From: Clostridiales bacterium
GTDB lineage: Bacteria > Bacillota > Clostridia > Oscillospirales > CAG-382
Assembly (NCBI GenBank): GCA_016286245.1
Contig: JAEESG010000007.1
Coordinates: 1-33,586 of the forward strand
Direction: 5' to 3'
DNA length: 33,586 nt
Part shown: positions 1 to 33,586 of the stretch, in pieces
How positions within the stretch are numbered: the stretch's first letter is position 1
How the letters are laid out: each line of letters opens with the position of its first letter
The notes under the pieces: generated by a model
The model's database searches: none
What the model was told of the DNA's origin: nothing
Seen by the model: the letters and a program-made list of their open reading frames with translations, nothing else
Position numbers and translations under genes: made by a program

Positions 1-447
1 ACGGCTGTGGTGTTTTGTATATGCTTTGCTTTTTTCGGATATAAGGAAAAACTCGTCATTTATAACGGCGAAAGCAAGGAAATATACAAAACGTACGATA
101 TATACGACGGAATGGAGTTTTCCGTCGAGTTTGTGCATTCGGTGAATAAAAGTCCCGTAAAGGATTATTTTATCGTAAAAAACAATAAGCTTTACGCCGA
201 AAAAACCGTTTATTCCGCGTTCGGAGCGGGCGTGCAGACCGAAATCGAAGAAGGACAGACGCTGTCTTTCGATAAAGACGGAAATATGGTGGTTGAAGGC
301 TTCGATATCGAATTCGATAAGATAAAATATATCGTCGGCACCGTGTCCGACCATATTCTTGAAATAGAGGGACAGAAAATAAGCCTTACCGAAGCGTGCG
401 GAAAAAACGCGCACGTTGTGTTTGAAATCAGGCGAATAAGGAGATAA
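1..447 (+). CDS. DUF1850 protein of a TRAP transporter locus (5' end outside window)
   Basis: The reading frame is open to base 1, and the first possible start codons (GTG at 7 and 10) fall inside a hydrophobic segment (VVFCICFAFFGY), so the true start probably lies upstream of the window. After this single signal-anchor-like stretch comes a compact, beta-rich extracytoplasmic domain containing FSVEFVHSVNKSPVKDYF, which matches the HSV..P..D/E.F pattern of DUF1850. Proteins of this family are small and typically encoded next to fused TRAP permeases. The permease gene follows after only 4 bases, and its AGGAGA ribosome binding site lies within the last codons of this gene, so the two are translated as a unit. 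The molecular role of DUF1850 is not established. A TAXI-type solute-binding protein gene would be expected just upstream, outside the window. Family assignment is by motif and context. Confidence 0.8.
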   Translation, partial: TAVVFCICFAFFGYKEKLVIYNGESKEIYKTYDIYDGMEFSVEFVHSVNKSPVKDYFIVKNNKLYAEKTVYSAFGAGVQTEIEEGQTLSFDKDGNMVVEGFDIEFDKIKYIVGTVSDHILEIEGQKISLTEACGKNAHVVFEIRRIRR

Positions 448-451
448 AACA

Positions 452-2542
452 ATGGCAGAAATTCAGAATACCGAAAACGTTAAGACAGCCGACGAGCTGT
501 TGGCGGAATTTGACAGGGAATCAAATACGAGACAGTTTTCGGGAAAAATCGGGCTCGTTTTGAAGATACTGTTTATGGCGTTCGCCGCATTTATTTTCGG
601 AACGCGGTTTTTTACGCTGCCCGAGCAGGTGAGAATGTCGTCTTTTCTCGGAATAATAATATTCCTCGGATTTATAATTTATCCGCTTTATAAAAAACAG
701 ACGGCAAGAAGAAACTTTATACCGTGGTACGACCTCGTTTTCGCAGTTGTCGGCGCAACGCCGTATTTTTACTACGCGTTCAATTTCAGGGAAATAACGA
801 CAAGGGCGGTTGCGATAAATACGCTTGATAAGGTTATGGCTGTAATCGGCATACTGTTTTTGTTTGAGCTTTGCAGAAGAGCGGTGGGCATCCCGATTTT
901 GTTCGTTGCGGGCGGATTTATCGTGTACGCGTTCGTGTACGGAAAATCGCTTCAGTCGATACTGTATAACCTTTTCTATACGACAAACGGCATACCCGGC
1001 ACGCCGCTGAACGTGTGCTCCACGTTCATAGTGTTCTTCATCATTTTGGGCTCGTTTCTGGAAAAGACGGGAATAGGAACGTTTTTCGTCGACCTTGCAA
1101 ACTCCGTCGCCGGATACGCGTCGGGCGGACCCGCAAAGGTTGCGGTAATCTCGTCGGCGCTTGAGGGAATGTATTCGGGAAGCTCGGTTGCTAACACCGT
1201 CGGAAGCGGAAGCGTAACCATCCCGGTAATGAAGAGTATAGGCTATAAGCCGGAATTTGCGGCGGCGGTTGAGGCCGCGGCGTCGACCGGCGGACAGATC
1301 ATGCCTCCCATCATGGGGGCGGCGGCGTTTCTGATGTCTGAAATCACGGGAATTCCGTACGTAACCATCGCGGTAGCGGCAATACTGCCCGCGGCGCTGT
1401 ATTTTACGGGAATATTCTTTATGATACACTTTGAAGCGAAAAAACTCGGACTTAAAGGCCTTCCGAAAGAAAGCATACCGAATTTCTTCAAACTGTTTTT
1501 CACAAAAGGATACCTCTTTCTGCCGATAATAATGCTCGTAACGCTTATGGCATTTAACAGAACGCCCGCGCAGTCGGCATGTATGGCAATTTTAACGACC
1601 ATGTTCATAATGCTTGCGACGGATATCGTAAAAATGATAAAAAAGCTGAGCAAAAAAGAAGACGTCGCGTCGGATATCATAGATACCGTGCTTCTTTTCG
1701 TTCCGGTAGCCGCATTCTTTATCGCAATGTTCGTAATCGGCATGAAAATGGAAAACGCGGCGATTATTTCGGGACTCCTCTATATAATCACGTCGTTTAT
1801 CGGCAAACAGACCAAGGAATCTGGCAAAACGGCGATAGAAGCGCTTGAAGGCGGTATAAGAAATACGATGGGCGTAACGCTTGCATGCGGACTTGCGGGC
1901 ATAGTTGCGGGAGTAGTTACGATAACGTCCCTCGGCTCGACGCTTATCGACCTTATCGTGCCGATAGCGCATAATAACCTGTTCTTTGCACTGTTCTTGA
2001 CAATGCTCACGTGTATCGTGCTCGGCATGGGCGTGCCCACGACGGCAAACTACCTCATTATGGCGACGATAACGGCGCCGATACTCGTAAAAATGGGCAT
2101 ACCGCTGCTTGCGGCGCATATGTTCGTGTTTTATTTCGGAATAGTTGCCGATATTACGCCGCCCGTTGCACTTGCGGCATACGCGGGAAGCGCGATTGCA
2201 AAGTCAAATCCGCTGAAAACCGGAGTTACGGCTACGCGCCTTGCACTCACGGCGTTTATCATACCGTACATATTTGCGTTTAACCCGAAAATGCTGTTTA
2301 TCGAGGCAAACGCACTCGACGTCGTACTAATAATAATAACGTCGATTATCGGTATTATCGCGATTTCCGCGGGACTTGAGAGATTTTTCGTAAGAAAACT
2401 CGCGGTGTACGAGGTAATTTTGCTTCTTGTCGGCGGACTGCTCATGATTTACCCGGGACTCGTTACGGATGCGGTCGGAGTCGGACTTATAGCGGTTGTC
2501 GCGGTAGTGCAGTTTATCATAGGTAAAAAAGCAAGAGAATAA
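452..2542 (+). CDS. TRAP transporter permease, fused 4TM/12TM (DctQ-DctM) type
   Basis: This 696-residue, almost entirely hydrophobic protein fuses the small and large TRAP permease subunits. Residues about 35-190 hold the first membrane block, followed by the large DctM-like domain. Recognisable blocks are GMYSGSSVANTVGSGSVTIP near residue 240, the Gly/Pro-rich STGGQIMPPIMGAAAFLM around 275-295, and LGMGVPTTANYLIMATITAP near 525. These are typical of the TAXI-TRAP 4TM/12TM fusion family. It would import an organic acid or similar solute, driven by an ion gradient, using a periplasmic/lipoprotein receptor; the substrate cannot be read from the permease. The ATG at 452 has an AGGAGA site 8 bases upstream. 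An intrinsic terminator at 2550-2574 ends the operon. Confidence 0.93.
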   Translation: MAEIQNTENVKTADELLAEFDRESNTRQFSGKIGLVLKILFMAFAAFIFGTRFFTLPEQVRMSSFLGIIIFLGFIIYPLYKKQTARRNFIPWYDLVFAVVGATPYFYYAFNFREITTRAVAINTLDKVMAVIGILFLFELCRRAVGIPILFVAGGFIVYAFVYGKSLQSILYNLFYTTNGIPGTPLNVCSTFIVFFIILGSFLEKTGIGTFFVDLANSVAGYASGGPAKVAVISSALEGMYSGSSVANTVGSGSVTIPVMKSIGYKPEFAAAVEAAASTGGQIMPPIMGAAAFLMSEITGIPYVTIAVAAILPAALYFTGIFFMIHFEAKKLGLKGLPKESIPNFFKLFFTKGYLFLPIIMLVTLMAFNRTPAQSACMAILTTMFIMLATDIVKMIKKLSKKEDVASDIIDTVLLFVPVAAFFIAMFVIGMKMENAAIISGLLYIITSFIGKQTKESGKTAIEALEGGIRNTMGVTLACGLAGIVAGVVTITSLGSTLIDLIVPIAHNNLFFALFLTMLTCIVLGMGVPTTANYLIMATITAPILVKMGIPLLAAHMFVFYFGIVADITPPVALAAYAGSAIAKSNPLKTGVTATRLALTAFIIPYIFAFNPKMLFIEANALDVVLIIITSIIGIIAISAGLERFFVRKLAVYEVILLLVGGLLMIYPGLVTDAVGVGLIAVVAVVQFIIGKKARE

Positions 2543-2549
2543 ATTTTAA

Positions 2550-2574
2550 AGCGGCGGAGAATCCGCCGCTTTTT
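2550..2574 (+). terminator. Intrinsic terminator of the TRAP operon
   Basis: A perfect 9-bp stem AGCGGCGGA/TCCGCCGCT with a GAA loop is followed by a run of five T. It begins 8 bases after the TRAP permease stop codon and separates this operon from the met promoter at 2592. Confidence 0.92.
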
Positions 2575-2591
2575 CACATAATTCAAAAAAC

Positions 2592-2620
2592 TTGACAACC
2601 TGACGCACGTATGATATAAT
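2592..2620 (+). promoter_or_regulatory. Consensus sigma-A promoter of the metNIQ operon
   Basis: TTGACA at 2592-2597 and TATAAT at 2615-2620 are separated by exactly 17 bases, a perfect housekeeping promoter. The predicted transcript starts near 2627, so the leader ORF at 2648 would have a 5' UTR of about 21 bases carrying a strong AGGAGG site. Such a strong promoter in front of a biosynthetic/uptake operon fits control by premature termination downstream. Confidence 0.92.
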
Positions 2621-2647
2621 GAACAAAAATCAGAAGGAGGAAGAATA

Positions 2648-2746
2648 ATGCAAAACGAATTCAGAATGATGCGAATGCTTTGCTCCCGGACAGATTCAAT
2701 GTGCGGGTTTATTCTTGCGCCTTCCGATAAACAGGTTCTTGCATAG
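2648..2746 (+). CDS. Met-rich leader peptide of the metNIQ attenuator (too short for the ORF track)
   Basis: A 32-codon ORF starts at ATG 2648, with AGGAGG at 2635-2640 (7-base spacing), and ends at TAG 2744-2746. Its peptide begins MQNEFRMMRMLCSRTDSMCG. Five of 32 codons are ATG (1, 7, 8, 10, 18), with two Cys codons (12, 19) and Arg codons AGA/CGA/CGG between the Met codons. It lies between a consensus promoter and an intrinsic terminator directly upstream of the methionine importer. This composition and position are those expected of a ribosome-stalling leader peptide that senses methionyl-tRNA supply. Codons 22-27 overlap the segment that can pair with the terminator's 5' arm. I infer attenuation; I know of no family name for this peptide. 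Confidence 0.8.
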   Translation: MQNEFRMMRMLCSRTDSMCGFILAPSDKQVLA

Positions 2747-2801
2747 AATAAAAGCATTGATGCCGTCCGGAAGTTGCAAGACTTCCGGTTTTGTTGTTTA
2801 T
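2713..2801 (+). promoter_or_regulatory. Terminator/antiterminator switch of the metNIQ leader
   Basis: The terminator has an 8-bp stem, CCGGAAGT (2767-2774) and ACTTCCGG (2781-2788), a 6-base loop and the T-rich tract TTTTGTTGTTTAT. A segment inside the leader ORF, TCTTGCGCCTTCCG (2713-2726), can pair with CGGAAGTTGCAAGA (2768-2781): 12 Watson-Crick pairs, one G-U and one mismatch. That pairing would consume nearly the entire 5' arm and the loop of the terminator, so the structures are mutually exclusive. A secondary complement, TCTTGCA (2737-2743) to TGCAAGA (2775-2781), and CCGGAC (2686-2691) to GTCCGG (2765-2770) also exist. A ribosome paused at Met codons 7-10 or 18 would leave 2713-2726 free and so favour readthrough. 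These pairings were found by hand, without energy calculations. Confidence 0.78.
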
Positions 2802-2823
2802 AGGCAAAAAGAAAGGTAAAAAA

Positions 2824-3810
2824 ATGATTGAACTTGAACATTTGAGTAAAGTGTTTGACGCCTCGTCAAAGAATATAAAAGCCGTAAACGACGTGTCCTT
2901 GAAAATTGAGAAGGGCGACGTGTACGGCATAATAGGACTTTCCGGCGCGGGAAAATCCACGCTTGTAAGATGTATAAACTTCCTCGAAAAGCCGACGGGC
3001 GGAAAAGTCGTCTTTGACGGAATCGACCTCGGAACGCTTCCGCATAAGGAACTGCTCAAACAAAGACAGAAAATGTCCATGATATTCCAGAATTTCAACC
3101 TCCTGTCGCAGAGAACGGCGCTTAAAAACGTGTGCTATCCGCTCGAAATAATAGGAACGCCCAAAAAGGAAGCGCAGGAAAAGGCGAAAAAACTGCTCGA
3201 TACCGTGGGACTTTCCGATAGGATTTATTCGTATCCCGCACAGCTTTCGGGCGGACAAAAGCAGAGAGTCGCAATAGCAAGAGCGCTTGCAACCGACCCT
3301 CAGGTGCTGCTGTGCGACGAGGCGACAAGCGCGCTCGACCCGAATACGACAAGAGCAATACTTTCGCTTCTCAAAAAGATAAATACCGAAATGGGCGTTA
3401 CGATAATCGTAATCACCCACGAAATGAAGGTTGTAGAACAGATATGCAATAAGGTCGCGGTAATAGAAAACGGAAAGATCGTGGAACAGGGCTACGTAAA
3501 GGAGATATTCATGTCGCCCTCGTCCGATATCGCAAAGGAACTGATTCTTCCGAAATACGAAAACGCAAATAAAACGCTTTCGCAAAGAATTTTGAGAATT
3601 GCGTTCGACGGACGCTCGTCCGTGGAGCCGCTTATTGCAAATCTGATCCTTGAATGCAGGGTCGTCGTGAATATCATGGGCGCCGACATGAAGGACATAA
3701 ACGGCGTTGCGTACGGACAGATGCTGCTGCAGCTTCCCGAGGACGATACCGCGGTAAACAGAATAAAAGCCTACCTTGATAAAAAAGACGTAAAGTACGA
3801 GGAGGTGTGA
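2824..3810 (+). CDS. metN: Methionine ABC transporter ATP-binding protein MetN
   Basis: This is the cytoplasmic ATPase of the D/L-methionine importer (328 residues, MIELEHLSKVF start). Walker A GLSGAGKS spans residues 38-45, the LSGGQKQR signature is at 141-148 and Walker B VLLCDEATS at about 161-169. The last ~75 residues (from SQRILRIAF) form the NIL/ACT-like domain that in MetN allows inhibition by intracellular methionine. The ORF track starts at a TTG at 2791, but that codon lies in the terminator's U-tract and lacks a ribosome binding site. ATG 2824, preceded by GAAAGG, is the better start. The stop overlaps the ribosome binding region of metI. Expression is probably set by the leader attenuator at 2648-2801. 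Confidence 0.96.
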   Translation: MIELEHLSKVFDASSKNIKAVNDVSLKIEKGDVYGIIGLSGAGKSTLVRCINFLEKPTGGKVVFDGIDLGTLPHKELLKQRQKMSMIFQNFNLLSQRTALKNVCYPLEIIGTPKKEAQEKAKKLLDTVGLSDRIYSYPAQLSGGQKQRVAIARALATDPQVLLCDEATSALDPNTTRAILSLLKKINTEMGVTIIVITHEMKVVEQICNKVAVIENGKIVEQGYVKEIFMSPSSDIAKELILPKYENANKTLSQRILRIAFDGRSSVEPLIANLILECRVVVNIMGADMKDINGVAYGQMLLQLPEDDTAVNRIKAYLDKKDVKYEEV

Positions 3811-3815
3811 AAATA

Positions 3816-4505
3816 ATGATAGAAGCATTGGATAATATACTCGGAACGGGTATGACCGTAATGTACTTGAATTCGATAGCAACAACCGTCAAAATTACGC
3901 TGACCAGCACGTTTCTTGCGTACCTTATCGGTTTTCCGCTCGGAATAATTCTTTACGGAACTGCATCGGAAAGCATTTTTCCGAATAAATACGTAAACGC
4001 GGTAACGGGATTTATCGTAAATATATTAAGATCCATACCGTTTGTAATACTGCTCGTAATGACACAGCCGCTCGCAAGCGTGATTATCGGCACAAGACTT
4101 GGAGATAACGCGTTTATTTTCCACCTCGTAATAGCGGCAGCCCCCTTTGTCGCAAGAATGATAGAGTCCTCGCTTAAAGAAGTCGACGCAGGCGTCATAG
4201 AAGCGGCGCAGTCGATGGGCTCGAACAATTTTCAGATAATAACGAAAGTGGTAATTCCCGAAGCAAAACCGTCCCTTATAATAGGAAGCGCGATTGCTAT
4301 AACGACAATTCTCGGATATACGCCCATGACCTATCTGATAGCGGGCGGAGGCCTCGGAGAAATGGCGGTAAGATACGGCCTTTATAAGTTCGACGAACAG
4401 ACCATGTATATTTCGTCGATACTTCTCATAATTCTCGTGCAGATACTCCAGGAAACGCTGAATCATATAGCAAAATCAAGCGATAAAAGAATACGAAACA
4501 AATAA
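3816..4505 (+). CDS. metI: Methionine ABC transporter permease MetI
   Basis: This is the inner-membrane permease subunit (229 residues) with about five transmembrane helices. The cytoplasmic coupling (EAA) loop is EVDAGVIEAAQSMGSNNFQI, the segment that contacts MetN. The family identity comes from this loop and from the metN-metI-metQ gene order. The ORF track opens at GTG 3807, overlapping the metN stop, but GAGGAGG at 3799-3805 would be only one base from it. ATG 3816 gives a spacing of about 10 bases and is preferred. A gap of only 27 bases with its own AGGAG site separates it from metQ. Confidence 0.95.
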   Translation: MIEALDNILGTGMTVMYLNSIATTVKITLTSTFLAYLIGFPLGIILYGTASESIFPNKYVNAVTGFIVNILRSIPFVILLVMTQPLASVIIGTRLGDNAFIFHLVIAAAPFVARMIESSLKEVDAGVIEAAQSMGSNNFQIITKVVIPEAKPSLIIGSAIAITTILGYTPMTYLIAGGGLGEMAVRYGLYKFDEQTMYISSILLIILVQILQETLNHIAKSSDKRIRNK

Positions 4506-4532
4506 TTTTTAAATAAAAAAAGGAGAAAAATC

Positions 4533-5339
4533 ATGAAAAACACACTTAAAATTTTAGCTCTCGTAATTGCGGCACTTCTGGTGTTTGCAAGCTGCACAAA
4601 GCAGGCGGACGACAAAAAAATCGTGGTTGCCGCAAGCTCGACTCCCCACGCGGAAATCTTAGAGCAGTGCACAGACGCTCTCAAAGAACAAGGCTATACG
4701 CTTGAAATCAAGGTTATGGACGACTATATCATCCCTAATACCGCAACGGAAAGCGGCGACGTTGACGCAAACTATTTCCAGCATCAGCCGTACCTCGATG
4801 AATTCAACGCAAGCAACGGCACGCACCTCGTAACCGTCGCAAAGGTTCACTATGAACCCTACGCCGTTTACGCGGGCACGAGTAAGTCTCTTGACGAGAT
4901 TCCCGAAGGCGCAAAGATAGCGGTTCCCAATGACCCGTCAAACGAAGCGCGCGCGCTTCAGCTCCTTGCGGCAAAAGGATTTTTCAAGCTTGCCGACGGC
5001 GCAGGCCTTAAGGCAACGAAGCTTGATATAACCGAAAACCCGAATAACTACGAGATAGTTGAAATGGAAGCGGCTCTTTTACCGTCCGTTCTCGACGAAG
5101 TGAACGTTGCCGTTATAAACGGCAACTACGCAATCGGCGCGGGACTCAAGGTTTCAGAAGCGCTTGCGGTTGAAGACGCAGAGTCGGAAGCCGCTCAGAC
5201 GTTCGCAAATATCATCGTCGTAAAAGAGGGCAACGAGAATAACGAAAAGATTAAGGCGCTCGTAAACGCAGTTCAGAGCGAAAAGGTAAAGACGTTTATC
5301 GAAGAAAAATACGATAAAGCCGTAATAGCAATATTCTGA
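4533..5339 (+). CDS. metQ: Methionine-binding lipoprotein MetQ (NlpA family)
   Basis: This is the substrate-binding lipoprotein of the methionine importer (268 residues, the usual size). The N-terminus is a lipoprotein signal peptide: Lys near the start, a hydrophobic core (ILALVIAALLVF) and the lipobox FASC with the lipidated Cys at residue 21. The mature part opens KIVVAASSTPHAEILEQ and contains DVDANYFQHQPYLDEFN and IAVPNDPSNEARALQLL, hallmark blocks of the NlpA/MetQ family. It would be anchored outside the membrane and deliver methionine to MetNI. It is the last gene of the operon; a bidirectional terminator follows 13 bases after the stop. Confidence 0.95.
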   Translation: MKNTLKILALVIAALLVFASCTKQADDKKIVVAASSTPHAEILEQCTDALKEQGYTLEIKVMDDYIIPNTATESGDVDANYFQHQPYLDEFNASNGTHLVTVAKVHYEPYAVYAGTSKSLDEIPEGAKIAVPNDPSNEARALQLLAAKGFFKLADGAGLKATKLDITENPNNYEIVEMEAALLPSVLDEVNVAVINGNYAIGAGLKVSEALAVEDAESEAAQTFANIIVVKEGNENNEKIKALVNAVQSEKVKTFIEEKYDKAVIAIF

Positions 5340-5352
5340 TAATCAAAAAAAT

Positions 5353-5383
5353 AAAAAAGAGGCGTGAAAACGCCTCTTTTTTT
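5353..5383. terminator. Bidirectional terminator between metQ and spoVAE
   Basis: AAAAAAGAGGCGT, a GAAA loop and ACGCCTCTTTTTTT form a hairpin with A/T tracts on both sides. It can therefore terminate both the rightward met operon and the leftward spoVA operon, whose last stop codon lies 2 bases away. Confidence 0.92.
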
Positions 5384-5384
5384 G

Positions 5385-5738
5385 TTATTTTCTGCGGCTT
5401 TTGAATAAAAGCGCCGAAATAAGCGAAAAAAGCATGACCGCGGAAATTCCCGCCGCCGTGCCGGTAAGACCGCCCGATAAAATGCCGAAAACCCCTTTTT
5501 CGTCAACCGCCTTCTGCACACCCTGTATCAAAGAGTGCCCGAATCCGAGAAGGGGAACCGACGCGCCAGCGCCCGCAAAATCGGCAATATATTTGTATAC
5601 GCCGAGAGCCGATAAAACCGCGCCCGCAACGACGTAACCGACAAGTATGCGCGCGGGAGTAAGCTTCGTCTTGTCAATCAGTATCTGCGCGATAACGCAG
5701 AGAAGTCCGCCTACCATAAATGCCCATAAATACTGCAT
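5385..5738 (-). CDS. spoVAE: Stage V sporulation protein AE
   Basis: This is a small membrane protein (117 residues) of the spore inner-membrane SpoVA channel, which moves Ca-dipicolinic acid during sporulation and germination. Hydrophobic helices begin at YLWAFMVGGLLCVIAQILI and ILVGYVVAGAVLSALGVY. The conserved GAGASVPLLGFGHSLIQGV and GILSGGLTGTAAGISAV blocks are typical of SpoVAE. The ORF track starts at 5783, but ATG 5738 (MQYLWAF) has an AAGGAG site about 8 bases upstream and gives the usual family length. It lies 13 bases downstream of spoVAD and is surely co-transcribed with it. Confidence 0.95.
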   Translation of the reverse strand: MQYLWAFMVGGLLCVIAQILIDKTKLTPARILVGYVVAGAVLSALGVYKYIADFAGAGASVPLLGFGHSLIQGVQKAVDEKGVFGILSGGLTGTAAGISAVMLFSLISALLFKSRRK

Positions 5739-5751
5739 ATAATTCTCCTTT

Positions 5752-6774
5752 TTATTCGGATTTGAGAACCGCCATGTGCGCAATCGCAGGAATGGATAAC
5801 CCCTGCGTTACACTCTGCGGACTCATCATGGCACCTGTGCCGATAACGCCGATTTTTTTGCAAAATCCCGAACTCAGTAAAGAAAATAAATGACCGCACG
5901 TAACGACGGCGCTGCATCCGCAGCCGGAGCCTCCGCATCCGACGTTCTGCGCGCTTTCGTCATAAATCATCTCCCCGCAGTCCTTGAGCAGACCTTCGCG
6001 GTAAATTCCCTTGTTTTGCAATATTTCTTCGCAAATGTTGCGTCCTTCTCTGCCAAGGTCGCCCGTCGCGATAAAATCAAAATCGGAAAGGGAAGAAGCT
6101 TTTGCATAAGCTTCAATCGTGTCGGCGGCGGCGGGCGCCATTGCGGCGCCCATGTTTGCGGGATCTCTGATCCCGAAATCATTTACGATACCGTAAATGC
6201 CGCCGCCTATGAAAACGCCGCTTTCATCTTTGGCCGCCTTTGTCAGAAGAACCGCACCCACGCCCGTTACCGTGGTCTGTGCGGTAGTGCCGGGGACGGC
6301 GCCGTATTCGAGAGGGTATCTGAATTGCCGTTCCGCCGAGCAGAAATCGGAGGATGCGACGACTATCGCATTTTTCACATGTCCCGAGTCAATCATAACC
6401 GAGGCGCAAAGCAAACCCAGAACGAAAGTCGAACACGCGCCGTAAAGGCCGACGTAGGGAATGTCAAAACCGGCAAGACCGTAACCGGTTGAGGTGCATT
6501 GATTCATAAGGTCGCCGCCGAACATGATGTCGACGTCCTGCTCTTTTATGCCGGCTTTTGATAAGAGCATGTTTACGGTAACGCGCACGGCTTCTTCCTC
6601 GCCTTTTTCAAAGGTTTTCTTTCCGAGACTGTCTTCGCCCAGATAAATGTCGAGCGTGTCTCCGAGAGGCCCGTCTTTTTCATATTTTCCGCCGCAGCAG
6701 GCGGTGCTTGATATTTTGATTTTGTTTTTGAAAGCTATAACCGAACGCGAAGAAACTCGCTGCGCATAATTCAT
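5752..6774 (-). CDS. spoVAD: Stage V sporulation protein AD
   Basis: SpoVAD has a thiolase/ketosynthase-like fold, associates with the spore inner membrane and binds dipicolinic acid. The 340-residue length is normal. Visible landmarks are FGGDLMNQCTSTGYGLAGF, the YGACSTFVLGLLCAS block with the thiolase-like Cys, VASSDFCSAERQFRYPLEYG, the GDLGREG loop, and the Cys/Gly-rich NVGCGGSGCGCSAV near the C-terminus. The start ATG 6774 has AGGAGAG 8-9 bases upstream. In most spore formers spoVAC precedes spoVAD; here the next gene upstream is the divergent GH20 gene, so spoVAC must be elsewhere or absent. Expression in the forespore (sigma G) is expected, but I could not identify a convincing sigma-G promoter. 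Confidence 0.96.
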   Translation of the reverse strand: MNYAQRVSSRSVIAFKNKIKISSTACCGGKYEKDGPLGDTLDIYLGEDSLGKKTFEKGEEEAVRVTVNMLLSKAGIKEQDVDIMFGGDLMNQCTSTGYGLAGFDIPYVGLYGACSTFVLGLLCASVMIDSGHVKNAIVVASSDFCSAERQFRYPLEYGAVPGTTAQTTVTGVGAVLLTKAAKDESGVFIGGGIYGIVNDFGIRDPANMGAAMAPAAADTIEAYAKASSLSDFDFIATGDLGREGRNICEEILQNKGIYREGLLKDCGEMIYDESAQNVGCGGSGCGCSAVVTCGHLFSLLSSGFCKKIGVIGTGAMMSPQSVTQGLSIPAIAHMAVLKSE

Positions 6775-6835
6775 AAAACTCTCTCCTTTTTTGTTTTATT
6801 TTTAGCAAATAAGGAAGAATTATTCATTAATTATG

Positions 6836-6864
6836 TTGACAAAAATGGGTAAAAATGCTAAAAT
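6836..6864 (+). promoter_or_regulatory. Sigma-A promoter of the GH20 gene
   Basis: TTGACA (6836-6841) and TAAAAT (6859-6864) are separated by 17 bases. Transcription should start near 6871, 17 bases before the ATG at 6888, with GAGGTG as ribosome binding site. Confidence 0.85.
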
Positions 6865-6887
6865 TAAACAAAAAAGAGGTGTAAAAT

Positions 6888-8720
6888 ATGAAAATTCACG
6901 GCGATATTAAGGAAGTAAAAAAAGGCTTTGATATTCTTGCCGATAAAAGCGTAAAAGCCGATATCGAAGTAAGAAAAATGAAAAGAGGAAGCATAGAGGT
7001 TGAAGGAAAAGACGGTAAATATACGATAAAGTATAAAATTCTGCCCGAATTTTTCAGAGCCCTTTCGATAATGACCTATCAGATAAAGAGCGGTAAAAAG
7101 AACTTCAAAATAACCGAAAAAAGGAAGTTCGATACCTGCGGAATTATGGCGGATATGTCAAGAAACGCGGTGCTTAAGGTCGAATCCGTAAAAAGACTGC
7201 TTCGTTATATGGCAAAAATGGGACTCAATATGCTCATGCTCTATACCGAGGATACCTATAAAATGGAAAAATATCCGTATTTCGGATATTTCAGAGGCGC
7301 GTACGAAAAGGAAGAATTAAAGGAAATCGTATCCTACGCCGAAAAACTCGGCGTCGAAGTAATTCCCTGCATACAGACTCTCGGACACCTCGGAAGAACG
7401 CTGCGCTGGCCGTACGCATGGCGTATAAAGGATAATAACGAAGTGCTTCTTATAGATGAGGAAAAGACGTATGAATTCATCGAAGAGATGTTCAAGACGT
7501 GCAGAGAGTGCTTCAAGACAAATAAAATCCACGTCGGCATGGATGAAGCGCACGGCGTCGGACTTGGAAATTATCTTACAAAGCACGGACTTCATGATAG
7601 ATTCGAACTCCTTTCAAGACACCTCGGAAGAGTGTCGGCACTTGCCGAAAAGTACGGCTTCGAGCCTATGATGTGGAGCGATATGTTCATGAGACTCGGC
7701 TCGCAGAGCGGGGGATACTATGACCTCAACGCAAAGCTCCCGAAAAATATTTCGTCGCTCATACCCGAAAAAATGTCCATGGTTTACTGGGATTACTATA
7801 ACCTCTCCGAAGACGTGTGCGACGGCATGATAAAAATCCATAAGAAAATGGGTAAACCCATAGTCTTTGCAGGCGGCATCTGGACCTGGACCGGCTTCCA
7901 GGTAAACTATGAAAAGACTTTCGCCACAACCGAAGTCGGACTCAACGCATGCGTAAAACACGGCGTAAAGGACGTGTTCGCTACGATGTGGGGCGACGAC
8001 GGCGCGGAATGCAGCATATTCGAAGGACTTCTCGGACTCCAGCTGTACGCGGAATATAATTACAGCGACGACAGAAGCGATAAGCACCTCAAGGAAATGT
8101 TTAAAATCTGCACCGGACTTGATATGGATGCGTTCCTGCTGTTAAGTATCGATACCTTTAACGACAGCAGATGCAGAGAGAGAAACGCGACGATAAGCAA
8201 ACAGGTTTATTATCAGCTTATCATGGAAGGACTTTTCGATAAGCACCACGCGCTTCTCGACCTTAAAACGCATTATAAGAAATACCTCGATAAACTTAAA
8301 AAACTTCCGCCGCAGGGCGAATTTGAGTATCTGTTCGAAGAGGCGCGCCTTTATACGCAGGTTGTGTACGAGAAATGCAATTCCGGAAACCGCCTTGTTG
8401 AAGCATATAAGGCAAACGACAGAAAAGAACTCGCAAAACTCGCAAAGGAATTCGACCACCTCAGCGAAAGCTATAAGAAACATCACGATAAAGTGGCGGA
8501 AATATGGTATATGAATAATAAGCCGTTCGGTTTTGAAGTGATAGACGAAAGACTTTTCGCGCACGAAGGACTTTCAAAGAGAGCCGCACAGAGAATAAGA
8601 GACTACCTCGACGGTAAGGTTGAAAAACTCGAGGAACTCGAAGAACCGAGACTGTGGTTTGCAGGAATGGGCAACCCGTTCATACATAACTACTTCACGT
8701 CAATGATAATGACAATATAA
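6888..8720 (+). CDS. Glycoside hydrolase family 20 protein, probable intracellular beta-N-acetylhexosaminidase
   Basis: The 610-residue protein has a short N-terminal region (1 to about 80), then a GH20-type TIM barrel starting FDTCGIMADMSRNAVLKVES. It continues with LRYMAKMGLNMLMLYTEDTY and PCIQTLGHLGRTLRWP. The motif IHVGMDEAH places the GH20 catalytic Asp-Glu pair at D219-E220. Family members remove terminal GlcNAc or GalNAc using the substrate's acetamido group as nucleophile. Further aromatic motifs (MVYWDYYN, GGIWTWTGFQ, MWGDDGAE) fit the substrate pocket. There is no signal peptide or membrane anchor, so it probably acts in the cytoplasm on imported amino-sugar oligosaccharides. It has its own promoter and terminator and no sugar-transport neighbour. 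The exact substrate is unknown. Confidence 0.9.
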   Translation: MKIHGDIKEVKKGFDILADKSVKADIEVRKMKRGSIEVEGKDGKYTIKYKILPEFFRALSIMTYQIKSGKKNFKITEKRKFDTCGIMADMSRNAVLKVESVKRLLRYMAKMGLNMLMLYTEDTYKMEKYPYFGYFRGAYEKEELKEIVSYAEKLGVEVIPCIQTLGHLGRTLRWPYAWRIKDNNEVLLIDEEKTYEFIEEMFKTCRECFKTNKIHVGMDEAHGVGLGNYLTKHGLHDRFELLSRHLGRVSALAEKYGFEPMMWSDMFMRLGSQSGGYYDLNAKLPKNISSLIPEKMSMVYWDYYNLSEDVCDGMIKIHKKMGKPIVFAGGIWTWTGFQVNYEKTFATTEVGLNACVKHGVKDVFATMWGDDGAECSIFEGLLGLQLYAEYNYSDDRSDKHLKEMFKICTGLDMDAFLLLSIDTFNDSRCRERNATISKQVYYQLIMEGLFDKHHALLDLKTHYKKYLDKLKKLPPQGEFEYLFEEARLYTQVVYEKCNSGNRLVEAYKANDRKELAKLAKEFDHLSESYKKHHDKVAEIWYMNNKPFGFEVIDERLFAHEGLSKRAAQRIRDYLDGKVEKLEELEEPRLWFAGMGNPFIHNYFTSMIMTI

Positions 8721-8731
8721 AACTGAATTAA

Positions 8732-8766
8732 AAAAATCCCGCACGAAAACCGTGCGGGATTTTTTA
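8732..8766 (+). terminator. Intrinsic terminator of the GH20 gene
   Basis: ATCCCGCACG and CGTGCGGGAT form a 10-bp stem closed by AAAAC, preceded by an A-run and followed by six T. It lies 11 bases after the GH20 stop. Confidence 0.93.
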
Positions 8767-8770
8767 ATTG

Positions 8771-8862
8771 TGTTTCATGTACTTTTTCGTGAAAAAGTAC
8801 GCAAAAAGGCTTTTGTCCCTTTCTCTCAGGGGAGAGAAAGAAACCCAAAGAGAGCTGAAACA
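8771..8862. repeat. Palindrome-rich intergenic element with terminal inverted repeats (repeat copy C)
   Basis: The 92-bp segment is bounded by TGTTTCA and TGAAACA. Inside are two perfect inverted repeats: GTACTTTTTC/GAAAAAGTAC (8779-8800) and CTTTCTCTC/GAGAGAAAG (8819-8840). Its right half (8819-8859), read on the minus strand, is the same sequence as the two repeats at 10132-10175 and 10261-10302, with core TTCAGCTCTCTTTGG. No coding potential is apparent; the 64-aa ORF called over it is translated repeat. It resembles small non-autonomous or REP-like elements, but no family can be named. Confidence 0.75.
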
Positions 8863-8959
8863 TTAAAAAGGTATATATCCGCACTTTTGCAGTAAAATTT
8901 CACCTAAAACGCAAACAAAAAATTGAAAGTTCTTTGCCGAGCTTTCTTTCAAGAAAGCG

Positions 8960-8999
8960 AAAAAATTAATAAACCCCCGATGCCAAAGGCATCGGGGGT
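8960..8999 (-). terminator. Terminator of the DUF6106-like gene
   Basis: ACCCCCGATGCC/GGCATCGGGGGT is a perfect 12-bp stem with a 3-base loop (8973-8999). Read leftward it is followed by TTTATTAATTTTTTC, and it lies just past the stop codon of the minus-strand gene at 9014. Confidence 0.88.
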
Positions 9000-9013
9000 A
9001 ACTTTATTCATTT

Positions 9014-9535
9014 TCATTCAGCCGTCTTGAAAACTCTCGAACAGTAGTATTTGAGACACTGTACGGTTTTCGGCGGAGCCGAAATCACAAGCGATTTTTT
9101 AACTCCGTTGGAGGAGTAAACAATCGTGTATGCGAACTTGTCGTTTTTTTTGCACGTGAAGAAAAGCGGGGCGGGGGCGGAAGCGTCGATTCCCTCCGAA
9201 ACGCTTTCAATGTCGGCGGTTTTGAAGGTGAGATAAACTTTTCTCGTCCTTTCGGCAAGTATTCTCGAAAGCTCGAATTCTCCCGTTGCGATTATGTATT
9301 CGTATTCAACTTTTGTGTATCGCAGCACGAAATAGGTTACGAAAAGAATCGCAACCAAAAGGAAAAAGCTTACTGCGGGCATGGTGTTTAGCGTTGCGCG
9401 CATCGAAAAAATGATTATTAAAAGAGAAACAAGACAAATGGCGATTCTTGCAAGAATAACGCCGGGCGTTGTGTCAACGGAAGTAAGAAATTCGGCGTAT
9501 CCCGCGTTTAAGTTGTCGGGTTCGTATTTTTTCAT
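9014..9535 (-). CDS. Small membrane protein with two TM helices and a soluble tail, DUF6106-like
   Basis: The 173-residue protein has two adjacent transmembrane helices (VILARIAICLVSLLIIIFSM and VSFFLLVAILFVTYFVL, residues ~26-70). A C-terminal soluble domain of about 100 residues follows, starting KVEYEYIIATGEFELSRI. This tail looks like a small beta-sheet (PH-like) domain with a short Lys-rich loop. The architecture and the E-x-E-Y-I-I-A-x-GE-x-E motif recall the Clostridia family DUF6106, for which no function is known; I hold that assignment loosely. It has its own consensus promoter (9564-9592) and terminator, so it is a single-gene unit. Confidence 0.75.
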   Translation of the reverse strand: MKKYEPDNLNAGYAEFLTSVDTTPGVILARIAICLVSLLIIIFSMRATLNTMPAVSFFLLVAILFVTYFVLRYTKVEYEYIIATGEFELSRILAERTRKVYLTFKTADIESVSEGIDASAPAPLFFTCKKNDKFAYTIVYSSNGVKKSLVISAPPKTVQCLKYYCSRVFKTAE

Positions 9536-9563
9536 AATATCAATTCTTTCTGTGTTTTTTTAT

Positions 9564-9592
9564 ATTATATAATATTTTTTTAATTATTTCAA
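9564..9592 (-). promoter_or_regulatory. Sigma-A promoter of the DUF6106-like gene
   Basis: On the minus strand TTGAAA (9592-9587) and TATAAT (9569-9564) are 17 bases apart. They lie about 30 bases upstream of ATG 9535. Confidence 0.78.
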
Positions 9593-9600
9593 TAAAAAAA

Positions 9601-9633
9601 GAAAAAATACCGCAGAAATAATCTGCGGTATTT
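9601..9633 (-). terminator. Terminator of the 105-residue acidic membrane-protein gene
   Basis: ATACCGCAGA/TCTGCGGTAT is a 10-bp stem with a short A/T loop. Read leftward it ends in a run of T (GTATTTTTTC). It lies just downstream of the stop at 9643 and immediately upstream of the next minus-strand promoter. Confidence 0.88.
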
Positions 9634-9642
9634 ACGGCGCAA

Positions 9643-9960
9643 TCAGTCTTCTTTTGAAATTTCTATTTCTATTTCTTCGTCGGGCTTTTCTTCGAAAAGA
9701 TCTTCAAATACGTCGTCCTCGGATTCTTTTACGAATTTCTTTGCTTTTTCGATTTTGTCCGTAATTTCCTTTGCCTTCTCGTCCAGCTTTTCTTCTCCCT
9801 CAATTGAAACGTTTATATCGGAGTTGTCGGTATCTTCAATACTGTCGTCAATGCCTTCTATCGAAAGGGAGATTTTGAGTTTTTTCAGAAAAACGGCGAT
9901 TGCGGTGAAAACTGCCGCAAGGGAGACGAACGCGCCGATCCAGTAAACTAATTTTTTCAT
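9643..9960 (-). CDS. Small single-pass membrane protein with acidic tail, unknown function
   Basis: The protein is 105 residues. An N-terminal transmembrane helix (LVYWIGAFVSLAAVFTAIAVFL) follows a KK pair, so the tail is probably cytoplasmic. The rest is highly charged and dominated by Glu and Asp, with a central Lys/Glu segment likely to form a helix (EKLDEKAKEITDKIEKAKKFV) and a very acidic C-terminus. I do not recognise a family. The ATG has a strong AAGGAGGG site 7 bases upstream, and a dedicated terminator follows, so expression as a real protein is likely despite the low-complexity composition. Confidence 0.72.
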   Translation of the reverse strand: MKKLVYWIGAFVSLAAVFTAIAVFLKKLKISLSIEGIDDSIEDTDNSDINVSIEGEEKLDEKAKEITDKIEKAKKFVKESEDDVFEDLFEEKPDEEIEIEISKED

Positions 9961-10002
9961 AAAAAACCCTCCTTAAAAAATATCTTTACTGCTTCTATAA
10001 TA

Positions 10003-10011
10003 AGTATACCA
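10003..10011 (-). promoter_or_regulatory. Possible extended -10 promoter for the 105-residue gene
   Basis: On the minus strand TGGTATACT fits the extended -10 form TGnTATAAT. It would start transcription about 35 bases before ATG 9960. No clear -35 is present at the right distance; a competing weaker option is TTGAAA-17-TATAGA slightly further down. Confidence 0.4.
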
Positions 10012-10131
10012 TTTTTTTTCAAATAATGTTGAAAAAAATATTAATTTTTTTGGTTAATTATTAACAAATGCGTGTTATAATATATAAAATATTATTATAA
10101 TTGGAATTATTATGCAAACCTCGCGGAATAA

Positions 10132-10175
10132 TTCAGCTCTCTTTGGTTACTATCTCTCCCCCCCGAGAGAAAGTA
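10132..10175 (+). repeat. Intergenic repeat copy A
   Basis: It begins TTCAGCTCTCTTTGGTTACT and ends in CCGAGAGAAAGTA. It is nearly identical to copy B at 10261-10302 (86 bases downstream, same orientation) and related to copy C at 8819-8859 on the other strand. CTCTC/GAGAG makes an internal hairpin. Confidence 0.8.
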
Positions 10176-10260
10176 CCGGCAAACGTTCCCCTTGCGCTGT
10201 AAAAATCAAATGAGCTGTTTGTTCTTACTGAATATCACCAACAAAACAAACTATAAAGGT

Positions 10261-10302
10261 TTCAGCTCTCTTTGGTTACTATCTCTCCCCTGAGAGAAAG
10301 TA
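10261..10302 (+). repeat. Intergenic repeat copy B
   Basis: TTCAGCTCTCTTTGGTTACT continues as in copy A, differing only in the C-run (CCCCTGAGAG against CCCCCCCGAGAG). It ends about 50 bases before the asnB start codon, so it would lie in the asnB mRNA leader if transcription starts upstream. Confidence 0.8.
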
Positions 10303-10351
10303 ACAGGAAAAAATAAAACATAAATTCCAAAAGAAAGGAATAAAAAAATAG

Positions 10352-12241
10352 ATGTGTGGATTTGCGGGAATATTTAAGGCGTATCCTCTGACGGAGCAGG
10401 ATAAGGCAGACCTCGAAAAAATGTCCGAATGCATAAGGCACAGAGGACCCGACGACGCGCAGTCGGTTGTGGATACCGACGCGGCGCTTGCGTTCAGAAG
10501 ATTAAGTATCATTGATCTTGAAAAGGGAACGCAGCCGTTTACCGATAAAAGCGGACGGTTTACGGGAATTTTCAACGGCGAAATTTATAACTATCTTGAA
10601 ATAAGGGACAACCTTATGAAAGAGGGGTACGTTTTCGAAACCCGCTCGGAAATAGAAACCATCGTTACATTGTATGAAAAAGTCGGGGAAGAGTTCATAA
10701 AAGAGCTTCGCGGAATGTTTTCGATAGTCATTTACGACAGAGTCGAAAAGACGCTTTTCGCGGGCCGCGACCCGTTCGGAATAAAGCCGTTCTATTATAG
10801 GGAGAATAATGACGGAATAGTATTTTCGTCGGAATTCAAGGCGTTTTTGTTCGACAGCAATATGCCTTCCTATTCGGTAAACGACGAGTATCTGCAGAGC
10901 TATTTTACGTTCCAGTACGTAACGGAGCCGGATACCGTAACGAACGATATAAAAATACTGCCCGCGGGACATTACGCATTTATAAAACAGGGCGAAAAGG
11001 TAATCCCGAAACCGTATATAGATATTTCCTTCAAGCCGGAAAGAAAAATCTCGTTCGACGAAAAGGAAAAAAGGCTCAGAAAAGCCGTTGAAAACAGTAT
11101 TGCGGCGCACATGCTCAGCGACGTTCCGGTAGGCTCGTTTTTGTCGAGCGGAATAGATTCCGCCGTAATTACCGCCGTTGCGTCAAAGATATGCCCCGGT
11201 ATAAAGGCGTTCACCGTTGCATTCGGCGTAAAGGATTATTCCGAAATAGATAACGCGTCCGAAATCGCAAAGCATATAGACGTAGAGCATATAAAGCTTG
11301 AAGCGGGACTCGACGAATTCTTCGGCGCGTATGATAAGGTGATGTATCACCTCGATTCGCCCATGGCGGACCCGTCTGTCGTTGCGATATATCTGATTTG
11401 CGAAGAAGCCGCAAGACACGTAAAGGTCGTGCTTTCGGGAGAGGGCTCCGACGAATTTTTCGCGGGATATAAGGTTTACCGCACGGCTCTTTCGGCGGAT
11501 AAAATATTCAATCTTCCGTCGCCGCTCAAAGCGCCGCTGAAAATGCTTGCAAAGACGCTTCCCGACAGCGTGAAGGGCAAACACCTGCTTGCAAGGGGAA
11601 CAACGCCGGTTGAAGAAAGATTTGTAGGAAATTCGTTTATTTTTGACGAAAAAGAAAAGGCAAAATTTTATAAAAAGGCAAACCCGGACTTTAAATTTAC
11701 CGACAGAACAAAAGATATCTACAAAAACGTCGAGGGAATGTCAACCCTTACCAAAATGCAGTACTGCGATATGAATACGTGGCTGAAAAGCGATATTCTC
11801 GTAAAGGGCGACAGACTTTCCATGGCGCATTCGCTCGAGGCGAGAGTTCCGTACCTCGATAAAGAGGTGTTCGAGGCGGCGCGCATACTTTGCGATGACG
11901 ATAAACTGAGAAACGGAACGACAAAATATATTTTGAGACACGCATTCCGCGACATCGTAAACGAGGAGACGGTAATGCGCCCGAAACTCGGTTACCCCGT
12001 TCCGATAAGGGTATGGCTCAAGGACGAACTGTACGACTGGGCGGAAGGTATAATAAAATCCCCGTACGCCGACGAATATATAGATAAGGAGCAGGCTCTG
12101 AAGCTCCTTGAGGCGCACAGAAAAGGCGAGGGAGACTATTATAAGCAGATATGGACGATACTCACGTTCATAAGCTGGTACAGAATATATATCGGCGAAG
12201 CGGATAACACAAGAAAGATGATACTTGACGGAAGACTTTAA
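10352..12241 (+). CDS. asnB: Asparagine synthase (glutamine-hydrolysing)
   Basis: AsnB makes asparagine from aspartate, ATP and glutamine. The start MCGFAGIF leaves Cys2 as the N-terminal nucleophile of the class II glutaminase domain after Met removal. RHRGPDD, SFNGEIYN-like (GIFNGEIYNYLEIRDNL) and GRDPFGIKPFYY complete this domain (to about residue 200). The synthetase domain has the pyrophosphate-loop motif SSGIDSA at 265-271, and later LSGEGSDEFFAGY and VPYLDKEVFEAA. At 629 residues it has normal length. It heads the long plus-strand gene run; the next gene starts 29 bases downstream. A GAAAGGA site precedes the ATG, slightly far away (about 12 bases). Confidence 0.96.
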   Translation: MCGFAGIFKAYPLTEQDKADLEKMSECIRHRGPDDAQSVVDTDAALAFRRLSIIDLEKGTQPFTDKSGRFTGIFNGEIYNYLEIRDNLMKEGYVFETRSEIETIVTLYEKVGEEFIKELRGMFSIVIYDRVEKTLFAGRDPFGIKPFYYRENNDGIVFSSEFKAFLFDSNMPSYSVNDEYLQSYFTFQYVTEPDTVTNDIKILPAGHYAFIKQGEKVIPKPYIDISFKPERKISFDEKEKRLRKAVENSIAAHMLSDVPVGSFLSSGIDSAVITAVASKICPGIKAFTVAFGVKDYSEIDNASEIAKHIDVEHIKLEAGLDEFFGAYDKVMYHLDSPMADPSVVAIYLICEEAARHVKVVLSGEGSDEFFAGYKVYRTALSADKIFNLPSPLKAPLKMLAKTLPDSVKGKHLLARGTTPVEERFVGNSFIFDEKEKAKFYKKANPDFKFTDRTKDIYKNVEGMSTLTKMQYCDMNTWLKSDILVKGDRLSMAHSLEARVPYLDKEVFEAARILCDDDKLRNGTTKYILRHAFRDIVNEETVMRPKLGYPVPIRVWLKDELYDWAEGIIKSPYADEYIDKEQALKLLEAHRKGEGDYYKQIWTILTFISWYRIYIGEADNTRKMILDGRL

Positions 12242-12270
12242 TCAAAAAACCGTGAGAAAGGGAGAGTGCG

Positions 12271-13404
12271 ATGCAGAATAAAGCGTGTGCGATAATATGC
12301 GAATATAACCCTTTTCATAACGGTCATAAGTACCAGATAGAGTATATAAAAGAGAATTACGGCCTGCCGTGCGTGTGCATAATGAGCGGAAATTTCGTTC
12401 AGAGGGGAGAAATTGCCTTTGCCGATAAGTACGCAAGGGCGAAAAAGGCGGTCGAGAACGGAGCGCAGATAGTGCTTGAACTGCCGTTCCCGTATTGCTG
12501 TATGACGGCGGAAAAGTTCGCGATGTCGGGCGTGGAAATAGCCGAAAAGTGCGGAATGTGTTCTCATATCGCGTTCGGCTCGGAATGCGCGGATATCGAG
12601 AAAATAAAAGCCGTGGCAGTTCTGCTTCTTGATGCGGATTTCAAAAAAGAACTCGAAAGGTCGAGGAAGGAAAATCCCGAAAAGAGCTTCGCATCGCTCA
12701 GGTGCGATGCGGTTCGTGAAAAACTCGGGGAGGAATATGCAAAAATACTCGAAAACCCGAATGATATTCTGGCGGTGGAATACGTAAAGGCGATAGTTAA
12801 AAAGAAAAGTGCGCTTGTGCCGATTGCGGTAAAGAGAACGGTGCGCTTTGATGAAGAACGGGGCGAATTTGCACCGTCTTCTTTTATAAGACTGAAATTT
12901 TACGAAAAAGACGAAAAAAACGGGAAATATCTGCCGTATAATATTTCCGAAATTAAAAAAGATATATTCGGCAAAGAAAAAATAAACGAATTTACAAAAA
13001 ACGTGCATATCTCACTTTTGCGCGAAACGCCCGAAAGATTAAAAAACATAAGCGAACTCGGCGGAGGCCTCGAATATGCGCTCATTTGCGCCGTAAAGAA
13101 CAGCGAAAACATCGGAGAAGCTTTGGAAAAGCTCAGGTGCAAGACGCTTACAAACGCAAAAATAAGACGGATGTTTTTGTTTTCGTTTTTCGGGGTAACG
13201 AAGGAAATGGAAAAGGAAATGCCGGAGTATACAAGCGTTCTTGCAATGTCAGAAAGCAAGTGCGCCGCAGACCTTATGCGAAAAGCGAGAAAAGAAAAGA
13301 GAATCATTATCGCGCAGAAAGCGGGCGCGGTAAGAAAGAATAAAAAGGCGTATGAACAGTATAAATTCTGCGAAAACGCGGAAAAAATTCTGAAATTATG
13401 TTAA
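12271..13404 (+). CDS. tmcAL: tRNA(Met) cytidine acetate ligase (YlbM family)
   Basis: TmcAL activates acetate with ATP and transfers it to the wobble cytidine of elongator tRNA-Met, forming ac4C34. The 377-residue protein starts with a nucleotidyltransferase fold: IICEYNPFHNGHKYQIEYIK, whose HNGH at residues 16-19 is the HxGH ATP-binding motif. SGNFVQRGEIAFADKYARAKKAV and ELPFPYCCMTAEKFA are characteristic of the family. The later ALVPIAVKR and FAPSSFIR-like blocks also fit. The C-terminal region is helical and less conserved. A GGGAG site lies upstream of ATG 12271. It follows asnB closely and precedes an unknown small gene by 21 bases. Confidence 0.92.
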   Translation: MQNKACAIICEYNPFHNGHKYQIEYIKENYGLPCVCIMSGNFVQRGEIAFADKYARAKKAVENGAQIVLELPFPYCCMTAEKFAMSGVEIAEKCGMCSHIAFGSECADIEKIKAVAVLLLDADFKKELERSRKENPEKSFASLRCDAVREKLGEEYAKILENPNDILAVEYVKAIVKKKSALVPIAVKRTVRFDEERGEFAPSSFIRLKFYEKDEKNGKYLPYNISEIKKDIFGKEKINEFTKNVHISLLRETPERLKNISELGGGLEYALICAVKNSENIGEALEKLRCKTLTNAKIRRMFLFSFFGVTKEMEKEMPEYTSVLAMSESKCAADLMRKARKEKRIIIAQKAGAVRKNKKAYEQYKFCENAEKILKLC

Positions 13405-13425
13405 AAAAGTGCGGCGGAGGTTTTT

Positions 13426-13836
13426 ATGCAGTATTATAACAAACTTGTAAAGAAATCTTTCGGCAGGGCAAAAGACGACGACCGCGCGGTGAGCCTTAAT
13501 CAGCTTGTAAACCTGTGCTGTGAGAAAATATCGGCAAAATACAAAAAAGACGTGATTTTCAAGGATTTCGGACTTCCGCTTTTCGTCAAGGGCGATATCG
13601 AAGAAGTGATAAACAAAATAATTTTTGAAATTGAAAAGCACATGGATAAAGAAGAACTGCACGTCTGCCTCGAAAGAGCAAAAAGGCGCGAATACGCGAA
13701 TATGTCCGTGCTCGACGAAAACGGAAACTGCCTGTCGGAAACACAGTTTGAACTGTATCTCGGCGTTCCTTCGACGGTAATAAGCGACAAGGATAAGGAC
13801 GAAATCGACAGAAAAATCGAAAAAGCTCTTGTTTGA
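13426..13836 (+). CDS. Conserved-looking hypothetical protein, 136 residues
   Basis: I do not recognise this protein. It is soluble and charged, with no signal or transmembrane segment. It starts MQYYNKLVKKSFGRAKDDDR, has a predicted helical middle (GDIEEVINKIIFEIEKHMDKEEL) and ends in a Lys/Asp/Glu-rich tail. The ATG has a good GGAGG site (6-base spacing) and is 21 bases after tmcAL, so co-translation with that operon is likely. Its TGA stop (13834-13836) is embedded in the -35 element TTGACA of the ruvC promoter. Confidence 0.75.
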   Translation: MQYYNKLVKKSFGRAKDDDRAVSLNQLVNLCCEKISAKYKKDVIFKDFGLPLFVKGDIEEVINKIIFEIEKHMDKEELHVCLERAKRREYANMSVLDENGNCLSETQFELYLGVPSTVISDKDKDEIDRKIEKALV

Positions 13837-13861
13837 CAAAAAAGCGTATTAATAGTATAAT
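13833..13861 (+). promoter_or_regulatory. Consensus sigma-A promoter of the ruvC-darA-holB-ricT run
   Basis: TTGACA (13833-13838) and TATAAT (13856-13861) are exactly 17 bases apart. The -35 overlaps the stop codon of the upstream gene. Transcription is predicted near 13868, about 30 bases before the ruvC start. Confidence 0.92.
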
Positions 13862-13899
13862 ATATATAATATATTTATATAAGGGAAAGGATGGTTCCG

Positions 13900-14400
13900 A
13901 TGCGGATAATGGGAATAGACCCCGGGCTTGCGACTGTCGGCTACGGAATCGTCGACTATTATAAAAACGAATTCAAAACGTACGATTACGGTGCGGTGCT
14001 AACGAAAGCGGGCAAAAAGACGGAATTAAGACTTGAGGAAATATACGAAAATATAGAGGAACTCATAAAAATCTCGCATCCCGACGCGGTATCGATAGAA
14101 AAGCTGTATTTCAACACCAACGAAAAGACGGCGGTAAACGTGTGCCAGGCAAGGGGCGTTATACTTCTTGCCGCGACAAGAAACAAAGTCCCCGTTTTCG
14201 AGTATACGCCCTTACAGATAAAGCAGGCGGTAACAGGATACGGAAGAGCCGAAAAAAAGCAGATAATCTATATGGTAACAAAGATTTTGAATTTGAAAAA
14301 GGAGCCCACCCCCGACGACGCGGCGGACGCGCTCGCAATGGCAATATGCCATGCGTATTGCTCGGATTCGATGTTGTTTGATTTGAAAGAGCGTTTTTAA
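13900..14400 (+). CDS. ruvC: Crossover junction endodeoxyribonuclease RuvC
   Basis: RuvC resolves Holliday junctions by paired nicks. The 166-residue protein starts MRIMGIDPGLATVGYG. The four acidic active-site residues are visible: D7 in GIDPG, E67 in VSIEKLYF, and D140 and D143 in TPDDAADALA. The ORF track opens at ATG 13891, but GGGAAAGG would abut it. ATG 13900 gives a proper 8-base spacing and the normal N-terminus. Unusually, ruvA and ruvB do not follow; darA comes next, 12 bases away, so the RuvAB motor must be encoded elsewhere. Confidence 0.95.
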   Translation: MRIMGIDPGLATVGYGIVDYYKNEFKTYDYGAVLTKAGKKTELRLEEIYENIEELIKISHPDAVSIEKLYFNTNEKTAVNVCQARGVILLAATRNKVPVFEYTPLQIKQAVTGYGRAEKKQIIYMVTKILNLKKEPTPDDAADALAMAICHAYCSDSMLFDLKERF

Positions 14401-14412
14401 GGAGGTAGAATA

Positions 14413-14730
14413 ATGAAACTCATTATGGCCGTAATACAAAACGATGACTCGCAGGAAGTAATATCGGAACTCATTAAAGAAGGATATCATTCAACAAAAA
14501 TAGCGTCAACCGGCGGTTTTTTGTCGTCGGGAAACACCACGCTCATAATAGGCGTCGAAGACGAAAAGATGGACGACGTAATAAAAATCATATCGGAGCA
14601 CAGCAAAGTGCGCTCACAGTACGTTCCCACAAACATTTATCCGTCGCTTGAGGTCGGCGGCACGATAAAGGTGCAGACGGGCGGAGCGACGATATTCGTT
14701 ATGAACGTAGAGCAGTTTTTACAGATATAA
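14413..14730 (+). CDS. darA: Cyclic-di-AMP receptor DarA (PII-like, PstA/YaaQ family)
   Basis: This 105-residue PII-like protein forms trimers that bind c-di-AMP. The conserved N-terminus MKLIMAVIQNDD, the STGGFLSSGNTTLIIGVED block (T-loop and ligand pocket) and the C-terminal GGATIFVMNVEQF match DarA closely. A near-perfect AAGGAGGT lies 8 bases before the ATG. The order darA-holB-ricT parallels the Bacillus yaaQ-yaaR-holB-yaaT cluster, with yaaR missing here. The downstream effector of DarA is unknown. Confidence 0.95.
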   Translation: MKLIMAVIQNDDSQEVISELIKEGYHSTKIASTGGFLSSGNTTLIIGVEDEKMDDVIKIISEHSKVRSQYVPTNIYPSLEVGGTIKVQTGGATIFVMNVEQFLQI

Positions 14731-14754
14731 AAGCGTGATTTTGGGAGTTTTCGC

Positions 14755-15639
14755 ATGGCAAAGGAATTGAAAAACGCGCACGCCTTTCTCGTTTTGGAGC
14801 AGTCGCAGACCTTCTCAAATGAATATGCGTACCGCCTGGCGTCGGAGATACTCTGCACTGAAGAGGACGAAAACAAAAGACCGTGCGGGAAATGCGCTTC
14901 TTGCAGAATGGCTGAAAACAAGACGCATCCGGACATACTCGTTTTCGGACGCGCAAAAGTGAGCGTTGACGACGTAAGGGAAATGATAAGACAGGCTTAT
15001 CTTGCGCCGAACTCGGGGGATAAAAAGGTATTTGTTCTCGAGGGAATCGATAAATTCAACGCGCAGTCGCAGAACGCCATGCTGAAAATACTTGAAGAGC
15101 CGCCGAAAGGCGTGTATTTCGTGCTTACGGGCGCAAACAAAAACGCGGTTCTGCCGACGGTGCTTTCGAGAACCTTTGCGGTTCTGCCGAAAGAAAGAGA
15201 CGCAGACGAAAATTTTGAAAAATATCTTTCGGGAGACGAAACAAAAGAGAGTAAAGAGATATTGAAACAGTATATCGAAACGTATCCCGACGCAAAAGCG
15301 GAGGAATTCCCGACGGAATCGGTTCTGAAAGCGTATGCGCTTGCAAATGATTTTTACGGAGGGGAAAAAAGGAACGCGGTTTCGGAGTTCCCGCGTTCAA
15401 GAGAAGAAGCGGCAATTTATTTTAGGGCGTTTATGCTTTTTTCGAGAAATATATTCGTATATAAGCTCACAAACGGGAAAATACCGGAAAACGAGAGCGC
15501 GGAGTTCAAAAAAATCTGCGCGAAAACCTCGGCAAGAAGCGCCGCCGCATATTATGAGATTTTTGAAACAGCATATTTAAACAACGACAGTTTTGCAAAT
15601 ATAAACGCGCTTTACGCATATCTTTCGGAGCAAATATAA
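14755..15639 (+). CDS. holB: DNA polymerase III delta' subunit
   Basis: This 294-residue protein is the delta' component of the clamp loader that places the beta clamp on primed DNA. The zinc-binding module has four cysteines at residues 34, 44, 47 and 50 (C..CGKCASC). VDDVREMIRQAYLAPNSGDKKVFVLEGIDKFN and SQNAMLKILEEPP are classic AAA+ clamp-loader blocks. The LSRTF sequence stands in for the SRC motif. The P-loop is degenerate (VLEQSQTFSNEY), as expected for a subunit that does not hydrolyse ATP. A GGGAG site lies about 8 bases before the ATG. It is flanked by darA and ricT, in the conserved Bacillota order. Confidence 0.92.
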   Translation: MAKELKNAHAFLVLEQSQTFSNEYAYRLASEILCTEEDENKRPCGKCASCRMAENKTHPDILVFGRAKVSVDDVREMIRQAYLAPNSGDKKVFVLEGIDKFNAQSQNAMLKILEEPPKGVYFVLTGANKNAVLPTVLSRTFAVLPKERDADENFEKYLSGDETKESKEILKQYIETYPDAKAEEFPTESVLKAYALANDFYGGEKRNAVSEFPRSREEAAIYFRAFMLFSRNIFVYKLTNGKIPENESAEFKKICAKTSARSAAAYYEIFETAYLNNDSFANINALYAYLSEQI

Positions 15640-15670
15640 GCGCGTTCGTTTGAAAGGATAAAAAATAAGA

Positions 15671-17194
15671 ATGAGTAACAATAATCAGAAAAGCGAAAAC
15701 ACGATGCATCAGGACGGCTCCATAAACACGAAAAAAGGCTTTTTCCGACCTTTTCAGAAAAAGAAGAAGAAAAACCCCGATAATAACGCAACGGGTATCG
15801 TTCCGGCAAAAACCGTAAACGCAGATAAAAATCAGAACGGGGAAAATCCTAAGAATAACCGCGGCGAAAACACAAACAAAAACGATAAGCATAACGGCAA
15901 CGAAAATTTCAAGAAGAACAGAAGCCGCAGACGCCGCGGAAATAATAACCATAACGGCAAAATAAACAATAATCAGCAGGAAAACGGCAGTCAGAATAAT
16001 AAAAGCGCAGACACAAACCGCCACAATAACGGCAAAAAGCAGGAAAAAAGCAGAAATAACGAGATAAAAGGGCTTTCCCCGCTTTCAAAGGATATGAAGC
16101 TGTTTTCGGGAATAAGCAAAAGCGACATTGAAAACTTTTCGGCAAAATCGGAAAAGGAGCCGTCGCTCGAAGAAAAGTATAAAAACGCGGTTCCTCTTGC
16201 CGAGCAGATAGCGCTTGAAGAAGAAAAGCGCAGAAGAAAGCCGAAATCAATGCAGAAAAACGAAATCGACAGGTCGGGCATTTCAAATTCCGACGAAAAC
16301 GGGAAGGAAGAAAAAAAGGCGTATGAAATAATAGGCGTTCGTTTTCGCGAAGCGGGAAAAATATATTATTTCGACCCCAAAGGCAACGACGTGCCGTTCG
16401 GAACGCCGGTAATCGTTGAAACCGCGCGCGGCAGCGAATACGGCTATACCGCAATATCAAACAGAATAGTGCCCGCCGAAAACGTAGTGCTTCCGCTCAA
16501 GGAAATAAAGAGAATAGCAACCGCCGCCGATACCGAAAAGTACCTCGCGAATAAGGCGCTTGAAAAAGAGACGGCAAAGATATTCAACGAAAAGGTAAAG
16601 GCGCTGGGACTGAATATGGACCTCGTCTTCGTGGAATATACGTTTGACAACGCAAAACTGCTGTTTTATTTCACGTCGGAAACGAGAGTCGATTTCAGAG
16701 AACTCGTAAAAGAACTCGCAATGGTGTTCAGAACGAGAATAGAACTTCGCCAGATAGGCGTAAGGGACGAGGCTAAGATAATCGGCGGACTCGGCGCATG
16801 CGGAAGAACCGTTTGCTGCAATACGTTCTTAGGTGATTTCGCACAGGTTTCGATAAAGATGGCAAAGGACCAGGGACTGTCCCTTAATTCCTCGAAAATA
16901 TCGGGCACCTGCGGAAAACTCATGTGCTGCTTAAGATACGAAAATAAGATTTACGAGGAGGAGCTTTCGCATACTCCCAAAGTCGGCGCAATAGTCGAAA
17001 CGGCGGACGGAAAAGGAACGGTAAAGGAAGTAAGCGTCCTCAAGGGAAAAGTAAGAGTGCTGCTCGACAGCGCGCCCGATGCGCCGCTTAAAGAATATGA
17101 CAGAGACGACGTCATCACGGTCGGCTTCAATAAAAAGGCCGCCGAGGAAGAGAATATGGAAGAACTGCGCAGTCTTGAAGACTACGAGGAATAA
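15671..17194 (+). CDS. ricT: RicT/YaaT (PSP1 domain) protein with a long Asn/Lys-rich N-terminal extension
   Basis: The C-terminal part (from about residue 222, IIGVRFREAGKIYYFDP) is the PSP1-type RicT protein. In B. subtilis RicT joins RicA and RicF in an Fe-S complex that modulates RNase Y mRNA processing. The conserved cysteines are visible: C377, C382-C383 (ACGRTVCC) and C414, C419-C420 (GTCGKLMCC). LRQIGVRDEAKIIGGLGACG is a family signature. What is odd is the first ~220 residues: a low-complexity, Asn-, Lys- and Glu-rich stretch with an Arg cluster (SRRRRG), presumably disordered. Total length is 507 residues, against roughly 275-300 for ordinary RicT. The frame is continuous and codon use does not change, so this is part of the protein. 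truB starts 8 bases after the stop. Confidence 0.92.
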   Translation: MSNNNQKSENTMHQDGSINTKKGFFRPFQKKKKKNPDNNATGIVPAKTVNADKNQNGENPKNNRGENTNKNDKHNGNENFKKNRSRRRRGNNNHNGKINNNQQENGSQNNKSADTNRHNNGKKQEKSRNNEIKGLSPLSKDMKLFSGISKSDIENFSAKSEKEPSLEEKYKNAVPLAEQIALEEEKRRRKPKSMQKNEIDRSGISNSDENGKEEKKAYEIIGVRFREAGKIYYFDPKGNDVPFGTPVIVETARGSEYGYTAISNRIVPAENVVLPLKEIKRIATAADTEKYLANKALEKETAKIFNEKVKALGLNMDLVFVEYTFDNAKLLFYFTSETRVDFRELVKELAMVFRTRIELRQIGVRDEAKIIGGLGACGRTVCCNTFLGDFAQVSIKMAKDQGLSLNSSKISGTCGKLMCCLRYENKIYEEELSHTPKVGAIVETADGKGTVKEVSVLKGKVRVLLDSAPDAPLKEYDRDDVITVGFNKKAAEEENMEELRSLEDYEE

Positions 17195-17202
17195 GTTGTA
17201 AC

Positions 17203-18117
17203 ATGAACGGCATATTGAACGTGTATAAACCGAAAGGGATAAGCTCTCACGCGGTTGTGTCGAAAATAAGAAAAATATATAACACAAAGCGCGTGGGGCA
17301 CGCGGGGACGCTCGACCCCATGGCGTGCGGAGTGCTGCCGGTACTCGTCGGGAGCGCCGCCGCGGTGCAGGAAATAATAACGGGACACGATAAAAAATAC
17401 CGCGCGGGAATACTTTTCGGAACGACGACGGACACCGGAGATATAACGGGAAACACGGTTTCGGAAAACACTCCCGAATTTTCGGAAAAGGAACTTTGCG
17501 AAACGCTTGCAAAATTCATAGGCGAAATCGAACAGATTCCGCCCATGTATTCGGCTCTCAAAAAAGACGGCGTAAAGTTGTATCAGCTCGCAAGAAAAGG
17601 CATCGAAGTCGAAAGAAAAGCGAGAATCATAAATGTATATTCGATAGAGCTTGCAAAGCCTCTTTTTGATAATAAATGCGAAATTGAGGTGTCCTGCTCC
17701 AAGGGAACGTATATAAGAACGCTTGCCGAGGATATAGGAAAGGCGCTCGGATGCGGGGCATGCCTTTACAGCCTTGAACGAACGGGCTGCGGCGGATATA
17801 AAGCGGAAAACGCCGTAAAACTCGAAACGCTGGAAGAATTGTACGAAAAATCGGACGTTCGCGCGCTTGAAAATCTGCTTGAAAGCCCCGAAAAACTGTT
17901 TTTGGACAAAAGCGCGGTACAGCTTTCGGCGTTTTACGAAAGACTTGCACTCAACGGCGCGGAAATATATATAAAAAAGGCGGGAATACCCGAAAAACTG
18001 TTTGAACAGGACAGACTCTGCAGAATTTATGATGAAAATAACCGCTTTCTTGCGGTGGGGGAGCTTCTTGATTTTCCCGACGGCAAGGCGGTTAAAATAA
18101 AATACAGACTTATTTGA
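17203..18117 (+). CDS. truB: tRNA pseudouridine(55) synthase TruB
   Basis: TruB converts U55 of the tRNA T-loop to pseudouridine. The 304-residue protein opens [23 protein letters not shown]. The catalytic Asp38 lies in [58 protein letters not shown] and [15 protein letters not shown] are further family blocks. The C-terminal region is a variable, PUA-like tail. The ribosome binding site (GAGGAA) overlaps the ricT stop region, so the two genes are coupled. In many Bacillota truB sits beside rbfA and ribF; that context is not present here. Confidence 0.95.
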
Positions 18118-18139
18118 AAAAGAAAGGAAGCGAAAAACA

Positions 18140-19381
18140 ATGGTGAAGGAAACAATGGAATTCTTGAAAAATTGTGATCCGGAAGTAGCAAAGTCGATAG
18201 AACTTGAGTTTGAAAGACAGTCAAGAAATATCGAGCTTATCGCAAGTGAAAATATAGTATCGGAGGCAGTGCTTGCAGCGGCAGGGACTGTCCTTACAAA
18301 TAAATATGCCGAAGGGTATCCGTCCAAACGCTATTACGGAGGATGCGAATGCGTCGATATAGCGGAAGAAATCGCGCGTAAAAGAGCGTGCGAGCTTTTC
18401 GGAGCAGACCACGCAAACGTGCAGCCCCACTCGGGCGCAAACGCAAATTTTGCGGTATATAACGCGTTCTGTAAGCCGGGAGATACCGTAATGGGAATGA
18501 ATCTCGCCCACGGCGGACATTTAACGCACGGAAGCCCCGTCAACGTTTCGGGAATGTATTTCAATATAGTACCCTACGGCGTAAACGACGACGGCTACAT
18601 AGACTACGACGAAATGGAGAGCATCGCGAAAAAGACAAAGCCTAAGATGATAATCGCGGGCGCAAGCGCCTATCCGAGAATAATAGATTTTGAAAGATTT
18701 GCGTCCGTTGCAAAGGAAGTCGGCGCAATACTCATGGTCGATATGGCGCATATTGCGGGACTCGTTGCGGCGGGACTTCATCCAAACCCCGTTCCCTTTG
18801 CTGACGTTGTTACGACGACGACGCATAAAACGCTCAGAGGCCCCAGAGGCGGACTTATTCTCTGTAAAGAGGAGTACGCAAAGCAGATAGATAAAGCGAT
18901 ATTCCCGGGAACTCAGGGCGGTCCGCTCATGCATATAATCGCGGCAAAAGCCGTTGCGTTCGGAGAGGCGTTAAAGCCTGAATTCAAGGAATACGCGCGC
19001 CGGATAGTGTCAAACTCAAAGGCGTTCGCAAAGGCGCTGCTTGATAACGGATTCAATCTCGTTTCGGGCGGAACGGACAACCACCTTTCGCTCGTGGACC
19101 TCAGAAGCTATAACGTTACGGGTAAGGAATTTGAAAAGCGCCTTGACAGCGTTTATATAACCGTAAACAAGAACGCAATCCCCAACGACCCCGAAACGCC
19201 TTTCGTTACGAGCGGTATAAGAGTCGGAACGCCCGCGACGACCACAAGAGGCTTTGTCGAAAAGGATTATGAAAAAATTGCGGAGCTTATGAGACTTGCC
19301 GCAACGGATATCGAAACCAAAGCGGATTATATCAGGGACGAAGTAGGCGCGCTTTGCGAAAGATATCCGATTTACAGATAA
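18140..19381 (+). CDS. glyA: Serine hydroxymethyltransferase
   Basis: GlyA interconverts serine and glycine using PLP and tetrahydrofolate, supplying one-carbon units. The 413-residue length is standard. [38 protein letters not shown] and [17 protein letters not shown] are hallmark N-terminal blocks. The PLP-binding lysine is K230 in [32 protein letters not shown] is the conserved C-terminal block. An AAAGGAAG site precedes ATG 18140. The next gene, maf, begins one base after the stop. No glycine riboswitch is seen in the 22-base gap before the gene. Confidence 0.97.
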
Positions 19382-19382
19382 A

Positions 19383-19982
19383 ATGAGAATAATACTTGCG
19401 TCAAAATCGCCGAGAAGAAAGGAAATTCTCCAAAAACTCGGAATTGATTTCGAGGTAATCGTTCCCGACGTCGACGAAAACGTCGGGGACCTTGCGCCCG
19501 ATAAGACGGTTGAGGCAATTTCCGAGAAAAAAGCGAAAGCCGTGCTAAAAAAGCTTGCGGATAAGAAGGATACCCTGATTATCGCCGCCGATACGGTAGT
19601 CAATATCGGGGGAAAGATACTCGGAAAGCCGAAAGATGAAAATGACGCGAAGGAAATGTTGAAAACCCTTTCGGGAAACACGCATACCGTGCTTACCGGC
19701 TTTACACTCTGCTGTAACGGAAGGATTTTCACAAGCCACGAGGAAACGCGCGTGAAATTCAAGGAACTTTCGGACGACGAGATTGAATACTACGTTAAAA
19801 CGGGAGAACCGATGGATAAGGCGGGCTCGTACGGCATCCAGGGCAAGGCGATAGTGTTCGTGGAGGGCATAAAGGGCGATTTCTTCAACGCGGTGGGCTT
19901 TCCGATTTTCAGAATATGCGAAAAAGCAAAAAAGAAATTTAATATAGACTTGGCATTTTCAGGAGGAGAAAGAAATGTATAA
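19383..19982 (+). CDS. maf: Maf family nucleotide pyrophosphatase
   Basis: Maf proteins hydrolyse non-canonical or excess nucleoside triphosphates to monophosphates (house-cleaning); in Bacillus, Maf also affects septum formation. The 199-residue protein starts MRIILASKSPRRKEIL, the family's nucleotide-binding signature. IIAADTVVNIGGKILGKP, HTVLTGFTL, ETRVKFKELSDDEIEYYV and DKAGSYGIQGKA follow in the standard order. It sits one base after glyA and overlaps the next gene by 8 bases (ATGTATAA), a clear translational-coupling arrangement. Substrate preference (dTTP/UTP or m7GTP type) cannot be fixed by eye. Confidence 0.95.
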   Translation: MRIILASKSPRRKEILQKLGIDFEVIVPDVDENVGDLAPDKTVEAISEKKAKAVLKKLADKKDTLIIAADTVVNIGGKILGKPKDENDAKEMLKTLSGNTHTVLTGFTLCCNGRIFTSHEETRVKFKELSDDEIEYYVKTGEPMDKAGSYGIQGKAIVFVEGIKGDFFNAVGFPIFRICEKAKKKFNIDLAFSGGERNV

Positions 19983-21669
19983 GAATTACAACAAAAACTA
20001 CGCTTACAACGAAGTAACATCGTTCGACGACTTCAAGGACGTGCTTGAAGATTCAATCAAAATATGCGAGGGAAGACCCGCCTTCAAGTATAAAAAGGGT
20101 CAGGAGATTGTCAGCGTAAGTTATGAGGAATTCTATAACGATACAAAGGCGCTCGGAAGCGCGATAGCAAAACACGGATGCGCTCAGAAGCACGTTGCTA
20201 TAGTGGGACCTAACAGCTATAAATGGCTTACGGTATTTCTTACCATGCTTAACGCCACCGGCGTGTTTGTTCCGATAGATAAGGAGCTTCCTTTTGACGA
20301 GATAATGAGACTTGTCAACGACAGCGACGCGGAAATGTTCTTTTTCGCCGATTTTTACGCCGAAAACGTAAAAAAAAATAAGGAAAATATGCCGAAAGTC
20401 AAGGTTTTCGTAAATACCGACGCAAAAGAGGATAACGAGAGCGGAACGCTTTCGTACGATAAGCTCATGGAGGAAGGAAAAGCCCTTATAGCAGAGGGAT
20501 ATACCGAATATACCGATATGAAGCCCATATATGAAAATCTAAAAATGCTCGTTTACACGTCGGGCACGACCGGACAGCCGAAGGGCGTAATGCTTTCGCT
20601 CAAAAACATAGTAAACTGCGTATACCACGGACTCAGAGTGTCCACCGTTTACGACGTGTGCCTGTCCGTGCTTCCGTATCACCATACCTACGAATCGGTG
20701 TGCGGAATACTCGTGTCGCTCAAAAAGGCGGCGACAATATGCATAAACGAGAATTTGAGGACGGTTGCCGCAAACCTGAAGCTGTATAAGCCCAAATACA
20801 TAATGCTCGTTCCGCTGTTTTTAGAGTCCTTCTATAAAAAAATATGGGCAAACGCCGAGGACACGGGCAAAGCAGGAATGTTGAGAAAGATGATAACCGT
20901 AAGCAACGCGCTTTTGAAGACGGGAATAGATATGAGACCCGTATTTTTCAAATCGATAAGAGAAGTTTTCGGCGGAGACCTCATAAAGATAGTGTGCGGA
21001 GGCGCGCCATTAAGACAGGAGCTCGGAGAATTCTTTGAATCGGTGGGCGTATACGTATGCAACGGCTACGGAATTACGGAATGTTCTCCGCTTATCGCCG
21101 CAAACAGAGACTTTTACTATAATTTCGCGTCCGTCGGAAATCAGCTTCCATGCCTTGAACTCAAAATATACGAGCCGAACGCCGACGGCGAGGGCGAAAT
21201 CTGCGTAAGAGGAAACACCGTAATGATGGGATACTATAAGAGACCCGAACTTACCAAAGAGGTAATAGAGGAAAACGGCTGGTTCCATACGGGCGACTAC
21301 GGCAAGATAGGCGACGACGGCAGAGTATATATTACCGGCAGAAAGAAGAACATGATAGTACTCAAAAACGGCAAGAACATCTATCCCGAAGAAGTGGAAG
21401 AGGCTCTGCAGTCCAATAAGGAAATAGAAGAGATTATCGTTTCCGCGATAAAGGGCGAGGACGGAGAAGAAATCAGACTTTGCGCCGAGATTTATCCGCA
21501 GCCGGAAATGGTGGAAAAGATGAGCGACGAAGAGCTTTATAATGCGGTAAAGAAGGTTGTTGAAGCGTCAAACGACAGACTGCCGCTTTATAAGAGAATA
21601 ACGAAAGTCGTTATAAGGAAAACGCCGTTTGAAAAGACGACGTCGGGAAAAATAAAGAGAAAATACTGA
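19975..21669 (+). CDS. AMP-forming acyl-CoA synthetase (long-chain fatty acid-CoA ligase type)
   Basis: This 564-residue adenylate-forming enzyme activates a carboxylic acid with ATP and CoA. The P-loop-like motif LVYTSGTTGQPKGVMLS starts at about residue 192. Other core motifs are VCNGYGITECSPLIA, GWFHTGDYGKIGDDGRVYITGRKKNMIV and the C-terminal PFEKTTSGKIKR, whose Lys is the catalytic one. The sequence pattern (VSVLPYHHTYE, ENLRTVAANLKLYKP) is closest to long-chain acyl-CoA ligases, but the substrate is not certain. AGGAGGAG lies 8 bases before the ATG, inside the end of maf. After the stop comes the 25-bp hairpin at 21687-21753. Confidence 0.93.
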   Translation: MYKNYNKNYAYNEVTSFDDFKDVLEDSIKICEGRPAFKYKKGQEIVSVSYEEFYNDTKALGSAIAKHGCAQKHVAIVGPNSYKWLTVFLTMLNATGVFVPIDKELPFDEIMRLVNDSDAEMFFFADFYAENVKKNKENMPKVKVFVNTDAKEDNESGTLSYDKLMEEGKALIAEGYTEYTDMKPIYENLKMLVYTSGTTGQPKGVMLSLKNIVNCVYHGLRVSTVYDVCLSVLPYHHTYESVCGILVSLKKAATICINENLRTVAANLKLYKPKYIMLVPLFLESFYKKIWANAEDTGKAGMLRKMITVSNALLKTGIDMRPVFFKSIREVFGGDLIKIVCGGAPLRQELGEFFESVGVYVCNGYGITECSPLIAANRDFYYNFASVGNQLPCLELKIYEPNADGEGEICVRGNTVMMGYYKRPELTKEVIEENGWFHTGDYGKIGDDGRVYITGRKKNMIVLKNGKNIYPEEVEEALQSNKEIEEIIVSAIKGEDGEEIRLCAEIYPQPEMVEKMSDEELYNAVKKVVEASNDRLPLYKRITKVVIRKTPFEKTTSGKIKRKY

Positions 21670-21686
21670 TTTTGCGCAAAAATAAC

Positions 21687-21753
21687 CACGGTGCATTTCT
21701 TTACATAGAATATAACGAAACAGTTTGTATTCTGTGAAAGAAGGTGCACCGTG
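21687..21753 (+). promoter_or_regulatory. Long imperfect hairpin enclosing the ribosome binding site and GTG start of the next gene
   Basis: The left arm begins at 21687 (CACGGTGCA), the right arm ends at 21753 (TGCACCGTG), and they enclose a 15-base loop. The arms form 25 base pairs in blocks of 9, 7 and 9, with one bulged G (21744) and one bulged A (21703). The right arm includes the Shine-Dalgarno AAGAAGG and the GTG start codon (21751-21753). There is no T-tract, so it is not a standard terminator. It could block or tune translation, be an RNase-processing site, or be a DNA-level dyad. Confidence 0.7.
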
Positions 21754-22068
21754 TTGAAATTATACGTGGTATTCTGTATTGCGGTCTGCCTGTTTGCACT
21801 GTACGGAATGTATGAAGCAATAAGAAAAATTGCCGATATATACGTGCAGAAAAAATCGGGCGCCGCATGCGACATTATAATTAAAAAATGCGATAAAAAA
21901 TACGTTGAATATATAGTGCGTTTTGCCGAAAGCAGATTTCTGTACGGCGACTATTCGATAATGTTTGAAAATATAAGAATAAGTAAAGACGCGCAAGCGG
22001 ACGAAAAACTCACGGAAAAACTGAACTACGAATTCGGAAACGTAAAAAGCGGAGAGAAAAATGCCTGA
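21751..22068 (+). CDS. Small membrane protein of unknown function upstream of recD2
   Basis: The protein is 105 residues. Its N-terminal hydrophobic segment (LKLYVVFCIAVCLFALYGMY) is probably a membrane anchor, followed by a charged soluble part with two internal Cys (GAACDIIIKKCDKKYVEYIVRFAES). I do not recognise a family; tail-anchored or single-pass proteins of this size are common in Clostridia. GTG is the start, with AAGAAGG 6 bases upstream, and both lie inside a strong hairpin. Its last 8 bases overlap the start of recD2, so the two are probably translated together. Confidence 0.75.
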   Translation: MLKLYVVFCIAVCLFALYGMYEAIRKIADIYVQKKSGAACDIIIKKCDKKYVEYIVRFAESRFLYGDYSIMFENIRISKDAQADEKLTEKLNYEFGNVKSGEKNA

Positions 22069-24304
22069 AAACTCAGAAAACGATAACAGACAGCAGATAA
22101 AGGGAACAATAGAGGAAATAGTGTTCAAAAACGCCGATAACGGTTACGCAATATGCGTTATCGACTGCGAGGGCGAGCTTGTTACGATAACGGGGGTAAT
22201 TCCCGGCATAAACGAGGGCGAAACGATAATCGCGGTCGGAAAATGGGTAAATCATCCGAATTACGGCAAACAGTTTTCCGTCGAGCAGTACAGTAAGGAT
22301 TTTCCGAAGGCGTCGTCGGCGATTCTGGCGTATCTGTCATCTGGCGCGGTAAAGGGAATAGGACCCGTTACCGCAAAGAGAATTGTCGATTTGTACGGCG
22401 AAAATACCATTTCCGTAATAGAGGAGCACCCCGAATGGCTTACCGATATAAAGGGAGTAACGCAGAAAAAAGCACAAGAGATAGCGCAGAGCTTCAAAAA
22501 TCAGTTCGGAATGAGGGAAGTCATGATGTATTTCGAAGGACTTCTTTCCCCGAAGCTCGCACTTAAAGTGTATAAACGCTGGGGAAGCGTCGCAATCGAC
22601 GTGCTTCGGAACGACCCGTACCTTTTGTGCGACGAAATTGACGGAATAAGCTTTGATAAAGCGGATACCATCGCAAAAGGACTCGGATTCGGTAACGAAT
22701 CCGAGGAAAGAATAACCGCGGGTATAAAGTACGTGCTTTATACGGAACTTGTCAGAAGCGGAAACTGCTTTCTTCCGATGGAGGAGCTTGCGTATAAGGC
22801 GTCGGAAATGCTCGGCGTCGAGGAAGAGCAGGTTAAGGAATGCGTGGTGATTCTTTCCCATAGAGCTGAGATAATCGCGGTAAAATACGGGAACCTGACG
22901 GCAGTTTACCTTGAAAACGTTTACAGAGCGGAAAAATACTGCGCAGAGAAGCTGAAACTTCTCTGCGATACAAAGATAGATATTCCGCTTGCCGATGCCG
23001 GAAAAGAAATCGAAAAAGCCGAAAAACAGAGCGGAATAAAAATGCACAGCCTGCAGGCGGAAGCTATAAAATCCTCGATAGAGGAGGGCGTGGTAATCGT
23101 TACGGGATGTCCCGGAACTGGTAAAACCACCGTGATAAAGGCGATAATCGGGATGTTCGAAAGACTCGATATCACGGTTTGCCTTGCTGCGCCTACGGGA
23201 AGAGCGGCAAAGCGCATGACGGAATCGTCCGGCTTTCCCGCAAAGACGATACATAGACTTCTCGAAAGCGAATATACTTCGGATGACAGGATAGAATTCC
23301 AGAGAAACGAGGATAATCCGCTCGATTACGGTGCAGTCATTGTCGACGAGGCGTCGATGATAGATGTATTTTTGTTCAATGCGCTGCTGAAAGCGCTTAA
23401 ACCCGGAACAAGACTCATACTCATAGGCGACGTCGACCAGCTTCCGCCCGTCGGAGCGGGAGACGTGTTCGGCGACCTCATAAAGAGCGGCAGCTTCATT
23501 ACGGTAAGGCTCAGCGAGATATTCCGCCAGAGCAAAGACAGCCTTATCGTACTCAGCGCGCATATGATAAATAACGGGGACATGCCCCCGATCGATAATA
23601 AGGGAAACGACTTCTTCTTTATGCCGCGCAAGACCGGCAAAGAGATAAGCGAGCTGATAAGGGAACTGTGTAAGGAAAGACTTCCGAAAGCGTACGGATA
23701 TGACGCGCTGTCTGATATACAGGTAGTCTGCCCGACAAGAAAGGGAGAAGCGGGGACGACTTCGCTTAATAACATGATGAGAGAAGTTTTTAACCCGAAA
23801 AGCAGTTTGAAAAGTGAATATGCCGCAAACAATACCGTTTTCCGCGAGGGCGATAAGATAATGCAGATACGCAACAATTACGATATCGAGTGGGAGACCG
23901 AAGACGGAAGAAAGGGAAGCGGCGTTTTCAACGGCGATATAGGATTTATCGAAAAGATAGACCTTGACGAACAGACGGTGGAGTATAAATTCGACGACGA
24001 AAGAATTGCCGTCTGTGATATATCCTCACTTGAGGATATAGAGCACGCATACGCCATTACCGTGCATAAAAGCCAGGGAAGCGAATATAAGGCGGTGATA
24101 ATTCCGCTGTTCGACTGCCCGAGAGGCCTTATGACGAGAAATATGATATATACGGCGGTAACGAGGGCGCAGAACCTTGTGGTCGTTGTCGGAAAGCTCG
24201 AAATAATGAAGGAAATGATAAAAAACAACGTGAGAATGAATAAATATACCGGCCTTGCGAATATGCTGAAGCCGGCGTACGTTCATTCCGGGCGCAAAAA
24301 TTAA
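22061..24304 (+). CDS. recD2: ATP-dependent RecD2-type DNA helicase
   Basis: This is a 747-residue SF1B 5'-3' helicase of the RecD2 (RecD/TraA) family, found in bacteria lacking RecBC partners for it and linked to DNA repair and fork maintenance. The N-terminus (KGTIEEIVFKNADNGYAICVI) is the RecD2 OB-type domain. Helix-hairpin-helix-like segments follow (GAVKGIGPVTAKRIVDLYG, LTDIKGVTQKKAQEI). Walker A TGCPGTGKTT lies at about residues 348-357, VDEASMID at about 428-435, and motif VI-region AITVHKSQGSEYKAVI at about 664-679. The ATG has GGAGAG directly upstream and overlaps the preceding gene. No terminator is seen after it; its stop overlaps that of the convergent gene by 3 bases. Confidence 0.95.
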   Translation: MPENSENDNRQQIKGTIEEIVFKNADNGYAICVIDCEGELVTITGVIPGINEGETIIAVGKWVNHPNYGKQFSVEQYSKDFPKASSAILAYLSSGAVKGIGPVTAKRIVDLYGENTISVIEEHPEWLTDIKGVTQKKAQEIAQSFKNQFGMREVMMYFEGLLSPKLALKVYKRWGSVAIDVLRNDPYLLCDEIDGISFDKADTIAKGLGFGNESEERITAGIKYVLYTELVRSGNCFLPMEELAYKASEMLGVEEEQVKECVVILSHRAEIIAVKYGNLTAVYLENVYRAEKYCAEKLKLLCDTKIDIPLADAGKEIEKAEKQSGIKMHSLQAEAIKSSIEEGVVIVTGCPGTGKTTVIKAIIGMFERLDITVCLAAPTGRAAKRMTESSGFPAKTIHRLLESEYTSDDRIEFQRNEDNPLDYGAVIVDEASMIDVFLFNALLKALKPGTRLILIGDVDQLPPVGAGDVFGDLIKSGSFITVRLSEIFRQSKDSLIVLSAHMINNGDMPPIDNKGNDFFFMPRKTGKEISELIRELCKERLPKAYGYDALSDIQVVCPTRKGEAGTTSLNNMMREVFNPKSSLKSEYAANNTVFREGDKIMQIRNNYDIEWETEDGRKGSGVFNGDIGFIEKIDLDEQTVEYKFDDERIAVCDISSLEDIEHAYAITVHKSQGSEYKAVIIPLFDCPRGLMTRNMIYTAVTRAQNLVVVVGKLEIMKEMIKNNVRMNKYTGLANMLKPAYVHSGRKN

Positions 24305-24609
24305 AATAAAATACCCGAATAGTATATAAAAAACGAAATAAGCGCGCAAAAACAGAATCCTGAAAGGAATATGAAAAAATCGCGGATTTTTGAAGTTTTT
24401 TTGATAAAAGAGCCTTTTTTTGAAAATTTTTCGGAAAAAGAACAGCCGTCCTGTGAAAAACCCGTTTTCATTAAGTTTTTCGCCTCGCCGAGATACTCCG
24501 ATTCACTTTTTTGAGTTTCTCTCGGGCGGACGATGAAAAACGCCTCCTCAAAGAAACTGCTGTCCACGTCTCTGACCACGACGACCCTTTTCGTACAGCC
24601 TTTTATCAT
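24301..24609 (-). CDS. Small conserved Clostridia protein with C-terminal membrane helix
   Basis: The protein is 102 residues. It starts MIKGCTKRVVVVRDVDSSFFEEAFFIVRP, a pattern I associate with a conserved family of small Clostridia proteins sometimes labelled translation initiation factor 2, a label not supported by anything visible here. The middle is charged and Ser-rich, and the C-terminus is a transmembrane helix (FFIFLSGFCFCALISFFIYY). The ORF track begins at a GTG at 24693. ATG 24609, preceded by GGAGGG, fits the conserved N-terminus much better. It ends tail to tail with recD2, the stop codons overlapping. No promoter was confidently seen. Confidence 0.78.
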   Translation of the reverse strand: MIKGCTKRVVVVRDVDSSFFEEAFFIVRPRETQKSESEYLGEAKNLMKTGFSQDGCSFSEKFSKKGSFIKKTSKIRDFFIFLSGFCFCALISFFIYYSGILF

Positions 24610-24686
24610 AAAAATCCCTCCACTTCTTTTTCTTTGCTTATTTTCGTCATAAAAAGGGGAAAATATTCCGTTGCATGAAAAAAATG

Positions 24687-24715
24687 TTGACACCTTTTTC
24701 GTTTTAGTGTAAAAT
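24687..24715 (+). promoter_or_regulatory. Sigma-A promoter of galE
   Basis: TTGACA (24687-24692) and TAAAAT (24710-24715) are 17 bases apart. The start point would be near 24722, about 32 bases before the galE ATG at 24754. Confidence 0.87.
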
Positions 24716-24753
24716 TACTTATCAATATAAAGATTTTTTTGGAGGAAAAACGT

Positions 24754-25770
24754 ATGAAAGTTTTACTTACCGGAGGAGCCGGATATATAGGAAGCCATAC
24801 CGCGGTTGAACTCATAAAAAAAGGATATGAAACGGTAATCGCCGATAATTTTTCCAACTCAAAGCCGGTGGTAATTGACAGAATAGAGGAAATAACGGGT
24901 AAAAGACCCGCTTTTTATAAAATCGACGTTGCCGATAAAAATGCGCTCGAGGAATTGTTCTCAAAGGAAAAAATTGACAGCGTGATACATTTCGCGGGCT
25001 ACAAAGCGGTAGGCGAATCGGTCGAAAAACCGCTCGAATATTATAGAAATAATCTCGATTCCACACTTACGCTCGTCGAAACCATGAAAAAGTTCGGAGT
25101 AAAGAAGCTCGTTTTCAGCTCGTCAGCAACCGTTTACGGCGTGCCTGAAAAGGTGCCGTTAAACGAAGATATGCCCACAAAGGGATGCACGAATCCGTAC
25201 GGCTGGACGAAATATATGATAGAGCAGATATTGAAGGACGTCGCAAACGCCGATAAGAAAATGTCGGTCGTGCTTCTGAGATATTTCAACCCCGTCGGCG
25301 CGCATGAGTCGGGCAGAATAGGGGAGGACCCGAAGGGAATTCCGAATAACCTCATGCCGTATATTTCGCAGGTGGCAATCGGAAAACTGCAAAAGCTTTC
25401 GGTTTTCGGAGACGACTACGATACGCACGACGGCACGGGAGTAAGAGACTATATTCACGTCGTTGACCTCGCAAAAGGACACGTCTGCGCGATAGATTAC
25501 GCAAAGAATAACGTCGGCGCGCAGATAATAAATCTCGGCACGGGAACGGGCTATAGCGTGCTCGATATGGTAAAGGCGTTTGAAAAGGCAACGGGAAAAA
25601 GCGTGCCGTACGTAATCGCCCCGAGACGCGCGGGCGACGTCGCAAAATGCTATGCGGATCCCGCAAAGGCAAAAGAACTGCTGGGCTGGAAAGCCGAACT
25701 CAACCTCGAAGATATGTGCAGAGACTCGTGGAGATGGCAGTCAAATAACCCGAACGGCTACGACGAATAA
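24754..25770 (+). CDS. galE: UDP-glucose 4-epimerase
   Basis: GalE interconverts UDP-glucose and UDP-galactose with tightly bound NAD. In this 338-residue extended SDR protein the NAD motif is G7-x-x-G10-x-x-G13 in [11 protein letters not shown]. The catalytic residues S124 (FSSSATVYG), Y149 and K153 (NPYGWTKYM) fall at the same numbers as in E. coli Gal[19 protein letters not shown] and [17 protein letters not shown] are further signatures. The ORF track starts 5 codons earlier. ATG 24754 follows GGAGG by 8 bases and is right for the family. A secreted LRR protein gene starts 15 bases downstream, hinting at a cell-surface carbohydrate role. Confidence 0.97.
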
Positions 25771-25785
25771 AACCGGAGAAAAAAC

Positions 25786-27201
25786 ATGAGAAAACTTTCA
25801 AAAATCCTTGTTTTGGCGGTTCTTACCGCAATTTTAAATACAATATGCGTTTTTGCGGATACCGAAGACGGCTACGTCTATACGGTTTACGACGCGGAAG
25901 CGGTGATAACCGATTATACCGGCACGGAAAAGTATCTCATAATTCCCGGAAACCTCGGCGGATATCCCGTTACGGCAATAGGCCGCGAGGCGTTCAAAAA
26001 CAAAAACCTTGAGCATGTCGGCATGCCGGACAGCGTAACTTTAATCGGAGAAGGCGCATTTGCGGATAACCCCGATTTGATGGCTTTATTTCTTTCATGT
26101 AATCTTAAGGATATTCCCGCCCGCATGTGTGAAAACGACGCTTCGCTTTATGATTTCATTGTTTACGGAAACGTAAAGAGCATCGGCGACGAGGCGTTCA
26201 AAAACTGCGTATCGCTTTCGGAAATTAATTTTGCGAACACAGAGGAAAAGTGGAATTCAATTTACTTCGGAGCGGACTGGGACAAAAACATGCCGGACGG
26301 ATATACCGTTAGCACGGGGGAAGTACTTGATTTTGGATACGGCACCGAAAGTGTGAAGGTTTCGGAATATCAACACCCTGAACTGTGCGGTTACGACGTC
26401 GTTATTCCGTCGCAGGTTGACGGAGTTCCTGTTACGCAAATCTTGTCCGGAGTATTCAGAAATAAAGATATTACGTCGGTTGTTATTCCTGACTCCGTAA
26501 CAAGCATATACTCTTATGCGTTTGCGGAGAATCCCGACCTTATAAGCGTCGAGCTTCCGGCAAATCTTGAAATAATTTCAAATTATCTGTTCTCAGACGA
26601 TACGGGACTTGAAGAAGTGTTTATCCCCGCGTCGGTTACGCAGATAAACGCAGGGGCGTTTGCAAACTGTTCGTCTCTTGAGGACATATATTTCGGAGGT
26701 ACGCAGGAGGCGTGGAACGGCATAAATAAGAAAACGACGTGGAACGACGGAGTGCCGGATACCTGTACCGTACATTTTGAAAGCGCGCATTTGCCGCGGA
26801 ATACCGTAAGCGAACCTGCGTCGAATCAGGCTGAATCAGCGAATTTAAGAAAGCATGCGGCGCTGAGGTTTACGGCGGATTCCGATGACTATAACTCGTT
26901 TGATAAATTAGGTTTTCTCGTTTCGAGAAAAGACACCATGCAGCGCTACGGATTCAATCTGCTCACACACGATACGGCTGTTTACGGTACGCCGCTTTAT
27001 AAAGAGGCGCTGTGCGTTGACGAAACGCATAACCGCATATATGACGAGGACGATTCGGGAAAACGAACCTACTCGGTAATCATCTCGATTCCGGATGATA
27101 AGACGGATACGGTGTTTGTGGCACGCCCCTTCCTTGAAATAGGCGCCTCCACCCTTTACGGAACGCAGATGGAAGGGTCGTACGACGATTTGAGCATATA
27201 A
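25786..27201 (+). CDS. Secreted BspA-type leucine-rich repeat protein
   Basis: The 471-residue protein begins with a signal peptide (MRKLSKILVLAVLTAILNTICVFA, cleavage near residue 24). Two similar LRR_5 (BspA-like) modules follow. Each contains repeats of the type IGREAFKNKNLEHVGMPDSV or IYSYAFAENPDLISVELP, and each ends with an aromatic block: EEKWNSIYFGADWDKNMPDG in the first and QEAWNGINKKTTWNDGVPDT in the second. The last ~120 residues form a different beta-rich domain (KHAALRFTADSDDYNSFDKL) seen by me as unclassified. There is no LPXTG or C-terminal helix, so how it stays on the surface is unclear. Related proteins mediate adhesion, but no function can be assigned. A GGAG site precedes the ATG; a terminator follows. 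Confidence 0.88.
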   Translation: MRKLSKILVLAVLTAILNTICVFADTEDGYVYTVYDAEAVITDYTGTEKYLIIPGNLGGYPVTAIGREAFKNKNLEHVGMPDSVTLIGEGAFADNPDLMALFLSCNLKDIPARMCENDASLYDFIVYGNVKSIGDEAFKNCVSLSEINFANTEEKWNSIYFGADWDKNMPDGYTVSTGEVLDFGYGTESVKVSEYQHPELCGYDVVIPSQVDGVPVTQILSGVFRNKDITSVVIPDSVTSIYSYAFAENPDLISVELPANLEIISNYLFSDDTGLEEVFIPASVTQINAGAFANCSSLEDIYFGGTQEAWNGINKKTTWNDGVPDTCTVHFESAHLPRNTVSEPASNQAESANLRKHAALRFTADSDDYNSFDKLGFLVSRKDTMQRYGFNLLTHDTAVYGTPLYKEALCVDETHNRIYDEDDSGKRTYSVIISIPDDKTDTVFVARPFLEIGASTLYGTQMEGSYDDLSI

Positions 27202-27213
27202 ATTTCAAATAAA

Positions 27214-27240
27214 AAAAGCAGAAGCAAAGCTTCTGCTTTT
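27214..27240. terminator. Bidirectional terminator between the LRR gene and the DUF4037 gene
   Basis: AAAAGCAGAAGC, an AAA loop and GCTTCTGCTTTT, with A-run and T-run on either side, lie 13 bases after the LRR stop and 13 bases beyond the convergent stop at 27253. Confidence 0.9.
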
Positions 27241-27252
27241 TCTTTATCTTTT

Positions 27253-28197
27253 TTATTCCGAAGCGCCCGTCATAAGATGAAGATTTCGGATGTTTGCGTC
27301 CTTTATGCGCCTTGTTACCGAAAGCGCGTGGTCCTCGAGATAGTCGCTGTCTGAATCCGAAAGATTTTCGCCTTTGAGATATTTCGCAACCGAAAGACAG
27401 ACGTCCTCTATAATGTCCGATTTGATAGAATAAGAACTCTCGCTGTTCTCAAACGTGAGGAGAAATTCAAGACTCGACGATAGATTTCCGAGAATTTCGA
27501 GTTTCGACATGCCGTACAGCAGCCATTTGTAGAAAGGCGCATGCTTTTTGTTCAGAAGAAATACGGTGTGCGCCGCATATTTTACAAATTCCGTAAGAGA
27601 AAGCACCGCGGCGCCGAACTGAGCGTGATTTATGCATCTTTTGTAGTTGTACTGCCCCGACTGCGCCATTCCTGCAAGATTTGCCGCGATTTTTTTGAGC
27701 CGCACGTCCTCCGGCATGCCGTATTTGATTTTTTCGTAAATTTCGGTAAATTTTCCGCTCCTGTCATAGAAAATTTCACCATTCGTCGCGTCCGCAAGAT
27801 AGCTTGACGGCATGTAAAGATAGTCCTCGGCAGAAAGATTTGCATAGTTTTCGCCCACAAGCGGGGAAAAGAAGCCGCTTACCGTCATAACTCCGTATCT
27901 CGAGCCCGCGCTCGTTGCTTTTTCCCTCGTCGGAAAACCCATAAACTCGTCCGCAAGCTTCCTGTATTCACGGGAAAGCTCAAAACCGATTTTTTCGTAA
28001 TCATCATCGTTCAGCCAAAGGCAAAAACCCGCGCAAAAGTCGTGGTCGCGCGATATTTCATCGTCAAAGCCGTATTTTTCCGAGCCCTGACCGACAAGCC
28101 CCGCGGCAATGCGGTCCTTGTATTCGGGAAACTTGCTTTCGAGCATGCCGCGCCCGTATTCTTCAAAATATTTTCTTGAAAGCTCAAGACCTTTCAT
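27253..28197 (-). CDS. DUF4037 domain protein (nucleotidyltransferase-like)
   Basis: The 314-residue protein carries near its N-terminus GLVGQGSEKYGFDDEISRDHD, the G-S-x(n)-D-D-E-x-S-R-D-H-D pattern of DUF4037. These proteins have a nucleotidyltransferase-like N-terminal domain and a helical C-terminal part (here GQYNYKRCINHAQFGAAVLSL and onward). Their substrate is unknown. The ORF track opens 32 codons early at 28293. ATG 28197 (MKGLELSRKYFEEYG) gives the expected N-terminus, although the ribosome binding site (GGGCGG) is weak. The start lies inside the last 14 bases of the TPR gene, so translation is probably coupled to it. Confidence 0.88.
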   Translation of the reverse strand: MKGLELSRKYFEEYGRGMLESKFPEYKDRIAAGLVGQGSEKYGFDDEISRDHDFCAGFCLWLNDDDYEKIGFELSREYRKLADEFMGFPTREKATSAGSRYGVMTVSGFFSPLVGENYANLSAEDYLYMPSSYLADATNGEIFYDRSGKFTEIYEKIKYGMPEDVRLKKIAANLAGMAQSGQYNYKRCINHAQFGAAVLSLTEFVKYAAHTVFLLNKKHAPFYKWLLYGMSKLEILGNLSSSLEFLLTFENSESSYSIKSDIIEDVCLSVAKYLKGENLSDSDSDYLEDHALSVTRRIKDANIRNLHLMTGASE

Positions 28198-29020
28198 TAT
28201 AATATTTATCCGCCCTTTCGTTAAGCTCCGACGCAAAGAGAAAGTATCCGAGATACGAAAATCCGCCCGCGCATTTGCGCGCCGTGTGCGCATAGTAAAA
28301 ATCGCGCTCGATATCTTCGCTGTCCAGAATCTTCATCGCCTCGTCCGCACACTCTTTTGTTCTCTTGTCCTCAGCGTCTTGTGCGTTGTAAAGCTGTGCA
28401 AGGTTAAGATACGACACCGCCTTGTCAAGCACGCAGTTTTGCGATTTGTGTTTGTCGAGAACACTTATCGCGGCTTTGTAGTATTTTTCCGCGTCTTCAA
28501 AGTCGGACGTCCTGTCGTAAGCCGACGCCATGTTGTTGTAAAGGCTTGCAAAATGCTCGTCGTATGCGGGAATGCGCCGTGAATATATCCTGCACGCCTC
28601 CTTGTAGACTTCAAGCGCCTCACGGGGTTTGCCGAACTCGCAAAGCGCGGTCGCGGCGTTGATTAAGATCGTGCCGGTACTCACACTGTCGCCCGGCGCC
28701 GTTATTTTCAGCAGTTCAAAGCACCTGTCGACCGCCTTTATTCCGTTCTGCGCGTCGCCGGACATACGAAAGCAGCCGATAATCTCGTTTACGGCGGAAA
28801 GCTCGCCTTCGTAATCGCAGAGCGATTCCGCTTCGTTTATGTATTCCTCGAGCACCTTTTTTACCTGCGCAAAATTTTCCCTCGAATAAAGCCTGTCGAT
28901 TTGAGAAAGCATTTCGTTAATTTTTATGCGCCCCTTGACCTCGGGACGATCGGGCTTTTGCTTGTAAAAATCAAAATCGAAAGCGCAGCACAGCTCTTTG
29001 TAATCTTCGTCTTTAAGCAT
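28184..29020 (-). CDS. Tetratricopeptide-repeat protein
   Basis: The protein is about 278 residues of tandem helical hairpins. TPR-type units are visible, for example DSVSTGTILINAATALCEFGKPREALEVYKEACRIY, SLYNNMASAYDRTSDFEDAEKYYKAAISVL and AVSYLNLAQLYNAQDAEDKRTKECADEAMKIL. There is no enzymatic domain and no signal peptide, so it is a cytoplasmic scaffold or partner-binding protein. I prefer ATG 29020 (MLKDEDYKELC), which has TGGAG 7 bases upstream, over ATG 29032 on the ORF track, which has none. It is the first gene of a two-gene operon with the DUF4037 protein, which suggests a functional partnership. Confidence 0.85.
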   Translation of the reverse strand: MLKDEDYKELCCAFDFDFYKQKPDRPEVKGRIKINEMLSQIDRLYSRENFAQVKKVLEEYINEAESLCDYEGELSAVNEIIGCFRMSGDAQNGIKAVDRCFELLKITAPGDSVSTGTILINAATALCEFGKPREALEVYKEACRIYSRRIPAYDEHFASLYNNMASAYDRTSDFEDAEKYYKAAISVLDKHKSQNCVLDKAVSYLNLAQLYNAQDAEDKRTKECADEAMKILDSEDIERDFYYAHTARKCAGGFSYLGYFLFASELNERADKYYNERS

Positions 29021-29058
29021 ATTTTTCTCCATCTTTTGACACGTATTTTTACACTTAA

Positions 29059-29087
29059 ATTATATACTTTCGGGCACATTTTGTCAA
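29059..29087 (-). promoter_or_regulatory. Consensus promoter of the TPR-DUF4037 operon
   Basis: On the minus strand TTGACA (29087-29082) and TATAAT (29064-29059) are exactly 17 bases apart. Transcription is predicted near 29052, about 30 bases before the preferred ATG. Confidence 0.92.
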
Positions 29088-29146
29088 CGACGCGAAAGAC
29101 GTTTATGTGCAAATTTGACAAAAAAACATTTTTTTCTGTTTAGTAC

Positions 29147-29175
29147 TTTACAAATTATAAATACGGTGATATAAT
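29147..29175 (+). promoter_or_regulatory. Sigma-A promoter of pyrR-uraA
   Basis: TTTACA (29147-29152) and TATAAT (29170-29175) are 17 bases apart, with start near 29182, just upstream of the PyrR-binding hairpin. A second TTGACA at 29115-29120 lacks a matching -10. Confidence 0.85.
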
Positions 29176-29192
29176 ATTTTCAGAGTAAAAAA

Positions 29193-29277
29193 TCCTTTAA
29201 TTCGGTACGAGATGCCGGCAAGGTAAAATAAACTTTTGGAAAAGGTTATGCCCTGTCGGTAGACGGGGCATTTTTTT
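29193..29277 (+). promoter_or_regulatory. PyrR-binding leader with intrinsic terminator (pyr attenuator)
   Basis: CCTTTAATTCGGTACGAGAT begins a hairpin that closes with ATGCCGGCAAGG. The lower stem CCTT/AAGG, the TAA bulge and the CGAGA loop match the PyrR-binding anti-antiterminator of Bacillota pyr operons. Downstream is a strong terminator: 10-bp stem ATGCCCTGTC/GACGGGGCAT (29248-29271) with loop GGTA, then seven T. A competing structure can form from GGCA (29217-29220) with TGCC plus the AACTTTT/AAAGGTT hairpin. When UMP is high, PyrR binding would favour termination and lower pyrR-uraA expression. Confidence 0.88.
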
Positions 29278-29310
29278 GCGGAAAAACCCGGAAGCGAGGG
29301 GGTAATTTAT

Positions 29311-29859
29311 ATGGCTGACGTAAACGAAAAGCTGATTATGGACGAAAACAGCGTAAACAGAACGCTCTTGCGACTCGCCCACGAAATAATAGAAAACAAC
29401 CCCGACGAAAAGACGCTGTATCTCGTTGGTATACGTACAAGAGGCATGCCGATTGCAGAAATTTTAGCGAAGAATATCGAAAAATTCTCCGACGTAAGAG
29501 TAGAACTCGGTGAACTCGACATAACGCTGTATCGCGACGACCTCGTGCAGAAAAGCGAACAGCCGACCGTAGTGCCGCCGGAGTTTTCGTTTGACGTTAC
29601 GGGAAAGACGATAGTCCTTGTGGACGACGTAATTTATACGGGACGCACGGCGCGCGCCGCGATAGACGCGGTTATATCCGCCGGAAGACCGGCAAGAATA
29701 AAGCTGTGCGTGCTTGTCGACCGCGGACACAGAGAAATTCCCATACGCGGAGACTATATAGGAAAGAACATGCCGACGTCGCATAAGGAAATAGTAAGCG
29801 TAAGAATGCCGAGCGTCGACGGATGTATGGAAGTAGTTATCCTGCACCCGCATGAATGA
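29311..29859 (+). CDS. pyrR: Bifunctional pyr operon attenuator / uracil phosphoribosyltransferase
   Basis: PyrR binds its own leader RNA when UMP is abundant and also has uracil phosphoribosyltransferase activity. The 182-residue length is typical. LYLVGIRTRGMPIAEILA and the PRPP-binding loop IVLVDDVIYTGRTARAAID (residues ~101-119) are the type I PRTase signatures. LVDRGHREIPIRGDYIGKNMPTS is the characteristic C-terminal block. GAGGGGG lies about 9 bases before the ATG. It is directly downstream of a recognisable PyrR-binding attenuator and 55 bases upstream of the uracil permease gene, forming a uracil-salvage operon. Confidence 0.97.
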   Translation: MADVNEKLIMDENSVNRTLLRLAHEIIENNPDEKTLYLVGIRTRGMPIAEILAKNIEKFSDVRVELGELDITLYRDDLVQKSEQPTVVPPEFSFDVTGKTIVLVDDVIYTGRTARAAIDAVISAGRPARIKLCVLVDRGHREIPIRGDYIGKNMPTSHKEIVSVRMPSVDGCMEVVILHPHE

Positions 29860-29914
29860 AAAAGTATTTTACGGCGGGAAAGCCGTTAAATAAAAAATAG
29901 GAGGATAAAAAATC

Positions 29915-31249
29915 ATGAAACTCGTATACGGAGTAAAAGACAAACCAAAATTCGCGCAGTTAATCGTGTTTGCATTCCAGCAGCTGCTCGCAATTCTCGC
30001 GGCAACAATCGCCGTACCTATGATAGTGGGCAACGGCATGAGCCAGTCCGCCGCACTTTTCGGAGCAGGCGTCGGCACAATAGTTTATTTGCTGTTCACT
30101 AAATTCAGAAGCCCCGTGTTCCTCGGCTCGTCCTTTGCGTTCCTTGGCTCAATGTTTGCTGCCTTCGCAGGCGCTGTAAGCGTTGAAGCGGGATATGCGG
30201 GACTCATAATCGGCGCAGTATTTGCAGGTCTTGTATATGTAATCATAGCTCTCGTAGTAAAATTCGGAGGCGTTAAATGGATAAACAAGCTTATGCCTCC
30301 CGTTGTAATCGGTCCTACGGTTGCAATAATCGGTTTGTCGCTCGCAGGAAACGCTGTAGGCGACGCGCTCACGTTTGCGGAAAATAACGGCGGCGTATAT
30401 ATGATGAATACACACGGCTGGGTTGGATTCATCTGCGCGCTCGTAACGCTTGCGGTTGTAATGCTCTGCTCGGTATACGGCAAGAAAATGACGAAATTAA
30501 TTCCGTTTGTAATAGGTATTCTTGCAGGATACGTTGTAGCGACACTCTTTACGCTTATCGGTAACGCAACGGGCAACGACGCTCTTAAAATCGTTGACTG
30601 GTCGGTATTCCAGAATATGCAGTGGGTTCCCGACTTTACGTTCTTAAAGGCGTTCAAGGGACTTTCCGCGGTAGACGGAAAATACATAGCAACGCTTGCC
30701 GTTGCATACGTTCCGGTTGCATTCGTTGTATTTGCAGAACATATAGCAGACCATAAGAACCTTTCATCCATAATAGACCATGAACTCCTCGAGGATCCCG
30801 GACTCCACCGTACACTCCTCGGCGACGGCGTAGGAAGCATGGCGGGCGCGTTCTTCGGCGGATGCCCGAACACGACCTACGGTGAATCGGTAGGCTGCGT
30901 TGCCATCACCGGAAACGCATCGGTTATCACGATTTTCTGCACCGCAATCATGGCGATAATCGCTTCGTTCCTCGCACCGTTCGTAGCATTCCTCGCTACG
31001 ATTCCGAGCTGCGTAATGGGCGGCGTATGCATTACGCTTTACGGTTTCATCGCAGTATCCGGTCTTAAGATGCTCCAGAAGGTTGACCTCGGCGAAAACA
31101 ATAACCTGTTTGTTGTATCCGTAATCCTTATTGCAGGTATCGGCGGTATGACGCTCGGTATCGGCGCCGTAACGCTTACGGAGGTTGCATGTGCGCTTAT
31201 CCTCGGTATCCTTGCAAACCTCATGCTCGGCGGCAAAAAGAAAGAGTAA
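29915..31249 (+). CDS. uraA: Uracil permease, NCS2 family (UraA/PyrP)
   Basis: This 444-residue integral membrane protein has the repeated helical architecture of nucleobase:cation symporters of family NCS2, with about 14 membrane spans. FAQLIVFAFQQLLAILAATIAVPMIVG opens it. VIGPTVAIIGLSLAGNAV and the transport-motif region AEHIADHKNLSSII plus GSMAGAFFGGCPNTTYGESVG are characteristic of uracil permeases. The ATG has AGGAGG 9 bases upstream. Linkage to pyrR and to the PyrR-responsive leader supports uracil as the substrate. The operon ends at the terminator at 31272-31306. Confidence 0.96.
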   Translation: MKLVYGVKDKPKFAQLIVFAFQQLLAILAATIAVPMIVGNGMSQSAALFGAGVGTIVYLLFTKFRSPVFLGSSFAFLGSMFAAFAGAVSVEAGYAGLIIGAVFAGLVYVIIALVVKFGGVKWINKLMPPVVIGPTVAIIGLSLAGNAVGDALTFAENNGGVYMMNTHGWVGFICALVTLAVVMLCSVYGKKMTKLIPFVIGILAGYVVATLFTLIGNATGNDALKIVDWSVFQNMQWVPDFTFLKAFKGLSAVDGKYIATLAVAYVPVAFVVFAEHIADHKNLSSIIDHELLEDPGLHRTLLGDGVGSMAGAFFGGCPNTTYGESVGCVAITGNASVITIFCTAIMAIIASFLAPFVAFLATIPSCVMGGVCITLYGFIAVSGLKMLQKVDLGENNNLFVVSVILIAGIGGMTLGIGAVTLTEVACALILGILANLMLGGKKKE

Positions 31250-31271
31250 GCCTTGAGTTGATATAAATAAA

Positions 31272-31306
31272 AAATATGCCGTAACCGAAAGGCTGCGGCA
31301 TATTTT
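31272..31306. terminator. Bidirectional terminator between uraA and the pyridoxamine kinase gene
   Basis: AATATGCCG and CGGCATATT pair around an A/G-rich loop, with A-tract before and T-tract (ATATTTTTTG) after. It serves the rightward pyr operon and can serve the leftward ftsH operon, whose last stop lies 14 bases away. Confidence 0.88.
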
Positions 31307-31319
31307 TTGCTGTTTATTA

Positions 31320-32183
31320 TTATTTGTCAAGTAAATGAAGTAAACCCTCAAACGCAAGCCCCTCTCGAAGCGGGGTTTTTTGCTTTTCGGTAAAGACGGT
31401 GGATATGTAAATAAATTCACACGCCTTTTGCACCGCAAAATCAAGCGTTTTTGCATTCATGATTTCCGAAAGAACGATCGACGCGAAAATGTCTCCCGAG
31501 CCGGGATATTCGCGTGCCGCGCGCTTTGAAAAATATGAGCCGTATTTTTCGCCTTCAAGATAAACCGCGCCTATGCAGTCGTTTGAAGCAACGCCCGTGA
31601 TTATTACGGTTTTCGGCCCGAGCGCACGCAGAGGGGAAAGCATCTGCGTTATTTCGGGAACGCCAAAATCGTCCTTGTAGGGAATGCCGAGTAAAAGGCA
31701 CGCTTCCGTAACGTTCGGCGTTATGACGTCGGCACGCCGCACGAGTTTTTTCATACTATCGCACATTTTTTCGGTGTACGTCTTGTACTTCTGTCCGTTG
31801 TCGCCCATTACGGGGTCGACGAAAAGCAGACATTTTTCGTTTTTGCCCTTGCAGTAATCAAAAAATTCATTTACCGTTTCAATTTGCTTTTCGTTGCCGA
31901 GAAAGCCCGAATATACCGCGTCAAACGATAAACCGATACTTTTCCAGTGGCTTATTATTTTTTTCATTTCGGACGAAAGGTCCAGAAATGAAAAGTCGGA
32001 AAAGCCGTCGGTCTGCGTTGAAAGAAGCGCGGAGGGCAGGGGAACCGCCTGGAGTCCCATGTGAGACAAAATTGGAATAAGGGCGGTCTGCGCGCACCGT
32101 CCTATGCAGGAAATATCATGCACCGCCGCTATTTTCGGCGGCGGTGTGCTGTTTTTTGAAATAATTTCAGTTTTGTTCGTCAT
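31320..32183 (-). CDS. Pyridoxamine/pyridoxal kinase (ribokinase fold)
   Basis: The 287-residue protein phosphorylates B6 vitamers to feed the PLP pool. [23 protein letters not shown] is the PdxY/PdxK-type N-terminal block. [20 protein letters not shown] carries the family's DPVMGD motif, and [13 protein letters not shown] contains the GxGD anion hole with the catalytic Asp. [17 protein letters not shown] is the usual ribokinase-family middle motif. ATG 32183 has CGGAGAA upstream and lies 17 bases inside the 3' end of ftsH, so it is translated from the ftsH transcript. Substrate preference among B6 vitamers is inferred from the family only. Confidence 0.92.
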
Positions 32184-33586
32184 TTTTCTCCGGGATGTCG
32201 TTTTCGGCTGAATCGGTCTTATCCCTCTCGGATTCCTCCGCCTTTTTGCGTTTTATATTGTATTTTGAAACGTTTGCGTCCAAAAGCTCTGCTGCGGGAA
32301 TAACGTGGGGAACGTCTTCTTTTTCGACCGGAGCGGACTTTTTTGCGGCGTCGTTTTCGTCGGTGCTGTTCTGAATCTTTTGCTTCGCGATGTTTTCGAC
32401 TTCCTCAACGGTAGGCTCCGACGTCATTACAAGCCTGAACTGGTCTTCGTCCATAAGCTCGTGCGTGATGAGATATTCGGCGATGAAGGTGAGCTTGTTC
32501 ATGTTGTCCTTGAGTATCGTCTCGGTGCGCTTGTAAGCTTCGTCGATTATGCGGCGCACTTCGGCGTCGATTTCCGACGCGACCTTTTCGGAATAGTTTC
32601 TGTTGTGCGTAATACTCATGCCGAGGAATACTTCATCCTGGTTTTCGCCGTATACTATGGGACCTAAATTGTCGCTCATACCGTATTTCGTAACCATGCT
32701 TCTTGCAATGTCGGTTGCGCGCTGAATGTCGTTCGACGCGCCCGTCGATATGTCGTCAAGCGTCAGCTTTTCGGCAACGCGTCCGCCAAGCAGCGAAACG
32801 ATGCTCTCTTCCATTTCCTGCTTTGACAGATAATCCCTGTCCTCCTTGGGAAGATACAGCGTGTATCCGCCGGCACGTCCCGAAGGAATAATCGAAATCT
32901 GGTGGACTTCGTCGTGGCTTTTCAAGAAATAGGAGGCAACCGCGTGTCCCGCTTCATGATAAGCGGTAAGCTTTTTGCTCTTGTCTGAAATAACTTTTGA
33001 TTTTTTGTGCGGACCGACGATAACCTTTATCATCGCTTCCTCGATATCCTTCATGCCGATAAGACGCTTTGATTTTCTTGCGGCAAGAAGAGCCGCCTCG
33101 TTCAGGAGGTTTGCAAGGTCCGCGCCCGTAAAGCCGGCCGTGGTCTTTGCAATAACCGAAAGATCGACGTCCTTTTCAAGCGGCTTGTTGCGCGCGTGAA
33201 CTTTGAGAATTTCCTCTCTGCCCTTGATGTCGGGGTAGTTTACGGTAACCTGCCTGTCGAATCTTCCGGGGCGTAATAGCGCGGGGTCGAGAATGTCGGG
33301 GCGGTTTGTTGCGGCAATGACGATAATTCCGTCATTTTCGGCAAAGCCGTCCATTTCAACGAGAAGCTGATTCAACGTCTGTTCGCGCTCGTCATGTCCG
33401 CCGCCGAGACCTGCACCTCTGTGTCTGCCGACAGCGTCGATTTCATCGATAAAGATGATTGAGGGGGCATTCTTCTTTGCCTCGCCGAAAAGGTCTCTGA
33501 CTCTCGAAGCACCGACGCCGACGTACATTTCAACGAAATCGGAACCCGAAATTGAGAAGAACGGAACGCTTGCTTCGCCGGCAACT
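32167..33586 (-). CDS. ftsH: ATP-dependent zinc metalloprotease FtsH (5' end outside window)
   Basis: About 472 C-terminal residues are visible and the frame runs off the window edge, so the N-terminal membrane helices and Walker A are not seen. [21 protein letters not shown] and [15 protein letters not shown] (Walker B) belong to the AAA+ module, with the second region of homology in [21 protein letters not shown]. The protease zinc site is HEAGH in [14 protein letters not shown], with the third ligand region [18 protein letters not shown]. FtsH is a membrane-anchored hexamer that degrades membrane and regulatory proteins. The last ~75 residues are a charged, probably disordered tail. The stop overlaps the start of the pyridoxamine kinase gene. 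Confidence 0.97.

Follow-up and report, generated by a model that had tools for sequence, protein, structure and literature searches.

A probable methionine-sensing leader-peptide attenuator upstream of metNIQ in Clostridia

Known attenuators and the metNIQ leader

Methionine genes of Bacillota are held to be under the control of SAM riboswitches, Met T-boxes or repressors. The Met T-box (RF00230) and the SAM-I riboswitch (RF00162) likewise control methionine genes by premature termination of transcription, but they bind tRNA or SAM directly and do so without a leader ORF. In the trp, his and thr attenuators of Proteobacteria, an ORF with control codons, an intrinsic terminator and an overlapping antiterminator precede a gene for the sensed amino acid. 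Leader-peptide attenuators have been described in the T-box-dominated Bacillota for histidine (PMC2965389, PMC9413887) and leucine (PMC5794164), and a survey of such attenuators in Actinobacteria reports none for methionine (PMC1262725). Within the open-access literature (subscription papers and preprints lie outside it), metNIQ and a leader peptide co-occur in one relevant paper, which predicts the Met/Cys-containing leader peptide metL, MSTTSDRTPATEATTTPGARCMCRRMCAF, upstream of metNIQ in Streptomyces lividans TK24 (PMC8079986).

Here we analyse the metNIQ leader in a 33,586-nucleotide stretch of DNA from a Clostridiales bacterium of the gut (the window; source assembly 1.59 Mb in 146 contigs) and conclude that it is very probably a methionine-sensing, ribosome-mediated transcription attenuator. 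With Streptomyces metL, known here by its published peptide alone, it shares a short Met/Cys ORF in front of the same operon. However, metL belongs to Actinomycetota, its ORF is leaderless and has no typical Rho-independent terminator according to the authors, and the passages on metL give no antiterminator or comparative support (PMC8079986), whereas the Clostridia leaders have a Shine-Dalgarno (SD) sequence, a terminator and an antiterminator. The window leader differs from the proteobacterial attenuators in its phylum, in regulating an importer, in the predicted sensing of methionine and in an additional predicted helix that sequesters the SD. It is of the same kind as the His and Leu attenuators of Bacillota, with another amino acid and another leader. 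Ribosome-mediated attenuation is known as such; new is its methionine version at Clostridia metNIQ, for which the S. lividans prediction is the sole similar report that we found in the open-access literature. With occurrences before metNIQ in about a dozen Clostridia families, it would close a gap among the amino acids sensed in this way in Bacillota and show T-box and leader-peptide control replacing each other. Annotation pipelines would gain a class of short ORFs that they now miss, and methionine uptake in gut bacteria an additional regulator.

The leader lies on the forward strand, 3' of a TRAP-transporter gene that has its own terminator. A reading of this DNA from its sequence only had listed a promoter, an AGGAGG site, a 32-codon ORF, a terminator and metN in succession, and all details given for them proved correct. 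The sigma-70-type promoter (2592-2620) combines TTGACA (2592-2597) and TATAAT (2615-2620) with a 17-nt spacer, and the SD sequence AGGAGG (2635-2640) serves the leader ORF (2648-2746; MQNEFRMMRMLCSRTDSMCGFILAPSDKQVLA and a stop codon), in which ATG occupies codons 1, 7, 8, 10 and 18. Not one of 100 dinucleotide shuffles of the window's metN upstream region produced an SD-led ORF with four internal ATGs, and the folding z-score of the leader RNA is -2.9. The intrinsic terminator (2767-2799) is made up of an 8-bp stem (2767-2774:2781-2788) and a U-rich tract (2789-2799); for its hairpin, CCGGAAGU..ACUUCCGG at 2767-2788, we computed -13.2 kcal/mol. An SD-led, predicted-translated ORF with clustered Met codons in front of the first gene and an intrinsic terminator before metN are features that define an attenuator. 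The operon encodes MetN (2824-3810; importer ATPase with a C-terminal NIL domain; PF00005, PF09383; best NCBIfam match TIGR02314), the permease MetI (3819-4505; PF00528; best match NF008049) and the substrate-binding lipoprotein MetQ (4533-5339; PF03180; best match NF008285/TIGR00363). As all three score under the NCBI curated cut-offs, we infer the substrate of the importer.

Antiterminator hairpin and ribosome position

ORFs homologous to the window leader occur in L002, L003, L004, L041, L207-L210, L292 and L295. With the window these form 11 window-type leaders in three families: the window with its congeners L002-L004, family f20 (L041, L207-L210) and family f90 (L292, L295). In 11 of 11, the RNA from behind the RM codons to the 5' arm of the terminator folds into one long hairpin. 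In the window it extends over 2682-2774, with pairing of 2682-2691 to 2765-2774, 2696-2702 to 2754-2760 and 2708-2715 to 2745-2752, and has an energy of -33 kcal/mol; the other leaders go down to -50. The z-scores range from -3.5 (window) to -6.8, each hairpin being more stable than all of its 200 shuffles. Exchange of arms between divergent leaders weakens the pairing, the true assignment scoring 1/5040 in one set of representatives and 2/5040 in another, and the base helix displays two-sided, pairing-preserving changes at 5 of 12 pairs in a hand-registered count that omits one bulged G of L002 and L003 to hold register. Permutation and hand count take the place of a covariance model, because a MAFFT alignment of the 11 leaders displaced the 3' arm. 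RNAalifold detected no positive covariation signal in a nine-sequence alignment; its covariation term was slightly unfavourable (+0.63), an outcome due in part to the 5' arm, which is coding and hardly varies. As judged by permutation and z-scores, the hairpin 2682-2774 is thus a conserved antiterminator that excludes the terminator, and sequence and comparison together establish the elements of the leader, their mutual exclusion and the conservation of antiterminator and Met codons.

In the predicted ribosome-free fold of the window, the SD stretch (2632-2650) pairs with approximately 2708-2725. Comparison of own with swapped combinations of these arms in the congeners yielded 137/40320 permutations, which is suggestive rather than strong evidence that the helix is conserved as own-arm pairing.

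For a footprint scan, the RNA downstream of a ribosome was folded at each codon, with the front edge set 12 nt past the first A-site nucleotide; the results hold for equilibrium folding and this assumed footprint. The terminator probability in the window is 0.99 without a ribosome and about 0.9 at codons 1-5, the early-codon values varying with the folding settings. It falls to about 0.1 at Met7 and Met8, rises to 0.37 at Arg9 and 0.77 at Met10, and is about 1 beyond, apart from a partial dip to about 0.5 at Met18. The minimum at Met7/Met8 and the sharp rise after it were stable over four folding settings (30-42 C, dangle settings). Met7 and Met8 (2666-2671), the only codons with a value near 0.1 and with a corresponding Met in 24 f90 leaders, are therefore the predicted control codons: in the model, a ribosome stalled there frees the antiterminator and an advancing one blocks it. 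The sequence-only reading had expected stalls at codons 7-10 or 18 to antiterminate; this agrees with the scan for Met7 and Met8, while the scan mostly predicts termination for a ribosome stalled at Met10 and gives a weak dip at most at Met18.

In L292, a leader from outside the window's order, the scan reaches its minimum at the MM pair of that leader. Within the f90 genus, 24 leaders share the motif [M/Y/Q]-M-[R/Y/Q/C]-M; some upstream regions carry two such leaders in tandem. Over the 24 leaders, the mean terminator probability has its lowest value, 0.58, at the first conserved Met and is 0.86 one codon later. These leaders are interrelated and their motif was selected on the basis of Met codons; the switch position was computed from the RNA alone. 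L295 showed no switch in the footprint model. In contrast to the window, L002, L003 and L004 are predicted by this model to antiterminate even when no ribosome is present.

From these models we infer how ribosome stalling might couple methionine to transcription, and in which direction. RNA polymerase would start near 2627 and a ribosome would begin the leader ORF. With plentiful charged Met-tRNA, the ribosome would pass Met7/Met8 and cover 2682-2691, thereby blocking the base of the antiterminator, so that 2767-2774 would pair with 2781-2788 and transcription would end before metN. With scarce Met-tRNA, it would stall with Met7 or Met8 in the A site and its front edge just before 2682, covering the SD side of the SD:2708-2725 helix; the hairpin 2682-2774 could then form and take the 5' arm of the terminator, and metNIQ would be transcribed. 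In the absence of translation, the window leader is predicted to have its SD sequestered and its terminator formed.

Methionine codons upstream of metN

Relatives of metN were gathered from an order sample (394 genomes) and a class sample (391 genomes), and their upstream regions were strand-oriented. We defined Met-rich leaders as ORFs that follow an SD, are no longer than 45 codons and contain at least 3 internal Met codons. They are present in 25 of 97 metN upstream regions of the order and in 12 of 88 of the class; the reverse-strand controls have 1 of 97 and none, respectively. When ORFs were picked blindly, by SD strength and a terminator shortly 3' irrespective of their sequence, Met exceeded the composition-shuffled expectation 9.1-fold in the order (102 versus 11.2; 24 ORFs, some closely related) and 8.8-fold in the class (44 versus 5.0; 8 ORFs, some closely related). 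The next highest ratios were 1.8 for Lys and 1.7 for Cys in the order and 2.4 for Cys and 1.9 for Asn in the class; besides Met and Cys, no residue of the blind-picked ORFs exceeded 1.9.

The Met-rich leader peptides come from bacteria of about 13 families and are mostly unrelated in sequence between groups, as exemplified by MMMQCAMMCRMSAMMCGFFQF.. (L043), MRIRRQNSMMMGMMMCMATMRMMMR.. (L058), MNHSEAMQMNMDRMNDMCMMMCCMSECVKNR (L270) and, in genus g99, xxRMxMCMMCGFARFSA. Carriers at metN include Lacrimispora celerecrescens, whose leader has about ten Met codons, and a Christensenella sp. Across the 391-genome class sample, leaders of the type RMMRM..CCCG were found at metN and nowhere else. In a minority of relatives (L087, L088, L093), a T-box precedes metN instead. 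Searches with the RMLCSR pattern outside the window's genus and with ATGTGYATGATGTGYGG outside genus g99 returned unrelated matches and unrelated ORFs, respectively.

When ORF and terminator arm were tested for duplex formation, L005, L058, L061, L063, L066, L077, L084 and L124 gave no significant result. As this duplex test is null in many Met-rich leaders, we confine the antiterminator claim to the window, f90 and g99 types, the last on the basis of the duplex test and inspection. The comparative evidence supports the view that the window leader encodes a Met-codon peptide that attenuates metNIQ via ribosome position. A wider picture is more doubtful than not in our eyes but deserves mention: Met leader attenuation might be a major unrecognised control of metNIQ across Clostridia, repeatedly re-invented or swapped with T-boxes, sometimes in tandem, with a layer of SD sequestration, and with one branch that kept the RNA switch and drifted to cysteine or nascent-peptide sensing.

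Two different Met leader peptides lie in tandem upstream of metN in L361, L373, L374, L384 and L388 (for example MFFAAENNMMRMCKVRAEMYGLVAAR and MLYSFQTIGMMQMCTRGTLPAGGLP), most with their own terminators, as candidate double attenuators. L095 and L098 carry a Met/Cys-rich ORF, MKKNDCRHAMCMCTKNSKDRRCMRCCSTRM, with an indistinct terminator, about 315 nt upstream of metN. In Chryseobacterium sp. BGARF1 (L155, Bacteroidota), a Met/Cys-rich ORF, MKSKFTCNFMSKININYMMMYCCMPLCENFSG and a stop codon, followed by a hairpin and a T run, is located about 184 nt upstream of a MetN-like gene, and the same kind of leader may thus occur outside Bacillota.

Sensed signal and alternative readings

The sequence-only reading had named homologous leaders without Met codons as evidence against it. 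Such leaders exist: L004 and family f20 have kept the RNA switch, and FRCGRM stands in place of the Met cluster. On the other side, f90, which belongs to another order, and roughly twelve other families have Met clusters that are kept or have re-arisen. The support for Met specificity therefore applies to the window, L002, L003 and f90 and is weaker for L004 and f20. The last permissive sulphur codon of the FRCGRM branch is Cys15, and L210 is without even this residue; sensing of cysteine or of the nascent peptide is possible in this branch. In L209 and L210, a few hundred bases of GC-rich, repeat-like extra sequence separate the intact attenuator from metN.

That the leaders sense cysteine, or cysteine together with methionine, is the alternative that we take most seriously, at odds of well under one half. 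Cys codons are interspersed among the Met codons of many leaders (MCMMCG, CMC), FRCGRM retains Cys and not Met, Cys15 of L004, L041 and L207-L209 is near the last permissive footprint position, and the S. lividans leader is likewise a Met/Cys peptide (PMC8079986). Even though Cys is enriched 1.7- to 2.4-fold in the blind-picked ORFs, the enrichment of Met is about 9-fold. In addition, Cys12 and Cys19 of the window are at positions where stalls are predicted to terminate, and Cys codons have been lost in L210 and in L003, where both conserved ones are changed.

We regard it as improbable that ribosomes stall on a metabolite signal through the peptide sequence rather than through codon identity. 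Such nascent-peptide arrest would fit the Met-poor L004, L041 and L207-L210, which preserve the residues NFRCGRM through synonymous codon changes, and the RM that stands before the switch in window-type leaders. However, Met alone is shared among the otherwise divergent residues that precede the switch in f90 and other families, and the recurrence of Met-rich leaders with unrelated sequences is what codon sensing would predict.

Attenuation as first drawn, with 2713-2726 as the antiterminator arm and control mainly by Met18, is at least as improbable. The proposed pairing with 2768-2781 comprises exactly the 12 Watson-Crick pairs, one G-U and one mismatch that had been claimed, and the partial dip at Met18 would suit it. 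Its energy, however, decays from -15.9 kcal/mol in the window to -13.7 in L002, -9.5 in L003, -4.8 in L004 and -1.7 in L041, so that the pairing is strong in the window and L002 only and gone in L004 and L041. Moreover, L002 and L003 have no codon corresponding to Met18, and the hairpin 2682-2774 is both more stable and conserved. The core idea of Met leader-peptide attenuation of metNIQ has thus held, with a different antiterminator; the 2713-2726 arm appears secondary, conserved only in close congeners, and at most accounts for the weak second dip in termination.

A metabolite riboswitch or T-box outside Rfam, with a coincidental ORF, is very improbable, as it would leave the Met-codon enrichment unexplained and the conserved part of the RNA, which overlaps the ORF, displays nothing beyond the alternative hairpin pair. 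In the Rfam scan of the window no family reached threshold, covariance models for SAM riboswitches (RF00162) and T-boxes (RF00230) had no match in its metNIQ leader, where the sequence-only reading had seen neither element, and the related metN leaders scanned had no Rfam elements; we therefore rejected the riboswitch and T-box readings.

The same genome does use these RNAs at other loci, which is the one point in favour of a hidden riboswitch. Its SAM riboswitches include one at metK and none at metNIQ, and its T-boxes precede an O-acetylhomoserine sulfhydrylase-like gene, thrS, an asparagine-synthetase-like gene and two ABC binding-protein genes, as named from their translations. The SAM riboswitch at metK and the T-box at the O-acetylhomoserine sulfhydrylase-like gene (L327, L330) map to G000:C73:4303-4407 and G000:C90:5359-5603. 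Together with the metNIQ leader, this makes three RNA-based mechanisms that appear to act on methionine metabolism within a single cell.
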